Source of the DNA: Solobacterium moorei | GTDB taxonomy: Bacteria; Bacillota_I; Bacilli_A; Erysipelotrichales; Erysipelotrichaceae | Assembly: GCF_036323475.1 (NCBI RefSeq) | Contig: NZ_AP028934.1 | Span: 1 to 64,000 of the forward strand | DNA length: 64,000 bases | Reading direction: 5' to 3' | Shown here: piece by piece, positions 1 through 64,000 of the stretch | Numbering within the stretch: the stretch's first letter is position 1 | How the letters are laid out: each line of letters starts with the position of its first letter | The notes under the pieces: model-generated | The model's input: the letters and a program-made list of their open reading frames with translations, nothing else | The model's database searches: none | Told to the model about the DNA's origin: nothing | Made by a program: the position numbers and the translations under genes

Positions 1-100
1 ATTATTATGTTGTGGATAAAAAAATTATCAACATTTTAACTATAGATTTATCCTTAATAGAGTCATAAAATAGTAATGCGTATTAATAAAGGGGATTTTT
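1..100. other. oriC part 1: DnaA boxes upstream of dnaA
   Basis: The leader of dnaA carries a perfect DnaA box in reverse (TGTGGATAA, 11-19) and a near-consensus forward box (TTATCAACA, 25-33) separated by five bases, with a weaker TTTATCC at 48-54. In Firmicutes the chromosomal origin is commonly split on both sides of dnaA, and boxes in the dnaA promoter also autoregulate the gene. The left edge of the window cuts this region, so more boxes may lie outside. The same two-box module recurs at 20744-20766. Confidence 0.75.
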
Positions 101-1474
101 ATGGAGCAAAGGAATGAACAATATTTGAAGGAAGTATGGGACAATCTCCTTCAATATTTGAATGATAACCAACTTGTTGATGGAGTTATAATTGAGAATT
201 TTTTTAGACCATGTTTTTTATATGCAATCACAGATGAAAAAGTAATTATTGTGGCACCATCTGTTATTCATAAACAAATTATACAAAGTCAGAATAAAGA
301 AATTGAAGCTTCTTTTATCGATATTTTAAATGTAGATCACAATTTCATCGTAGAAGTACATTTGAAAGATGAATTATCAATTCATAAAGTAGTGACAGCA
401 CCAATATCTAAGATTGATACAAGTGATTTCGTTTCGCTACCTATTCAAAAAGATCGTAATTTTGATAATTTTGTTGTTGGTGACTGTAATCGAGAGAGTC
501 ACGCTGCCGCATTAGCTTGTGCAATGAGCCCTGGTAAGTTCTTTAACCCTTTATTTATCTATGGTAATTCAGGTTTAGGAAAAACACATTTGTTAATGTC
601 CATTGCTAATTATGTATTAAAAGAAAATCCTACAAAGAAGGTTTATTATACGGAATCTCTAAAGTTTGTTGAAACAGTTGTAAATGCAATTCGTAATAAT
701 AAAATTGATGAATTTAAGCAATATATGTACTCTGTTGATTTATTACTTGTGGATGATATTCAATTCTTAGCTGGTAAAGAAAAATCACATGAGGTATTCT
801 TCACAATTTATAACGAATTAGTGAATAATCGTAAGCAAATTTGTATTGCTTCTGATCGTTTGCCAAAGGAAATTAAAGGTCTTGAAGATCGCTTGATTAG
901 TCGTTTCTCCAGCGGTTTATCTGTTGGTATTGATTCTCCTGAATCTGAAACATCTCTAGCAATTCTTCAAATGAAGATTAAAACTAGTAGTTATTCCATT
1001 GAAGATGTTGATCAAGATGGATTAAATTATATTGCGTCTAACTTCTCAGGAAATGTTAGAGATCTAGAAGGTGCTTGGAATCGTGTATTATTCTATGCAA
1101 TTCAATTCCAACCAGATGGAGGATGTATTCGTTTTGATACGATTATGAATGCATTAAAGAATCAGTCAGTTGTATCTGATAAAACTGGCTTATCCCCAAA
1201 GAAGATTATTAAAGTTGTTGCAGATTATTATGGCTTAACAAGACAACAAGTTACTTCAAAAACACGTACAAAGAATATTGCGAATGCCCGACATATTTCT
1301 ATCTATTTATGTCGTAAATTACTTGATATTTCTTATATTAAGATTGGCGAAGAGTTTGGTGGTAGAGATCACTCTACAATCATTAGTGCATGTACTAAAG
1401 TTGAATCACAAATTTCCAAAGATAAAGCAATGTCCGCAGCAGTAAAAGAAATTGAAGATTACTTGAAAGCTTAA
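101..1474 (+). CDS. dnaA: Chromosomal replication initiator protein DnaA
   Basis: DnaA binds origin boxes, forms an ATP-dependent filament and opens the duplex so that helicase can load. The 457-residue protein has the usual layout: N-terminal interaction domain (about 1-85), short linker, AAA+ ATPase with Walker A GNSGLGKT (155-162) and Walker B LLLVDDIQ (214-221), and a C-terminal helix-turn-helix ending in the DnaA signature GGRDHSTIISAC near residue 420. Length is typical. The ATG follows a GGGG Shine-Dalgarno at about six bases. It is flanked on both sides by DnaA boxes, so autoregulation is likely. It opens the dnaA-dnaN-recF-gyrBA order standard in Firmicutes. Confidence 0.98.
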   Translation: MEQRNEQYLKEVWDNLLQYLNDNQLVDGVIIENFFRPCFLYAITDEKVIIVAPSVIHKQIIQSQNKEIEASFIDILNVDHNFIVEVHLKDELSIHKVVTAPISKIDTSDFVSLPIQKDRNFDNFVVGDCNRESHAAALACAMSPGKFFNPLFIYGNSGLGKTHLLMSIANYVLKENPTKKVYYTESLKFVETVVNAIRNNKIDEFKQYMYSVDLLLVDDIQFLAGKEKSHEVFFTIYNELVNNRKQICIASDRLPKEIKGLEDRLISRFSSGLSVGIDSPESETSLAILQMKIKTSSYSIEDVDQDGLNYIASNFSGNVRDLEGAWNRVLFYAIQFQPDGGCIRFDTIMNALKNQSVVSDKTGLSPKKIIKVVADYYGLTRQQVTSKTRTKNIANARHISIYLCRKLLDISYIKIGEEFGGRDHSTIISACTKVESQISKDKAMSAAVKEIEDYLKA

Positions 1475-1623
1475 GTTATTCACAATTTTATCCACTGTAA
1501 AATAACAGGCTACAATGATAGAATAGTATAGTAAATAAAGGCTTTCTAAGAGTTTTCCACATTATCCACATACTTAATAAGAATAAATACTTAAAATACT
1601 TTAAATACACGGGAGAAAAAAAT
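1475..1623. other. oriC part 2: DnaA boxes and AT-rich stretch between dnaA and dnaN
   Basis: This gap contains TTATTCACA (1476-1484), TTATCCACT (1488-1496), TTTTCCACA (1553-1561) and a perfect box TTATCCACA (1562-1570), all on the + strand. It is followed by about 40 bases of almost pure A/T with repeated TAC and AAT triplets (1571-1611), a good candidate for the unwinding element. A box cluster next to AT-rich DNA between dnaA and dnaN matches the known Bacillus-type bipartite origin. Box positions are read directly; origin activity is inferred from family knowledge. Confidence 0.8.
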
Positions 1624-2745
1624 ATGAATTTAACAATTTCTAAAACAGAGTTTTATAACACATTACAGTTAGTATCTAGAGCTATCTCACCAAATTCTCC
1701 ACAGACATCTTTAAGAGGATTAAAGATTGATGTTAAAGATAACTCTATGGTCGTGACTGGTAGTGATGCGGATATTTCTATTCAGCACACTATCACAGCA
1801 GACGATAAGAATAAATTAAATATCTTAGAAGAAGGATATATCTTAATTGAATCTAAATACTTACTAGAAATCGTACGCAAGATTGATAGCGAAGAAATTC
1901 ATGTTGAGATTATTGATGGATCACTTACAAAGTTCTCAGGTAATTCAGCTGTATTTAAAATCAATGGTATGAATCCACATGATTATCCAACAATTGATTT
2001 TTCTAAACCTGCAAACTCTGTTGTAATTTCTTCTAGTGTTATGTCAGATATTATTGAACAAACAACATTTGCGACTTCCATCAAAGAAACAAAACCTGTA
2101 TTAACAGGTGTTAACTTCCATCTTTCTGATAATACTTTATGCTGTACAGCCACTGACTCTTATCGTCTAGCGAAGAAGACAATTCCATTTACAAGTTCTG
2201 ATAACTTTAATGTAACAATTCCTTCTAAGTCTTTAAATGAAGTAAAGTCTACAATGATTGGTGATGATTCTGGAGAAATTCAAATCTACTTGAATGATAA
2301 GAAAGCACAATTTGTAAATGAAGATATGATTTTACAAACAAGATTATTAGATGGTGGATATCCAGAAACAGATCGCTTAATTCCAAAAGAATTCAAATAT
2401 ACATTAGAAATTAATCGTAGTGATTTAATTCACGCAATTGACCGTACAACATTTATTAAGACAGATAATATGACGATTAACCGTCTACAATGTTCTACTG
2501 ATGAGATTGTATTAACAAATAAGAGCCAGGAAATTGGTGAATCCCATGAAACATTAGTTGGTACATTCACTGGTGAACCTTTAGATATCAGTTTCTCAGG
2601 TAATTATGTCATGGAAGCTGCTAGATCAATTAGAGGAGATAAATTAAAGATTGAATTTGTAGGAGAAATGAGACCATTTATTCTCAGTAGTGAAGAAGAT
2701 CCTACTATCTTACAACTTGTTCTTCCAGTTAGAACTTATAACTAA
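1624..2745 (+). CDS. dnaN: DNA polymerase III beta subunit (sliding clamp)
   Basis: The clamp encircles DNA and tethers the replicative polymerase; it also binds repair and Hda/YabA-type partners. At 373 residues it is the normal length for three repeated clamp domains, begins with the typical MNLTISKTEFYNTLQ stretch and ends in VLPVRTYN, the conserved C-terminal strand. The start follows a GGGAG ribosome-binding site (about 1612). It is downstream of dnaA across the origin gap and is closed by a hairpin terminator at 2765-2800. Nothing unusual is seen in the protein. Confidence 0.97.
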   Translation: MNLTISKTEFYNTLQLVSRAISPNSPQTSLRGLKIDVKDNSMVVTGSDADISIQHTITADDKNKLNILEEGYILIESKYLLEIVRKIDSEEIHVEIIDGSLTKFSGNSAVFKINGMNPHDYPTIDFSKPANSVVISSSVMSDIIEQTTFATSIKETKPVLTGVNFHLSDNTLCCTATDSYRLAKKTIPFTSSDNFNVTIPSKSLNEVKSTMIGDDSGEIQIYLNDKKAQFVNEDMILQTRLLDGGYPETDRLIPKEFKYTLEINRSDLIHAIDRTTFIKTDNMTINRLQCSTDEIVLTNKSQEIGESHETLVGTFTGEPLDISFSGNYVMEAARSIRGDKLKIEFVGEMRPFILSSEEDPTILQLVLPVRTYN

Positions 2746-2764
2746 TTAAATATAGTATTTTAAA

Positions 2765-2806
2765 CCAAGAGAAATCATTTCAATCATGATATTCTCTTGG
2801 GATTTT
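2765..2806 (+). terminator. Terminator after dnaN
   Basis: Inverted repeat CCAAGAGAA (2765-2773) and TTCTCTTGG (2792-2800) followed by GATTTTTAT. It sits 20 bases after the dnaN stop and separates the dnaA-dnaN unit from the inserted element. Confidence 0.75.
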
Positions 2807-2829
2807 TATAATTTAATTTAAAATAAAAT

Positions 2830-3355
2830 CTAACAGTAAACAAAAATGGCCTATGGAAATGCGATGAAATCAAGTATTTCTCTTATATGTTCCGTTGAAT
2901 AATATCAAATGTCGTAAAATTCTATCCATCTTTGGCCACAGTTCTACTGCACCTTTTACTCTAAACAGATATACAAACCAATTTAAATAGGATTGTAGAT
3001 TAGTCATTCTCATCCCAATGAAGCGATAGATATACCTTTTTAACCACGAGCACATATTGTTTATCAATGCCATGTTCTCTAGATATTCTTTGTCGTGTGT
3101 ATTGGCTTTATAGAATTCTTCTTTCAAATCTAATTCTTTTATCAGCTTGTCATGTGCTCTTTCGCCATCATGTACTAGTGTTGATCCGGAAGCGATATGA
3201 TTCTTTAGTGCTTCAAAGATACGTGAAGCAGATGGCTTTCCATGACCACAAATAGCAGCGTATGTATTTTTGTGACAATCGATTGCCACAACGATACAGA
3301 GTTGGCTCTTAGATAATCCTCTCTTCTTGTCTAGGCCATTTTTGTTTACTGTTAG
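2830..3355 (-). mobile_element. 526-bp non-autonomous IS1595-like element, copy 1
   Basis: The element is bounded by inverted repeats starting CTAACAGTAAACAAAAATGG, about 24 bp long, at 2830-2853 and 3332-3355. The sequence AAAATAAAAT occurs directly outside both ends (2820-2829 and 3356-3365), a 10-bp direct repeat that fits a target-site duplication. Inside is only the C-terminal part of a transposase on the minus strand. A second copy of exactly the same length lies at 10120-10645 in the opposite orientation. A short element that keeps intact ends and loses the N-terminal transposase half is best read as an internally deleted derivative moved in trans by a full-length relative elsewhere. 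Confidence 0.85.
2870..3289 (-). pseudogene. Transposase C-terminal fragment (IS1595/ISXO2-like)
   Basis: A 139-codon frame starting at GTG encodes the second half of an ISXO2-type DDE transposase: VAIDCHKNTY resembles the strand after the first catalytic Asp, LVHDGERAH supplies the second Asp, and INNMCSWLKRYIYRF with LQSYLNWFVYLFR is the typical C-terminal stretch. The N-terminal zinc ribbon, helix-turn-helix and first catalytic Asp are absent, because the frame runs straight into the terminal inverted repeat. It cannot be an active transposase alone. Its translation is identical to that of the copy at 10186-10605, so both copies are recent. Confidence 0.8.
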
Positions 3356-3548
3356 AAAATAAAATATAAAGAAGTATTGGCATTTAGATTGAGTAAAATA
3401 ATTCAGAGGCTTTGTATAAATCTATAGCGAAAAAGTTGTATAGATTTCATAGTTTTTTTATCAAAAAATGTAATAATTTTAGGATTAATTTTTTGATATA
3501 AATAATGTTCATAAATGCCTTTGTATAAAGGATTTTTTGTGTTTTTTA

Positions 3549-3557
3549 TGATATAAT
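3549..3557 (+). promoter_or_regulatory. Extended -10 promoter of yaaA-recF-gyrBA
   Basis: TGATATAAT (TG-n-TATAAT) at 3549-3557 lies about 40 bases before the yaaA start. No good -35 is seen at 17 bp, as expected for extended -10 promoters. The noncoding stretch before it (3366-3548) holds two dyads: AAATCTATA/TATAGATTT (3418-3447) and an 11-bp repeat TATCAAAAAAT/ATTTTTTGATA (3459-3498); their role is unknown. Confidence 0.55.
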
Positions 3558-3597
3558 TATTTTGGTTTTTTTTAAGGTTTTTATGAAGGAGTTTACG

Positions 3598-3798
3598 ATG
3601 GAAAAAATCACAACAGAATACATTACTTTACAGCAATTTATGAAACTCTCTGGCATCGTCTCCACTGGTGGTGAAGCAAAGCTAAGAATTAAGGAAATGG
3701 ATATTGTTGTGAATGGTGAAAAAGAGAATCGTAGAGGTAGAAAACTCTATCCAGGCGACAAAGTAAAAATTGAAGGAAAGACTTATGTGGTTTTCTAA
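3598..3798 (+). CDS. yaaA: S4-domain RNA-binding protein YaaA
   Basis: A 66-residue protein made of little more than an S4 fold, the small RNA-binding domain also found in ribosomal protein S4 and pseudouridine synthases. Family members sit immediately before recF in many Firmicutes; their exact target is not settled. The S4 pattern is visible as TLQQFMKLSGIVSTGGEAK, then a basic stretch and the closing GDKVKIEGKTY. The ATG at 3598 is chosen because AAGGAG (3586-3591) lies seven bases before it, whereas an in-frame upstream start has no site. Its stop overlaps the recF ATG by one base, so the two are translationally coupled. Confidence 0.9.
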   Translation: MEKITTEYITLQQFMKLSGIVSTGGEAKLRIKEMDIVVNGEKENRRGRKLYPGDKVKIEGKTYVVF

Positions 3799-4889
3799 TG
3801 TATATCAAAAATATTCAATTAAGAAATTTTAGAAACTATGAGAGTGCATATATAGAGTTTAATCCAAGTATCAATCTAATTACAGGCGCAAATGCCCAAG
3901 GGAAGACAAATCTATTAGAGAGTTTAGTTTATCTTTCACTAACTCGATCACATCGTATCGTTGATGATAAGAAATTGATTCGCAATGATGAGATGTTTGC
4001 TGGAATTGATTGTAAATTTGTGGATACAGATGAAAAAGATATTGAAGTTATTATTCATCCAAATGGAAAAACTCTGATGATTCATAAAAGACCACTTAAA
4101 AAAAGTAGTGAATTCATCGGTTTATTGAATGTTGTCTTATTTTCTCCGGATGATCTTAGAATTTTCAGTGATCAACCAAAAGAGAGAAGACGCGTCATGA
4201 ATCAGGAAATTACAAAAGTTTCTACGAAATATTTATTATCGTTAAATCAATTTCAAATGTATTTAAAAGATAGAAATGCTTTGTTAAAGAGTGACAAAAT
4301 TGATTTCAATTATCTAGATATTCTAGATGAACAAATGTCTAAGGTGGAAGCACATATTATCCGTGAAAGAAGAAAGTTTATAGAAGTAATTCAATCTGTA
4401 ATTTCTAAGATTTATCAGGAATTATCTGGTAGTCAAATCAAGCTTGAAATTGCGTATAAAACTTTTGTTGAGGATACAGAAGAACTAGAAGAAAAGATTT
4501 TAGAAATTCATAGAGAATCACGTCAGAAGGATATGGAATATCATATTACAAAAGTTGGTATTCATTTAGATGACTTGATATTTAAGATGGATGATCAAAA
4601 TCTGATTTACTTTGCAAGTCAAGGTCAAAAGAGAATGGTTATGTTGTCATTTAAATTAGCTTTACTAAATTACATTAAGTTAATGACGAAGAAACAACCA
4701 ATTTTACTTTTGGATGATGTATTAAGTGAATTAGATTATAGTCGCCAAAAGAAATTATTACAGATGGTACAGCGTGATTTTCAATGCATTATCACGACGA
4801 CGGAAATTCCTGATTTTTTGAAACATGCAGATATGACGGAATTTCGTATAGAAGGTGGAAAGATTTTTCCACTTACAGGAGGTAAGTAA
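3798..4889 (+). CDS. recF: DNA replication and repair protein RecF
   Basis: RecF is an SMC-like ATPase that binds gapped DNA and, with RecO and RecR, loads RecA. RecR is encoded at 14951. The 363 residues show Walker [10 protein letters not shown] near residue 30, the ABC signature region ASQGQKRM, and Walker [13 protein letters not shown] near 310, all in the expected order and spacing. The gene overlaps yaaA at its start and gyrB at its end by single bases (TAATG at both joints), so yaaA-recF-gyrB is one tightly coupled operon. Confidence 0.97.
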
Positions 4890-6883
4890 TGAGCGATAAA
4901 TTAGAGCAGGTAACTGAAGTATCTGAAAATAGTGAACTTGTATTAGGACAAGAGATGGATATGAAAGTTACCCACACTTATAACGACTCTGATATTCAGG
5001 TCTTAGATGGCCTAGAAGCTGTACGTAAAAGACCAGGTATGTATATCGCTTCAACTTCTTCAAAGGGTTTACATCACCTTGTTTGGGAAATAGTTGATAA
5101 TGGTATTGATGAAGCTATGGCTGGATATGCATCAACGGTTACTGTAACTGTTGATAAAGACAACATTATTACAGTTGAAGATGATGGTCGTGGTATGCCT
5201 ACGGGTATTCATGAAAAAACAGGTAAATCTACAATTGAAACCATTTTTACTGTCTTACACGCTGGTGGTAAATTCGGTGGAGGAGCTTATAAAGTGTCCG
5301 GTGGTTTACATGGTGTAGGTGCATCTGTTGTAAATGCGTTAAGTAGTTGGTTAGAAGTAACTGTTTTCCATGATGGAAAAGAATACTATATTCGTTTTGA
5401 AAATGGTGGGCATCCAGTAGGAACTCTTGTAGAAAAGGGAACATGTCCTGCAGATAAACATGGTTCGACAGTTCGCTTTAAAGCTGATCCAACAATCTTT
5501 ACGGAGACAGTTGCATATGAACATGATATTTTACGTGACCGTTTACGTCAGCTAGCTTTCTTAAATAAGAGTATTTGTTTAAAGTTTAATGACTTACGCG
5601 AAGAAGATGAAGCCAAGCGTCATTATGTATTTAAGTTTGATGGTGGTTTGAAACAATATACTGAATTCTTAAATCGTAATCGTGATGTTGTAAATCATGA
5701 AATTATTTACAGTGAAGGTTATGAAAGTAATATTCAGGTAGAAGTAGCTTGTCAGTATAATGATGGTTATAATCCTAATATTTATACTTTTTGTAACAAT
5801 ATCAATACAGCTGAAGGTGGAACACATGAAGAAGGATTTCGTCTTGCGTTAAATCGTGTCATTAATAAGTATGCACGTGATACAGGTTTCTTAAAGGAGA
5901 AGGATGATAATCTAACAACGGATGACTGTCGTGAAGGTTTAACAGCTGTTATCAGCGTTAAACATCCAGATCCTCAATATGAAGGACAGACAAAGACAAA
6001 ATTAGGTAACTCTGAAGTACGTAAGATTGTTTCAGATATCTTTGGTACACAATTAGAGCGTTATCTGATGGAAAATCCAGATGAGGCAAAGGTTATCTTA
6101 GAAAAGGTTGCTTTAGCTTCACAAGCACGTATGGCAGCTAAGAAGGCACGTGAATTAACAAGAAGAAAGAGTGCTTTAGAAGTAAGTCCACTTCCTGGTA
6201 AGCTAGCAGATTGCTCATCTAAGGATGCGTCTATCTGTGAAATTTATATCGTCGAGGGACAGTCAGCCGGCGGTTCCGCAAAACAAGGAAGAGATTCACA
6301 CTTTCAGGCAATTCTACCGTTAAGAGGTAAGATTCTAAATGTAGAAAAGGCTAGACAGTCTCGTATTTATGAAAATGCGGAAATTCGTTCAATGATTACT
6401 GCCTTTGGTTGTGGTGTTAGTGATGAAATTGATCTTGAAAAATTACGTTATCACAAGATTGTTATTATGACCGATGCCGATGTCGATGGTGCACATATTC
6501 GTACATTGCTATTAACATTCTTCTATCGTTATTTACGGCCATTATTGGAACAGGGTTATATCTATATTGCACAACCACCACTCTATAAGGTTCAAAAGGG
6601 TCAGACAGTGCGTTATGCATATACAGATAATCAGTTAGAAGAAGTAAAACGTGAACTAGGCGATCGTCTCAGTATTCAACGTTATAAGGGATTAGGTGAA
6701 ATGAATCCTGAACAGTTGTGGGAAACAACAATGGATCCTAAGAATCGTACATTGATTCGAGTTGCAGTAGGTGATGCGGAAGCAGCAGACTATAACTTTA
6801 CAATGTTGATGGGTGAAGAGGTTGAACCACGTAAGAACTTTATTGTTGAAAACGCGCACTTTGCGGAAAACTTGGATTTCTAA
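4889..6883 (+). CDS. gyrB: DNA gyrase subunit B
   Basis: GyrB is the ATPase half of gyrase, which adds negative supercoils. The 664-residue protein has an N-terminal GHKL ATPase domain ([35 protein letters not shown]), transducer, then a TOPRIM domain with [14 protein letters not shown] and the Mg-binding [13 protein letters not shown], and the C-terminal [16 protein letters not shown] motif. About 25 extra acidic residues precede the first conserved block. Length fits the short Gram-positive type. It starts one base inside recF and is followed by gyrA after 18 bases with an AAGGAG site. Confidence 0.97.
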
Positions 6884-6901
6884 GAAAGGAGATAAATTAC
6901 A

Positions 6902-9484
6902 ATGGCTTTAGATGATTTTATGGAATTTGACGAAAGTAATTTTGATCCTGGACACATTACAGAAACAGAATTAACAAAAGAAATTCGTCGTGACTTCTTG
7001 GAGTATTCGATGTCAGTTATTGTATCACGTGCATTACCAGATGTGCGTGATGGCTTAAAGCCTGTACAGAGAAGAATTCTTTACTCCATGCATGAGATGA
7101 ACATCGGACCTGACAAGGCATATCGTAAGAGTGCACGTATTGTCGGTGATACGATGGGTAAATATCACCCACACGGTGACTCTTCTATCTATGGTGCGTT
7201 AGTTTATTTAGCACAACCATGGAATATGAGAACTGTATTAGTTGATGGACATGGTAATTTTGGTTCGATGGATGGTGATGATCCAGCTGCGATGCGTTAT
7301 ACCGAAGCACGTATGTCTAAGATTGCGGTAGAAATGTTACGTGATCTTGAAAAAGATACAGTAGATATGATTGATAATTATGATGGTCAAGAAAAAGAAC
7401 CTACAGTTTTACCATCACGTTATCCAAACTTAATCGTAAACGGTTCTTCTGGTATTGCGGTTGGTATGGCAACCAATGTTGCCCCTCATAACTTAGGAGA
7501 AACAATCGATGGAATTTTTGCGGTCATGGATAACCCAGAAATTACAGCGACTGAACTAATGAATTACATGAAGGGACCTGACTTCCCTACTGGTGCATAT
7601 ATCTTAGGTAGATCGGGAATCCGTCAAGCGTTTGAAACTGGTCGTGGATCGGTTATTATGCGTGCAAAAACAAAGATTGAAGAAATGCCAAATGGCAAAT
7701 CTCGTATCGTAGTATATGAACTACCTTATATGGTAAATAAAGCTAGTTTAGTAGAGAGAATCGCTACTCTAGTTAGAGATAAGGTTATTGAAGGTATTAC
7801 TGACTTACGTGATGAATCCAATATGGATGGTATTCGTGTTGTGATTGAACTACGTAAGGACATCCAACCAGATGTTATGTTAAATCAGCTATATCGCTCT
7901 ACACCTCTTCAATCAAACTTTGGTGTAAACAATGTTGTATTATTCAATGGTGTTCCTCGCCAAGCTAGTATGATTGACCTTCTAAAGGGATATATCGCAT
8001 TCCAGGATGAAGTTATTGTACGTCGTACGCAGTTTGATTTAAAGAAAGCACAAGATCGTGCACATATCTTAGAAGGTTTACGTATTGCGGTTGATAATCT
8101 TGATGCGATTATTCATACAATTCGTGATTCTCGTGATCCTAATGAAGCGATGCCACGTTTGATGGAAGGCTTTGGATTAGATGAAATTCAAGCAAAGGCA
8201 ATCTTAGATATGCAGTTTAGAAGACTAACTGGTCTTGAACGTGAAAAGATTGAAAATGAATACCAAGATCTATTGATTAAGATTGCGGATTTCCAAGATA
8301 TTCTTTCTAACCATGCAAGAGTATTACAGATTATTCGTGATGAATTAAGTGAAGTGAAGGCGAAGTTCAATGATCCACGTCGTAGTGAGATTATTGATGC
8401 AATCGCTGATGTAGAAGATGAAGACTTGATCCCTGTTGAAAACATTATTATTACGTTATCTTCAAATGGATATATTAAGCGTTTAACAACAGATACATAT
8501 CATGTACAAAACCGTGGTGGTAAGGGCATCAAGGGTATGGAACTCCATAAGGATGATATTATTGATCAGTTTATCAGTATGTCTACACATGACCACTTAT
8601 TAGTATTTACAGATAAAGGTAAGGTATATCGTATCAAAGGATATAACGTTCCTGAATTCAGCAGAACAAGTAAGGGTATTCCTGCAATCAACCTAATCAG
8701 TATGGAGAAGACAGAGAATATTCGTGCTCTTGTACCATATAGTCAAGACCATGATTCAAAGTTCTTATTCTTTGTTACAAAGCAAGGTATTATCAAACGT
8801 ACTACTTTTGATGAATATGAAAACATTAATAAGAACGGTAAAATTGCGATTAAGTTAAACGAAGATGATGAACTTGCATTTGTAAGAAGTACAGATGGTA
8901 ATGCGGAAATTATCATTGCAGGTTCAAATGGTAAGGCCGTTCGTTTCCTTGAAAACACAGTTCGTCCACTTGGACGTACAGCACGTGGTGTGAAGGGCTT
9001 TAACGTTGATGGTGGATACGTTATCGGTCTAGCAACAAATCTTGAAGGTGAATATATCTTAACAATTACAGAAAATGGATTTGGTAAGAAGTCATCTTTA
9101 GCTGATTATCGTATGACACGCCGTGGTGCACGTGGCGTCAAGACGGTTAATGTTACACAGAAGTCAGGTAAGCTTGTATGTATGCGCGCTGTAAGAGGCG
9201 ATGAAGACTGCATGATTATGACGGCTGGTGGTATTGTAATCCGCATTTCTCTAAAACAGGTATCTGTATATAGCCGCTCTGCGCAAGGTGTGAAGGTTAT
9301 TAATGTGAAGGATGATATTGTGTCATCTGTAGCAATCCTTGAACCAGAGGAAGATTCTGAAGTTGTAGATATCTCTCATAATGAAGTATTAGATGAAGGT
9401 GTATTTGAAGAAACACCGGATGGTGAAGAAGATAGCATTGATAACAATGAGGAAGATGGAACAGATTCTGATTCAGAAGAATAA
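6902..9484 (+). CDS. gyrA: DNA gyrase subunit A
   Basis: GyrA cuts and rejoins DNA during supercoiling. The 860 residues contain the winged-helix breakage domain with catalytic tyrosine in [11 protein letters not shown] (Tyr134), the coiled-coil arm, and a C-terminal beta-pinwheel whose GyrA box is visible as RGGKGIKGM, followed by a very acidic tail. The quinolone-binding segment reads [13 protein letters not shown]: Ser94 is conserved, but the residue matching E. coli Asp87 is Gly98 (codon GGT, 7193-7195), where Asp or Glu is usual. The first 25 residues are an acidic extension. GyrA rather than ParC is supported by pairing with gyrB and by close similarity along the whole length. Confidence 0.96.
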
Positions 9485-9492
9485 AAATAGGA

Positions 9493-9521
9493 CAGGGTGA
9501 ATAAATCACTCTGCCTTTTTT
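9493..9521 (+). terminator. Terminator after gyrA
   Basis: Stem CAGGGTGA (9493-9500) and TCACTCTG (9506-9513) with one G-T pair and a five-base loop, followed by CC and six T. It ends the yaaA-gyrA operon. Confidence 0.8.
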
Positions 9522-9536
9522 AGTTTGAACAAATAA

Positions 9537-9566
9537 AAAACTTCCGTAGCGAAATGCAGAAGTTTT
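9537..9566 (-). terminator. Terminator of the H1-like gene
   Basis: AAAACTTC (9537-9544) pairs with GAAGTTTT (9559-9566); read on the minus strand the stem is followed by a T-rich run. It lies ten bases past the stop of the minus-strand gene and faces the gyrA terminator. Confidence 0.65.
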
Positions 9567-9575
9567 AATTTAAGA

Positions 9576-10013
9576 TTACTTTTTCTTTGTAGTCTTCTTT
9601 GCTGGTTTAGCAGCTTTCTTTGTTACTGTTGCCTTTTTTGGTGCTTTCTTTGTAGCTACTGGTTTTGTGACTGTCTTCTTAGTAACTTTCTTTGCAGCAG
9701 GCTTAGTAACTGTCTTTTTAGCTACTGGTTTTGCGACTTTCTTAGCCGGAGTAGTTTTTTTGGCAGATTTCTTTTCAGTCTTTACTGTTGCCTTCTTAGT
9801 TGTTTTCTTTGAGGCAGTCTTTTTTGCATTCTTTTCCATATCTGCAATAATTAGATCACATAAGTAACCCTTTACAGATTCTTTAGCTTCAAGCCAAGCG
9901 ATAACTGTTTTCTCAACTTTATTATTAAAGCGGACTGAGAATGAGCGGTAGTTGTTTCTGTTGTAGTTGTTGTTATACTCTAACTTTTGTTTGTACTGCG
10001 ACTTTTTTGCCAT
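9576..10013 (-). CDS. Small basic protein: RHH-like domain plus histone H1-like tail
   Basis: The 145-residue product starts at the ATG preceded by AAGGAG (minus strand, about 10020); a longer reading has no ribosome site. Residues 1-60 contain RSFSVRFNNKVEKTVIAWLE and GYLCDLIIADM, a strand-helix-helix pattern like small ribbon-helix-helix DNA-binding proteins. Residues 61-145 consist almost only of Lys, Ala, Thr, Pro and Val in AKKT/KKPVAKK-type repeats, like histone H1 and the bacterial H1-like proteins Hc1 or HctB. The likely role is a nucleoid-associated protein; the domain assignment is by eye and moderately sure. It is a single-gene unit with its own promoter and terminator, placed between gyrA and an inserted element. 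Confidence 0.65.
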   Translation of the reverse strand: MAKKSQYKQKLEYNNNYNRNNYRSFSVRFNNKVEKTVIAWLEAKESVKGYLCDLIIADMEKNAKKTASKKTTKKATVKTEKKSAKKTTPAKKVAKPVAKKTVTKPAAKKVTKKTVTKPVATKKAPKKATVTKKAAKPAKKTTKKK

Positions 10014-10060
10014 ACCTATTCTCCTTATTATTAAAACAACTGAGTTATTCAATCATCATA

Positions 10061-10089
10061 AATATATCACTGTTTTGCTACATTGACAA
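10061..10089 (-). promoter_or_regulatory. Promoter of the H1-like gene
   Basis: On the minus strand TTGTCA (10089-10084), a 17-bp spacer and TATATT (10066-10061) precede the gene. The -35 lies inside the dyad TTGACA-n6-TGTCAA (10083-10100), whose other arm gives a perfect TTGACA on the plus strand. The dyad may serve both directions or bind a regulator. Confidence 0.5.
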
Positions 10090-10119
10090 ATTTATGTCAA
10101 AATGATTAAATTATTTTAT

Positions 10120-10645
10120 CTAACAGTAAACAAAAATGGCCTAGACAAGAAGAGAGGATTATCTAAGAGCCAACTCTGTATCGTTGTGGCAATCGATTGT
10201 CACAAAAATACATACGCTGCTATTTGTGGTCATGGAAAGCCATCTGCTTCACGTATCTTTGAAGCACTAAAGAATCATATCGCTTCCGGATCAACACTAG
10301 TACATGATGGCGAAAGAGCACATGACAAGCTGATAAAAGAATTAGATTTGAAAGAAGAATTCTATAAAGCCAATACACACGACAAAGAATATCTAGAGAA
10401 CATGGCATTGATAAACAATATGTGCTCGTGGTTAAAAAGGTATATCTATCGCTTCATTGGGATGAGAATGACTAATCTACAATCCTATTTAAATTGGTTT
10501 GTATATCTGTTTAGAGTAAAAGGTGCAGTAGAACTGTGGCCAAAGATGGATAGAATTTTACGACATTTGATATTATTCAACGGAACATATAAGAGAAATA
10601 CTTGATTTCATCGCATTTCCATAGGCCATTTTTGTTTACTGTTAG
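10120..10645 (+). mobile_element. 526-bp non-autonomous IS1595-like element, copy 2
   Basis: Same 24-bp terminal inverted repeats and same length as copy 1, in the opposite orientation. ATTATTTTAT is present immediately outside both ends (10110-10119 and 10646-10655), again a 10-bp direct repeat. The two target duplications differ, so the copies arose by separate insertions and not by duplication of a segment. The right end lies about 15-40 bp from the serS T-box leader, so the insertion interrupted the sequence where the serS promoter should be. Confidence 0.85.
10186..10605 (+). pseudogene. Transposase C-terminal fragment (IS1595/ISXO2-like)
   Basis: The 139-codon reading from GTG at 10186 encodes the same protein as the fragment at 2870-3289. 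The frame is open back through the terminal repeat into flanking DNA (RGLSKSQLCIVV precedes it, a recognisable piece of the family), but there is no start codon with a ribosome-binding site inside the element. The first catalytic Asp and the DNA-binding N terminus are missing, so it is considered non-functional. Confidence 0.8.
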
Positions 10646-10660
10646 ATTATTTTATAAATA

Positions 10661-10880
10661 CGTTGATAGAGAATAGTAGTACAAAAGCATTTTCAGAAAG
10701 GTAACGGGTGATGTGAGTTGCCATTGTGATGTATGAATCCACTCTTGAGTGAAACTAATACTTTCCGGTTGTCCCGTTATCGCTAATGAAGTGGTTAAAT
10801 TGTTTCACGTGAAACAATTTAACAAAAAGGGTGGCACCGCGTTGACATCGTCCCTTTGATGGATGATGCTTTTTTATTTT
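10661..10880 (+). promoter_or_regulatory. T-box leader of serS (serine tRNA-sensing)
   Basis: The T-box core AGGGTGGCACCGCG (10829-10842) is followed by a terminator stem CATCGTCC/GGATGATG (10846-10853 with 10861-10868) and a T run (10869-10880). The alternative antiterminator pairs AGGG of the T-box with CCCT at 10852-10855. Upstream, GGTAACGGG (about 10698) can pair with CCCGTTATC (about 10773) to close a large stem. The arm between this stem and the antiterminator is the perfect palindrome at 10794-10823, which is also a parS site. Uncharged tRNA-Ser should permit read-through into serS. The specifier codon was not assigned with confidence. Confidence 0.9.
10794..10823. promoter_or_regulatory. 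parS site (ParB binding) inside the serS T-box leader
   Basis: TGTTTCACGTGAAACA (10801-10816) is identical to the Firmicute parS consensus bound by Spo0J/ParB, which is encoded at 23137. Seven more bases on each side are also complementary, giving a 30-bp perfect palindrome (10794-10823). In the transcript this forms a long hairpin where T-box leaders usually carry Stem III, so one sequence appears to act both as DNA centromere and as RNA structure. Confidence 0.9.
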
Positions 10881-10897
10881 TAGAGAAGAGGTAAATT

Positions 10898-12199
10898 ATG
10901 ATAGACATTAATCTAATTAGAGAGAATCCAGAACTTGTAAAAGAAAATATCAAGAAGAAGTTTCAAGATGAAAAGTTGGGACTCGTTGATGAAGTACAAA
11001 GCATGGATACAGAGTATCGTGCAGCGAAAACACGTGGAGATAATCTTCGTGGAGAAAGAAATAAGATTTCCAAGCAAATTGGTCTCTATATGAGAGATAA
11101 GAATATCGAAGCTGCAGAACAAGCAAAACAATCTGTAAAGGATATGGATGCGGAGTTGGAAAGTTTAGAGGTTAAAGAAGCTAAGCTTGCGGAAGAAATT
11201 AAAAATAGAATGATGGTGATTCCAAATATCATCGATTCTTCCGTTCCTATTGGAAAAGATGATTCTGAAAATGTAGAAATTCAAAAATACGGAGAACCAT
11301 TCGTTCCTTCATTTGAAATTCCATATCACACAGATATTTTAGAAAAGCTTGCAGGTATTGATATTGATAGTGCAGGTAGAACATCAGGCAATGGTTTCTA
11401 TTACTTACAAGGTGATATTGCTCGATTACATTCATCTATCTTATCTTACGCTAGAGACTTTATGATCAATCGAGGATTTACATATTTCATTCCTCCATTC
11501 ATGATTCATAGTAGTGTTGTAACAGGTGTTATGAGCTTTGCGGAAATGCAAAATATGATGTATAAAATTGAGGGTGAAGATCTATATCTCATTGGTACAT
11601 CAGAACACTCTATGATTGGGCGTTTTATGGGACAGATCTTAAAAGAAGAAGATTTACCATATGCTTTAACTTCATATAGCCCATGTTTCCGTAAGGAAGT
11701 TGGTGCACATGGAATTGAAGAAAGAGGTCTCTATCGTGTACACCAATTTGAAAAACAAGAAATGGTTGTAGTATGTAAACCGGAAGAATCAAAGGATTGG
11801 TATGATAAGTTATGGCAGAATAGTGTAGATTTCTTCCGCTCCTTAGATATTCCTGTAAGAACATTGGAATGCTGCTCTGGTGACTTAGCGGATCTTAAGG
11901 TAAAGAGTTGTGATGTTGAAGCTTGGTCTCCGCGTCAGAAGAAATATTTTGAAGTTGGAAGCTGCTCTAACTTAGGTGATGCACAGGCTAGAAGACTTGG
12001 AATTCGCATCAAGGGTGAAAAAGGCAATTATTTTGCACATACACTAAATAACACAGTAGTAGCTCCACCTCGTATGTTAATCGCATTTGTTGAAAATAAC
12101 TTAAATGAAGATGGATCACTCAACATTCCAGAACCACTCAGACCATATATGGGTGGACAGGAAAAGATTGTTCCTCCAACAAAGAAGAAGAGTTTCTAA
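10898..12199 (+). CDS. serS: Serine--tRNA ligase
   Basis: SerRS charges tRNA-Ser. The 433-residue class II synthetase has the N-terminal long coiled-coil arm (about residues 25-105) that grips the variable arm of tRNA-Ser, motif 2 with FRKEVGAHGIEERGLYRVHQ, and motif 3 with NNTVVAPPRMLIAFVENN. The C terminus ends in a typical YMGGQEKI segment plus a short lysine tail. The ATG follows GAGGT at about eight bases. Expression is controlled by the upstream T-box leader, and a second parS palindrome follows its stop codon. Length is normal for the family. Confidence 0.97.
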   Translation: MIDINLIRENPELVKENIKKKFQDEKLGLVDEVQSMDTEYRAAKTRGDNLRGERNKISKQIGLYMRDKNIEAAEQAKQSVKDMDAELESLEVKEAKLAEEIKNRMMVIPNIIDSSVPIGKDDSENVEIQKYGEPFVPSFEIPYHTDILEKLAGIDIDSAGRTSGNGFYYLQGDIARLHSSILSYARDFMINRGFTYFIPPFMIHSSVVTGVMSFAEMQNMMYKIEGEDLYLIGTSEHSMIGRFMGQILKEEDLPYALTSYSPCFRKEVGAHGIEERGLYRVHQFEKQEMVVVCKPEESKDWYDKLWQNSVDFFRSLDIPVRTLECCSGDLADLKVKSCDVEAWSPRQKKYFEVGSCSNLGDAQARRLGIRIKGEKGNYFAHTLNNTVVAPPRMLIAFVENNLNEDGSLNIPEPLRPYMGGQEKIVPPTKKKSF

Positions 12200-12207
12200 A
12201 ACACGAA

Positions 12208-12235
12208 GGATTGTTTCACGTGAAACAATTCTTTT
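12208..12235. promoter_or_regulatory. Second parS site, overlapping the likely serS terminator
   Basis: A second exact TGTTTCACGTGAAACA lies at 12212-12227, ten bases after the serS stop. The palindrome extends outward with one G-T pair (AAGGATTG at 12206-12213 with CAATTCTT at 12226-12233) and is followed by TTTTAAAAT. It can therefore act as an intrinsic terminator of serS as well as a ParB-binding site. Confidence 0.88.
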
Positions 12236-12246
12236 AAAATACACTC

Positions 12247-12275
12247 TTGGACAAGTACGATAAATTTGCTATAAT
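12247..12275 (+). promoter_or_regulatory. Promoter of the SRP RNA
   Basis: TTGGAC (12247-12252), a 17-bp spacer and TATAAT (12270-12275) place the start near 12282, the first base of the predicted RNA. This is a near-consensus promoter, as expected for a stable RNA. Confidence 0.8.
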
Positions 12276-12281
12276 CATACA

Positions 12282-12360
<79 letters not shown>

Positions 12361-12368
12361 TTTATTTT

Positions 12369-12863
12369 ATGAAAACACACGAAGAATATATGGAACTAGC
12401 TCTAGAAGAAGCTAGAAAAGCAGAAGAAATCGATGAAGTGCCTGTTGGATGTGTCATAGTATGCGATGGAGAAGTTATTTCACGTGGACATAATCTCAAA
12501 GAACAACTAAATCAAGCATATGCACATGCAGAAATGATGGCAATCCAGAAAGCAGCAGAAGTAAAAGGAAACTGGTGTCTAAATGATTGCGACTTATATG
12601 TAACGCTAGAACCATGTATGATGTGTACAGGAATTATCAACCTTTCTCGTATCAGAACAGTATATTATGGTACTCAAGACCCAAAAGGTGGTTGCTTAGA
12701 GACAGTAATTGACTTAAAGAAGATAAATCGACTCAATCATTATCCAAATATAGTCGGAAATATCCTACAAAAAGAGTGTAGTGAAATACTTACAAATTAC
12801 TTCCGTAAAAAACGAGAAATCATAAAAGAGAAAAAACAGAAAAATAAAGCCAATATACAGTGA
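12369..12863 (+). CDS. tadA: tRNA-specific adenosine deaminase
   Basis: TadA converts A34 to inosine in the anticodon of tRNA-Arg(ACG). The 164-residue protein has the zinc-binding deaminase signature: HAEMMAI (catalytic Glu next to zinc His) and PCMMC (two zinc Cys), plus the EVPVGCVIV start of the fold. The ATG at 12369 is chosen because MKTHEEYMELALEEA aligns with the usual start of TadA and an upstream in-frame start lies inside the SRP RNA. No clear Shine-Dalgarno is seen, so the gene may be read poorly or as a leaderless product of SRP RNA read-through. The C terminus is a Lys-rich tail. Confidence 0.92.
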   Translation: MKTHEEYMELALEEARKAEEIDEVPVGCVIVCDGEVISRGHNLKEQLNQAYAHAEMMAIQKAAEVKGNWCLNDCDLYVTLEPCMMCTGIINLSRIRTVYYGTQDPKGGCLETVIDLKKINRLNHYPNIVGNILQKECSEILTNYFRKKREIIKEKKQKNKANIQ

Positions 12864-12893
12864 ATTCCTACATGTGAATGTAGGAATTTTGTT
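12863..12893 (+). terminator. Terminator after tadA
   Basis: A perfect 11-bp stem AATTCCTACAT (12863-12873) with ATGTAGGAATT (12878-12888), loop GTGA, followed by TTGTT. It partly overlaps the dnaX promoter. Confidence 0.75.
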
Positions 12894-12898
12894 ATAAT
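12890..12898 (+). promoter_or_regulatory. Extended -10 promoter of dnaX-ybaB-recR
   Basis: TGTTATAAT (TG-n-TATAAT) lies 22 bases before the dnaX start; no -35 match is visible at the usual distance. Confidence 0.5.
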
Positions 12899-12919
12899 GA
12901 ATATACTGGGAGAAAAGTA

Positions 12920-14638
12920 ATGTCAAAGCAAGCGTTATATCAAAAATATCGTTCTGCAAACTTCGAAGAAGTAGTAGGACAAGAGTATATAGTTCAATCA
13001 ATTAAGAATGCAGTGCGTGAACATAAAGTAGGCCACGCATACCTTTTTTGTGGTCCAAGAGGTACAGGGAAAACCACAATGGCAAGACTTCTTGCAAAAG
13101 CAGTAAACTGCGAACATCCAGAGAAGGCTCCATGTGAAGAATGCGATAATTGTATAGCCGCAAATAATGGGACACATCCAGATATAATTGAGATTAACGC
13201 CGCGAACGAAACTCACGTGGAAGATATCCGTGATTTAATTGATCGCAGTAAGCTTGCACCTATGCAAGGACATCACAAAGTTTATATTGTTGACGAGGTT
13301 CATCAGTTATCTAGTGCTGCATCCAGTGCATTACTGAAGACATTAGAAGAGCCACCAGAAAATGTTATCTTTGTACTAGCCACAACAGACCCACAAAAGT
13401 TACTCCCAACCATCATTTCAAGATGCCAGCGCTTTGATTTTACAAAATTACGTAAAGATCAAATCAAGGATCATCTATTAGATATCGCTAAGAAAGAGAA
13501 TATCTACTTAGATGAAGAAGCGGCAGAGAATATTGCAGTGTTATGTGATGGTGGTATGCGTGATGCGCTAAGTATTATGGACCAATGTGCATCCTATACA
13601 AGCGATCACATTACAGCAGAAGAAGTAGATCATATCTATGGACTAGCATCTGTTGAAGAAAAGATAAACTTAATTCATTCAATTCATGCAGGTAACTTAG
13701 AAGATATCTTAACAAGAATTAAGAAATATGAACACCAAGGTATCGACTTCCAAAAGTTTACGGATGGAATGATTGATATTTTAAAGGATGTAGTAATTTA
13801 TCATTCTACGAAGAAAGATAAATTATTAAAACTAATATCAAAAGAACAGGCTGAAAAACTATCAGGAACCTTATCACAGCAAACATGCATGCATATAATT
13901 GAAAAGCTGTTTGATTCTAAAGATAAGTTTAGAATTGCGACCTCTTCCGCAAGCTGTTTTGAAGTAATTTGTTTGGGTCTAATAATACAACCGATTGCAG
14001 AAACACTAGTAGTTGAAAAGCGCGTTGAAGTTGCTGCTCAACAAAAAGAAGGTGGATATGTTGTTCCTACAGTAGAGCTTAAAGAACCAGAAAAGCCAGT
14101 AGAACAACCACAGGTAATTAAGGAAGAACAAAAACTATCAAAACCAGTAAAGACAATAGTTTCTACAAGCTCAAATGAATTATCGATTGATGAGATCTTA
14201 ACGCTTCTTGTGCAATGCCAAAAAGCAATTAAATACAAAGATGATGAGAAGTTCAACAAGATTCATAGCTTATTTGATATGGAAAGCAAGAAGTATACAG
14301 CACTACTAGAAGAGACAAGGATTGTTGCGAGTGGGCCAGATTGTGTTGTATTAGTTACAGATTCTAAAGTACTCGCAAATCGAATGAATGAACCGAAGAT
14401 GAACCAAGAGTTATATCAATTTGTAAGAGAAACTTTAGGTATTGATAAGATGTTGTATATCGCTACAAATGACACAATGAAAGATGCAACTCTTAAATTT
14501 ATCGAATTGAAAAAATTAGGTAATTTGCCACAGCCAAAATCAATTGTTCGATACACAATTGAAAAGCCACAAGAAGTATCAGCAGAAGATAAAGTAAAAG
14601 CAATGTTTAACCCTGAAATATTAGAAATAGAGGAATAG
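12920..14638 (+). CDS. dnaX: DNA polymerase III gamma/tau subunit
   Basis: DnaX is the ATPase that loads the sliding clamp and, as tau, couples polymerase to helicase. The 572 residues show Walker A GPRGTGKTT (about 45-53), the four-Cys zinc module CEHPEKAPCEECDNC, the DEVHQLS box and sensor 1, then collar domain III and a variable C-terminal tau region rich in Glu, Lys and Pro. No A-run frameshift site of the E. coli type was looked for beyond simple reading; none stood out. It leads the dnaX-ybaB-recR operon, with 3-base gaps to the next genes. Confidence 0.96.
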   Translation: MSKQALYQKYRSANFEEVVGQEYIVQSIKNAVREHKVGHAYLFCGPRGTGKTTMARLLAKAVNCEHPEKAPCEECDNCIAANNGTHPDIIEINAANETHVEDIRDLIDRSKLAPMQGHHKVYIVDEVHQLSSAASSALLKTLEEPPENVIFVLATTDPQKLLPTIISRCQRFDFTKLRKDQIKDHLLDIAKKENIYLDEEAAENIAVLCDGGMRDALSIMDQCASYTSDHITAEEVDHIYGLASVEEKINLIHSIHAGNLEDILTRIKKYEHQGIDFQKFTDGMIDILKDVVIYHSTKKDKLLKLISKEQAEKLSGTLSQQTCMHIIEKLFDSKDKFRIATSSASCFEVICLGLIIQPIAETLVVEKRVEVAAQQKEGGYVVPTVELKEPEKPVEQPQVIKEEQKLSKPVKTIVSTSSNELSIDEILTLLVQCQKAIKYKDDEKFNKIHSLFDMESKKYTALLEETRIVASGPDCVVLVTDSKVLANRMNEPKMNQELYQFVRETLGIDKMLYIATNDTMKDATLKFIELKKLGNLPQPKSIVRYTIEKPQEVSAEDKVKAMFNPEILEIEE

Positions 14639-14641
14639 AAA

Positions 14642-14947
14642 ATGGATATTCAGAAATTAATGGAACAAGCTCGCCAGATGCAAGATAATCTCGGCAAAAT
14701 CGAAGAAGAACTAAACGCCACCGAATATGAAGGTAAAGCTGGTGGAAATGGCGTAAAGGTAGTTGTAAACGGAAGAAATGAAGTACAGTCTGTGGAAATC
14801 GCAGATGATCTCATGTCAGTAGACAATAAAGAAATGTTGCAAGACTTAATTTTAATTGCTGTAAATGAAGCAGTAGAGAAGGCGTTCCAAGATAGAGAAA
14901 GCAAGCTTGGCTCAGCCACAAGTGGATTAAATCTTCCGGGGATGTAA
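14642..14947 (+). CDS. ybaB: Nucleoid-associated protein YbaB/EbfC family
   Basis: A 101-residue protein of the YbaB/EbfC/YaaK family, dimeric tweezer-like proteins that bind DNA and are nearly always encoded between dnaX and recR. The family pattern is visible: N-terminal helix MDIQKLMEQARQMQ, the strand-forming GGNGVKVVVNGRNEVQSVEI, and a C-terminal helix ending in the Gly-Leu-rich SGLNLPGM. Gaps of three bases on both sides show that it belongs to the dnaX-recR operon. Function in recombination or nucleoid organisation is known only in general terms. Confidence 0.93.
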   Translation: MDIQKLMEQARQMQDNLGKIEEELNATEYEGKAGGNGVKVVVNGRNEVQSVEIADDLMSVDNKEMLQDLILIAVNEAVEKAFQDRESKLGSATSGLNLPGM

Positions 14948-14950
14948 AGA

Positions 14951-15547
14951 ATGTACCCAAAAAGTTTAACCGAACTGATTGAACGTTTGAAATTCTTGCC
15001 AGGAGTAGGTGAAAAGACAGCGGAAAGATACGCGTTTTCTATCATGGAAATGAACCTTCAAGAAGCCAAAGAATTCGCTCAGGCAATTAATGACGTTCAT
15101 GAAAAGATAACCCATTGTAGGATATGTGGAAATCTTTCGGAGAAAGAGGAGTGCGAAATCTGTCGTGATGACAGTCGTAATCAAAAACAAATCTTCGTCG
15201 TACAGTCTCCTAAAGATGTTATCGCAATGGAAAAGACAGCAGAATATCGTGGTACATACCACGTATTGAATGGTTTGATTTCCTCGAGTAAAGGAATTAT
15301 GCCAAATGACTTGAACATTGAGTCATTACTTGCAAGACTACCTGAGGCAGAAGAAGTGATTTTAGGCACAAACATCACGATTGATGGTGAAACAACAGCG
15401 ATGTATTTAGATAAACTCATTACATCACGTTACCCACATGTGTTAGTAACTCGAATTGCACACGGTCTTCCATCAGGAGGAATGTTAGATTATGCAGATG
15501 AAATGACACTTGCACACGCATTAGCGGATCGTCGCAGGATGAAATAG
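14951..15547 (+). CDS. recR: Recombination mediator protein RecR
   Basis: RecR forms a ring on DNA and works with RecO and RecF (3798) to load RecA at gaps. The 198 residues contain the helix-hairpin-helix start FLPGVGEKTAERYAF, the four-Cys zinc finger CRICGNLSEKEECEIC, a TOPRIM domain (FVVQSPKDVIAME), and the C-terminal Walker-like VTRIAHGLPSGGMLDYADE. Length and order are standard. It closes the dnaX operon; fhs follows 15 bases later with its own GAGGTG site, so transcription may continue. Confidence 0.96.
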   Translation: MYPKSLTELIERLKFLPGVGEKTAERYAFSIMEMNLQEAKEFAQAINDVHEKITHCRICGNLSEKEECEICRDDSRNQKQIFVVQSPKDVIAMEKTAEYRGTYHVLNGLISSSKGIMPNDLNIESLLARLPEAEEVILGTNITIDGETTAMYLDKLITSRYPHVLVTRIAHGLPSGGMLDYADEMTLAHALADRRRMK

Positions 15548-15562
15548 AAAAGAGGTGTTTCT

Positions 15563-17230
15563 ATGAACATAGATTTAAAGATTGCACAAGCAGCTATCCT
15601 AGAGCCAATTGATAAAATTGCGCACAAAGCAGGAATTCCAGAAGAGTACTTGGAAATGTATGGCAAAGAAAAAGCTAAAGTAAACATCAAACTCATGGAA
15701 ACACTAGCAGATAAACCAGATGGGAAACTGGTATTAGTAACTGCAATCAACCCAACAAAAGCAGGTGAAGGAAAGTCCACAACGACGATTGGATTAGCAG
15801 ATGGATTATCCAAAGTTGGCAAGAATGTGATGGCGTGTTTACGTGAACCATCATTAGGACCGGTATTTGGTTTAAAGGGTGGTGCAACAGGTGGAGGATA
15901 TGCACAGGTAGTTCCAATGGAATCTATCAATCTACACTTCACAGGTGATATGCATGCAATCACAACAGCCAATAACTTAATAGCAGCACTCTTAGACAAT
16001 TCAATCTTCCAAGGCAATCCACTCAATATCAATCCGGCAAGAGTTACTTGGAAGCGTTGCTTAGATATGAATGATCGTACATTACGTGACATTACGATTG
16101 CACAGAAGAAGAAATCAAATGGAGTTGAAAGAGAAGATCACTTTGTCATTACAGTAGCCTCTGAAGTGATGGCTATCTTATGTCTTTCAAAAGACCTACA
16201 AGATTTTGAAAAGAGAATTGGCAGAGCGGTAGTTGCGTATACATATGATGATCAACCAGTAACTGTAGATGATATTCAAGCTGCTGGTGCTGCCACGGTT
16301 GTTATGAAGGAGGCTATCAATCCAAACTTAGTACAAACTTTGGAACATACTCCAACATTCATACATGGTGGACCGTTCGCAAATATTGCGCATGGATGCA
16401 ACTCGGTTATCGCTACTAAGATGGCACTTAAGTTAGCCGATTACGTTGTGACTGAAGCGGGCTTCGGTGCAGATTTAGGTGCTGAAAAATTCTTAGATAT
16501 TAAGTGCCGCTTAGCAGAACTAGAACCTTCTGCAGTTGTAGTAGTCGCAACGATTCGTGCCCTCAAGATGCATGGTGGTATTGAACAAGAAAGTCTTGAT
16601 CAACCAAATATTGAGGCTATGCTTGCAGGTGCGAAGAACTTACAAAAACATATTGAAACAGTGCAAAGCTTCAAGCTTCCATTTATTGTTGCCATCAATA
16701 AATTCGCAAAAGATAGTAAAGAAGAAGTGGATGCACTACTTGCATGGTGTCAAAGAAATAACTATCCAGTTGCGGAAGCTGATGGGTGGGCAAAAGGTAG
16801 CGATGGTATGTTAGATCTAGCAGATAAAGTTGTAGAGATTACAGACCATGCATGCAAGTATCAACCAATCTATGATGTGGAAGCCTCCATTGAAACAAAG
16901 ATTACAAAGATTTGTGAAACAGTTTATGGTTCACCTCATGTAGAATTTAGTGAACTTACAAAGACAAAGATTCAGGACTTTATTAAACATGGATGGGACA
17001 AGTTACCAGTATGTATGGCGAAGACACCATTATCGCTGAGTGATGATCCTACCCTGAAAGGAAGACCAGAAAAATTTGTGACACATATTACAGACATCTC
17101 AGTATCTGCTGGTGCAGGATTCGTAGTTGTTTATACAGGCAATGTACTCACAATGCCAGGACTTCCAAAGGTACCTGCAGCAGTAAATATGGGTATTGAT
17201 GAAAATGGAGAGATCTACGGATTGTTCTAA
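15563..17230 (+). CDS. fhs: Formate--tetrahydrofolate ligase
   Basis: The enzyme joins formate to tetrahydrofolate with ATP, giving 10-formyl-THF for purine and fMet synthesis. The 555 residues include the P-loop PTKAGEGKSTTTIGL (about 69-83), the glycine-rich FGLKGGATGGGYAQV, and the HGGPFANIAHGCNS segment, all diagnostic of the family. Length matches. It follows recR closely and precedes an unknown gene with a GGAGGA site. In anaerobic Firmicutes this ligase is the main entry of one-carbon units from formate; that use here is inferred. Confidence 0.97.
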   Translation: MNIDLKIAQAAILEPIDKIAHKAGIPEEYLEMYGKEKAKVNIKLMETLADKPDGKLVLVTAINPTKAGEGKSTTTIGLADGLSKVGKNVMACLREPSLGPVFGLKGGATGGGYAQVVPMESINLHFTGDMHAITTANNLIAALLDNSIFQGNPLNINPARVTWKRCLDMNDRTLRDITIAQKKKSNGVEREDHFVITVASEVMAILCLSKDLQDFEKRIGRAVVAYTYDDQPVTVDDIQAAGAATVVMKEAINPNLVQTLEHTPTFIHGGPFANIAHGCNSVIATKMALKLADYVVTEAGFGADLGAEKFLDIKCRLAELEPSAVVVVATIRALKMHGGIEQESLDQPNIEAMLAGAKNLQKHIETVQSFKLPFIVAINKFAKDSKEEVDALLAWCQRNNYPVAEADGWAKGSDGMLDLADKVVEITDHACKYQPIYDVEASIETKITKICETVYGSPHVEFSELTKTKIQDFIKHGWDKLPVCMAKTPLSLSDDPTLKGRPEKFVTHITDISVSAGAGFVVVYTGNVLTMPGLPKVPAAVNMGIDENGEIYGLF

Positions 17231-17254
17231 GTGAGATAGAAAGGAGGAATCATA

Positions 17255-18151
17255 ATGGGATCTATTGCATATGTAACAGATGAAAAGATGCTTGCATATC
17301 ATCGCTTATGCCGAAATCAATCGATACTATTTTGGCGATTATCCAATAAGAAGTTTACAGATTTCCACAAAGGAGATTTACTATTCTTCTTCGCAAGACC
17401 AAATCATGGACGTAAGAAAGCTTTGATTGGCTATGCACATTATGATTCTGAAATAAATCTTTCACTTAAGCAGATGTGGAATCGTTATGGTGATTCCACT
17501 GGATATGACACACAAGATGGACTCTACGCAGCGATAGAAAAAGCATCTCGTGGAAATATACCACCGCAGATGAACTGTTTATATCTGACAAATGTTGTGT
17601 TCTTCTTGTCACCTATTTATCCAGAAGATGTAGGTATTTCTATACAAAACAATCTTGAAAGTTATTGCTATCTAGATAAAGATAGTCCAAAGATAACTGC
17701 CAAGATTTTACAACAAGCACAAAAACATGGCATCGACCTCTGGAGCGCAAATCCAAATATCACCCCAGAAGAAATCTTTAAAGAAGATGCCACAAAGCAC
17801 TATCTAGCGGTCATCTCTCAAGAGATTGGGCAAGATCGTGGAAATGAAAGACAACAACGTACACTTGAACGATACGCAAAACAAAAAGTGAAAGAATCTG
17901 GCTGGGAGTTAATTCGTGGCAGTAATACAGAGTGCATATATATGAATGGAAATGAGATACAAATTGCGATTCCATTCGTATCACAAGTTAAGGAACAACC
18001 TCAAAAGATTCGCGAATATATAGGACGGCTAACGATGTATCGTTTGTTGGCCAAGCATCAGGGTTTGGAAGGCAAAATCAGATTTGAAATACTTTCCCCA
18101 AATATACCTGACGAATTAAAGGAAATGGTGGAAGAAATAAACAATGAGTGA
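17255..18151 (+). CDS. Unknown protein, possible PUA/EVE-like N-terminal domain
   Basis: A 298-residue cytoplasmic protein not recognised with certainty. The N-terminal 120 residues have alternating strands (SILFWRLSNKKF, GDLLFFFARPNHGR, ALIGYAHYD) resembling the small-molecule or modified-base binding EVE/PUA fold. The middle contains YPEDVGISIQNNLESYCYLD. The C-terminal 100 residues (EQRQ-rich helix, then GWELIRGSNTECIYMNGNEI and IPFVSQVKEQPQKIREYIGRL) look like a separate alpha/beta domain. No signal peptide or membrane helix is seen. The ATG follows GGAGGA, and the end overlaps mnmG by eight bases, so it is co-translated with a tRNA-modification gene. A role in nucleic-acid binding is a guess. 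Confidence 0.6.
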   Translation: MGSIAYVTDEKMLAYHRLCRNQSILFWRLSNKKFTDFHKGDLLFFFARPNHGRKKALIGYAHYDSEINLSLKQMWNRYGDSTGYDTQDGLYAAIEKASRGNIPPQMNCLYLTNVVFFLSPIYPEDVGISIQNNLESYCYLDKDSPKITAKILQQAQKHGIDLWSANPNITPEEIFKEDATKHYLAVISQEIGQDRGNERQQRTLERYAKQKVKESGWELIRGSNTECIYMNGNEIQIAIPFVSQVKEQPQKIREYIGRLTMYRLLAKHQGLEGKIRFEILSPNIPDELKEMVEEINNE

Positions 18152-20018
18152 TTTTGATATTATCGTCATCGGTGGTGGCCATGCGGGTATTGAAGCTGCA
18201 CTGGCTGCTGCACGATTAAAAAAGAATACATGTCTTCTCACATTGAAGATAGAAAATATTGGTAAGATGCCATGTAATCCATCGGTAGGTGGACCAGCAA
18301 AAGGAATTGTAGTACGAGAAATTGACGCTTTAGGTGGCCAAATGGCGATTACTGCAGATAAGACAGCACTTCAATTCAAAATGTTAAATGGGGCAAAGGG
18401 CCCGGGTGTACGTGCACTTCGTGTACAGTCGGATAAGCTTGCATATAAAAAAATGATGCAAGATGTCTGTTTGAAACAAGAAAACCTCACTGTCATTGAA
18501 GGAATGGCAAGTAAGCTAAACGTAACCAACAACAAAGTCACAGGTGTTACATTAAAAGATGGAACAGTCCTAAATGCCAAAATTGTGATTGTAACAACAG
18601 GCACATACATGGCAGGTGTAAATATGATTTCATCCGAAGTTACACCGGGTGGTCCAGATCTTGAGCCTACGACAGGAGACTTATCAGAGTTTTTACGAGA
18701 GTTGGGTTTAAGAACCTTCCGATTAAAGACAGGAACACCACCAAGAATTCTACGTTCTTCAATTGATTTTAGTAAAACAAAACTAGAACCAGGCACAGAA
18801 GGTTTTTTACATTTCTCAGAATTAACCACAAGAGAAGATGTATTACCATATGACAAGCAAGTATCTTGTCATATGACATATACAACCCCAGAAACACATG
18901 AATATATTTTGGAAAACCTCAATAAATCCAGTATGTACTCTGGTGTTGTAAAGGGAGTAGGACCTCGTTATTGTCCATCCATTGAAGATAAGCTAGTACG
19001 TTTCCAAGATAAACCAAGACATCTATTATTCTTAGAACCAGAATCATTAGAGTTAGATACAATCTACCTACAGGGATTCTCCACATCTCTTCCAAGAGAT
19101 ATACAGGAGAAGATGGTACATTCGCTTCCTGGCTTTGAAAACGCAATTATCAAGAAATATGCATACGCAATTGAATACGATGCAATCGATCCAATTCAAA
19201 TGAAGCCAAGCCTTGAATCCAAGATTATCGAAAATCTATTTACGGCAGGTCAAGTAAACGGAACATCTGGTTATGAGGAAGCTGCTGGACAGGGTTTACT
19301 TGCAGGTATTAACGCATGTATGAAGCTGGATGGGAAAGAACCACTCATTCTAGCAAGGAACGAAGCGTATATCGGTGTATTAGTTGATGATTTAACAACC
19401 AAAGGCACATTAGAGCCATATCGTTTATTAACATCTCGTGCAGAGTTTAGATTGTTGTTAAGACATGATAACGCTGATCAAAGATTGATTGAATATGGAC
19501 GTCAGGTTGGGCTTGTCAGTCAAGAAAGATATGATGCGTATCTAGCAAAGATGGAAAACATCAAAAAGTTAGAACAACATCTATCGGAAACAACATTTGT
19601 ACAAGATGAAGAAAAAGTACATGCATACCTAACATCACTTGGATATGAAAGTGATGCACATATTGGTATTAATGGTATTGACTTAGTAAGACGTCCAAAC
19701 GTTACAACAAAGGAGCTTCTTGCTACGATTGGTGAAGAAGCTGATGAAGAAATCGCAAACCAATGCGATATCGAACTAAAATATGCAGGCTATATCGAAA
19801 AGGCAAAACGAGAGGCCAATAAGCTAAAGGAGATGGACAGTATCAAGCTTGGAGTCAATTTTAATTATGATGAAGTTGATAATCTATCGATTGAAGGTAG
19901 ACAAAAGCTAATGAAGTATAAACCAGCTACGATGGGACAAGCATCCAGAATTTCAGGTGTGAACCCAGCCGATATCGCAGTACTTGCGATAGCTATCAAA
20001 CAAGGAAAGGGAAGATAA
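18144..20018 (+). CDS. mnmG: tRNA uridine 5-carboxymethylaminomethyl modification enzyme MnmG
   Basis: MnmG (GidA) works with MnmE (33924) to modify U34 of tRNAs reading split codon boxes. The 624-residue flavoprotein starts with the FAD-binding IIVIGGGHAGIEAALAAA, has the GidA signatures PCNPSVGGPAKG and GPRYCPSIEDK, and a C-terminal helical MnmE- and tRNA-binding domain ending in the conserved RISGVNPADIAVL. Length is typical. It begins eight bases inside the preceding unknown gene. In many bacteria mnmG lies next to the origin and to rsmG and par genes, as it does here, but mnmE is 16 kb away. Confidence 0.96.
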   Translation: MSDFDIIVIGGGHAGIEAALAAARLKKNTCLLTLKIENIGKMPCNPSVGGPAKGIVVREIDALGGQMAITADKTALQFKMLNGAKGPGVRALRVQSDKLAYKKMMQDVCLKQENLTVIEGMASKLNVTNNKVTGVTLKDGTVLNAKIVIVTTGTYMAGVNMISSEVTPGGPDLEPTTGDLSEFLRELGLRTFRLKTGTPPRILRSSIDFSKTKLEPGTEGFLHFSELTTREDVLPYDKQVSCHMTYTTPETHEYILENLNKSSMYSGVVKGVGPRYCPSIEDKLVRFQDKPRHLLFLEPESLELDTIYLQGFSTSLPRDIQEKMVHSLPGFENAIIKKYAYAIEYDAIDPIQMKPSLESKIIENLFTAGQVNGTSGYEEAAGQGLLAGINACMKLDGKEPLILARNEAYIGVLVDDLTTKGTLEPYRLLTSRAEFRLLLRHDNADQRLIEYGRQVGLVSQERYDAYLAKMENIKKLEQHLSETTFVQDEEKVHAYLTSLGYESDAHIGINGIDLVRRPNVTTKELLATIGEEADEEIANQCDIELKYAGYIEKAKREANKLKEMDSIKLGVNFNYDEVDNLSIEGRQKLMKYKPATMGQASRISGVNPADIAVLAIAIKQGKGR

Positions 20019-20021
20019 GAA

Positions 20022-20657
20022 ATGAAATACACAGACGTAGTATCAAATGTAAATGTCTATGGAATGGAATCTGCGGTCATGGGTTCAAAATATCCAATGG
20101 CTGTTGATTTAAAAAAAGTAGACGGAACAATTGTTCCACGAACACACGCACTTGCGAATGCTAAGCCGGGCAGTGGACATGATAACTTCTTAAATGGAAT
20201 TATCGTGCAGTTCGACCTCACATTTACAAACAAGGCATGGGTGGAAGCGGAACGATATCACTTCCTAGACTTTATCAGTTCACAATCCACAATGCACCGT
20301 ATCACTAAGTTTAACCTAGATGAGGTGTATATCTCCTATACAGACCCACGTATTATCGAAATCATGAAAGAAAAAGTTAATTCCTATAACGAATTAACAC
20401 AAGAGATTTCCGATAAGAAATCAGCTGGAGAAGATGTGACAGAGTTAAATGAAGAAGCTAAGATGAAGTATCTTGAGATTCTGTATTCCAATCCAGCAGG
20501 TTTTAGAATTACAGCACGTATGACAACAAACTACCGTCAGCTAAAGACAATTTACGCACAGCGCAAGACACACCGTTTACCAGAATGGCGTGCATTCTGC
20601 GACTGGATAGAGACATTACCTAACGCATCATTCATTGTAAATAGCGACTTAAAATAA
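20022..20657 (+). CDS. Unknown 211-residue protein downstream of mnmG
   Basis: A soluble protein of 211 residues, not recognised. It contains FLNGIIVQFDLTFTNKAWVE, then YHFLDFISSQSTMHRI, and a later MTTNYRQLKTIYAQRKTHRL with EWRAFCDWIETLP. The combination of an aromatic/His/Ser patch and a basic RQLK..QRK..HR helix recalls the arrangement in flavin-dependent thymidylate synthase ThyX, but the diagnostic ThyX motif is not present, so this is only a structural suspicion. The mnmG stop is three bases before its ATG, so it belongs to the same transcript. It is followed by the DnaA-box cluster at 20673-20766. Confidence 0.55.
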   Translation: MKYTDVVSNVNVYGMESAVMGSKYPMAVDLKKVDGTIVPRTHALANAKPGSGHDNFLNGIIVQFDLTFTNKAWVEAERYHFLDFISSQSTMHRITKFNLDEVYISYTDPRIIEIMKEKVNSYNELTQEISDKKSAGEDVTELNEEAKMKYLEILYSNPAGFRITARMTTNYRQLKTIYAQRKTHRLPEWRAFCDWIETLPNASFIVNSDLK

Positions 20658-20821
20658 AGCTTATTTACAATTTGTGGAAAACTATTTTATCCACAAATAA
20701 GATAAAGAGACCACAGATTGTGCAAATAAAAATTCTCCACAATTGTGGATAAAAAAGTTATCAACATATTTTCATCTTTCACAGGGGACGTGATGGTGAT
20801 AGAATAGGTCACACAGAGATT
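20658..20821. other. Second DnaA-box cluster between the mnmG operon and rsmG
   Basis: Boxes read directly: TGTGGAAAA (20673-20681), perfect TTATCCACA (20687-20695), TTCTCCACA (20733-20741), perfect reverse TGTGGATAA (20744-20752) and TTATCAACA (20758-20766). The last two reproduce, with a single base difference over 23 bp, the module in front of dnaA (11-33). The surrounding DNA is AT-rich. Possible roles are a second part of the origin, a DnaA-titration site, or DnaA control of the rsmG-noc-par promoter. The sequence alone does not separate these. Confidence 0.75.
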
Positions 20822-21520
20822 ATGACAATACAAGAACTCATAGAAAAAACAGCAGAGCTACAAATTTCATTGTCAGAAACACAAGTAAAACAACTTGAAC
20901 AATACGCCCAGCTTTTGGTTGAGTGGAACGAGAAAATGAATCTCACAGCCATCACAGAACATGGTGAAATATTAGAGAAACATTTCTACGATTCCATCTT
21001 GCCATTAGGGAAAGGCAAGATCTTTGGAAAAATAGCAGATGTTGGAACTGGAGCGGGGTTTCCAGGACTGGTTTGGAAAATTGTCAAACCAGAATTAGAT
21101 GTGTCACTCATTGAACCAACAGGAAAACGGTGCACATTCTTACAAGAAGTAATGAATCGGCTGCATTTAGAAAACATCCATGTTTATAATACGCGTGCAG
21201 AAGAACAGGTCAAAACAGACCGTGAACAGTACGATGTGGTTACTGCTAGAGCAGTCGCAAACTTACGTGTCTTATCCGAATTATGCATTCCACTCGTTAA
21301 AGTGAATGGATTATTCCTAGCGATGAAAGGTATGCAAGGCAATGTGGAAGCGAAAGAAGCAGCACATGCGACCAAGATGCTTGGCGTAGAGCTAGAAGAA
21401 ACACAGGATATATCTTTATATACAGGAGATATGCGAGTGAACTTATATTACCGAAAAGTAAGTCATACGCCGCAACAATATCCACGCAATTACGGGCAAA
21501 TAAAAAAGAAGCCTTTATAA
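20822..21520 (+). CDS. rsmG: 16S rRNA (guanine527-N7)-methyltransferase RsmG
   Basis: RsmG (GidB) methylates G527 in the decoding region of 16S rRNA; loss gives low-level streptomycin resistance. The 232 residues include the SAM-binding IADVGTGAGFPGL (about 75-87), LIEPTGKRCTFLQEV and the VTARAVANLRVL block. Length is typical. It begins the rsmG-noc-parA-parB run, matching the Bacillus gidB-noc-soj-spo0J order. The DnaA-box cluster directly upstream may influence its promoter. No strong Shine-Dalgarno is seen before the ATG. Confidence 0.95.
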   Translation: MTIQELIEKTAELQISLSETQVKQLEQYAQLLVEWNEKMNLTAITEHGEILEKHFYDSILPLGKGKIFGKIADVGTGAGFPGLVWKIVKPELDVSLIEPTGKRCTFLQEVMNRLHLENIHVYNTRAEEQVKTDREQYDVVTARAVANLRVLSELCIPLVKVNGLFLAMKGMQGNVEAKEAAHATKMLGVELEETQDISLYTGDMRVNLYYRKVSHTPQQYPRNYGQIKKKPL

Positions 21521-21531
21521 GGGAGGGTTAT

Positions 21532-22341
21532 ATGCCAAGTATTTTAAGTATATTTGATCGAAAAGATACCAATCGCATCGTAGATATCCCAATGGAGAAA
21601 ATTGTACCATCAAGATATCAACCAAGATTGGTGTTTGATGAAGAAGCTTTACGTGAATTAGCACTATCAATAAAGGAGAACGGCTTGATTCAACCAATTA
21701 CAGTTCGAAAGATTGATGATATATACGAAATTATCACAGGAGAAAGAAGATTCCGTGCATGTAAGATGATTGGTTTTAAAGAAGTGCCATGTTATATCAT
21801 GTCTCCAAATGAAAACCAAGCAGCACAGATGGCACTGGTGGAAAATATCCAACGTGAAAACTTAACTGCAATTGAAGAAGCGAAGAGCTACTTACAAATC
21901 ATGCGACAATCGGGCTTAACCCAAGAACAGGTTGCCCAAAAGGTAGGTAAGTCACAATCCGCAGTAGCCAATAAGATTCGCTTATTAAATTTACCAATTG
22001 AGATTCAGGGTGCGGTTATGGAAACAAAAATTACAGAACGTCACGCACGTGCATTATTAACTGTACCTAGTGATAAACAGAAAGAAGTATTCCATCATAT
22101 CGTCGCAGCTGAATTTAATGTAAGACAAACAGAAGACTATATCGCAAGTCTAGATGATATTCCTAAGAAGAAACATAAACATCAAAAGACAAAGGGTTTC
22201 TCTAGAAGTACACAGATTGCGGTAAATACAATTAATCAGAGTATTAAATTGATTAATAAAATGGGTATCCAAGCAAAAGTAGAAACGGAAGACAGACCGC
22301 AAGAAGTATGCATGATCATCCGTTTCCCGAAGAATTCATAA
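21532..22341 (+). CDS. noc: Nucleoid occlusion protein Noc (ParB paralogue)
   Basis: Noc is a ParB-family CTPase clamp that blocks division over the nucleoid. The 269 residues contain the ParB N-terminal domain with GERRFRACKMIG (CTP-binding region), ENIQRENLTAIEEA, and a helix-turn-helix GLTQEQVAQKVGKSQSAVANKIRLL. Its place between rsmG and parA, with a second ParB at 23137, supports Noc instead of Spo0J. The N terminus has a short basic start (MPSILSIFDRKDT) that could be the membrane-binding amphipathic helix. The Noc site known from Bacillus was not seen in the window. Confidence 0.85.
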   Translation: MPSILSIFDRKDTNRIVDIPMEKIVPSRYQPRLVFDEEALRELALSIKENGLIQPITVRKIDDIYEIITGERRFRACKMIGFKEVPCYIMSPNENQAAQMALVENIQRENLTAIEEAKSYLQIMRQSGLTQEQVAQKVGKSQSAVANKIRLLNLPIEIQGAVMETKITERHARALLTVPSDKQKEVFHHIVAAEFNVRQTEDYIASLDDIPKKKHKHQKTKGFSRSTQIAVNTINQSIKLINKMGIQAKVETEDRPQEVCMIIRFPKNS

Positions 22342-22353
22342 GGGAGAAGTATT

Positions 22354-23133
22354 ATGGGAAAGATCATCGCAATCGCAAACCAAAAGGGTGGTGTGGGGAA
22401 AACAACAACATCCATGAATCTAGCATCAGGATTATCATATATCGGTAAAAGAGTACTCTTAGTAGACTTTGATCCACAGGGGAATGCGACCCATGGTATC
22501 GGTGCACATAAAGTAGGCTTTGATAAGACGGTATATGATATCCTAATGAGAGATGAAAATGTGGATGATGTAAAGGTTACGCTACAGATGCCACCACTAG
22601 ATGTACTACCATCAACCATTGACTTATCTGGTGCAGATGTCGACATGGCACAATATGAAACAGGTCGTGAACAACTATTAAAGAGAAAACTAGAAGCGGT
22701 TAGAAATCAATATGATTACATCATTATTGATTGTCCACCTGCATTAGGTTTATTGAATACAAACGCATTAACAGCAGCAGATTCTGTAATGATTCCAGTA
22801 CAGTGTGAGTACTTTGCGCTAGAAGGATTAACACAGTTATTAAGTACAATTCGCTTAGTTCAGAAATTATGGAATCCACGATTGTCTATTGAAGGTGTAC
22901 TTCTAACAATGTTCGATGTACGTACAAAATTATCTGTAGAAGTACAACAGGAAGTACGTAAATACTTTAAGGAAAAAGTTTATCACTGTTTTATCCCACG
23001 AAATGTGCGTTTATCAGAAGCTCCATCTCGTGAACAATCAATTTTTGAGTATGATACCCGTTCGGAAGGTGCGCGTGCTTACGCACAACTTGTAAAAGAA
23101 GTAGTTACACAAAACGAAAGGATCAAACGATAG
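22354..23133 (+). CDS. parA: Chromosome partitioning ATPase ParA (Soj)
   Basis: ParA is a deviant Walker ATPase that positions origins with ParB and, in Bacillus, also modulates DnaA. The 259 residues begin with MGKIIAIANQKGGVGKTTT, the deviant Walker A with signature Lys, followed by FDPQGNATHG and IIDCPPALGLLNTNAL (Walker B). Length matches chromosomal Soj proteins without an N-terminal regulatory domain. It lies between noc and parB, with short gaps. Confidence 0.95.
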   Translation: MGKIIAIANQKGGVGKTTTSMNLASGLSYIGKRVLLVDFDPQGNATHGIGAHKVGFDKTVYDILMRDENVDDVKVTLQMPPLDVLPSTIDLSGADVDMAQYETGREQLLKRKLEAVRNQYDYIIIDCPPALGLLNTNALTAADSVMIPVQCEYFALEGLTQLLSTIRLVQKLWNPRLSIEGVLLTMFDVRTKLSVEVQQEVRKYFKEKVYHCFIPRNVRLSEAPSREQSIFEYDTRSEGARAYAQLVKEVVTQNERIKR

Positions 23134-23136
23134 AAA

Positions 23137-24030
23137 ATGGCAGAGAAAAAACAAAAAGGCTTAGGACGCGGTTTAGATTCTATCTTCGGTTCGAATGTTG
23201 AGCAGTTTCTTGACGATATTCAAAGTAGCGCTAAGGAAGTGCCTGGCAGAAGAGAGGTAGAAATCGCAATTGAAGAAATTAGACCAAATCCTTATCAGCC
23301 AAGAAAAGAATTTGATCAAACTGCGTTAAATGAATTAGCGGATTCCATTCGAACACACGGAATCTTTACACCATTACTTGTACGCAAGAGCGTCAGTGGT
23401 TATGATCTAATCACTGGTGAAAGACGTTTGCGTGCAGCGAAGATTGCTGGATTAAAGGTTGTACCTGCAATTTCTGTGGAATTTACAGAAGAACAGATGA
23501 TGGAAATTGCTATCTTAGAAAACGTACAGCGTGAAGACTTAAACGCAATTGAAGAAGCTGCAGCCTATGACTCACTTGTAAAGAAATTAGGCTATACACA
23601 AGAAAAACTGGCAGAAAGAGTTGGTAAATCTCGCGAATATTGTGCAAATATCATGAGACTCTTAAAACTTCCTTCTGAGGTCCAAAAATTAGTCATAGAT
23701 AAGAAACTAGCAATGGGACACGTTCGTCCACTACTCGGCTTAAAGGATGAGATAGAAATGCTTGATGCGGCTGAGAAGATCATGAAGGAAAAGATGTCGG
23801 TTCGTGAAGTAGAAGCCTACGTTAGAGATATTAATTCAGAAGAAGTAAAACCAAACAAAACAAAACCAGAAAAGAAACGTGATCCAATCATCCACGATCT
23901 AGAACACCAGATCTCAGTGAAACTTGGCACGAAGGTAACAATTCAGAACAAGAAACTCACAATTCGATACACAGATACAGAGGATTTAAACCGTATCTTA
24001 GAGATATTGAATTGCCTAGATGAAGGATAA
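23137..24030 (+). CDS. parB: Chromosome partitioning protein ParB (Spo0J)
   Basis: ParB binds parS, loads as a CTP-dependent clamp and spreads to build the partition complex. The 297 residues begin with the Spo0J signature KKQKGLGRGLDSIFG, followed by GERRLRAAKIAG, ENVQREDLNAIEEA, the helix-turn-helix LGYTQEKLAERVGKSREYCAN, and a C-terminal dimer domain. Two perfect parS sites occur at 10801 and 12212, about 11-12 kb toward dnaA. Three bases separate it from parA. Confidence 0.96.
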   Translation: MAEKKQKGLGRGLDSIFGSNVEQFLDDIQSSAKEVPGRREVEIAIEEIRPNPYQPRKEFDQTALNELADSIRTHGIFTPLLVRKSVSGYDLITGERRLRAAKIAGLKVVPAISVEFTEEQMMEIAILENVQREDLNAIEEAAAYDSLVKKLGYTQEKLAERVGKSREYCANIMRLLKLPSEVQKLVIDKKLAMGHVRPLLGLKDEIEMLDAAEKIMKEKMSVREVEAYVRDINSEEVKPNKTKPEKKRDPIIHDLEHQISVKLGTKVTIQNKKLTIRYTDTEDLNRILEILNCLDEG

Positions 24031-24060
24031 TATGTGTGAAAAATGACTTTTTCACACATA
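24031..24060 (+). terminator. Hairpin after parB overlapping the atp promoter
   Basis: A perfect 13-bp inverted repeat (arms 24031-24043 and 24048-24060, starting TATGTGTGAAAAA) with loop TGAC follows the parB stop directly. No long T run follows, so termination may be partial. The right arm contains the -35 of the downstream promoter, so the dyad could also be an operator. Confidence 0.6.
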
Positions 24061-24078
24061 CTTAAAAAGGAATATAAT
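24050..24078 (+). promoter_or_regulatory. Promoter of the ATP synthase operon
   Basis: TTTCAC (24050-24055), 17-bp spacer, TATAAT (24073-24078), 22 bases before the first operon gene. The -35 is inside the parB hairpin. Confidence 0.5.
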
Positions 24079-24099
24079 GCAAGTAGTTGGAAGTAACAA

Positions 24100-24438
24100 A
24101 TGACAGATTATACTTGGAAAATATACTATGCATTCGTTCTGATTAGTTTTGTTTTCTTGCCGTTCCACTGGCAATGGACGACAGGTTGGTTGTTGGGATC
24201 ATTCGCTGCATTTATTATCTATAGAAGAACAGAGAATTTCGCAAGACAAGCATTAAGTATGCAGTCCACATCTGGAACATACTTAAACTTCGCTATCAAT
24301 TATGCTTTGATGGCTACAGTGTTAGTCATCAGTGCAATCTTTCCGCAATATCTCAATGTTCTAACATGCGCAATTGGTCTTTCAACAATTAAATTAGCAA
24401 TTATATTTCATGTGGCAGTCATAGAGAGAGGACGGTGA
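24100..24438 (+). CDS. atpI: ATP synthase protein I-like membrane protein
   Basis: A 112-residue protein with four predicted hydrophobic segments (about 9-25, 29-43, 63-81, 87-106). It occupies the first position of the operon, where atpI usually lies; AtpI assists c-ring assembly. Sequence is poorly conserved in this family, so the assignment rests on size, topology and position. It is five bases before atpB. The symbol is given on context. Confidence 0.75.
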   Translation: MTDYTWKIYYAFVLISFVFLPFHWQWTTGWLLGSFAAFIIYRRTENFARQALSMQSTSGTYLNFAINYALMATVLVISAIFPQYLNVLTCAIGLSTIKLAIIFHVAVIERGR

Positions 24439-24442
24439 AGAC

Positions 24443-25147
24443 ATGACAATACAATCGGACGTATATGTAATCATCCTGATTACAATCGTCCTAGCAATCG
24501 CTATGATATTATTGTCAAAGAAAATTAATAAGGTAGATCCATTAGAAAAACCAAAAGGTATCGTCGTACCAATTGTACTCGCAACGGAAGCGGTATATAA
24601 AACAGTACGTACAAATGTAGGTAAGAAAGTAGCGGATAAATTAACGCCATATATCTTAGCATTATGGTTCTACATCTTTGTTAGTAATACAATTTCGCTA
24701 TTTGGATTAAGTTCACCGACGGCTAACTTCAGTGTAACTATTACATTATCATTCCTAACCTGGTTGATGATTCAGGCTGCGGAATTAAAATACGGTGGCT
24801 TTAAGGCCTACATGCATGCATTCTTAGAACCGATAGCACCGATGTTGCCGATGAATATCATCGGTAAGTTTTCAACAATGTTATCTATGGCATTACGTCT
24901 ATTCGGTAATATTACTTGTGGTTCTATTATGATGTCCCTTGTATATATGGGGACAGCAAATCTATCAAATGCTTTAGCTGGACTTGTTGGTATCCAAGGA
25001 ACAGTATTTAATTTCATGGCACCAATAATTGCACCAGCACTACACATGTATTTCGATTTATTTGCGGGTTTTATTCAAACATTGGTATTTGTCACTTTGA
25101 CAATCGTACTTTTAGGAAACGATATTCCTGAAGAAGAAAAAAATTAA
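24443..25147 (+). CDS. atpB: ATP synthase Fo subunit a
   Basis: Subunit a forms the stator half-channels for the coupling ion. The 234 residues are strongly hydrophobic and contain SMALRLFGNITCGSIM with the essential Arg that faces the c-ring carboxylate, and FDLFAGFIQTLVFVTLTIVLL in the last helix pair. It is short compared with many a subunits, as usual in Firmicutes. The c subunit next to it has a two-carboxylate motif, so the ion may be sodium. SD GAGGA-like sequence precedes the ATG. Confidence 0.95.
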   Translation: MTIQSDVYVIILITIVLAIAMILLSKKINKVDPLEKPKGIVVPIVLATEAVYKTVRTNVGKKVADKLTPYILALWFYIFVSNTISLFGLSSPTANFSVTITLSFLTWLMIQAAELKYGGFKAYMHAFLEPIAPMLPMNIIGKFSTMLSMALRLFGNITCGSIMMSLVYMGTANLSNALAGLVGIQGTVFNFMAPIIAPALHMYFDLFAGFIQTLVFVTLTIVLLGNDIPEEEKN

Positions 25148-25160
25148 AAGGAGAAAAATT

Positions 25161-25385
25161 ATGGAAAAGGGTTTAATCGCAATTGGTGCAGGTATCGCAG
25201 TATTTACAGGTTTCTTAACAGGTTTAGGTGAAGGTACAGTAGCTGCTCACGCATGTGACGCTATCGGTAAGAATCCAGAAGCAGAATCAAAGATTCGTTC
25301 CACAATGATTTTGGGTATCGCTTTATCTGAAACTTGTGCTATTTACGGTTTGTTAGTTTCTATTCTTCTTATTTTCGTATACTAA
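25161..25385 (+). CDS. atpE: ATP synthase Fo subunit c with two carboxylates
   Basis: The 74-residue hairpin protein forms the rotor ring. Helix 1 has GLGEGTVAAHACDAIGKNPE, helix 2 has MILGIALSETCAIYGLL. The usual ion-binding Glu is Glu57 (in SETCAIY). A second acidic residue, Glu24, sits where sodium-type rings have Gln32 and proton-type Bacilli have Asn; Thr58 and Tyr62 match the hydroxyl ligands of sodium-binding rings. This two-carboxylate pattern is known from Fusobacterium nucleatum, whose enzyme is sodium-driven. Sodium coupling here is inferred. The start has GGAGAA eight bases upstream. Confidence 0.95.
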   Translation: MEKGLIAIGAGIAVFTGFLTGLGEGTVAAHACDAIGKNPEAESKIRSTMILGIALSETCAIYGLLVSILLIFVY

Positions 25386-25404
25386 TTGAGGCTTTCAGGT
25401 AACT

Positions 25405-25906
25405 ATGGAAGTCAATATTGTAGAACAGTTATTTCCAAATGGTTTGACAGTGCTGACTCAACTTTGTAGTACACTCGTTTTATTTCTGGTTGCAAAACAT
25501 TTTTTATGGGCATCTGTAAAGAAATTTCTAGATGCTAGAGCAGATAAGATGCAGGAAGAGCTTGCATTGAGTCAAAAAGCAAAAGAAGAAGCCTTTGCAG
25601 ATCGCAAGGCTGCATTAGAGCAGTTGAATACTGCATCTACAAAATCGGAAGAAATCGTAAGTGCTGCAATTCAGCAGGCAAAGCAAGAAAAGAAACATAT
25701 CCTTGCACAGGCTGATAAAGAAGCTACCGCTGTAAAACAGCGAGCACAAGAACAGATCGAAGCAGAACGCAGAGAGATGTACGCATCCATGAAGAAAGAA
25801 ATGGTTGATGTCGCATTCAGTGCTGCCGGTAAGTTAATTGGCGAACACGAAGGCGAAAAAGTCGACCGTCAGGCAATTGATGCGTTCGTAAAGGAAGCGG
25901 TTGGCG

Positions 25907-25917
<11 letters not shown>
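25405..25917 (+). CDS. atpF: ATP synthase Fo subunit b
   Basis: Subunit b is the peripheral stalk that holds F1 against Fo. The 170 residues have one N-terminal membrane helix (about 12-30, VLTQLCSTLVLFLVAKHFLW) followed by a long charged coiled coil with heptads of Ala, Glu, Lys and Gln up to about 150. Length and topology are normal. Its last codons overlap the start of atpH, giving tight coupling between the two stalk subunits. Confidence 0.94.
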
Positions 25918-27975
<2,058 letters not shown>

Positions 27976-27976
27976 G

Positions 27977-28831
27977 ATGGCACAATCCAGACAGGCTTTG
28001 CGTAGCAGAATTAAGTCTGTCAACTCCACCAAAAAGATCACAAAAGCGATGGAGATGATTGCCAACGCAAAGCTTCTAAAACAAAGAAAAAAGATGGAAG
28101 CTAACCGTGAGTATGCACAACGTTTACAAGATACAGTCAATGATATTGTCGCAAACAATCAAGACGTTGAAAGCAAGTATCTTGTGCATAATCGGAACCC
28201 ACATACAATGACGATTATCTTCTGTTCTGATTTAGGCTTGTGTGGTGGATACAACCAGAATATCTTCAAGCTAGCAAGAGAAGCATTAGATCCTGCTGAC
28301 CCAATATTTTTAATTGGAACTGCAATCCATCATCAGCTCAAAGAAGCAGGATTTAATATCATCAATGAGGAACAAATCTCTTCAGATAAAATCTCATTTG
28401 CGGATTTAAAGAAATGTATTGAAGGTGCTGTAGAACGTTATCGGGCAGGTGAAGTTGGTAAAGTACAACTCTTATACACAAGATTTGTAAATACGATGAC
28501 ATTTACGCCTGAGTTTGATGTGTTACTACCGTGTATGATTCCATCCGTCGAAAAGAAAGAAAAAGTTGGAGAACATCAAGAAACACTATTCGAACCAGAT
28601 CCAGCGTCCATTTTGGATAGCTTGATTCCGATGATGATTACCGACGTAACTTATTCTGATTGGATGGAATCTACAACCGCAGAACAAGGAAGCCGTCGTG
28701 TAGCAATGAAGGCAGCTTCAGATAACGCAGATGAGTTAAGCACAACGTTGAAACTCGAATATAATAAGGCAAGACAGGCCGCAATTACCCAGGAAATAAC
28801 GGAAATTGTTGGTGGCTCAAGTGCCGTATAG
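27977..28831 (+). CDS. atpG: ATP synthase F1 subunit gamma
   Basis: Gamma is the rotating central shaft. The 284 residues start with RSRIKSVNSTKKITKAMEMI, the conserved N-terminal helix, and end with the matching C-terminal helix AMKAASDNADELSTTLKLEY, which together form the coiled-coil shaft. The middle contains FCSDLGLCGGYNQNI, typical of the family. One base separates it from atpA, and 15 bases with an AGAAGG site precede atpD. Confidence 0.96.
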   Translation: MAQSRQALRSRIKSVNSTKKITKAMEMIANAKLLKQRKKMEANREYAQRLQDTVNDIVANNQDVESKYLVHNRNPHTMTIIFCSDLGLCGGYNQNIFKLAREALDPADPIFLIGTAIHHQLKEAGFNIINEEQISSDKISFADLKKCIEGAVERYRAGEVGKVQLLYTRFVNTMTFTPEFDVLLPCMIPSVEKKEKVGEHQETLFEPDPASILDSLIPMMITDVTYSDWMESTTAEQGSRRVAMKAASDNADELSTTLKLEYNKARQAAITQEITEIVGGSSAV

Positions 28832-30633
<1,802 letters not shown>

Positions 30634-30640
30634 AAGAAAC

Positions 30641-30674
30641 AGATAGTGAAGACATTCTTCATTATCTTTTTTTT
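30641..30674 (+). terminator. Terminator of the ATP synthase operon
   Basis: AGATAGTGAAGA (30641-30652) pairs with TCTTCATTATCT (30656-30667) with one G-T pair, followed by seven T. Strong intrinsic terminator. Confidence 0.9.
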
Positions 30675-30708
30675 AGATATGGTATGATAAGTCCGTTGAG
30701 GTAACAGT

Positions 30709-31242
30709 ATGATAAAAAAATACTATCAGTCACTAAATAGTTTATTGTATGGTCCGTTCATGACCCCACTTGTATTCCTAGTATTCGCACTAGCGTTTTT
30801 TTACGAAAAGAAGGGAATTCAAGAGTTACGTTATGCGATGATGGTAGGCACAGCTATCTTGGGTGTTATCCTTGTGATGTACTATACAAAGAAATTTAAA
30901 ATATCACGTGCACTAAAATCAATTCACAATATCGAAGAATACGAAAAAGGCGGTGTGATTGACCGTAGTTGGATTTTAAACGATCGTATGATCGCATGTA
31001 TAGGATTAGACATGCATGAAGAATCCACAATGGACATTCAAGTGATGAAGGTCGAAGAAGGAAAACATGGAAAGTTAACCATCTATCTTACAAATAAAGA
31101 AAAAACCTTCTCACTTAGCTGCAGAGACAAAGGTGAAGCGAGAAGATTTGCAGGATACTTACAAAAGAGAAATCCACATATCAAACTAGAAAATATTCAG
31201 CCAGAAGGCGATGGCACCTTGCAAGATTTAGGTGCATTATAG
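30709..31242 (+). CDS. Unknown membrane protein with cytoplasmic domain
   Basis: The 177-residue protein has two hydrophobic segments (about 16-32 and 42-60, MTPLVFLVFALAFFY and GTAILGVILVMYYTK) followed by a soluble basic/acidic region. The tail includes DRSWILNDRMIACIGLDMHEE and KTFSLSCRDKGEARRFAGYL, which resembles a pleckstrin-like beta barrel with a closing helix; this is a guess from strand pattern. The ATG follows GAGGT. It stands alone between the atp terminator and a GNAT gene. No family was recognised. Confidence 0.6.
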   Translation: MIKKYYQSLNSLLYGPFMTPLVFLVFALAFFYEKKGIQELRYAMMVGTAILGVILVMYYTKKFKISRALKSIHNIEEYEKGGVIDRSWILNDRMIACIGLDMHEESTMDIQVMKVEEGKHGKLTIYLTNKEKTFSLSCRDKGEARRFAGYLQKRNPHIKLENIQPEGDGTLQDLGAL

Positions 31243-31287
31243 AAAAACTGTGATGCATACAGTTTATATTTGTTAAAAAGAGCGAAA

Positions 31288-31857
31288 ATGATGAAAAACA
31301 ATATCATTCATAAATTAAGGAAAGATACATGGAAAGGAACACTGCTACCAGTTGAATACACATCGAAAGAATACTACGATGTGAATATGCAAAGGATAGA
31401 TGATGGTTTTCAGATTTCAATTCAAAAGAAAAAATTTATGAAACCCTTTATGCACAGTTTAGAGGACTGCGAATATCCTGATAAGCTTTACGAAGACTGG
31501 TGGGAAGATGCGGAAGCCTTTGGTATTACAGAAGATAACAAATTACTTGCAGCAATTGAAATTTGTCCGGAGAGTTGGACAAATCGGTTGATTATTACAG
31601 AACTATTTGTTGATGAGAAGTTGAGAGGGCAAGGGTATGGTAAGAAGTTGTTAGACATTGCCAAAAAGATTACAGTAGAAAAAAACTATCGTACATTGAT
31701 TTTAGAGACACAATCATCAAATATAAATGCAGTTGACTTCTACCTGCATGCAGGTTTTACCTTAATCGGTTTTGACAGTTGTTGTTATACGAACACTGAT
31801 TTAGAGCGAAAGGAAATTCGTCTTAATATGGGATGGTTTCCTATAAAGACAAAGTAA
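31288..31857 (+). CDS. GNAT-family N-acetyltransferase, SatA-like
   Basis: The 189-residue product carries the GNAT fold in its second half: ELFVDEKLRGQGYGKKLLD is motif A with the acetyl-CoA loop (RGQGYG), followed by LETQSSNINAVDFYLHAGF. The LETQ-N-A-FY pattern with a preceding long N-terminal arm resembles streptothricin acetyltransferases, though the acceptor here is unknown. The start is uncertain: ATG 31288 or 31291 is preferred over TTG 31270, but only a weak AAGAG is present. It ends before a bidirectional terminator and faces the next gene convergently. Confidence 0.7.
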   Translation: MMKNNIIHKLRKDTWKGTLLPVEYTSKEYYDVNMQRIDDGFQISIQKKKFMKPFMHSLEDCEYPDKLYEDWWEDAEAFGITEDNKLLAAIEICPESWTNRLIITELFVDEKLRGQGYGKKLLDIAKKITVEKNYRTLILETQSSNINAVDFYLHAGFTLIGFDSCCYTNTDLERKEIRLNMGWFPIKTK

Positions 31858-31869
31858 TGTAACTTAAAT

Positions 31870-31910
31870 GTGAACCTTCTAAGTTATTATAAAAAACTTA
31901 GGGGGTTCAC
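31870..31910. terminator. Bidirectional terminator between convergent genes
   Basis: A 16-bp stem with two G-T pairs: left arm 31870-31885 (GTGAACCTTCTAAGTT), right arm 31895-31910 (AACTTAGGGGGTTCAC), followed by TTTAT. On the other strand the arm is followed by ATTTAAGTT. It serves the GNAT gene and the minus-strand gene at 31926. Confidence 0.8.
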
Positions 31911-31925
31911 TTTATAATTGCATGA

Positions 31926-32336
31926 TTATTTTTGTGGTAAATCAATTTGTGTAAATGGAACATTACTAACAAATTTGAATACCAAAGAAATTAGATTTCC
32001 ATTTACTTCTACAGGAACAGATATAGTATCATGATTGATACTCATAAAATACCTCTTATCCTGTGTTTGGATATAGTAAGTGTCTGTGTATTGTGTCTGT
32101 TCGTGTTCTAAAGTACCTTCTACGTAAACCTTATCTAGGAAAATCTTCACAGAATGATCCTCATAGATTTCCATGTTGTAAGCACCATTTGTATTCGAAT
32201 TCATCGCAAGATAATGCCCTTTTCCTATAGAAATTGTTGCGTTTAACTTCATGAAGAGATAAATACTGAGACAAATAGACGCAAATAAGATGAGTAAAAA
32301 ACCTGAGATTAAAACCTTTGTGCTAGTCTTATGCAT
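31926..32336 (-). CDS. Unknown membrane-anchored extracytoplasmic protein
   Basis: A 136-residue protein with a single N-terminal hydrophobic helix (about 8-29, VLISGFLLILFASICLSIYLF) without a lipobox, and a polar extracytoplasmic part rich in strands (GHYLAMNSNTNGAYNMEIYEDHSVKIF, SVPVEVNGNLISLVFKFV). It is read as a type II membrane or secreted protein of unknown function. The AGGTGA site precedes the ATG. Upstream lie two 24-bp palindromes that may control it (32421-32444 and 32460-32483). Confidence 0.6.
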   Translation of the reverse strand: MHKTSTKVLISGFLLILFASICLSIYLFMKLNATISIGKGHYLAMNSNTNGAYNMEIYEDHSVKIFLDKVYVEGTLEHEQTQYTDTYYIQTQDKRYFMSINHDTISVPVEVNGNLISLVFKFVSNVPFTQIDLPQK

Positions 32337-32420
32337 GCTTTCACCTCACAATTTTATAAAATAATGATAAATAGTAGATGTATTAGTATCTTTAGTATAT
32401 CGCTTTCATAAAAGAAGTGA

Positions 32421-32483
32421 ATATTTGAAGCAAACTTCAAATATATTAAAAAATCTATAAAATTTGAAGTGTACTTCAAATTT
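32421..32483. promoter_or_regulatory. Two tandem 24-bp palindromes, TTGAAG-n4-CTTCAA
   Basis: ATATTTGAAG-CAAA-CTTCAAATAT (32421-32444) and AAATTTGAAG-TGTA-CTTCAAATTT (32460-32483) have perfect 10-bp arms and the same core TTTGAAG-n4-CTTCAAA, 39 bp centre to centre. The second begins inside the stop codon of the helicase gene. They precede the minus-strand gene at 31926. Two copies of a shared core with different outer bases suggest a repressor operator; no T run follows, so a terminator is less likely. Confidence 0.55.
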
Positions 32484-33828
32484 ACTGATTCAATAATTCG
32501 ACTTTTCTAGGCTTTCCTTTGACTGTAAAATCTTCGAAACGAGATAAAATATCATCCTCTTTTGAAAGGATTGTGACTGTCGAGAAGCGATCTTGAATTT
32601 CAAGCGTACCAATTTCATCAAATGGGAATATGGTACAAAGTGCACCGATAATATCTTTTGGCCGTATCTTATCATTTCTTCCAGCACGGATGAGGATGTG
32701 TGTTACCTGTGTGGAAGGTGTAGCTTTCTTTTGATATGGAACCGATAAATCGACAGTGTGTGTATCTTGTGGTGTATATGCTTGACTATGCATGCGAATA
32801 TACATACCAACTTCTGACTTCATTTCTTCCGATGTAAGAAGTGAAATAGAGATACCTTCATCACCTTGATGTGCAGTACGACCAGAACGGTGAATAAATG
32901 TTTCGGTATCAATTGGAATATCATAATGAATCACATGAGATAGTTCATGGATATCTAGTCCCCTAGCAGCTGCGTCTGTCGCAACCAATACACGAATATC
33001 ACCTTTACGGAAATCACTCATGATTGCGATACGCTTCCTCTCATCAAAATAACCAGAAAAAGCAGAACTGAGAATATGATTCCGCAATAACAAATCTGAA
33101 AGTTCAATTGCGGTACTGCGATGGTTTACAAATACAATCGCTGATGTGATAGGAAGGGATTTTAGAAGGGATAGTAATGATGTCTTCTTATCTTCTGTTT
33201 CAAGATAGTAAGAACGAATCTTTTCATTAACTGCTACACTTCCTTGTAGTACTTTTTCAAATGGAGTATCAAAGTAAGTTTGAATCGTATCGTTTTTTGT
33301 GGCAGATAAACAAATTGTTTGAACACCATGAATTTCTTTTCGTAATTGCTTTACCTCTTCCGATTGACCAGTCGAATAAACCTGATCAACTTCATCGATT
33401 ACGAACAGTGATAGCTTTGAAAGATCAAAGGCACCCTGTGTATATAAATCTAATAATCTACCAGGAGTTCCAATAATAATGTGAGGACGATGACGTAGTG
33501 CGTTAAGCTGTCTATCTGAATCTATACCACCAATCAGCGTTACGATATGCACCTTAGTATAGGAAGCTAGTAGCTTTGCCTCTAATGAGATTTGAATTAC
33601 GAGTTCTCTTGTTGGAGCAATAATTAAAACAGAAGTAAAATCGTCGGTCTCTTGGACTTGCTCGATAGCAGGGATTAAATAGGATGCAGTTTTCCCGCTA
33701 CCTGTTTTGGCTAGCACAAATAAGCTTTTTCCATCTTGAATCATTGGAATAACTTTTTCCTGAATTGGTAATAAGGAATGATAGCCCATTTCATTGAGGG
33801 CATTTTGTATAGAATTTGATAGTTCCAT
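32482..33828 (-). CDS. dbpA: DEAD-box RNA helicase, DbpA/YxiN-like
   Basis: This ATP-dependent RNA helicase probably remodels 23S rRNA during 50S assembly. The 448 residues contain the Q motif (GYHSLLPIQ), motif I AKTGSGKT (40-47), Ia APTRELV, Ib TPGRL, motif II at 145-148, SAT, IVFVNH, V (VATDAAARGLDI) and VI (HRSGRTAHQG). The C-terminal THILIRAGRNDKIRPKDIIG with GTLEIQDRFSTVTI is the DbpA-type RRM that binds 23S rRNA hairpin 92. Motif II reads DEVD in place of DEAD. It is transcribed away from mnmE. The symbol is by domain type. Confidence 0.85.
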   Translation of the reverse strand: MELSNSIQNALNEMGYHSLLPIQEKVIPMIQDGKSLFVLAKTGSGKTASYLIPAIEQVQETDDFTSVLIIAPTRELVIQISLEAKLLASYTKVHIVTLIGGIDSDRQLNALRHRPHIIIGTPGRLLDLYTQGAFDLSKLSLFVIDEVDQVYSTGQSEEVKQLRKEIHGVQTICLSATKNDTIQTYFDTPFEKVLQGSVAVNEKIRSYYLETEDKKTSLLSLLKSLPITSAIVFVNHRSTAIELSDLLLRNHILSSAFSGYFDERKRIAIMSDFRKGDIRVLVATDAAARGLDIHELSHVIHYDIPIDTETFIHRSGRTAHQGDEGISISLLTSEEMKSEVGMYIRMHSQAYTPQDTHTVDLSVPYQKKATPSTQVTHILIRAGRNDKIRPKDIIGALCTIFPFDEIGTLEIQDRFSTVTILSKEDDILSRFEDFTVKGKPRKVELLNQ

Positions 33829-33923
33829 GGCTTAATCTTAGCACATAATAAAAAAACTGCTGAGTTAACATGCAAGGAGTTGATAAAACTAGTACAATAA
33901 TAATGGGAAACTGGAGGGACAGC

Positions 33924-35249
33924 ATGTTTCAGGATACTATAGCCGCAATTGCCACTGCTGATGCGATGGGAGCCATCTCCGTCATTCGTATCTCTGGTAG
34001 TGACGCAATTCAAATCGTTACCGACTTAACAGGCAAAGATCTTAGCGATGCCAAGGGATATACAATCCATTACGCAACCATCAAAGAAGGAAATGAATCT
34101 GTTGACGAAGTACTCGTCAGCCTTTTCCGTGCGCCAAAATCATATACTGGTGAAGATGTTGTAGAAATCTCTTGTCATGGTGGCGTCTATATCACAAGAA
34201 AAGTATTGTCCCTGATTCTTGGTGCAGGTGCACGTATGGCACGACGTGGAGAATTTACGGAACGTGCATTTCTTAGTGGAAAGATGGACTTGTCTCAAGC
34301 AGAAGGTATTAATGACTTAATTTGGGCAAAGGATGAAATTAACGCAAAGAGCGCAATTCATTCACTAAAAGGATCTGTCGCAAAATTAATGCGACCATTG
34401 GAAGAGGATTTAACACAAATCATTTCTAACATTGAAGTAAATATTGATTACCCTGAATATGATGATGTACATCAGTTAACCGAGGAAGAAATTCTACCAA
34501 AAACTGAGAAGTGGATTAATGATATTCATCAGATTATCGTAACCGCCCAACAATCCGCAGTGATTAAAGAAGGTATTAATACCGTTATCTTAGGTCGACC
34601 AAATGTTGGTAAGTCATCCTTGTTGAATGCGTTATTGGAAGAAGATAAGGCAATCGTTACAGATGTGGCTGGAACGACAAGAGACCTTGTGGAAGGAACT
34701 GTAAGACTAAGTGGAATCACATTAAACCTAATCGACACTGCAGGTATTCGTAAGAGTGATGATGCAATTGAGCAGATTGGGATTACCAAATCCTTACAAG
34801 CATTAGAAAAAGCACAGCTTGTCATTGTTGTACTAGATGGTTCAGAAGAATTAACCGAAGAAGATCAAGAACTATTAGAAAAGACAAAGAATTACAATCG
34901 TATCGTTGTATACAATAAGAAAGATAAGGATAGTGTGCATGCAGGTATTTCTATCAGTGCTATCCAAAAGGATATTACAGAACTCACAAATGCGATTGTA
35001 GAGAAATATCAAAGTGAGTATATCGCAGCCAATAGCGATACACTAAATAATGAAAGACAGATAGGTTATGCTTTGCAGGCAGAACAAGCAATGCGTGAAG
35101 CAGTAAATGCATTACATGCAGGTATGGAGCTTGACTTAGTAACAATCGATTTAGAAAAAGCGTGGACTGCATTACGACAGATTACTGGAAAGGCAGGCAA
35201 AGAAGATCTCTTAGATGAAATCTTCTCACGCTTCTGTTTAGGGAAATAA
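33924..35249 (+). CDS. mnmE: tRNA modification GTPase MnmE
   Basis: MnmE, with MnmG (18144), forms the cmnm5 group on wobble U34. The 441 residues include the N-terminal formyl-THF binding domain (DTIAAIATADAMGAISVIRISG), the G domain with GRPNVGKSSLLNALL, DTAGIR and YNKKDK, and the C-terminal CFLGK-type motif seen as FCLGK, whose Cys is essential. The ATG at 33924 has GGAGGG five bases upstream; an earlier in-frame start lacks a site. A one-base gap leads to tatD. Its fhs-made folate partner may come from 15563. Confidence 0.96.
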   Translation: MFQDTIAAIATADAMGAISVIRISGSDAIQIVTDLTGKDLSDAKGYTIHYATIKEGNESVDEVLVSLFRAPKSYTGEDVVEISCHGGVYITRKVLSLILGAGARMARRGEFTERAFLSGKMDLSQAEGINDLIWAKDEINAKSAIHSLKGSVAKLMRPLEEDLTQIISNIEVNIDYPEYDDVHQLTEEEILPKTEKWINDIHQIIVTAQQSAVIKEGINTVILGRPNVGKSSLLNALLEEDKAIVTDVAGTTRDLVEGTVRLSGITLNLIDTAGIRKSDDAIEQIGITKSLQALEKAQLVIVVLDGSEELTEEDQELLEKTKNYNRIVVYNKKDKDSVHAGISISAIQKDITELTNAIVEKYQSEYIAANSDTLNNERQIGYALQAEQAMREAVNALHAGMELDLVTIDLEKAWTALRQITGKAGKEDLLDEIFSRFCLGK

Positions 35250-35250
35250 G

Positions 35251-36045
35251 ATGAGTGAATTACATTATGTAGATACCCATTGTCATTTGATGGGAGAAGA
35301 GTTTCAAGAAGATTTAGAAGAAGTTATCGCACGCTGTAAAGAAAAACACGTGGATAAATTAATGATTATTACACTATCACTAGAAGAAACAAAACGAGCA
35401 ATTGCATTTGCAAAGCGTGACCCAAAAAACTATAAAGTTGCGGCTGGTATCTTTCCAGAAGATACGACAAAGGTAGACGAGAAATATTGGAATGAATTTT
35501 GTGAGTTAGCGAAAGACCCAATGGTAACTGCAATTGGTGAGATTGGACTAGAGTACCACTGGGTAACAGATGAAGCTGACCGCGCTGTACAGCGTGCGTA
35601 CTTTGCAAAGTTAATTGAACTTGCACGAGAAGTTAACAAACCTATCTTAGTACATTCTAGAGATGCTATGCAGGATACCTTCGACATCATGAAGAAACAT
35701 CATTGGAAGGGATTATTACATTGTTTCCCTGGTTCAAAAGAGATGGCAAAAGAATTCGTGAAGCTAGGCTATTACATTGCACTCGGTGGTGCATTAACAT
35801 TCAAAAACGCAAGACATTCAGTAGATGTAGTAGAGACAATCGATTTAAACTACTTACTCAGTGAAACGGATGCACCATATATGGCACCAGTTCCAGTACG
35901 TGGTTCGCGTAATGAACCATCTAATATTCCATACATCGTTGCGAAGATGGCAGAAATCCGAAATATTTCTACTGAGGAGATGGCTGCACAAATCGATGCG
36001 AACTGGACAAGATTTCTGGAGGAAGCTGATGGATCGCATTTATGA
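35251..36045 (+). CDS. tatD: TatD-family metal-dependent hydrolase/DNase
   Basis: A TIM-barrel metallohydrolase with 3'-5' exonuclease activity in characterised relatives. The 264 residues show the metal ligands DTHCHL (about 8-13), EIGLEYHW, PILVHSRDA, LLHCFPGS and ETDAPY, the full TatD set. It is one base after mnmE and overlaps rnmV by 17 bases. The tatD-rnmV-ksgA-ispE order is the Bacillus arrangement (yabD-rnmV-ksgA). Confidence 0.93.
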   Translation: MSELHYVDTHCHLMGEEFQEDLEEVIARCKEKHVDKLMIITLSLEETKRAIAFAKRDPKNYKVAAGIFPEDTTKVDEKYWNEFCELAKDPMVTAIGEIGLEYHWVTDEADRAVQRAYFAKLIELAREVNKPILVHSRDAMQDTFDIMKKHHWKGLLHCFPGSKEMAKEFVKLGYYIALGGALTFKNARHSVDVVETIDLNYLLSETDAPYMAPVPVRGSRNEPSNIPYIVAKMAEIRNISTEEMAAQIDANWTRFLEEADGSHL

Positions 36046-36562
36046 GATAATTGTTGTGGAAGGAAGACATGATACACAACAATTAAAGAAATATTTTGAT
36101 TGTGAAACAATAGAAACTGGTGGTAGTAGTATTGATGATAAAGTCATTGAACAGATACGTTATGCCGCAAGTACACGAGGTGTGATTGTTTTTACTGATC
36201 CAGATACACCTGGCAATCAAATTCGGCATATCATTAATCAACATGTTCCTAACTGTAAGAATGCATTTGTGGAGAAACGCAATGCACGTACAGAGAAGAA
36301 GGTTGGTATTGAACATGCGGATAAAGATACTTTATGGAATGCATTACAGAATCTCGTAACCATCACCAATGAACCAAAGGGTAGTTTAACGATGAGTGAT
36401 CTATTTGAACTTGGTTTAAGTGGAAAATCTGATAGTGCAGAAATTCGACGTAAAGTTGGAGAATATTACCACGTTGGTGATGGTAATGCGAAGACCATGC
36501 TTTCAAGGTTAAACTGTATTGCGATTACCAAAGAAGAATTACGAGAGGCTATAGATAAATGA
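36029..36562 (+). CDS. rnmV: Ribonuclease M5
   Basis: RNase M5 matures the ends of 5S rRNA. The 177 residues contain an N-terminal TOPRIM domain with EIIVVEGRHDTQQLKKYF (catalytic Glu), VIVFTDPDTPGNQIR (DxD) and a C-terminal helical domain. The ATG at 36029 inside tatD follows GGAGGA at about five bases; an ORF extending further upstream only shadows tatD. It overlaps rsmA by four bases. Position before rsmA is the usual Firmicute order. Confidence 0.94.
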   Translation: MDRIYEIIVVEGRHDTQQLKKYFDCETIETGGSSIDDKVIEQIRYAASTRGVIVFTDPDTPGNQIRHIINQHVPNCKNAFVEKRNARTEKKVGIEHADKDTLWNALQNLVTITNEPKGSLTMSDLFELGLSGKSDSAEIRRKVGEYYHVGDGNAKTMLSRLNCIAITKEELREAIDK

Positions 36563-37401
36563 AAAAATTGATTTCAACACCGTCTCGCACAAAAGAGATA
36601 TTAGATCAATTTGGATTACGAGCGAAGAAGGGATTTGGGCAAAACTTCTTAGTTGATCCAATTATCGTAGAACGCTGCGCTGAAATGTCACATTGCGAAG
36701 GTGCAGTAATTGAAATTGGTCCAGGCATTGGAAGTCTAACCGAGCAACTCGCCATGCATGCACAACATGTACTCGCATTTGAGATAGATGAAGGTTTAAT
36801 TCCAGTACTACAACATACCTTAGAGGACTATTCCAATGTAGAGATTATCCTACAGGATTTCTTAATGTGTGATTTAGATGAAGTTGTACATGCATTAAAA
36901 GAAAAGTATGGAACCGTATCTGTATGTGCAAATCTTCCATACTACATTACAACACCAGTACTATTTAAGATATTTGAAAATCCAGATATCTCTTATATCA
37001 CGGTTATGGTACAAAAGGAAGTTGGTGACCGCTTTGTTGCAAAACCAAAAGATCCTGAATACAATGCATTATCAGTAGAAGGACAATATCTATTCGATAT
37101 TAAGCGTTTATTTACAGTACCAAGGAGGTCCTTTAATCCTTCTCCTGCTGTTGATAGTGTTATCATCCAATTTGCTAGGAAGGATAACGATGCGAGTAAT
37201 GAAGAGATTCGAGATTTCTTTGAATTAGTACGTGCATGTTTCAAACAACGTCGCAAAACCATTTACAACAATCTCAAAGAATATGTAGATGATGGTGTTA
37301 AGGCAACAGAGATTCTTGAGAAGGCAAACATTCCTGTAAATAAACGTGCACAAGAATTAACTATCGATGAATTAAAACAAATTCATGAGGTCATGAAATG
37401 A
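36559..37401 (+). CDS. rsmA: 16S rRNA dimethyladenosine transferase RsmA (KsgA)
   Basis: RsmA dimethylates A1518 and A1519 near the 3' end of 16S rRNA. The 280 residues contain the SAM motif IEIGPGIGSLTEQL, the catalytic NLPYYITTP, and RRSFNPSPAVDSVII, with the C-terminal helical domain. Start overlaps rnmV by four bases (ATGA), end overlaps ispE by four bases, so four genes from mnmE onward are a coupled operon. Loss gives kasugamycin resistance in known cases. Confidence 0.97.
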   Translation: MKKLISTPSRTKEILDQFGLRAKKGFGQNFLVDPIIVERCAEMSHCEGAVIEIGPGIGSLTEQLAMHAQHVLAFEIDEGLIPVLQHTLEDYSNVEIILQDFLMCDLDEVVHALKEKYGTVSVCANLPYYITTPVLFKIFENPDISYITVMVQKEVGDRFVAKPKDPEYNALSVEGQYLFDIKRLFTVPRRSFNPSPAVDSVIIQFARKDNDASNEEIRDFFELVRACFKQRRKTIYNNLKEYVDDGVKATEILEKANIPVNKRAQELTIDELKQIHEVMK

Positions 37402-38240
37402 AAGAGCGAGCATACGCAAAGATAAATCTGTGTTTAGATGTTGTAGGAAAACGAGAAGATGGCTACCATGATCTAAAAATGATTATGATTCCAATTAATT
37501 TCTATGATGTTTTAGAAATGGAATTTGCGGAAGAAACGACACTGGAGTTGAATCGTGATTACTTACCAATCAATGATAAGAATACGATTATAAAGGCAAT
37601 TCATATCATGCAGGAAAGGTATAATATTGAAGAAGAATTCCGTTGTCGTTTAGAGAAGCACATTCCTACAAGAGCCGGTCTTGCGGGTGGTAGTGCAGAT
37701 GCGGCTGCCGCAATACGTATGATTAATCGCATGTGTAATCTACATCTAACAAAAGATGAGATGATTGCAGCTGGCAAAGAAGTTGGCGCAGATGTACCAT
37801 TCTGTATCCTCAATAGACCTGCATTTGTGGAAGGGATTGGGGAGAAGATTACAACCTTCTCATGTAATCCAGATTTCTACTTACTATTAATTAAACCACG
37901 CAAGGGTGTATCGACTGCAGAAGCCTTCCATATAGTGGATGAACAAGAAGGTATTCATCCAGATTGTAAGGCAATGCAAAAAGCACTTGAATACAATGAT
38001 TATGAAGGCATTATCGTCAGTTTAGGTAATTCAATGGAAAATGCCGCAATGACACTGGTACCGGAAATCCGAAAGGCAAAACAAGACCTATTGGAATTGG
38101 GCTTTGATGGAGTACTGATGTCAGGTAGTGGCTCAACCGTCTTTGGTATCACAAGAGACGTAGAGTTATTAGACAGCTCCATTGATGTATTAAAAAAGAA
38201 GAGATACTTTGTTAGGAAGACGACCGTACATACACGATGA
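37398..38240 (+). CDS. ispE: 4-diphosphocytidyl-2-C-methyl-D-erythritol kinase
   Basis: IspE phosphorylates CDP-methylerythritol in the MEP isoprenoid pathway. The 280 residues show the GHMP kinase signature PTRAGLAGGSADAAAAIR (near 85-102), KINLCLDVVGKREDGYHDL near the start, and the third motif MSGSGSTVFGI near the end. Length is normal. It overlaps rsmA by four bases; glmU follows after 33 bases. Its presence implies the MEP instead of the mevalonate route. Confidence 0.96.
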   Translation: MKERAYAKINLCLDVVGKREDGYHDLKMIMIPINFYDVLEMEFAEETTLELNRDYLPINDKNTIIKAIHIMQERYNIEEEFRCRLEKHIPTRAGLAGGSADAAAAIRMINRMCNLHLTKDEMIAAGKEVGADVPFCILNRPAFVEGIGEKITTFSCNPDFYLLLIKPRKGVSTAEAFHIVDEQEGIHPDCKAMQKALEYNDYEGIIVSLGNSMENAAMTLVPEIRKAKQDLLELGFDGVLMSGSGSTVFGITRDVELLDSSIDVLKKKRYFVRKTTVHTR

Positions 38241-38273
38241 ATCATGCTTGCATGAAATATGGGAGAAAAGAAA

Positions 38274-39215
38274 ATGAAGAACGCAATTATTATGGCAGGT
38301 GGTAAAGGAACCCGCATGCACTCAGAATTACCAAAGGTTTTACATAAGATTTTAGAAGTGCCAATGTTAGGCATGGTCATCAATAGTTTAAAGAAATCCG
38401 GTACAGAAAGAATTGTATGTGTTGTTGGCTATAAACACGAAGAAGTTGAAACAGAGATGGCTGGTAAATGTGAGTTTGCCGTACAAGAACCACAGTTAGG
38501 TACAGGCCATGCGGTTATGCAGGCACAACAACTCGCAAATGAAGAAGGTATCACGCTAGTCGCAAGTGGAGATACACCATGTGTAAAACCAGAAACATAT
38601 CAAAAGCTATATGATTTGATTGGTGATGCGGACATGGCAGTGTTAACCGCAATCCCAGAAGACAATGGTGCATATGGCAGAGTCATTCGTAACGCAGATG
38701 GAACAGTTGAAAAGATTGTAGAGTTCAAAGACGCAAGCGATGCAGAAAAGGCAGTGCGTGAAATCAATACTGGTACCTATGCCTTTAATAACCAATCACT
38801 ATTTGAAGGACTTAAGCATTTAAACAATAACAATGCTCAACATGAATACTATTTGACAGACCTTGTTGATATTTTAAAGAAGCTCGGTAAAAAGGTTGTT
38901 GCGATTCCATGTGATGATTGGCAAGAAGTACAAGGTATCAACGGAAATGTAGAATTAGCACATGCCGCAAAATACATGCAAGAGAGAATCAACACAGAGT
39001 GGATGAAGAAGGGTGTTACGATCTATGACCCTAATACAACATACATTGGACCAAATGTAACATTTGGAACCGATGTAATTATTCACCCAAATACATATCT
39101 CTATGGAGATACAGTTGTAGAAGATTACGCGGAAATTCTACCGAGCACATGGTTAGAAGACACAAATGTTTCAAAAGCTGAAACAGTCGGACCATTTATC
39201 CGCCGTAAGGGTTGA
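38274..39215 (+). CDS. glmU: GlmU-like UDP-GlcNAc pyrophosphorylase lacking the acetyltransferase domain
   Basis: Complete GlmU (about 455 residues) both acetylates GlcN-1-P and joins UTP to give UDP-GlcNAc. Here only 313 residues are encoded. The uridyltransferase domain (1-230) is intact: AGGKGTRMHSELPKVLH, LGTGHAV, SGDTPCV, EINTGTYAF. Then come helix QGINGNVELAHAA and the first left-handed helix coils (ITIYDPNTTYIGP-type repeats), ending in ETVGPFIRRKG, just where full-length proteins continue with the acetyltransferase coils. Only 67 bp separate it from prs, so no missing part follows. ATG 38274 is preferred, with GGGAG eight bases upstream. Acetylation must come from another enzyme. Confidence 0.9.
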   Translation: MKNAIIMAGGKGTRMHSELPKVLHKILEVPMLGMVINSLKKSGTERIVCVVGYKHEEVETEMAGKCEFAVQEPQLGTGHAVMQAQQLANEEGITLVASGDTPCVKPETYQKLYDLIGDADMAVLTAIPEDNGAYGRVIRNADGTVEKIVEFKDASDAEKAVREINTGTYAFNNQSLFEGLKHLNNNNAQHEYYLTDLVDILKKLGKKVVAIPCDDWQEVQGINGNVELAHAAKYMQERINTEWMKKGVTIYDPNTTYIGPNVTFGTDVIIHPNTYLYGDTVVEDYAEILPSTWLEDTNVSKAETVGPFIRRKG

Positions 39216-39282
39216 CGAATAGTTATAAAACATCTTTAATTAATAAGGATATACAACATTAATATGGGAGAAGAGGAAAATC

Positions 39283-40257
39283 ATGGTTAAGGAAACTGTC
39301 GTATTCGCTCTAACATCAAGCACCGATCTAGCAGCGTCTATTTGTAAGCATTTGGGATTACCTTTAGGTAAGATCAAGGTTGAACATTTCGCAGATGGTG
39401 AGATTTTAGTCGAACCACAAGAATCTGTCAGAGGTCGTTCTGTTTTCATTATTCAGTCAACATGCAGCCCAGTATCGGAACGTTTGATGGAAGTTCTCAT
39501 CTGCATCGATGCATGTAAACGTGCAAGTGCTGGAGAGATTAACGTTATTATGCCTTATTACGGTTATGCTCGTCAGGATCGTAAAGCAAAACCACGTCAG
39601 CCAATTACATCAAAGCTAGTCGCTAATCTATTACAGGTTGCAGGAGCTAACCGTGTTGTAACATTTGACTTACATGCTGCACAGATTCAGGGCTATTTCG
39701 ATATTCCAATCGATGATATTACAGCAGTACCAATGCTAGCAAGTTATTTCAAGGGTCTAGAGATTCCAAAGGAAGAATTGGTGGTTGTTTCACCAGATCA
39801 TGGTGGAGTTACACGTGCTAGAAGAGTCGCTGATCTATTAGATGCACCTATCGCGATTATCGACAAGCGTCGTCCAAAACCAAACATGGTAGAAGCGCAA
39901 AACATCATTGGTGATGTTAAGGATAAGACATGTATCGTCATTGATGATATTTGTGATACAGCAGGATCACTTGTAGCAGGATGCGAGATTTTGAAGCGTC
40001 ATGGTGCTAAGGATATCTACACTGGAATTACACATGGAGTATTCTCGCGTGATGCAATTGCGAAGATTGAAAACTCACCAATCACAAAGATGGTAATTAC
40101 AGATACAATTCCGCTTCGTGAAGATCAAAAGGCAAACACAACAAAGATTCAAGTATTATCAATCGCTGAAATGCTTGCGAATACAATTGAATCGATCGAA
40201 AATCATACACCTGTATCTAAGGTATATGAAGAATACTCATTCGACAGTTTTAAATAA
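39283..40257 (+). CDS. prs: Ribose-phosphate pyrophosphokinase
   Basis: Prs makes PRPP from ribose-5-P and ATP for nucleotide, His, Trp and NAD synthesis. The 324 residues contain YYGYARQDRK, DLHAAQIQGYFDIP, SPDHGGVTRARRVADLL and the PRPP loop VIDDICDTAGSL, all diagnostic. The start follows GGGAGAAGAGG. glmU-prs adjacency is conserved across Firmicutes. It ends with a terminator pair facing cspA. Confidence 0.97.
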   Translation: MVKETVVFALTSSTDLAASICKHLGLPLGKIKVEHFADGEILVEPQESVRGRSVFIIQSTCSPVSERLMEVLICIDACKRASAGEINVIMPYYGYARQDRKAKPRQPITSKLVANLLQVAGANRVVTFDLHAAQIQGYFDIPIDDITAVPMLASYFKGLEIPKEELVVVSPDHGGVTRARRVADLLDAPIAIIDKRRPKPNMVEAQNIIGDVKDKTCIVIDDICDTAGSLVAGCEILKRHGAKDIYTGITHGVFSRDAIAKIENSPITKMVITDTIPLREDQKANTTKIQVLSIAEMLANTIESIENHTPVSKVYEEYSFDSFK

Positions 40258-40266
40258 GAGATGCAA

Positions 40267-40291
40267 AAAAGATGGTAATATGCCATCTTTT
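40267..40291 (+). terminator. Terminator after prs
   Basis: AAAAGATGG (40267-40275) pairs with CCATCTTTT (40283-40291), followed by CTTGTG; with the next hairpin it forms a double terminator. Confidence 0.75.
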
Positions 40292-40309
40292 CTTGTGCTT
40301 ATCAACAAA

Positions 40310-40334
40310 AAAAGAACGGATAAACCGTTCTTTT
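40310..40334. terminator. Bidirectional terminator between prs and cspA
   Basis: Perfect 10-bp stem AAAAGAACGG (40310-40319) with CCGTTCTTTT (40325-40334) and an ATAAA loop. T runs on both strands suit termination of prs and of the minus-strand cspA. Confidence 0.85.
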
Positions 40335-40353
40335 GTTCGTACAATGTTCTTAA

Positions 40354-40554
40354 TTAGAGCTTTGTTACGTTGGAAGCCTGTGGTCCACGATTAGACTCTG
40401 TGATGTCGAAGCTTACTGCAGCGCCTTCATCAAGTGTCTTGAATCCTTCACTCTGAATTGCTGAGTAATGAACGAAAACGTCCTTACCTTCATCAGTTGT
40501 GATGAATCCGTAGCCCTTTTCAGCATTAAACCATTTTACCTTGCCTGTTGCCAT
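40354..40554 (-). CDS. cspA: Cold-shock protein (CspA family)
   Basis: A 66-residue single-domain RNA chaperone. RNP1 is visible as KGYGFITT and RNP2 as VFVHYSAI, with the N-terminal [18 protein letters not shown] start typical of Gram-positive Csps. It is a monocistronic minus-strand gene. Upstream is a divergent region with a minus-strand promoter candidate (TTGTGT, 17 bp, TATCAT at about 40634-40606). Whether it is cold-induced cannot be read from sequence. Confidence 0.96.
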
Positions 40555-40714
40555 TGTGCCTTTGAATCTCCTATTCTATGATACGGAAGTAAATCCTGTA
40601 TTCCCTATTATGATATACTGGCAATGTTAAAAACACAAGATTTATTTATGTGGAGCGCATGAATAAAGGGGGATAGGTAGGGTTTTAAACAACACAAAGA
40701 TACATTCTGTGTAT

Positions 40715-40742
40715 TTGCAAAAACACACTTTCAACGTATAAT
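40715..40742 (+). promoter_or_regulatory. Promoter of the metG T-box leader
   Basis: TTGCAA (40715-40720), 16-bp spacer, TATAAT (40737-40742), placing transcription start about 40749, at the beginning of the T-box leader. Confidence 0.65.
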
Positions 40743-40748
40743 AATACC

Positions 40749-40972
40749 GATAACAGCAATGAAAAGAAGAGTACATTTTCTTAGAAGCGTAGAGAGTATG
40801 TGGTAGGTGAAAACATGCATGAAGGGAAAATGGAACATGGTCTTGGAGCTGGTCATGCGAAGAGTATGACCCGGAGACGTCCGTTACAACGAAGAGAGGC
40901 AGATGATTGAATCATCCGCAAGACAAAGGTGGTAACGCGTGCAAGACGTCCTTTCATTTGGGATGTCTTTTA
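40749..40972 (+). promoter_or_regulatory. T-box leader of metG with ATG specifier
   Basis: The T-box core AGGTGGTAACGCG (40927-40939) is followed by a terminator stem ACGTCC/GGATGT with a T run near 40947-40972. Stem I can be drawn: CATTTTC (about 40779) pairs with GAAAATG (about 40826-40832) above, AAGA with TCTT below. The internal loop between them holds AGTA on the left and GAACATGG on the right, exactly where the specifier sits, so the codon ATG (40837-40839) reads tRNA-Met. A second hairpin GGTCAT/ATGACC follows. The leader covers most of the 438-base gap between cspA and metG. Confidence 0.9.
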
Positions 40973-40992
40973 TTTTGAGGAGGTACGCAAAA

Positions 40993-42933
40993 ATGGAAAA
41001 CAAAAAACCGTATTACATTACAACCGCAATCGCATATACATCAGGAAAACCACATATCGGAAATGTTTATGAGATTGTACTAGCAGATGCAATCGCTAGA
41101 TTTAAACGTGCGGAAGGCTATGATGTACGTTTCCAAACAGGAACAGACGAGCATGGTCAAAAGGTAGAAGAGAAGGCAAAGGCTGCAGGTAAGACACCAA
41201 AACAATTCGTAGATGATGTCGCAGCAGTCATCAAACAACAGTTTGATGTTATGAATACTTCTTATGACTACTTCATTCGTACAACAGATGAAGCACACGA
41301 AAGACAAGTACAGAAGATCTTCAAAAAATTCTATGACCAAGGTGATATCTATAAGGGATATTATGAAGGCTTATATTGCCAAGAGGATGAAGCCTTCTAT
41401 ACAAAGAGCCAGTTAACAGAAGATGGCAAGTGTCCTGTTTGCGGTGGTGAAGTTGTACCAATGAAGGAAGAAGCTTACTTCTTTAAGATGAGTAAGTACG
41501 CTGACCAATTGATGAAGTATATTGATGAGCATCCACATTTCATTCAACCAGAAAGCCGTAAGAATGAAATGGTAAACAACTTTCTAAAACCAGGATTACA
41601 AGATCTTTGCGTATCACGTACATCCTTTAAGTGGGGAATCCCAGTAGAGTTTGATCCAAAGCATGTTGTATATGTTTGGATTGATGCATTATCTAACTAT
41701 ATTACAGGTCTTGGATATGATGCGGATGGAAATCATGGTCCACTATATAAGAAATACTGGCCAGCAGATCTTCATTTGATTGGTAAGGATATTATTCGTT
41801 TCCATACAATTTATTGGCCAATCATGTTAATGGCATTGAAAGAACCACTACCAAAGCAGGTATTTGGTCACCCATGGTTATTGATTGGTGATTCTAAGAT
41901 GTCTAAGTCACATGGCAACGTTATTTACGCAGATGACTTAGTGAAATTATTCGGTGTAGATGCTGTTCGTTTCATCATGTTACATGAAATGCCATTTGCA
42001 CAAGATGGACATGTTACATATGACCTGATGATGGAACGCATCAACAGTGACCTTGCGAATAACTTAGGTAACCTAGTTAACCGTACAATCTCCATGCAGA
42101 ATAAATACTTTGGTGGAGTTGTTGCGAATCCAAATGTTAGTGAACCAATCGATGATGAACTGAAGGCATTCGCTACAGGCACCGTGAAGAGGGTCGTTGA
42201 GAATATGGATGAACTCAGGGTAGCTGATGCAATCCAAAATATTCTTGATTTATTCTCCAGATGTAATAAGTACATTGATGAGACAACACCTTGGGCACTT
42301 GCGAAGGACTCTGAAAAGATTGAACGACTTGCGACGGTTCTCTATAACTTATTAGAATCAGTACGCATCGCCGCTGTATTAATGGAGCCATTCTTCCCAG
42401 AGACATCTAAGAAGATCTTAGATGACCTAAATACACAACAAAGAGGCTTCGAAACAATTTCTGAATTTGGTAAGCTTGAAACTGGCATCCATGTTGCAGA
42501 GAAGCCAGAAATCTTATTTGCACGTATTGACGAAAAGGCAATTCAATCTAAGATTGATATGATTAATGAAATCAATGCGAAGGCACGTAAGAAGGAAATT
42601 GAGAAGAAGCCAACTGTTACAGTAGAAGACTTCCAGAAGATTGACTTGCGTGTTGGTAAGGTTCTCTCTTGTGAAAGACATCCCGATGCGGATAAGCTCT
42701 TCGTTCTAAAAGTGGATTTAGGCGATGGCGAAGTACGCCAGATTGTTTCTGGCTTAGCACAAAGCTATACGCCAGGACAAGTCATTGGCAAGAGTATTGT
42801 AATGATTGCTAACCTACAACCAACCGTCATCCGTGGTGTTGAATCACAGGGTATGTTACTAGCTGGTAAGGAAGAAAAGACAATCGGACTTGTTGAAGTC
42901 AATGGCTTAACTCCAGGCACAAAAGTTCAATAA
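40993..42933 (+). CDS. metG: Methionine--tRNA ligase
   Basis: MetRS charges initiator and elongator tRNA-Met. The 646 residues contain HIGN (21-24), KMSKS (302-306), the zinc-knuckle region with Cys129, Cys147 and Cys150 (only three of the usual four Cys are visible), the anticodon-binding helical domain, and a C-terminal EMAP/Trbp111 tRNA-binding domain beginning DFQKIDLRVGKVLSCERHP. The ATG at 40993 follows GGAGG; an earlier in-frame codon lies inside the terminator. In Bacillus metG precedes tatD; here it is after prs and cspA, an indication of local rearrangement. Confidence 0.97.
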   Translation: MENKKPYYITTAIAYTSGKPHIGNVYEIVLADAIARFKRAEGYDVRFQTGTDEHGQKVEEKAKAAGKTPKQFVDDVAAVIKQQFDVMNTSYDYFIRTTDEAHERQVQKIFKKFYDQGDIYKGYYEGLYCQEDEAFYTKSQLTEDGKCPVCGGEVVPMKEEAYFFKMSKYADQLMKYIDEHPHFIQPESRKNEMVNNFLKPGLQDLCVSRTSFKWGIPVEFDPKHVVYVWIDALSNYITGLGYDADGNHGPLYKKYWPADLHLIGKDIIRFHTIYWPIMLMALKEPLPKQVFGHPWLLIGDSKMSKSHGNVIYADDLVKLFGVDAVRFIMLHEMPFAQDGHVTYDLMMERINSDLANNLGNLVNRTISMQNKYFGGVVANPNVSEPIDDELKAFATGTVKRVVENMDELRVADAIQNILDLFSRCNKYIDETTPWALAKDSEKIERLATVLYNLLESVRIAAVLMEPFFPETSKKILDDLNTQQRGFETISEFGKLETGIHVAEKPEILFARIDEKAIQSKIDMINEINAKARKKEIEKKPTVTVEDFQKIDLRVGKVLSCERHPDADKLFVLKVDLGDGEVRQIVSGLAQSYTPGQVIGKSIVMIANLQPTVIRGVESQGMLLAGKEEKTIGLVEVNGLTPGTKVQ

Positions 42934-42938
42934 GCACT

Positions 42939-42971
42939 AAACCTGTATCGGGAATCTCTTGATGCGGGTTT
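42939..42971 (+). terminator. Terminator after metG
   Basis: AAACCTGTATC (42939-42949) pairs with GATGCGGGTTT (42961-42971) using G-T pairs, followed by CTTTTGTTT. Confidence 0.7.
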
Positions 42972-43037
42972 CTTTTGTTTCGGAATATGAAAATCAAACA
43001 TATAATAGATATGGATTAAGAAAAGGAGAAATCTTCC

Positions 43038-43478
43038 ATGGTCGCTATCCACGAAGCAAAACAATCAGATATAAAAAGACTATTAGAATTATCTTTAATG
43101 TGGGAAAAAGAAGGTAGTTGTTATGGGTATCGAGCCAATACAGAAGATGACTTTCAAGATTGTTATATCCTAGCAGCGTATGATGATGAACTGATAGCTT
43201 ATGTTTTTGGCAAAGAGGAAATTCAAGATAAGCAAACAAGTATTATAGATAAAAACATGCATTACTTTGAGGTACAAGAAATCTATGTACATCCTCTTTA
43301 TCGTTTGCGTGGGATAGGAAAGCAGCTCATAGAACGACTGGAAGAAGAATTACGCGAAAAAGGGATAGAGATGATGCTACTTAGTACGGCCACAAAAAAC
43401 TGGAGAGCAATCCTGCACTTTTATATTGATGAAGTAGGAATGAATTTCTGGAGTGCAATATTATATAAACGCCTATAA
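43038..43478 (+). CDS. GNAT-family N-acetyltransferase
   Basis: A 146-residue GNAT protein. Motif A is complete: EIYVHPLYRLRGIGKQLIERLEEE with the acetyl-CoA pyrophosphate loop RLRGIG. The N-terminal strand AIHEAKQSDIKRLLELSL and C-terminal LLSTATKNWRAILHFYIDEVG complete the fold. The acceptor cannot be predicted. It is monocistronic or leads to nadK after a 51-base gap that holds its own -10 (TATAAT, 43505-43510). AAAGGAG precedes the start. Confidence 0.8.
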   Translation: MVAIHEAKQSDIKRLLELSLMWEKEGSCYGYRANTEDDFQDCYILAAYDDELIAYVFGKEEIQDKQTSIIDKNMHYFEVQEIYVHPLYRLRGIGKQLIERLEEELREKGIEMMLLSTATKNWRAILHFYIDEVGMNFWSAILYKRL

Positions 43479-43529
43479 TCCACTTGAATTAAAGCAATGT
43501 GATGTATAATACAAACAAGGAAGTAATTT

Positions 43530-44303
43530 ATGGAGAAATTTGCAATCATAACAAGATTTGATGACCAATCAAAACAGATTGGTGACAAAATCAAACAAGT
43601 ATTACTAAGTCATCAATATGAATATAACCAAGAGAATCCAGATACAGTATTTGTGGTTGGCGGAGATGGAACTTATATCAAAGCGATTCATGATTACATG
43701 GAACTGATACCAGATGTGAAGTTCTTAGGTCTACACACTGGAACGCTAGGTTTTTTTACGGATTATCATGATAATGAAGTTGATGAATTACTAAAGATGT
43801 ACTTATCTGAAAAATATGAAATTAGCGAGTATCCACTACTTGTGACAGAAGTAAATGGGAATATTTACCATGCGGTAAATGAAATTCGTGTTGAGAATAT
43901 TGCACGTACACAAATCTTAGATGTTCATCTAAGCGATGAATATTTAGAGACATTCCGTGGAACAGGCATGTGTGTATGTACGCAGCTTGGCTCTACTGCA
44001 TATAACCGCTCTCTAGGTGGAGCTGTGATTCAAGATGGGTTAGATTTAATTGAGCTTTCTGAGATTGCAGGCATTCATCATAGTAAATCTCGTTCACTTT
44101 ATGCGCCAATCGTATTAAGTAAAGATACAACGGTGAAGTTAAGCTCTGAAAGCTTTGAAAAAGCAATTCTTGGGGTAGACTCTGATGTTTATCCAATTGA
44201 CGATATTAAAGAATTTGAGATTCGAGTTTGTGATCAAAAGCGTGTACGCATGATCAAAGGAAAGAAGATTTCTTACTTCAAAAAATTAAATTCACTATTT
44301 TAA
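43530..44303 (+). CDS. nadK: NAD kinase
   Basis: NadK phosphorylates NAD to NADP. The 257 residues include the catalytic VVGGDGTYIKAIHDY, LGLHTGTLGFFTDYH, and GSTAYNRSLGGAVI, the three family motifs, in proper order. Length suits the short Gram-positive type. The start has AAGGA at nine bases. It is followed after 12 bases by the PTS-like membrane gene. Confidence 0.96.
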   Translation: MEKFAIITRFDDQSKQIGDKIKQVLLSHQYEYNQENPDTVFVVGGDGTYIKAIHDYMELIPDVKFLGLHTGTLGFFTDYHDNEVDELLKMYLSEKYEISEYPLLVTEVNGNIYHAVNEIRVENIARTQILDVHLSDEYLETFRGTGMCVCTQLGSTAYNRSLGGAVIQDGLDLIELSEIAGIHHSKSRSLYAPIVLSKDTTVKLSSESFEKAILGVDSDVYPIDDIKEFEIRVCDQKRVRMIKGKKISYFKKLNSLF

Positions 44304-44315
44304 CAGGAGGCTAGT

Positions 44316-45851
44316 ATGCAATACATGCATTCATATTTTCAGATTTTGAAATTTCCACTCATTGTAATTGCATTTGCATGCTTTCTATGTGGTGTATCAA
44401 ATTTGATTCTTCATCCTACATATGGATTAGTCACCATCATCGCAAATGATGGTGTCTTCTTGGTAGGAGAATTATTAGGAATTATCGCGCGCACAATCTT
44501 AATGTATGCACCATTATTAATTTTATTAAGACTATTAACACAGAAGAAAAATAGTTCTGTAACGGTAGGTGCAGGTCTAGTTGGGTATTTTGCATTCCAT
44601 GTCGCTACAATGTTTGTGCCAGCACCAGTTTTACCATCATATGCATATAATGCGATATTCAATATTGGTACTGCATCTCCATCGGTTAGTTACTTATCAG
44701 GTTCTGCACATTATCCGATATTAACTGGCATGATTGGAACGATTATCGTAACGATGGTAACGTATATCGCATGTAGAACGAATAATCATCATGGGATTGG
44801 GCAATCATCCCCAGTCAAACAGACAGATGCGTTATTCAAAACAGTTGTGTATTGTTTGTTGGCTGGCGCAGTATTTGGTGTGATTTGGCCATACTGTATC
44901 CTATTTATTGTACGGTTGGTAAACTATATCTCTTCTGATTTAGGTAGCCCATTTAATATGATTCTTTATGGTATCACGGATCGTTTCTTACAACTATTTC
45001 ACTTGAATGCACTCATTCGACAACCATTATGGTATTCGGCATCTGGTGGGTTATGGACAAATATTGCAGGTACTACGGTTTTGGGTGATGCAAACGTGTG
45101 GACAGCCCAGTTAGGTGCAGGAACTCTTACATCTGGTGCAGGAAGATTGTTTGCACCATATTATGTCATGAATATCTTTGCACTTCCTGCAATGATCTGG
45201 GGGATGTACAGTATCGGTACTTCAAAGATACAACGCACAAAAGTCAAGCTACTCTGTATTGTAGGTACACTGATTTCTTTAATATCTGGTACGACTATCC
45301 CACTACAAATTATGGTGTTTATGGTAAGTCCGTTATTATTCTTCTTTCATCTTGGGTATAATGGGTTCTTATATGGGTTATTTTCAACGCTGCATGTCAA
45401 TCTTGGTTATGTCACAAGTGATACAAATGCAGTAACTGCAACGGTAGGAACACTACCAGAATTATTAAGCTATTTAAAATATACAAGTTTATATCGTAAC
45501 GTAATCATCATCGTGATTGTTGGTGTGATTTCCGCAATTGTATACTTTTTAGCCACAAGACTATACTTCCGTCATCTTTCTACAGGGTTAATTATCCGTG
45601 ATGAAGGTGAAAAGATGGTAAAGCAAATCATCAAACAGATTGGTGGGCAAGAGAATATTAAACATGTAGAAGCTGATGCAACGTCACTTGTGATTACGGT
45701 ATACGATAAAGAAATCGTGCATGAAAAAGAGTTAATGGATCTTGGCTCAATTAGCATCACACACAATGAAAATGCATATACATTATTCTATGGTGCAAAG
45801 TCTTATTTCTTGTATAAAGGAATTATCAATTCATTGCGAACAGTAATGTAG
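44316..45851 (+). CDS. PTS glucose-family EIIC membrane protein with degenerate EIIB domain
   Basis: Residues 1-430 form a polytopic membrane protein similar to the glucose/N-acetylglucosamine EIIC group, about ten hydrophobic segments. Residues 432-511 match EIIB in pattern: VKQIIKQIGGQENIKHVEAD, then strand SLVITVYDKEI and YTLFYGAKSYFLYKGI. In active EIIB the phosphorylated Cys sits in ACxTRL; here the matching stretch is ADATSL, with Asp454 for Cys. The protein therefore cannot accept phosphate at this site in the normal way. It may be a facilitator, a sensor, or may use another EIIB. It follows nadK, not HPr or EI, and ends in a terminator. Confidence 0.75.
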   Translation: MQYMHSYFQILKFPLIVIAFACFLCGVSNLILHPTYGLVTIIANDGVFLVGELLGIIARTILMYAPLLILLRLLTQKKNSSVTVGAGLVGYFAFHVATMFVPAPVLPSYAYNAIFNIGTASPSVSYLSGSAHYPILTGMIGTIIVTMVTYIACRTNNHHGIGQSSPVKQTDALFKTVVYCLLAGAVFGVIWPYCILFIVRLVNYISSDLGSPFNMILYGITDRFLQLFHLNALIRQPLWYSASGGLWTNIAGTTVLGDANVWTAQLGAGTLTSGAGRLFAPYYVMNIFALPAMIWGMYSIGTSKIQRTKVKLLCIVGTLISLISGTTIPLQIMVFMVSPLLFFFHLGYNGFLYGLFSTLHVNLGYVTSDTNAVTATVGTLPELLSYLKYTSLYRNVIIIVIVGVISAIVYFLATRLYFRHLSTGLIIRDEGEKMVKQIIKQIGGQENIKHVEADATSLVITVYDKEIVHEKELMDLGSISITHNENAYTLFYGAKSYFLYKGIINSLRTVM

Positions 45852-45866
45852 AAAATTGGCGATAGT

Positions 45867-45897
45867 AAAAAACACTTCGATATTGAAGTGTTTTTTT
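45867..45897 (+). terminator. Terminator after the PTS-like gene
   Basis: AACACTTC (45871-45878) pairs with GAAGTGTT (45885-45892), extended by A/T pairs and followed by a run of seven T. It also lies before the stop of the convergent ATPase gene. Confidence 0.88.
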
Positions 45898-45908
45898 AGA
45901 CGAATACT

Positions 45909-47114
45909 TTATTCTTTGTCTAACAGCCAGTGGATGATATTTTTATGGATATATCCCTCTTGGCTAAAATCAATGGTATCCATAGATAAGACATACTTTG
46001 GATGGTTGTCGGAAATCTCGTGATAGACTTTAAACTCTCTTTTACGTGTTTCGGCTGTTGCCAACAAATAACAAACTTGGAAATAGAGACGTTTACCATC
46101 CTTTTCTGTGATGAAGTCGATTTCTTTATCCTTCACTTTGCCAATATAAACGGTATATCCACGCTGTAATAATTCTGTATAAACAATATTTTCTAATACA
46201 CGTTCAATGTCTTTGGTATTGGAGAAACCTTTTGCCTGTCTAAAGCCGTGATCAGTTAGGAAATATTTTTCTTCAACTTTTAAAATATTTTTGCCAATCG
46301 TATCGTAGCGAGGTACCTTCTTTAAAATAAAGGCATTGATACAAAAATTCAAATAATTTAAAACGGTATCTACTGAGACATTACGACCTTCGCTCTTTAG
46401 AAAATTTCGAATATTTAATGCTGAGAAAGTATGACTAATATTTTCTGCGGCGTATAACAGTATACGATTGAAAATATCTATATCGCGAATCTGATTATAT
46501 TCCAAAACATCCTTCACCAAGACGGTATTATAGATATCTGAAAGATATTTATAGCTTGGATTTGGATCGAGTTGAAAGTGCTTCACAGCAGGAAGACCAC
46601 CAATTTCAATAAACTTAGTGAAGTATTCTTCTTGTGATAATTGCAAATCTTTATAACAATCAATAAATTCCTTGAATGTAAATGGATAGATTTCAAATTG
46701 AACATATCTTCCCGCAAGTACAGTGGCTAGGTCACTTGACAACATTGTGGAATTAGAGCCTGTAATATAAATATCACAATCATAATCTGCTTGTAGACCA
46801 TTGATAACTTCTTCCCAGTGATGAACTACTTGGATTTCATCAAAGAAGAAATATTTTTTGTCATTATTTTGTTTGAGGAATGTTTGTATATGCTTGGTAA
46901 AAGTTTCTGCATTTCGAATATTAAGTAATTCCAAGCTTTCAAAATTCATAAAGATTTTGTTTTCACTTGGGATATCCTTTAAAAGGACTTCAGAAATCAT
47001 TTTCAATATTGTAGATTTACCAACACGGCGCATACCAATCAATATTTTAGTGACAGGCTTATTAATAAATTTTTGAATTTCATTTAGATAACTTTGTCGT
47101 AAAATATACTCCAT
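45909..47114 (-). CDS. AAA ATPase with DUF4143-type C-terminal domain
   Basis: A 401-residue protein of the ATPase-plus-DUF4143 group (archaeal-type ATPase fused to a restriction-endonuclease-like fold). Walker A is ILIGMRRVGKSTIL, Walker B is YFFFDEIQVV, sensor region DIYITGSNSTMLSS followed by GRYVQFEIYPFTFKEF. The C-terminal YTVYIGKVKDKEIDFITEKDG and YFQVCYLLA resemble the PD-(D/E)xK nuclease-like core. The ATG follows GGAGGT (minus, about 47125); a longer reading runs into the palindrome array. The family is widespread, often mobile-looking and of poorly known function. Upstream lies the three-palindrome array at 47134-47231, probably its control region. Confidence 0.85.
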   Translation of the reverse strand: MEYILRQSYLNEIQKFINKPVTKILIGMRRVGKSTILKMISEVLLKDIPSENKIFMNFESLELLNIRNAETFTKHIQTFLKQNNDKKYFFFDEIQVVHHWEEVINGLQADYDCDIYITGSNSTMLSSDLATVLAGRYVQFEIYPFTFKEFIDCYKDLQLSQEEYFTKFIEIGGLPAVKHFQLDPNPSYKYLSDIYNTVLVKDVLEYNQIRDIDIFNRILLYAAENISHTFSALNIRNFLKSEGRNVSVDTVLNYLNFCINAFILKKVPRYDTIGKNILKVEEKYFLTDHGFRQAKGFSNTKDIERVLENIVYTELLQRGYTVYIGKVKDKEIDFITEKDGKRLYFQVCYLLATAETRKREFKVYHEISDNHPKYVLSMDTIDFSQEGYIHKNIIHWLLDKE

Positions 47115-47130
47115 GTAGCACCTCCTGTTT

Positions 47131-47231
47131 ATATTTCGATTATAATCGAAATATAAACAATTTTCAATATTAATTTCGATTATAGTCGAAATCATAAGAA
47201 ACAATTAATATTATTTCGATTATGGTCGAAA
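47131..47231. repeat. Three palindromes at exact 40-bp period
   Basis: TTTCGATTATAATCGAAA (47134-47151), TTTCGATTATAGTCGAAA (47174-47191) and TTTCGATTATGGTCGAAA (47214-47231). The starts are exactly 40 bp apart. The left half TTTCGATTAT is identical in all three; only bases 11-12 vary. The spacers (22 bp) share no obvious identity beyond AT content. The array begins 17 bp before the ATPase start codon (minus strand) and lies within its likely promoter. It looks like a cooperative operator or iteron set. Confidence 0.85.
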
Positions 47232-47329
47232 CAGTAAATATATTACATATCTTGATGCATACCCATCGGTCTTAGACCGCAAGGAATGTATATAACTATG
47301 CTATAATACATATGTTTTGAGAGGCGAAT

Positions 47330-49849
47330 ATGGCAGAAAATTATACACCAATGATGCAGCAGTATCTTGCAGTTAAAAAAGAATATGAAGACGCAATCTT
47401 GTTCTATCGCATAGGTGATTTCTATGAGATGTTCTTTGATGATGCGAAGATTGCATCGAAAGAATTAGATCTTGTACTTACAGGAAAGAATGCGGGTGTT
47501 GAGGAACGTGTGCCGATGTGTGGAATTCCACATCATGCGGCTGCTGCGTATATCCCAAGACTTGTATCTCGTGGTTTTAAGGTTGCGATTTGTGAACAGA
47601 CACAAGATCCAAAAGAAGCGGTTGGTTTAGTTACACGTGATGTGATCCGTGTCATTACACCAGGTACTGTCATGCAAGAAATCTCTGATGAAAAAGCCTC
47701 TGTATATTTAGCTGCGATTACCGATTATGGATATGGGTATTCTCTAGCAATTGTAGAAATGAGTACTGGTGAAAACTATGTACAGAATATCGAACATAAA
47801 GATGTGTTATTACTACAGACTTTATTACGTTCGAATGTACGTGAAGTTGTAGTACCTAGTGATTTTAAAGAAAAGACACTCAAGAGTTTTAGAGAACTGC
47901 AGATTGTCATTTCATATTGTGATGAAACACGTATTAAAGAGGAGTATCTACCACTAACCGAAGGTATTCTGAAAGATTACGATATGCATGCATATGGTCG
48001 AATGTTAAACTATCTGGAAAATACCCAGAAACACATGCTGGGTCACTTACAGGTGACACGCATTGAGCGTGAAGATGAAGTATTATACATGGATTTTGCG
48101 ACACGTCAGAATCTAGAGCTCGTACAATCCTTGCATGAAAATGGTAAGGCAATTACACTATGGTCATTTTTAGATGTGTGCAAGTCTGCGATGGGTTCAA
48201 GACAGCTACGTAAATGGATTGAAAAGCCACTTGTTTCAAGAGAGAAGATTGAAGCACGCTTTAATAAGACAGAATGGTTAATTCAAAACTTTATGCAAAG
48301 ACAACAGTTGCGTGATAGTTTTAGTAATATCTATGACTTACAAAGACTCATTGCTAGATGTGCAATGAATACAGCGAATGCGGTAGATTGCCAACGTTTG
48401 ACAAAGACATTAGCAGAAGTGCCTACAATTATGCATGCATTAGATGAGACTGTATTTGATGAGAAGCGTAAAGTTGATCCTCTACAGGAACTCTACCAGA
48501 AGCTGAAAGATGCGTTTGTGGATAATCCACCAGTACAGATTAGTGATGGTGGAATGTTTAGAGATGGCTATAACGCCGAACTCGATGAGGCACGCAAGAT
48601 TCAACATAGTGGTAGAACTTTCATTGCGGAATTAGAAGCTAAGGAAAGAGAAAGAACCGGTATCAAGACTCTCAAAATCGGCTATAACAAAGTCTTTGGC
48701 TATTACATTGAAATCTCCAAAGCAGCTGCACAAGCTGTACAGGATGATTGGGGATATATCCGTCGTCAAACATTAACGAATAATGAGCGTTTTATCTCTC
48801 CAGAATTAAAAGAGAAAGAAGACGCAATCTTACATGCGGAAGAAAATGCGATTCGCATTGAGAAACAATTATTCCAAATGATATTAGATGAAATCCGTGC
48901 ATACTTACCACGACTGCAAAAACTAAGTAAGTTTTTAGCAGAGGTAGATGCACAGGTTGCCATGGCAGAAGTATCCGCCAAGTATGGTTATGTCCGTCCG
49001 CAATTTGATGAAGACCGTCTTTTCATTGAAAATGGTAAGCACCCAATCTTGGATGATATGATGAAGAACCCAAAGTATGTCGCAAACTCTACGGATATGC
49101 ATAAAGATCAGGATATCTTACTCATTACTGGTCCAAACATGGGTGGTAAATCTACCTATATGCGTCAGACTGCACTAATCGTTATCATGGCACAGATGGG
49201 ATGTTTTGTTCCGGCGAAGAGCTGTATCATGCCTATTTTCGATAAGATCTTTACACGTATTGGTGCTTCAGATGATATCCTCAGTGGACAATCCACATTC
49301 ATGGTAGAAATGTCAGAAGCGAACCTTGCCTTGCAGGAGGCAACTTCCTCATCCTTAATCTTATTTGATGAGATTGGTAGAGGTACATCTACCTATGATG
49401 GTATGGCATTAGCACAGGCAATGATTGAATATATCGCAACCTGTATACATGCTAAGACGATGTTTAGTACACACTATCATGAACTAACTGTGATTTCTGA
49501 TAATCTTCCAAACGTGAAAAATATGCATGTTGTAGTAAAAGAAAATAATGATGAAGTCACATTCTTATATAAGATGGCAGACGGCCCGGCTGGTCATTCT
49601 TATGGTATTAATGTCGCAAGACTTGCGGGTTTACCAGACGCAGTATTAAATCGGGCAAAAGACTTACAGAAGGAATTAGAATCAACCAAGAGAGTCGTTC
49701 AGCAAAACTACCAGTTGGTAGAAATGCATAAGGAAGATCCACGTACAGAAGCTTTGATGGAGAAATTAAAACAAGTTGACCCAGATAATCTTTCTCCACG
49801 TGAAGCGTGGGTGATGTTAAGTGACCTTTGTGAGGAGGTAAAGAAGTAA
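47330..49849 (+). CDS. mutS: DNA mismatch repair protein MutS
   Basis: MutS recognises mismatches as a dimeric ATPase clamp. The 839 residues show the mismatch-binding FYEMF (Phe-x-Glu, about residue 36), connector and lever domains, Walker [14 protein letters not shown] (about 605), and [13 protein letters not shown]. Length is typical. It is followed directly by uvrA (TAATGG overlap), not by mutL as usual; MutL is not in the window. A -10 (TATAAT, 47302-47307) lies before the start, and a weak LexA-like ACATATGT follows it. Confidence 0.97.
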
Positions 49850-52689
49850 TGGAATTAGATAAGATTACAATACGAGGTGCCAAGGAGAATAACCTAAAGA
49901 ATATTTCCTTGGAAATACCTCGCAATAAAATGGTAGTAATGACAGGTCTTTCAGGAAGTGGAAAGACCTCACTTGCCTTTGATACGATTTACGCCGAAGG
50001 ACAAAGACGCTACGTGGAATCCCTTTCCGCATACGCAAGACAGTTCTTAGGTGGAGTTGAAAAACCAAATGTTGAGTTAATTGAAGGATTATCTCCAGCA
50101 ATTTCCATCGACCAGAAGACAACATCTAACAATCCACGATCTACGGTTGGAACTGTGACAGAAATCTATGACTACCTGCGTCTTTTATACGCAAGAACAG
50201 GTGTACCATACTGTCCTAATCACAATATTCCAATCACAGGGCAGACCATTACAGAAATGGTCAATCAAGTGATGGACTTACCAGATCGTAGTAAGCTAAC
50301 CATACTTGCGCCTACGGTTAGAAATAAAAAAGGAAGCTTCAAAGATGTATTTGCGAAGCTATTGAAGGATGGCTATATCCGGGTACGCATCAATGGTGAA
50401 GTAGTGATGTTAGAGGATGAACCAGAATTAGAAAAAAACAAACGTCATGATATTGATGTGGTGATTGACCGCATTGTAAAGACTGATGAGTCTAGATCAC
50501 GTGTATATGATTCCATAGAAACAGCACTGAATCTGGCAGATGGACATGCCATTGTACTCAATGGGGAAGAAGAATTGGATTTCTCCACACACTTCTCTTG
50601 TCATATCTGTGGCTTTACAGTGCCAAAGCTAGAGCCACGTTTATTCTCATTTAATGCGCCAATTGGTGCCTGTGATAACTGTCATGGTTTGGGTATTACA
50701 GAAGAAGTTGATGTGGATAATTTAATTCCAGATCGTTCCAAGTCTATCCGTCAAGGTGGTATTCGATACTATAAGAATATTATCGGTACAGATAACATTG
50801 AATGGCAGACATTCTCGGTCTTACTTAAACACTATAAGATTGATTTAGATACACCAATCAAAGATCTTACCAAGAAACAACTAGAAGTAATCCTCTATGG
50901 TAGTGATGCGCCAATTCGTTATACCATCACATCCTCTGGTGGCAATAGTTATAACCGTAATGACTTCATCGAAGGAATTAAGAATATGATTGAACGTCGT
51001 TACGTAGAAACAACCAGTTCTATGAGTAAAGAGTGGTATCACTCCTTTATGGTAGAGTCAGTATGTCCAAAGTGTCATGGACGTAGATTAAATCCAGAGG
51101 CACTCAGTGTACGTGTTGGAGATAAGAATATCAACGAATTTACGCAACTATCCGTAGGCAAAGCATTGGATTGGATTAACAATTTAAAGCTTGATGTTGA
51201 AAAGACAAAGATTGCCGAGTTAGTACTCAAAGAAATTCGTAACCGCTTATCCTTCTTGAAGGATGTAGGTCTAGAATATCTATCTCTTGATCGTTTAGCA
51301 GGAACACTCTCTGGTGGTGAAGCACAACGTATTCGTCTAGCAACTCAAATTGGTTCAAGACTATCAGGTGTTTTATATGTATTGGATGAGCCATCCATCG
51401 GTTTACATCAACGTGACAATAGTAAGTTGATCAAGACTCTACAAAATATGAGAGACCTTGGTAACTCATTAATTATCGTAGAACACGATGAAGATACGAT
51501 GTTACATTCAGATTGGATTGTGGATATTGGACCTGGTGCAGGTATCCATGGTGGTGAAGTCATCGCAAATGGCACACCAGAAGAAATCAAGAATTCTCCA
51601 AACTCCATTACAGGACAATACTTATCTGGTAGAAAAGTTATTTCAATGCCAGAAACACGTCGTAAGGGTAGTGGTAAGGTTGTAGAACTGAAGGGTGTAT
51701 CCGAACATAACCTCAAAAATATCAATGTAAAATTTCCACTAGGGAAGATGGTACTTGTGACAGGCGTATCTGGTTCTGGTAAGAGTACATTAGTCAATGA
51801 TGTATTCATGAAAGCAGTCCAACAAAACCTTGGAAAACAAAAAGCGAACCCAGGTAAGTATAAGTCTATCAAGGGACTTGAGAATATCGATAAGTTAGTA
51901 CAAATCGACCAAGATCCAATTGGACGTACACCACGTTCTAACCCAGCTACATATACCGGAGTATTTGATGATATCCGTGATATCTTCGCCAAGACACCAG
52001 AAGCGAGATTGCGTGGTTATGAAAAGGGAAGATTCTCCTTTAATGTAAAAGGTGGACGTTGTGAAGCTTGCCAAGGTGATGGTGTAAAGGTTATCTCTAT
52101 GAACTTTTTACCAGATGTTTATGTACCATGTGAAGTGTGTCACGGCAAGAGATATAACGAAGAAACATTACAGTGTACCTATAAAGGTAAGAATATCTAC
52201 GATGTATTAGAGATGACAGTTGAAGATTCACTCGATTTCTTTGCGAATCATCCAAAGATTAAGAATAAGTTACAGACACTCTCTGATGTAGGTTTAAATT
52301 ACATCAAACTGGGACAGTCCTCTACAACACTCTCTGGTGGTGAAGCACAACGTGTCAAGCTCGCCAGTGAATTACAGAAACGTCCAACGGGTAAGACTAT
52401 CTATATCTTAGATGAACCTACAACAGGGCTACATACAGATGACGTCAATCGCTTAATCGCTGTACTAGAAAGAATTGTGGACAACGGGGATACAGTTATC
52501 ATCATTGAACATAATCTAGATGTGATTAAGTGTGCTGACTGGATTATTGACTTAGGCCCTGAAGGTGGCGATGGTGGTGGAACAATCGTTGCGCAAGGAA
52601 CGCCCGAAGATATTATCAAAGTGAAAGAAAGCTGGACAGGTCAGTATTTAAAGAAAACAATTGAATGGACAAAAGAACATCAAAAGTAA
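49849..52689 (+). CDS. uvrA: Excinuclease ABC subunit A
   Basis: UvrA recognises bulky lesions and loads UvrB. The 946 residues contain two ABC cassettes: Walker [11 protein letters not shown] (about 33-42) with signature [12 protein letters not shown], and the second [10 protein letters not shown] (about 640) with [12 protein letters not shown], plus zinc-binding CHICGF and CDNCHG motifs and EACQGDGV. Length is standard. It shares one base with mutS, forming a repair operon; uvrB is not in the window. A perfect hairpin follows the stop. Confidence 0.97.
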
Positions 52690-52711
52690 ATGGATGCTGA
52701 GGCATCCATTT
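52688..52711. terminator. Terminator between uvrA and the MBOAT gene
   Basis: Perfect 10-bp stem AAATGGATGC (52688-52697) with GCATCCATTT (52702-52711), loop TGAG. It overlaps the uvrA stop and serves two convergent units; T tracts are short. Confidence 0.7.
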
Positions 52712-52720
52712 CATGTACAA

Positions 52721-54235
52721 TTAGAACTCTGCGTATATCATCGCAACGATATCATATCCAGGACCATAGGCACTAAATATGAGAGTTGTGAAGATACAGG
52801 TATAGATGATAGACCAACGTATCCATGTTGGTTTTTGCTCGATTGCATTACGGATCGAACCGTGGAATTCCTTATAGATATCCACAAGGAATATGGTTAG
52901 GGCTCCAACAATCACAATGATCCAATCAATCATGTCCAAACGTAAGAATGGTAATGTGCCATTAAATGTGGATAGATTGAAGTTTGTAAAGATACTGCTA
53001 AACATCGTCCACCCAACTGCTAAAGTCTGGGCTCTGAAGAATAGCTCGCCAATGATAACAATGATAAATAACTTTATAAATCTAAAGAGGCGTAAGCCAA
53101 TATGATTATCATCTATCTGATATTTCTTTAAGAAAGTATCGATGGGTTTTTTCAATATAATTTCTAGAACCATGAAACAGAAGTAATAAAGACCATAGAA
53201 GATATAAGACCAATAAGGACCGTGCCATAAACCATTTAAGAACCATACTGCAAATAGCGCAATGAATGGTCCGATGAACTTACCTGCTGCCTTGCTAAAA
53301 TGTTTTGTAAAGAACTTTGATAGACGGCGAATTGGTTTGGCAAGTGAAATCGGATAGAAGACATAGTCACGTAGGAAAGTACCCAGTGTGATATGCCAAC
53401 GACGCCAGAAGTCAGAAGCGTTCTCAGCGAAGAATGGTTGTCTAAAGTTTTCTGGTAATTTAATTCCAAAGATTTCTGCACTACCTAAGCAGATATCTAC
53501 GATACCTGAGAAATCCATATACAACTGGATTGTACATAGTACAGCACCGATAAGACTAAACAATCCATCTTGTGTGTAGGATGTAAAGATTTTACTGACT
53601 GCAGGATCTAGTCTATCTGCGATAATCATCTTCTTCATCAAACCGAATAGAATTCGTTGACTACCAAACTTCAGATTTTGATATGTAATTGGATTACCTG
53701 CATGAATACTATCTTTGATTTCATTGAAACGTGTAATTGGGCCTTGAATCAAGGTAGGGAAGAAATTTGCGTATACTGCAAAATCCACAATACTATGATC
53801 AGAGTGAATCTTTCCACTTGATGTATCTATCAAATAGGAAATCATTTGTAAGGTATAATAGCTAATTCCAATTGGGGCGATTAAGCGTACAGGTGTAAAT
53901 GGTTGATGGAAGATAGCGAAGATATTTTCGCCAAAGAAATTTGTATACTTTAATACAACCAATACACCAAGGTTAATTACTATCGCTATGAAAAGAGATA
54001 TCTTTTTGGTTTTCTTATTTGCTGTATGATCAATGACTTTCGCAGATACATACGTTATTAACATGGTAATCACTTGATATACAAGGAAGAACTTTGACCA
54101 TATAAAGAAGAAAGCATAGTTTGCGAGTAATAGTACAAACTTTCTGAACTTCTGTGGACAAAGCTGATATAACATAATTATCATCGGTAAGAAGGCTACG
54201 AAATAGAGTGGAGCGGAGTACATCAGTTTATTCAT
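52721..54235 (-). CDS. MBOAT-family O-acyltransferase (AlgI/DltB-like)
   Basis: A polytopic membrane enzyme that moves acyl groups to an extracellular carrier. The 504 residues have about ten to twelve hydrophobic helices, the MBOAT signature region YYTLQMISYLIDTSSGK, QGPITRFNE, SDFWRRWHITLGTFLRDYVF, and the catalytic His in FLNGLWHGPYWSYIFYG. AlgI relatives acetylate polysaccharides; DltB adds D-alanine. The dlt partners (DltA, DltC) are not next to it, and the coupled SGNH gene points to polysaccharide or teichoic acid acetylation. The start at 54235 follows GGAGGT and overlaps the upstream gene by four bases. Confidence 0.87.
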   Translation of the reverse strand: MNKLMYSAPLYFVAFLPMIIMLYQLCPQKFRKFVLLLANYAFFFIWSKFFLVYQVITMLITYVSAKVIDHTANKKTKKISLFIAIVINLGVLVVLKYTNFFGENIFAIFHQPFTPVRLIAPIGISYYTLQMISYLIDTSSGKIHSDHSIVDFAVYANFFPTLIQGPITRFNEIKDSIHAGNPITYQNLKFGSQRILFGLMKKMIIADRLDPAVSKIFTSYTQDGLFSLIGAVLCTIQLYMDFSGIVDICLGSAEIFGIKLPENFRQPFFAENASDFWRRWHITLGTFLRDYVFYPISLAKPIRRLSKFFTKHFSKAAGKFIGPFIALFAVWFLNGLWHGPYWSYIFYGLYYFCFMVLEIILKKPIDTFLKKYQIDDNHIGLRLFRFIKLFIIVIIGELFFRAQTLAVGWTMFSSIFTNFNLSTFNGTLPFLRLDMIDWIIVIVGALTIFLVDIYKEFHGSIRNAIEQKPTWIRWSIIYTCIFTTLIFSAYGPGYDIVAMIYAEF

Positions 54236-55158
54236 TTTGTACCTCCGAAGAGAGCTTGATAGTCTGCTTCCCATTGGGAATACGCAGAATCATTACGGTG
54301 GTCTGTTAATTCGTAATTTTCCTGTAAATATTTACCCAAGGCATTCATGAACTTAACAGAGCCACTATAATTAAGATGATCTCCACCATCACGAGAATCA
54401 GTTAACCAGTTGATATTTAATTCTTCCGGCCTCAAATTGTAGTCAACATAGGTTACGTTGTTCTGATCACACCATGCCTGCAAAGCATTATGTTTGCTTG
54501 TTGTCCAGTTGAGGGGATTTGGTGCACTTACCATCAATAACTGTGTGCCATGTTGATCTAATATTTCTTTGATTTGACGCATGTATTCCAAGGTCCATGA
54601 ATCAACAGGGTAGGATGTACTATCCGCAGTCATATAATCCAATGTACCTGTATAAGGCATAGCTTGATTGGTAGCACTAAAGCCTTTCCATTTATCAGCA
54701 GACTCCGGATATAATAGATACTCCTTATAGAGTTCATGATAATTAAAGATAGGTAGATACTTCGCTAGAAGAATACGTTTTTTTCTAAGTGCAGTTAGAA
54801 AAAAATTCGTTTCCATGACAACTAGTTTTGGTGATTGATATTGATACATTTTCTTTATAAGTGCTAGTGTATCAACAGACCATTGATAGTTTGTACACAG
54901 ATTAAAGGAACTAACACCTTGATTGTGAAAAAGTGTTACTGGATCAAAAGCAGCCTTTCCTTCACTGTCGCCTAAAAACATGACATCGATGGAATTATCT
55001 TTCTCCATGGATAGATATTTTAACTTTGCCATGACGTATTTATATTGGTATCCATATTCCCGACCCTTATAAAAAGGAATCTGAATGAGCATAAATAAAA
55101 TGGATAGTACGAGTGTAAAAAGTACAAAATGTTTGAAATGTTGATGGACGCGACGCAT
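54232..55158 (-). CDS. SGNH-fold acyltransferase-like protein (AlgX/AlgJ- or DltD-like)
   Basis: A 308-residue protein with one N-terminal membrane helix (about 12-30, FVLFTLVLSILFMLIQIPF) and an outside domain. The SGNH catalytic motifs are visible: VMFLGDSEGKAAF (nucleophile Ser in GDSE) and the C-terminal DGGDHLNYSG with Asp-x-x-His. This two-part system (MBOAT plus SGNH partner) is known from alginate and peptidoglycan acetylation and from DltB-DltD. The start at 55158 follows GAGGTG. It is the first gene of a two-gene unit with the MBOAT gene. Confidence 0.82.
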   Translation of the reverse strand: MRRVHQHFKHFVLFTLVLSILFMLIQIPFYKGREYGYQYKYVMAKLKYLSMEKDNSIDVMFLGDSEGKAAFDPVTLFHNQGVSSFNLCTNYQWSVDTLALIKKMYQYQSPKLVVMETNFFLTALRKKRILLAKYLPIFNYHELYKEYLLYPESADKWKGFSATNQAMPYTGTLDYMTADSTSYPVDSWTLEYMRQIKEILDQHGTQLLMVSAPNPLNWTTSKHNALQAWCDQNNVTYVDYNLRPEELNINWLTDSRDGGDHLNYSGSVKFMNALGKYLQENYELTDHRNDSAYSQWEADYQALFGGTK

Positions 55159-55240
55159 TGAATCATTCACCTCTTCTAAAAAATAACCCATTATTAATTG
55201 TATGTTGTATTTTCCTTTTTTTCGAGTACTTTTATCAAAT

Positions 55241-55426
55241 TTAATAGGGGTTCTTCATATAGTAGCCTCTAAAAGCCATTGTTTTATGGTAATTTAGTGC
55301 AAACTTTAATAGAATCTCAACCTTCTCTAGCTTGTTATGTGGTGGATTCATCATAAAAGAGAAGAGATTCAGATATCCTTGTAATTCTTCTCTGTTGAAT
55401 CCTAGATGGACATTTAGAAACTTCTT
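55241..55426 (-). pseudogene. Transposase C-terminal remnant (IS1595-like)
   Basis: About 61 open codons on the minus strand read KKFLNVHLGFNREELQGYLN followed by a region ending in KTMAFRGYYMKNPY and a stop. The pattern FNREELQGYLNLFSF and NKLEKVEILL matches the C-terminal end of ISXO2/IS1595-type transposases. There is no start codon, no N-terminal part and no terminal repeat nearby, so this is an old fragment. It differs in sequence from the fragments at 2870 and 10186. The rest of the gap (55159-55240 and 55427-55525) shows no gene. Confidence 0.65.
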
Positions 55427-55525
55427 TCATAAATCACAATAGTGATTGAGCTTATTTAAGGGATTTGGCTAGTCATGGCTGTATATTTTGTATAAAACTA
55501 ACATATCTACATGATTAATAAGTCA

Positions 55526-55534
55526 TGTTATAAT
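55526..55534 (+). promoter_or_regulatory. Extended -10 promoter of hprK
   Basis: TGTTATAAT (TG-n-TATAAT) at 55526-55534, 24 bases before the hprK start. Confidence 0.5.
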
Positions 55535-55557
55535 AAACGGTATTGATGGAGGACGAT

Positions 55558-56502
55558 ATGTCGGAAAAAACTTATGAGAAAAAAGTAGGAATTCGTGATA
55601 TTGTATCTTTCTTCCAGTTAGAACAACTAACAGGAGATGATTCTTCTTTAGATAGATGGACAGTTATTCAGGACTTAAATCGTCCTGGTTTTGAACTTGC
55701 CGGTGTGTTTAAGGGTACGGAACCTCGTCGTATTGTTATCATCGGTAATAAAGAATCAGAGTTTATTCATACGATGAGTGAGGATGACCAAAGAGCTAGA
55801 TTCCAGTTCTTAATGGATGGTCTTACCCCATGTATTATTATTACGAGTGGAAATGAGATTCCAAATATACTTAGGGAAGTCGCAATATATAACAACTTCC
55901 CTGTGTTGCGCACATATCTAGAGACTTACCGTTTAACTGCGGATTTAATCACATTCTTAGATGAAAAGTTAGCACCTATCGATACAATGTCTGGTGTTTT
56001 GATGTCTGTATATGGTCTGGGTGTCATGATTCTTGGTGAGAGTGGTATGGGTAAATCTGAGACTGCTTTAGATCTCATTCGTGATGGTCAGGTGCTTATC
56101 TCAGATGACCGTGTGGATGTACAGCATATCCAAAATAGTATTTATGGACACGCACCAGCAATCACAAAGGGTTTACTAGAAATCCGCGGTATTGGTGTCA
56201 TCAACGTTGAAAAGATGTTTGGTGCTTCTGCAGTCGCTGATCGTGCTGAAGTAAAACTTGTTATTCGCATGGTACCATTTGAAAGAGATGCGGAATATAA
56301 CCGCATCGGTGATGAAACAAAACGCTATACAAAGATTCTAGGTGTCCCTGTACCAACAATTGTTATTCCAGTTAGTGCAGGTCGTAATACCTTTGTCTTG
56401 GTTGAATCAGCAGTTAGAAACTTTAGATTGCAAGAGGCAGGTTATAGTGGAGCTGCCGAAATCAACGAACGATTTTCTCGTTTTGTAGGAAAGGATGAAT
56501 AA
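55558..56502 (+). CDS. hprK: HPr kinase/phosphorylase
   Basis: HprK phosphorylates Ser46 of HPr and reverses it, controlling carbon catabolite repression. The 314 residues have the N-terminal domain with LNRPGFELAG, the P-loop GESGMGKSETAL (about 153-164), the acid-base ISDDRVDV and the HPrK signature LLEIRGIGVINVEKMFG. ATG 55558 follows GGAGGA at seven bases. The gene overlaps the next ORF by eight bases, repeating the hprK-lgt-ppaX order of Bacillus. HPr and EI are not in the window. Confidence 0.96.
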   Translation: MSEKTYEKKVGIRDIVSFFQLEQLTGDDSSLDRWTVIQDLNRPGFELAGVFKGTEPRRIVIIGNKESEFIHTMSEDDQRARFQFLMDGLTPCIIITSGNEIPNILREVAIYNNFPVLRTYLETYRLTADLITFLDEKLAPIDTMSGVLMSVYGLGVMILGESGMGKSETALDLIRDGQVLISDDRVDVQHIQNSIYGHAPAITKGLLEIRGIGVINVEKMFGASAVADRAEVKLVIRMVPFERDAEYNRIGDETKRYTKILGVPVPTIVIPVSAGRNTFVLVESAVRNFRLQEAGYSGAAEINERFSRFVGKDE

Positions 56503-57877
56503 AATGACATTTTTCCCCGATGATAGAACTTTACTGATGATAGGGAATTTCCGCATTCCAACATATCTCGTAGCAGCGATATTCGCTGTAATCGTAGTAT
56601 TTATATTTTTATTAAAAGAAAACAAGAAACATGGTTATAAACGCATTGTAGCAGTTGAATTATTCTTATTCTGTGCTGCAGGTGGATTTATCTTTAGCCG
56701 TTTATTCTGGGTATTGGGTAATCTATCTGAATACATGAAATATACACCATACATCTTCTTGATTACTGATGGTGGATATGATGCGACTGGTGGTTTGATT
56801 GGTGTAGCCCTAGGTACATGGGTATATACACATGAACACTATATGAGTTGGCGTCGTGCACTAGATATGACTGCACCACTTGCGATGTTAATGATTACGA
56901 TTACTAGAATTGGTCGAGCAATGGCTACTCGTACATTATTGTTTGTAATTGCACTAGACTTTATTGGTTTCTTAATCATCTGGTTTGAAATCCACCGCTA
57001 CCGTGAGGGCAGAAGACGTGGTGAAACAGCAGCCACAACATTTATGTGGTTTGGATTAATCTCATTTTTAGCTACTGTATTCAAGTGGGATGTACGTGGT
57101 ACACATGATGTCATCATGGCAGGTCTTAGTGTAGTCGTTGCCTTACTTGGTTACATTTATCTCCATACACATCCATTAGATAAGCCAGTTATCTTATTTG
57201 ACTTAGATGGAACATTGATGGATAGCCGTCGTATGGTATTGTTGTGCTTTGGATATTTTTTCAAGAAGTATAGTAATATCAAGAACTTTACAATTGATAA
57301 ACAAAGAAAGGTATTCATTCAGCCTCTTCGTACTTCCTTCAAGGAATTCTTCCCTGAGCAGGATGATGCCAAGTTGGCAGAAGAATATCGTACATACCAA
57401 GGATCATTCTCATGGTCCAATGACGTAACACTATTTCCACATACAGAAGAAGTTTTACATGACTTATGGGAAGACGGGTATAAGTTAGGTATTGTGTCTT
57501 CACGTTTAACAGAATCTTGTGATTCATGGTTAAGACAGTTCAAGTTATCTTATTTTGATGTAGTAGTTGGTCGTGACCAATATGATAAGGCAAAACCATC
57601 TCCAGCAGGTATCTTATATGCATGCAAGAGATTAAAAGAAGGTCATGACAACTGTATCTATATCGGTGATAGTAAGTCAGATATCTTGGCAGCGAAGGCA
57701 GCTGGATGTTATGCGATTGGTTTTTATCCAAAGCGTAACGATCCAACAGCAGATGAACGTGACAAGTTAAAGCTTGGAGAATTAGAATCTGCAAAACCAA
57801 ACGCAATCATCGGAGATTTATCTGAACTAAAAGACATCTTAAAAGAGACACACGGTTGGACATACGAAAAGTTATAA
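56495..57877 (+). CDS. Degenerate Lgt-like membrane domain fused to PpaX-like HAD phosphatase
   Basis: Residues 1-225 are a polytopic membrane part (about six helices) aligned in pattern to prolipoprotein diacylglyceryl transferase: GGYDATGGLIGVALGTWVY corresponds to the GG-FHGG-G stretch and DMTAPLAMLMITITRIGRAM to the GRIGNFINGE region. The catalytic His and the Asn-Phe-Asn-Glu signature are absent. Residues 230-460 are a HAD hydrolase: DLDGTLMDS (236-244), GIVSSRL, AKPSP, and YIGDSKSDILAAKAAG, like PpaX pyrophosphatase. In Bacillus hprK, lgt and ppaX are separate neighbours; here the second and third are one protein. The start may also be ATG 56504. A PPi-hydrolysing role beside HprK is plausible. 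Confidence 0.8.
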   Translation: MNKMTFFPDDRTLLMIGNFRIPTYLVAAIFAVIVVFIFLLKENKKHGYKRIVAVELFLFCAAGGFIFSRLFWVLGNLSEYMKYTPYIFLITDGGYDATGGLIGVALGTWVYTHEHYMSWRRALDMTAPLAMLMITITRIGRAMATRTLLFVIALDFIGFLIIWFEIHRYREGRRRGETAATTFMWFGLISFLATVFKWDVRGTHDVIMAGLSVVVALLGYIYLHTHPLDKPVILFDLDGTLMDSRRMVLLCFGYFFKKYSNIKNFTIDKQRKVFIQPLRTSFKEFFPEQDDAKLAEEYRTYQGSFSWSNDVTLFPHTEEVLHDLWEDGYKLGIVSSRLTESCDSWLRQFKLSYFDVVVGRDQYDKAKPSPAGILYACKRLKEGHDNCIYIGDSKSDILAAKAAGCYAIGFYPKRNDPTADERDKLKLGELESAKPNAIIGDLSELKDILKETHGWTYEKL

Positions 57878-57883
57878 AAATAT

Positions 57884-57915
57884 GCCAAGCTGGATGGATA
57901 TTCTGGCTTGGTTTT
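57884..57915 (+). terminator. Terminator after the fusion gene
   Basis: CCAAGC (57885-57890) and GCTTGG (57906-57911) with TTTTC after. The right arm TTCTGGCTTGG recurs inverted at 59158-59168, in the terminator downstream of the next two genes. Confidence 0.6.
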
Positions 57916-57977
57916 CTTTTTGGAATATCAAAATATAATCTATAATAAGGGTTAGGTTAATCGTTGTTGGAGGAACT

Positions 57978-58556
57978 ATGAGCGAACTTGAGAAATATAG
58001 AATATTAAGTGCAGGGAAAGCATTTGGTGACCGTGCGAAAATTGCGTTGGCACTACTTGATAGCCAAACAGCCTATGAAGAATTAAAAGAAGAAGCAGCG
58101 CAAAATATGGTTGCTGGAAGCTATAGCTGTGCTGGTGGTGATCCAAGTGTGATACTTGAAAAAATCACAATCGAAATGATATGCCGCGATACTCGTAATA
58201 CCTGGTATTTACCTGATGTTGTTAAGTTCTGGGATAGACGTTTTGGTAGCCTACTAGAAGCGAAGTTTTTCTGTTATGACGATGATGAAGAAACTTGGAG
58301 TAAAATCCTATACAAATTCTTCATTAAATTACAATGGATGCCAAAAAGAGAAGACTATAGTTCCACAAGAAGTTATAACAATGTTTGGGGATTCTTTGCG
58401 GAAATTTTAGCAGTAGTAAAACAGAACAATCATCCAGAATTTGATAAGTATTATGAAATTGCAGTTCAAAATGGAATGGATTCGAGTGTATTAGAGAAAA
58501 AATTAAAAGAACTAACTGAAGTAAAACAGTCTTTCATTGAGATTGAAATGAATTGA
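57978..58556 (+). CDS. Unknown 192-residue protein
   Basis: A soluble protein with GGAGGAA seven bases before its ATG. Seen: helix MSELEKYRILSAGKAFGDRA, an acidic Gly/Ser segment AGSYSCAGGDPSVILEK, FWDRRFGSLLEAKFFCYDD, and a C-terminal Lys/Glu helix. No signal peptide, membrane segment or catalytic motif is recognised. It is followed 62 bases later by the metallopeptidase-like gene, and both lie between two related terminators (57884 and 59152), so they form a small separate unit. Confidence 0.55.
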   Translation: MSELEKYRILSAGKAFGDRAKIALALLDSQTAYEELKEEAAQNMVAGSYSCAGGDPSVILEKITIEMICRDTRNTWYLPDVVKFWDRRFGSLLEAKFFCYDDDEETWSKILYKFFIKLQWMPKREDYSSTRSYNNVWGFFAEILAVVKQNNHPEFDKYYEIAVQNGMDSSVLEKKLKELTEVKQSFIEIEMN

Positions 58557-58618
58557 GTTACATGCAGAAAACTGAATAGGAGAATGAGCGATATATCGCA
58601 TTGCATAGAAAGGAAGCG

Positions 58619-59146
58619 ATGGAAATGTTTCAGTACAAAAAATATTTTGATGAATATTGTGAAGAAAACAAACTTTCACTATCACTATCTTATACAATGC
58701 CATGTGGATATGAAACGGCATTTGGTACATTTGATTTGAACTTGCAAACTATCTTTATAAATAAGAATCTATTAAAAGATAAAGAGGAGTTCGAACAAGC
58801 ATTCTATCTATTTCATGAACTACGACATGCAGTACAGTATATCAATCCCCAAACATTTAACGATATTATTAATGAAAGCTTATCTTATATCATTATGTAC
58901 GATGGTACATGCTATAAACAGGTTGGAGATAAATACTATAAATATAAAATCGATGGCGATGAGGAATTTCTAAAGAATTTATATTTAAGCCAACCATATG
59001 AGATGGATGCGAATGAATATGCATATAAGAAAGTAAGCGAAGTGATGGGATTTTCAAAAGAATTAGAACAGCTTTATCATAACTGGATGCCAAAAGATAT
59101 AATCCCGTATGAAAATTTTAGGTTAATATATAAGGAAATGATTTGA
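58619..59146 (+). CDS. Putative zinc metallopeptidase (HELRH motif)
   Basis: A 175-residue protein with HELRH at residues 66-70 in YLFHELRHAVQYI, the HExxH zinc-binding motif, and a later YEMDANEYAY that supplies a possible third acidic ligand. The layout recalls small ImmA/IrrE-like or SprT-like zincins, but helix-turn-helix or phage-regulator features are absent. No signal peptide, so it acts in the cytoplasm. ATG 58619 is preferred (AAAGGAAG upstream). Partner gene is the unknown protein before it; a toxin/antitoxin or stress-protease role would be guesswork. Confidence 0.65.
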   Translation: MEMFQYKKYFDEYCEENKLSLSLSYTMPCGYETAFGTFDLNLQTIFINKNLLKDKEEFEQAFYLFHELRHAVQYINPQTFNDIINESLSYIIMYDGTCYKQVGDKYYKYKIDGDEEFLKNLYLSQPYEMDANEYAYKKVSEVMGFSKELEQLYHNWMPKDIIPYENFRLIYKEMI

Positions 59147-59151
59147 ATAGA

Positions 59152-59190
59152 AAAAACCAAGCCAGAACATTAAGATCTACCTTGGTTTTT
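59152..59190 (+). terminator. Terminator after the metallopeptidase gene
   Basis: AAAAACCAAG (59152-59161) pairs with CTTGGTTTTT (59181-59190). T run in both directions. The left half contains ACCAAGCCAGAA (59156-59167), the reverse complement of the right arm of the 57884 terminator. Confidence 0.75.
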
Positions 59191-59523
59191 CAATATAAAA
59201 CTTACAATTAACGTTAGAGGAAAAAAGGAGATACTATCCAGAGTTTGTTTTCTTATAGTAAGAAGTTCAAAGTTAAACTACTCACATAGTTTATATCGAA
59301 TACACTATTTTTTGACTGATATAAAGTAGAGTTCATATGAGTGACACCTATGACATGCTAGCATATATTTGATTTTTGGTTTCTATTGGAAGAATTTTGA
59401 ATAATAGATTGTATTATTTAGTGTAGGGGAAGCATTGTAATGAAAGCCAATATTATACAACTGAATATATAACTTAATATACAGAAAACTGAAACAGTAT
59501 GTTAATTGAAGAGTTTATTTTAT
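59191..59523. other. Noncoding gap of about 330 bases
   Basis: AT-rich, with stops in all frames and no hairpin with a T run, T-box, tRNA or repeat family apparent. CAGAAAACTGAA near 59481 recurs at about 58564, a possible trace of duplication. No regulatory site is supported. Confidence 0.4.
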
Positions 59524-60846
59524 TTATGTCAATTTCTGACGGATATTTTCGTAGATTGTTTCTTCTGTGGATTGAAGTAACTTTTGTGTAGAGGGTTCAA
59601 TACCCGCAAAGCGAATAGAATCGAAATCTTGTGTAAGTTGATTGAGTTGTTTTGTGATAGACTTTGCTTTTTGGGTCAGAGAGTAGTATGTTTCAAAATC
59701 ACTAGATTTGACTCTTGTAACATATTCATTAAACACGAGTTTCTCTAATAATGGTACCAATAAGAATTGATTGATATCTGTAAATAGGGACATATCTTTT
59801 GTGACATTTGAATTTGGGAAACAAGATAGATAATGAATGACAATGAGTTCGTTTGAACTTAATCCTGTCTCTGTTGAGATACGTTGTAATAAACGTTCTA
59901 AAAGTTTTGTGGTGTAGTAGTTATGTAGTATCGCATCTTGTTTATGATCATTCAGTTTTGCGACTGGGATGATTTCTTCTCCAAGTTTCTTTGTAGAGAA
60001 GGAGATGGCAGAATCATCTGTCGCAAAGCCAACTAAGAAACTCAGAATTTCTGGGCGTTTGCGAGCATATTCTTTCTCATCGTAGATAGATTTATAGAAG
60101 TTATCATAGTATTTGATGACAGATAGCTTCATGTCTACGATGTTACGAATATCGAAGCGACTTTGTGACACAAGAGAACCTTCTGTTTTTACATAATAAT
60201 AAATTGGTAACTGTAATGGAGCGACATGTTTTACGTGGAGTAGATATTCTAGGTTAAAGATAAAATCTTCAGACCAGGAAAGACTAGCATCCATCTTGAG
60301 ATGATAGGTATCAATGATGGATTTTTTGTATAGTTTATTCCAAAGAACACCATAGTAGTAATCTGCTGGATTTTGAATCATGTAGTCCGCAAATTCATCT
60401 CTTGTAAGAACTTTGTCAGAGTCAATTCTTCCTTTGTGGGATGTGTTTTCCCCTACGACACGATAGAAGTCTGCGATGACTAAATCTGCCTTTGATTCTT
60501 CCATTGTACGTACAAGTGATTTTGTGGCATCGGTTGTAATCCAATCATCCGCATCGAGGAATTGAATATACTTTCCACGTGCATTTTGTATTGCGAGATT
60601 ACGGGTGTTTGATACGCCTGAGTTTTCTTTATGGATGACATTGATACGTTCATCTTTTGCGGCGTATTCATCGAGAATCTTTCCGGATTCGTCCTTACTT
60701 CCATCATCCACTACGATTAGTTCATAGTCACGGTATTCTTGATTCAAAATACTATCGATACAGCGATGTAATACTGTTTTATTTTCGCCGAGTGGTTTTG
60801 CGGCATTATATACAGGGACAATAATACTAACAATTGGTGTGTTCAT
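59524..60846 (-). CDS. GT2 glycosyltransferase with C-terminal MarR-like domain
   Basis: Residues 1-230 form a family 2 glycosyltransferase: VSIIVPVYNAA, IVVDDGSKDESGKIL, ENSGVSNTRNLAI and the metal-binding FLDADDW (Asp98-Ala-Asp100). Residues 230-320 are a helical linker. Residues 325-415 resemble a MarR winged helix: ETGLSSNELIVIHYL, a helix-turn-helix (NVTKDMSLFTDINQFLL), LEKLVFNEYVTRVKSSDF (wing) and YYSLTQKAKSI (like the LTxxG segment). The reading ATG at 60846 lies in a 12-bp repeat that flanks an IS30-type insertion, so its own ribosome site is now 1.6 kb away. The gene is probably poorly expressed. Without signal or membrane segment the enzyme is cytosolic. Confidence 0.8.
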   Translation of the reverse strand: MNTPIVSIIVPVYNAAKPLGENKTVLHRCIDSILNQEYRDYELIVVDDGSKDESGKILDEYAAKDERINVIHKENSGVSNTRNLAIQNARGKYIQFLDADDWITTDATKSLVRTMEESKADLVIADFYRVVGENTSHKGRIDSDKVLTRDEFADYMIQNPADYYYGVLWNKLYKKSIIDTYHLKMDASLSWSEDFIFNLEYLLHVKHVAPLQLPIYYYVKTEGSLVSQSRFDIRNIVDMKLSVIKYYDNFYKSIYDEKEYARKRPEILSFLVGFATDDSAISFSTKKLGEEIIPVAKLNDHKQDAILHNYYTTKLLERLLQRISTETGLSSNELIVIHYLSCFPNSNVTKDMSLFTDINQFLLVPLLEKLVFNEYVTRVKSSDFETYYSLTQKAKSITKQLNQLTQDFDSIRFAGIEPSTQKLLQSTEETIYENIRQKLT

Positions 60847-60850
60847 ACAA

Positions 60851-62488
60851 GCTCAATTTTCAACGAAAGTTCCTTTTCAACGAAAGTTCCCCATTTTTAG
60901 GGCTAAAGAGAAGAAACATTTTACTGTAATAGTGTACTTATAAGATATTTTGTGATATTGAATATGTATAGACAGGCGATTTGGGCATACGAAAGCTCGG
61001 CTTTCAATGATGGTTTAAATTTTTTCTCATCGAAAGTTCCTTTTTGTAGGTTAGGGATATGTGCCAAATCGGCTAGTGGATGATAGGTGTAAGCTTAACT
61101 TGTTTGATGTTGAGGTGAGTCAACTTGTTAAGACTTAACACCTTTTTGTTTAGTGATAGAGCGGCGATATCGATAGGTGAATTGTAGTTTAAGGATCTAC
61201 GAGGATAATTGTTTACCATGTCAGACACATAGTTGATGTCCTTCTGGGTCAATGCATTCATACTCTTTCCCTTTGGAACACATTCTCTAAAGTGTTCATG
61301 GTTCTTCTCACATTTACCTTTCTGATCACTTCTTCCGGCCTTGCAGTAGTAGATGGATATTAGTTTTTCTCCTGTATATGCATCGGTCTCTAGACTTAGA
61401 GGATCGTGGAACTCAGAGCCATTGTCAGTAAGAATGATTGGAAAGGTCATAGAAAATAGTTCAGGTCCCAGTACATCCTTGATGATTTCGAATGCACGCT
61501 GGACAGCCAACATGCTTTTTTCCTTTAACAGAAAATATAACTGTAGATTCGATCTTGTATGCAGGAGTGAAAGGACACATTTCTCTTCATCGCCTTGCTT
61601 GCCGAGTATTGTATCCATTTGCCATATATTGATGGAAACATCTTCATTCTCGATACGTTCGAGATAGTCTTCATATCTTCTGCCTTCAAGCCAATCATAG
61701 TTGATTGGTATCACGACATGTTTGCTGGAAGAGCGTGTTTTATATTTGACCTGACGCTTGAGGTCTACATTGATGATGGCGCCCATATGACGAAAATGAA
61801 TATAACGATATGCGGTAGATACTGATATGTCCAACTGATTGTTGTGTATGATGATGTCTGGTGAAAGGTTCTGTTTGACGCCTTTCTCAAAGGCATCGAC
61901 AATCATCTTCATTTGTGCTTCTGATTTCTTTGGTCCTTCCTTCCAACTACTGACATTGTCATCCCTCTGTTTTTGGGCAACATCGGCCATATAGAATACC
62001 TTTGGCAACTTGCAGGTTTTGGCATCTGGGCAATTGTTGCAGACATAGGGGAAACGAGATGTATGTTTGCATATTGGTGAAGAGATGAAATCGGAACATA
62101 GATCATTGCAGTTATCATGTTTACAGAACTTACAACGACCTTGTAGACAGTGAGTACATAACCTTGTGCGATTACATTGATTTTGTCTACCACACTTATT
62201 ATGAGTATTGGCACGGACGACAATTCTAAGATGGTGTGTTATCTCATAGCGAATGGCCTTGGGACTCCTGTTAAGAGTAAGGGCAATCATCTTGAGCGTG
62301 ATGTTAGGATCAGACAACAGATTTTGAATAATGAGTCGTTCGTCAAAAGAAAGCTGTTTGTATGTGCTAGTCATAAAATATTCCTCCTTTTCTCCACTTT
62401 CCTGGCACATATCCCTTGTGCCATTATCATAAAAGGGAACTTTCACTAAGAAAATAGTGCAAAGAGGAACTTTTAAAAATAATTGAGG
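60851..62488 (-). mobile_element. IS30-family insertion sequence, 1638 bp
   Basis: GTGTTCATACAA occurs on both sides (60839-60850 and 62489-62500), a 12-bp direct repeat consistent with target duplication. Ends are related: CTCAATT at 60852-60858 with AATTGAG at 62481-62487, and AAAGTTCC inward at both ends, so the terminal repeats are imperfect. Near the left end the 17-mer TTTTCAACGAAAGTTCC is repeated in tandem (60857-60873, 60874-60890) and GAAAGTTCC recurs at 61032. The single gene is an IS30-type transposase on the minus strand. The exact ends may be off by a base or two. Confidence 0.8.
61073..62374 (-). CDS. IS30-family transposase
   Basis: A 433-residue transposase, apparently complete. 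Seen: N-terminal helix-turn-helix (LSFDERLIIQNLL through ALTLNRSPKAIRYEI), a Cys-rich block with CSNC-like pairs (CTHCLQGRCKFCKHDNC and CNNCPDAKTC), then the catalytic triad DDE: WQMDTILGK (first Asp), ILTDNGSEF (second Asp) and GKCEKNHEHFRE (Glu). The ATG at 62374 follows GGAGGA; the frame continues open upstream only as a read-through. Intact motifs suggest the element is still active. Confidence 0.9.
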   Translation of the reverse strand: MTSTYKQLSFDERLIIQNLLSDPNITLKMIALTLNRSPKAIRYEITHHLRIVVRANTHNKCGRQNQCNRTRLCTHCLQGRCKFCKHDNCNDLCSDFISSPICKHTSRFPYVCNNCPDAKTCKLPKVFYMADVAQKQRDDNVSSWKEGPKKSEAQMKMIVDAFEKGVKQNLSPDIIIHNNQLDISVSTAYRYIHFRHMGAIINVDLKRQVKYKTRSSSKHVVIPINYDWLEGRRYEDYLERIENEDVSINIWQMDTILGKQGDEEKCVLSLLHTRSNLQLYFLLKEKSMLAVQRAFEIIKDVLGPELFSMTFPIILTDNGSEFHDPLSLETDAYTGEKLISIYYCKAGRSDQKGKCEKNHEHFRECVPKGKSMNALTQKDINYVSDMVNNYPRRSLNYNSPIDIAALSLNKKVLSLNKLTHLNIKQVKLTPIIH

Positions 62489-62580
62489 GTGTTCATACAA
62501 CTCTCCTATTAACGTTACTATTATAGATAGTATAATAAGAATGGTATAAAATGAGAAGAACAGTGATGGCCTTCACAAAA

Positions 62581-62609
62581 TTGTGATGGTGAAACTCGGA
62601 TGATAAAAT
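62581..62609 (+). promoter_or_regulatory. Promoter of rapZ-yvcK
   Basis: TTGTGA (62581-62586), 17-bp spacer, TAAAAT (62604-62609). The -35 is half of a dyad TCACAAAATTGTGA (62573-62586), a possible operator. Confidence 0.5.
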
Positions 62610-62628
62610 AGAAACGAGGTAATTGGAT

Positions 62629-63504
62629 ATGGAAGTTAGTAAGAGAATCATACTTGTAAGTGGAATGAGTGGTGCTGGTAAGAGTACAGCGACACGCATT
62701 TTAGAGGATATGGGCTATCACATTATCGATAACTATCCAGTTGTGCTCGTGGATCAGTTCGTGGATATGATAGAGGCTTCAACCGACCCAAGATATAGCT
62801 ATATTGCGCTAAGTACATCGGCAGAAGACTTCCCAATTTTCTCTCGTAAGTTAAATGGAATTAATGCGTCAGTCAGAGTACTCTTTATTGATGCCAGTGA
62901 TAGCGTGCTATTAAATCGGTACAAGAGTACAAGACGTATTCACCCATTATTATTGAGCAATACTGCAAATACCCTTGAAGAAGCGATTGCGGAAGAAAGA
63001 CAGAGATTTAAGCAGAATCTCGATAATAACGTAATTATAATCGATACATCCTTCTCTTCTGAAAAGGAGTTTAAGAAGAAGTTGGAATCTTATTTTGCGA
63101 AGAAGCAGATACCATCATTCTCCATTTCATTTATTTCCTTTGGCTATAAGTATGGCGTACCACTCGATGCGGATTTGATGATCGATGTACGTTTCTTGCC
63201 AAACCCATTTTGGGATGAAAATCTTCGTTATTTCTCAGGAAATGATAAAGCAGTATATGACTATGTTATGGATAAACCTGAGACACAGGAATTTATTCAA
63301 CGTTTACTAGCATTTACAGATTATGCATTTGAACAGTATACAAAGGAAGGTAAGAATCATTTTACTGTTGCGATTGGATGTACAGGTGGACAACACCGTT
63401 CTGTTACCATCGCAAACTACTTATATGATGTATATAAGGGAAGATATAACTGTTATTTAGATCACCGTGATCAGAAGGAATGGCTAACGCATGAAGAAGC
63501 ATAA
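62629..63504 (+). CDS. rapZ: RapZ/YvcJ nucleotide-binding protein
   Basis: YvcJ in Firmicutes and RapZ in Proteobacteria are P-loop proteins; RapZ binds RNA to control glmS, while YvcJ affects competence. The 291 residues contain Walker A SGMSGAGKSTATR, DNYPVVLVDQF, VLFIDASDSVLLNRYKSTRR and the C-terminal IGCTGGQHRSVTIANYL, all conserved. ATG 62629 has GAGGT eight bases upstream. The yvcK start lies 14 bases inside its end, giving the usual rapZ-yvcK(-whiA) operon. Confidence 0.95.
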   Translation: MEVSKRIILVSGMSGAGKSTATRILEDMGYHIIDNYPVVLVDQFVDMIEASTDPRYSYIALSTSAEDFPIFSRKLNGINASVRVLFIDASDSVLLNRYKSTRRIHPLLLSNTANTLEEAIAEERQRFKQNLDNNVIIIDTSFSSEKEFKKKLESYFAKKQIPSFSISFISFGYKYGVPLDADLMIDVRFLPNPFWDENLRYFSGNDKAVYDYVMDKPETQEFIQRLLAFTDYAFEQYTKEGKNHFTVAIGCTGGQHRSVTIANYLYDVYKGRYNCYLDHRDQKEWLTHEEA

Positions 63505-64000
63505 AGTCGTCATCATTGGTGGTGGACACGGACAGTCGCTAATCTGTCGCGGTGTTAAAACAATTCAAAATATTGATTTAAACGCAATCGTTACGGTCGC
63601 TGATGATGGTGGAAGTACGGGACGATTACGTAAGAACTTTCATATTCCTGCGATGGGTGATATTCGAAATGTCATGATTAGTATGGCGGAAAGTGAAAAT
63701 ATGTTGAGTTCTCTGATGGATTATCGCTTTGATGACCCTGATGGAAAAGAAGATGATATTCTTGGACACAATCTAGGAAATCTTATCTTAACAGCACTAA
63801 CCCAACAGACCGGTTCGTTTATGACAGCTATTCAGGAAGTCAGTCACATCTTAAATGTGAAGGGTAATATTATTCCTGCAAGTACAGATGTAATTACTTT
63901 ATATGCACGCATGGAGGATGGTGTAATTGTGCGTGGGGAAGCAAATATTCCAAACCATAATCACCATATTACACGTGTATTCTATCAAGATGAAGTGCAT
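63491..64000 (+). CDS. yvcK: YvcK/GlmR family protein, 3' end outside the window
   Basis: The reading frame from ATG 63491 stays open for 170 codons to the window edge. It contains VVIIGGGHGQSLICRGVK, VADDGGSTGRLRK and GDIRNVMISMAE, the signature of the CofD-like YvcK/GlmR proteins, which bind UDP-GlcNAc and steer carbon toward cell wall synthesis. The start overlaps rapZ by 14 bases. The gene is truncated only by the window end. GlmR binding UDP-GlcNAc is of interest because glmU in this window is incomplete. Confidence 0.9.
   Translation, partial: MKKHKVVIIGGGHGQSLICRGVKTIQNIDLNAIVTVADDGGSTGRLRKNFHIPAMGDIRNVMISMAESENMLSSLMDYRFDDPDGKEDDILGHNLGNLILTALTQQTGSFMTAIQEVSHILNVKGNIIPASTDVITLYARMEDGVIVRGEANIPNHNHHITRVFYQDEVH

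Follow-up and report, generated by a model that had tools for sequence, protein, structure and literature searches.

The systems closest to the locus reported here are the parS sites of chromosomal ParABS (Soj/Spo0J), the serine T-box leaders of RF00230, the parS3 and parS4 sites of P. aeruginosa and the binding sites of Noc (NBS). According to a review of T-box structures (PMC7583486), the aminoacylation discriminator cannot do without Stem III, a hairpin with a variable stem and loop that has 5'-RRRxG on one side and AA-3' on the other. The strength of this requirement is debated, since a truncated Stem III had only a minor effect in a single-molecule study of glyQS, where a role in pausing was suggested (PMC6197855). 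The P. aeruginosa sites, located upstream of PA0011 and PA0013, are intergenic parS copies next to a promoter at which ParB affects expression (PMC5521831).

The DNA analyzed in this study (the window, 64,000 nucleotides) is the start of the single-contig 2.6-Mb chromosome of Solobacterium moorei. As in other chromosomal ParABS systems, an exact parS consensus (TGTTTCACGTGAAACA) is located close to oriC, in the same region as soj and parB; it differs in lying inside a predicted RNA-switch element and in being one of only two sites, which bracket the seryl-tRNA synthetase gene serS. The leader shares with serine T-boxes the RRRxG-Stem III-AA arrangement, the T-box sequence, the terminator, a serine specifier and the downstream serS, whereas its Stem III, usually variable in sequence, appears to carry a nearly invariant 16-bp protein-binding palindrome at its apex. 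The site resembles parS3 and parS4 in being an intergenic parS by a promoter, but the paper on those sites does not describe them as part of a leader-RNA structure, and an effect on expression is hypothetical for the site in the window. Individually, parS, T-boxes and effects of ParB on expression are already known; no report of parS inside a T-box, or as a riboswitch element, was found in open-access papers, and the combination appears new. The 30-bp palindrome is very probably one element with two selected functions, acting as parS when read as DNA and as Stem III when read as RNA. The features of the locus are listed in Table 1.

Table 1. Features of the serS locus and of the ParABS gene cluster, in window coordinates.
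Feature	Position	Strand	Basis and remarks
serS promoter, TTGACA, spacer 17-18, TTAAAT	10083..10112	+	Promoter scan
IS1595-family transposase ORF	10102..10605	+	NCBIfam NF033547, 63.1 bits, below its cut-off of 75
serS T-box leader, RF00230	10654..10858	+	cmscan; specifier UCC (Ser)
RRRxG purine motif, AAGTG	10789..10793	+	Directly 5' of Stem III; read from sequence
Stem III	10794..10823	+	13-bp hairpin with ACGU loop, parS core plus 7-nt arms; Rfam alignment, fold, arm covariation
parS core, TGTTTCACGTGAAACA	10801..10816	.	Exact match; predicted ParB nucleation site; in RNA, apex of Stem III
AA	10824..10825	+	Directly 3' of Stem III; read from sequence
T-box intrinsic terminator	10846..10868	+	Followed by CTTTTTT; terminator scan, fold
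serS, seryl-tRNA synthetase	10898..12199	+	TIGR00414, 396 bits, E 1.7e-118
Second exact parS	12212..12227	.	12 bp after serS stop; folds as 13-bp hairpin, then UUUU
noc (ParB paralogue)	21532..22341	+	TIGR04285, 315.4 bits, cut-off 315
soj/parA	22354..23133	+	ParA-family matches, all below equivalog cut-offs; position directly 5' of parB
parB/spo0J	23137..24030	+	TIGR00180, 189.7 bits; all parS-contact residues of PMC7383237

A first-pass annotation had described a 16-bp parS core within a 30-bp perfect palindrome, and both were confirmed at 10794-10823. The palindrome (GTTAAATTGTTTCACGTGAAACAATTTAAC) is perfect, and its middle 16 bp match the parS consensus with 0 mismatches, sites with 0-1 mismatch being counted as parS. 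A search of the whole chromosome (2,615,268 bp) revealed only two exact copies, the one in the leader and the one behind serS, which the earlier annotation had not listed, together with one further parS-like copy carrying two mismatches at 1.15 Mb. Approximately 0.0006 exact 16-mers are expected by chance in 2.6 Mb, and a reversed control pattern gave 0 matches across the same chromosome. The leader copy is origin-proximal, at 10.8 kb from dnaA (dnaA at 101), and a noc-soj-parB cluster is located at 21.5-24.0 kb. Translation of parB revealed residues Q162, G170, K171, S172, R173, N178, G201 and R204, and the same residues contact parS in the Caulobacter ParB structure (PMC7383237); with R173, G201 and the six other shared contact residues, the protein has the features of a cognate ParB. 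As double-stranded DNA, the central 16 bp would be one of two exact candidate sites for ParB loading, to which this protein presumably binds.

The leader matched the covariance model RF00230 with 118.4 bits (E 1.4e-25, gathering threshold 93), and the Rfam alignment placed the parS palindrome at Stem III, the hairpin just 5' of the T-box sequence, as the first-pass annotation had proposed for this serS leader. The RRRxG and AA motifs (10789-10825 with the stem) sit exactly at the stem ends. The same arrangement was observed across the leaders compared, where RRRxG was found in 71 of 73, AA in 71 of 73, and both flanking the stem in 70 of 73. The specifier, read from sequence, is UCC in the window and UCC or UCU in the serS leaders of relatives, matching Ser, and 19 of the 20 relatives' loci checked exceeded the RF00230 gathering threshold. 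Amongst the remaining 15 T-boxes of the genome, the nearest to parS has at least 4 mismatches. A second T-box leader in the window (40750-40956, 126 bits), directly upstream of the methionyl-tRNA synthetase gene, has an ordinary Stem III. As RNA, the entire palindrome would form Stem III of a serine T-box controlling serS. What probably matters most for Stem III in the discriminator is its shape and the flanking purines (RRRxG ... AA), so that a perfect inverted repeat like parS would fit there at little cost, and the arms outside parS may have been adjusted at the RNA level so that the helix closes.

An insertion sequence with inverted ends and a duplicated target (10102-10605) lies between the serS promoter and the T-box. 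Because it separates the two, the serS leader is about 0.5 kb longer in this strain; a relative whose SerS is 94% identical (L063) has no IS at the corresponding spot. This IS1595-family element is present in two copies in the window, the other at 2870-3289. Promoters with TTGACA and spacing of 16-18 nt are present in the leaders of most relatives.

Constraints on DNA and on RNA could be separated by comparing the core with its arms. The exact 16-mer was found in 67 of 74 distinct leaders, over which the mean pairwise identity was 98.8% for the core and 33% and 38% for the two arms. Despite this divergence, approximately 90% of leader arm positions (90-91%) are paired, compared with 37% in the parS copies located after serS (p=3e-20), and pairing beyond the core extends for a mean of 6.1 bp, versus 2.5 bp with shuffled flanks (p=5e-13). 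When 3' arms were swapped between leaders with equal arm lengths, the observed pairing was never reached in 2000 trials. The near-identical core and the divergent, still paired arms argue for constraint on the core at the DNA level and on the arms at the RNA level.

Covariation was scored in 17 distinct 30-nt stems, aligned without gaps; three sequences with arms of equal length were omitted because a bulge shifts their pairing out of register. The score was 0.39, compared with 0.17 in shuffled alignments, where relatedness inflates the comparison, and with 0.01-0.08 for slid structures, a control free of that effect. Changes on both sides were counted in 27 cells, and 0 of 500 shuffles matched the observed covariation. 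In these stems six of the 13 pairs vary, on both sides; the inner seven never vary and are thus uninformative about RNA pairing, for or against. The stem-closing pair is G-C in 46 leaders and A-U in 14. Additionally, G.U wobbles account for 40 pairs, and 31 of 70 leaders have at least one. Of the 70 stems, only 15 are perfect palindromes in DNA. Both observations indicate that pairing is maintained in the RNA and not as a longer DNA palindrome. The proposal of a single sequence with roles in both DNA segregation and RNA folding, made in the first-pass annotation, is therefore supported in the sense of a shared sequence, as judged from the core present in all readable leaders of the genus, the covarying arms and the flanking RRRxG and AA.

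The parS copy behind serS is also common in the genus: in 51 of 55 loci, a parS lies no more than 100 bp from the serS stop. In the window, this copy with its UUUU may possibly act as the serS terminator, and the SRP RNA at 12274 has a good promoter (TGGACA-16-TATAAT) that starts 20 bp past the end of this copy. Terminator-like hairpins were observed among such copies in the window and in relatives L038 and L066; a general role of post-serS copies as terminators was rejected, as their arms are unpaired in most loci. The two positions also differ in transcription: every serS transcript runs through the leader copy, whether or not it is terminated, and the copy after serS is reached by full-length transcripts only, or by none.

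Relatives were found by SerS similarity and belong to the Erysipelotrichaceae, mostly rumen or gut MAGs labelled Solobacterium or Erysipelotrichaceae. Within the genus, parS was identified in the serS leader of all 57 readable genomes (52 exact, 5 with one mismatch). Across the family, 16 of the 35 genera with a scorable serS T-box, own genus counted, carry parS in Stem III, and the other 19 have an ordinary hairpin or another leader instead; two additional sampled genera without a recognizable T-box stand outside the 35. Leaders free of parS are 7-9 mismatches away from it at the Stem III place, so no gradual resemblance to parS is seen, and many of these genera have parS directly after serS instead. 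Since 19 genera lack parS in Stem III, the sharing is essential to neither function. The first-pass annotation had regarded a normal Stem III without parS in relatives as a sign that the dual role is accidental. The comparison gave both outcomes, with parS fixed in the 57-genome genus and recurring in many genera, and a normal Stem III in 19 genera of the family, and this mixed result favors a real dual role.

In another family of the same order, the search for the parS-T-box pattern gave no match, and parS sites there are often near dnaX. Among about 343 genomes sampled from outside the order, 7 have parS immediately 5' of the serS T-box sequence. They represent five genera from four families elsewhere in the class, and leaders from all four families scored above the Rfam threshold. 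Three of them (L235, L236 and L237, from two families) carry a further exact parS approximately 230-250 bp upstream of the Stem III copy, between the preceding gene and the T-box. One locus named Oscillospiraceae (L133), with one-mismatch parS sites before and after serS, was excluded since it has no T-box sequence; another (L172), with parS near the T-box at odd spacing and with an unpaired flank, was not used in the Stem III tests.

On a SerS tree (quick FastTree, 117 rows, unrooted), the parS label of 115 T-box leaders needs 4 changes, compared with about 26 when labels are shuffled. By this count, parS in Stem III characterizes whole clades and has rarely been gained or lost, the two being indistinguishable on an unrooted tree. 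Identity among SerS proteins encoded behind parS leaders falls as low as 33%, and those with parS leaders outside the order are 33-35% identical to the SerS of the window. The arrangement of the leader thus either predates the present serS gene or does not depend on it. With two types of SerS, one old origin and two origins are both possible, and the sequences suggest either that the gene body was replaced behind a kept leader or that the arrangement arose twice. The closest match to the SerS of the family is clostridial SerS, at up to about 79% identity; the SerS of L235-L241, from other families of Bacilli, shares only 33-35% with that of the family.

Noc sites (TATTTCCCGGGAAATA, a 14-mer), a palindrome related to parS, were sought as a possible second use of the locus. 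No NBS within 1 mismatch was found in the whole genome, and the window site is an exact parS with A at position 6, not an NBS. The Noc protein of the window has NBS-type specificity residues (equivalents of Q173, K179 and R201), and matches to the NBS with 3 mismatches numbered 19, versus 8 when the pattern was reversed as a control. One clade of the genus (G066, G087, G017 and G011) has a leader core that is off by one base at the position that discriminates parS from NBS, and its second parS is exact. These four members thus carry parS/NBS hybrids in Stem III (TGTTTCACGGGAAACA in L168, L170 and L171; TGTTTCCCGTGAAACA in L169); the change hits each half-site once and, in RNA, falls in the loop.

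Single-function readings of the palindrome account for part of these data. Any parS yields a 6-bp hairpin in RNA, including the copies after serS, and a parS that came to lie in the leader by chance would have such a hairpin as a by-product. Under this DNA-based reading, the arm pairing, the covariation and the G.U pairs would not be confined to leaders and missing from post-serS copies, nor would RRRxG and AA be expected exactly at the stem ends, and we consider it very improbable. A sequence kept for an RNA reason and unused by ParB fits with transcription of the site and with the predicted fold as Stem III; against this stand the unrelated Stem III sequences of relatives and a fixed part that is exactly the ParB site, one of only two in the genome of the window, which make this reading less probable still. 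The clustering of parS on the SerS tree would also follow from a single chance insertion in an ancestor that has not yet eroded under common descent without selection. This explanation is refuted by arms that diverged to 33-38% identity around an unchanged core, unless the core mutates unusually slowly, and the differing SerS proteins behind parS leaders also speak against it; it is the least probable of the explanations considered.

A regulatory coupling between the two functions would be an addition to the dual-function reading. ParB or ParB-CTP clamps may block or delay RNA polymerase at Stem III, in which case the segregation state would tune serS at the T-box decision point, or serS transcription may strip ParB from the site, with the T-box limiting traffic. 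Since parS lies between promoter and terminator, every transcript has to cross it, and in vitro work on glyQS has reported that RNA polymerase pauses close to Stem III (PMC6197855). Published effects of ParB point both ways: ParB at parS3/parS4 represses neighboring promoters in P. aeruginosa (PMC5521831), and loss of Spo0J in B. subtilis left the expression of genes beside parS unchanged (PMC7022226). Due to these reports, mutual interference is plausible, and so is the suggestion of the first-pass annotation that ParB loading blocks serS transcription or that transcription disturbs ParB. Other clades of the family with a plain Stem III in place of parS argue against a coupling, which we regard as unlikely. 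A more specific form, with a somewhat lower probability, is that ParB at Stem III acts at the step in which the T-box senses tRNA charging and ties serine-tRNA supply or starvation to origin segregation, which would explain the long retention of the site despite differing SerS.

The dual-function reading of the palindrome would offer a natural case in which one short sequence is under two selections, as a DNA-protein site and as an RNA fold, that can be separated position by position. With a centromere inside a regulated, transcribed leader, the sharing of DNA by ParB clamps and RNA polymerase becomes testable. Additionally, the locus suggests why foreign information can be accommodated in Stem III, a hairpin required for its shape but free to vary in sequence.
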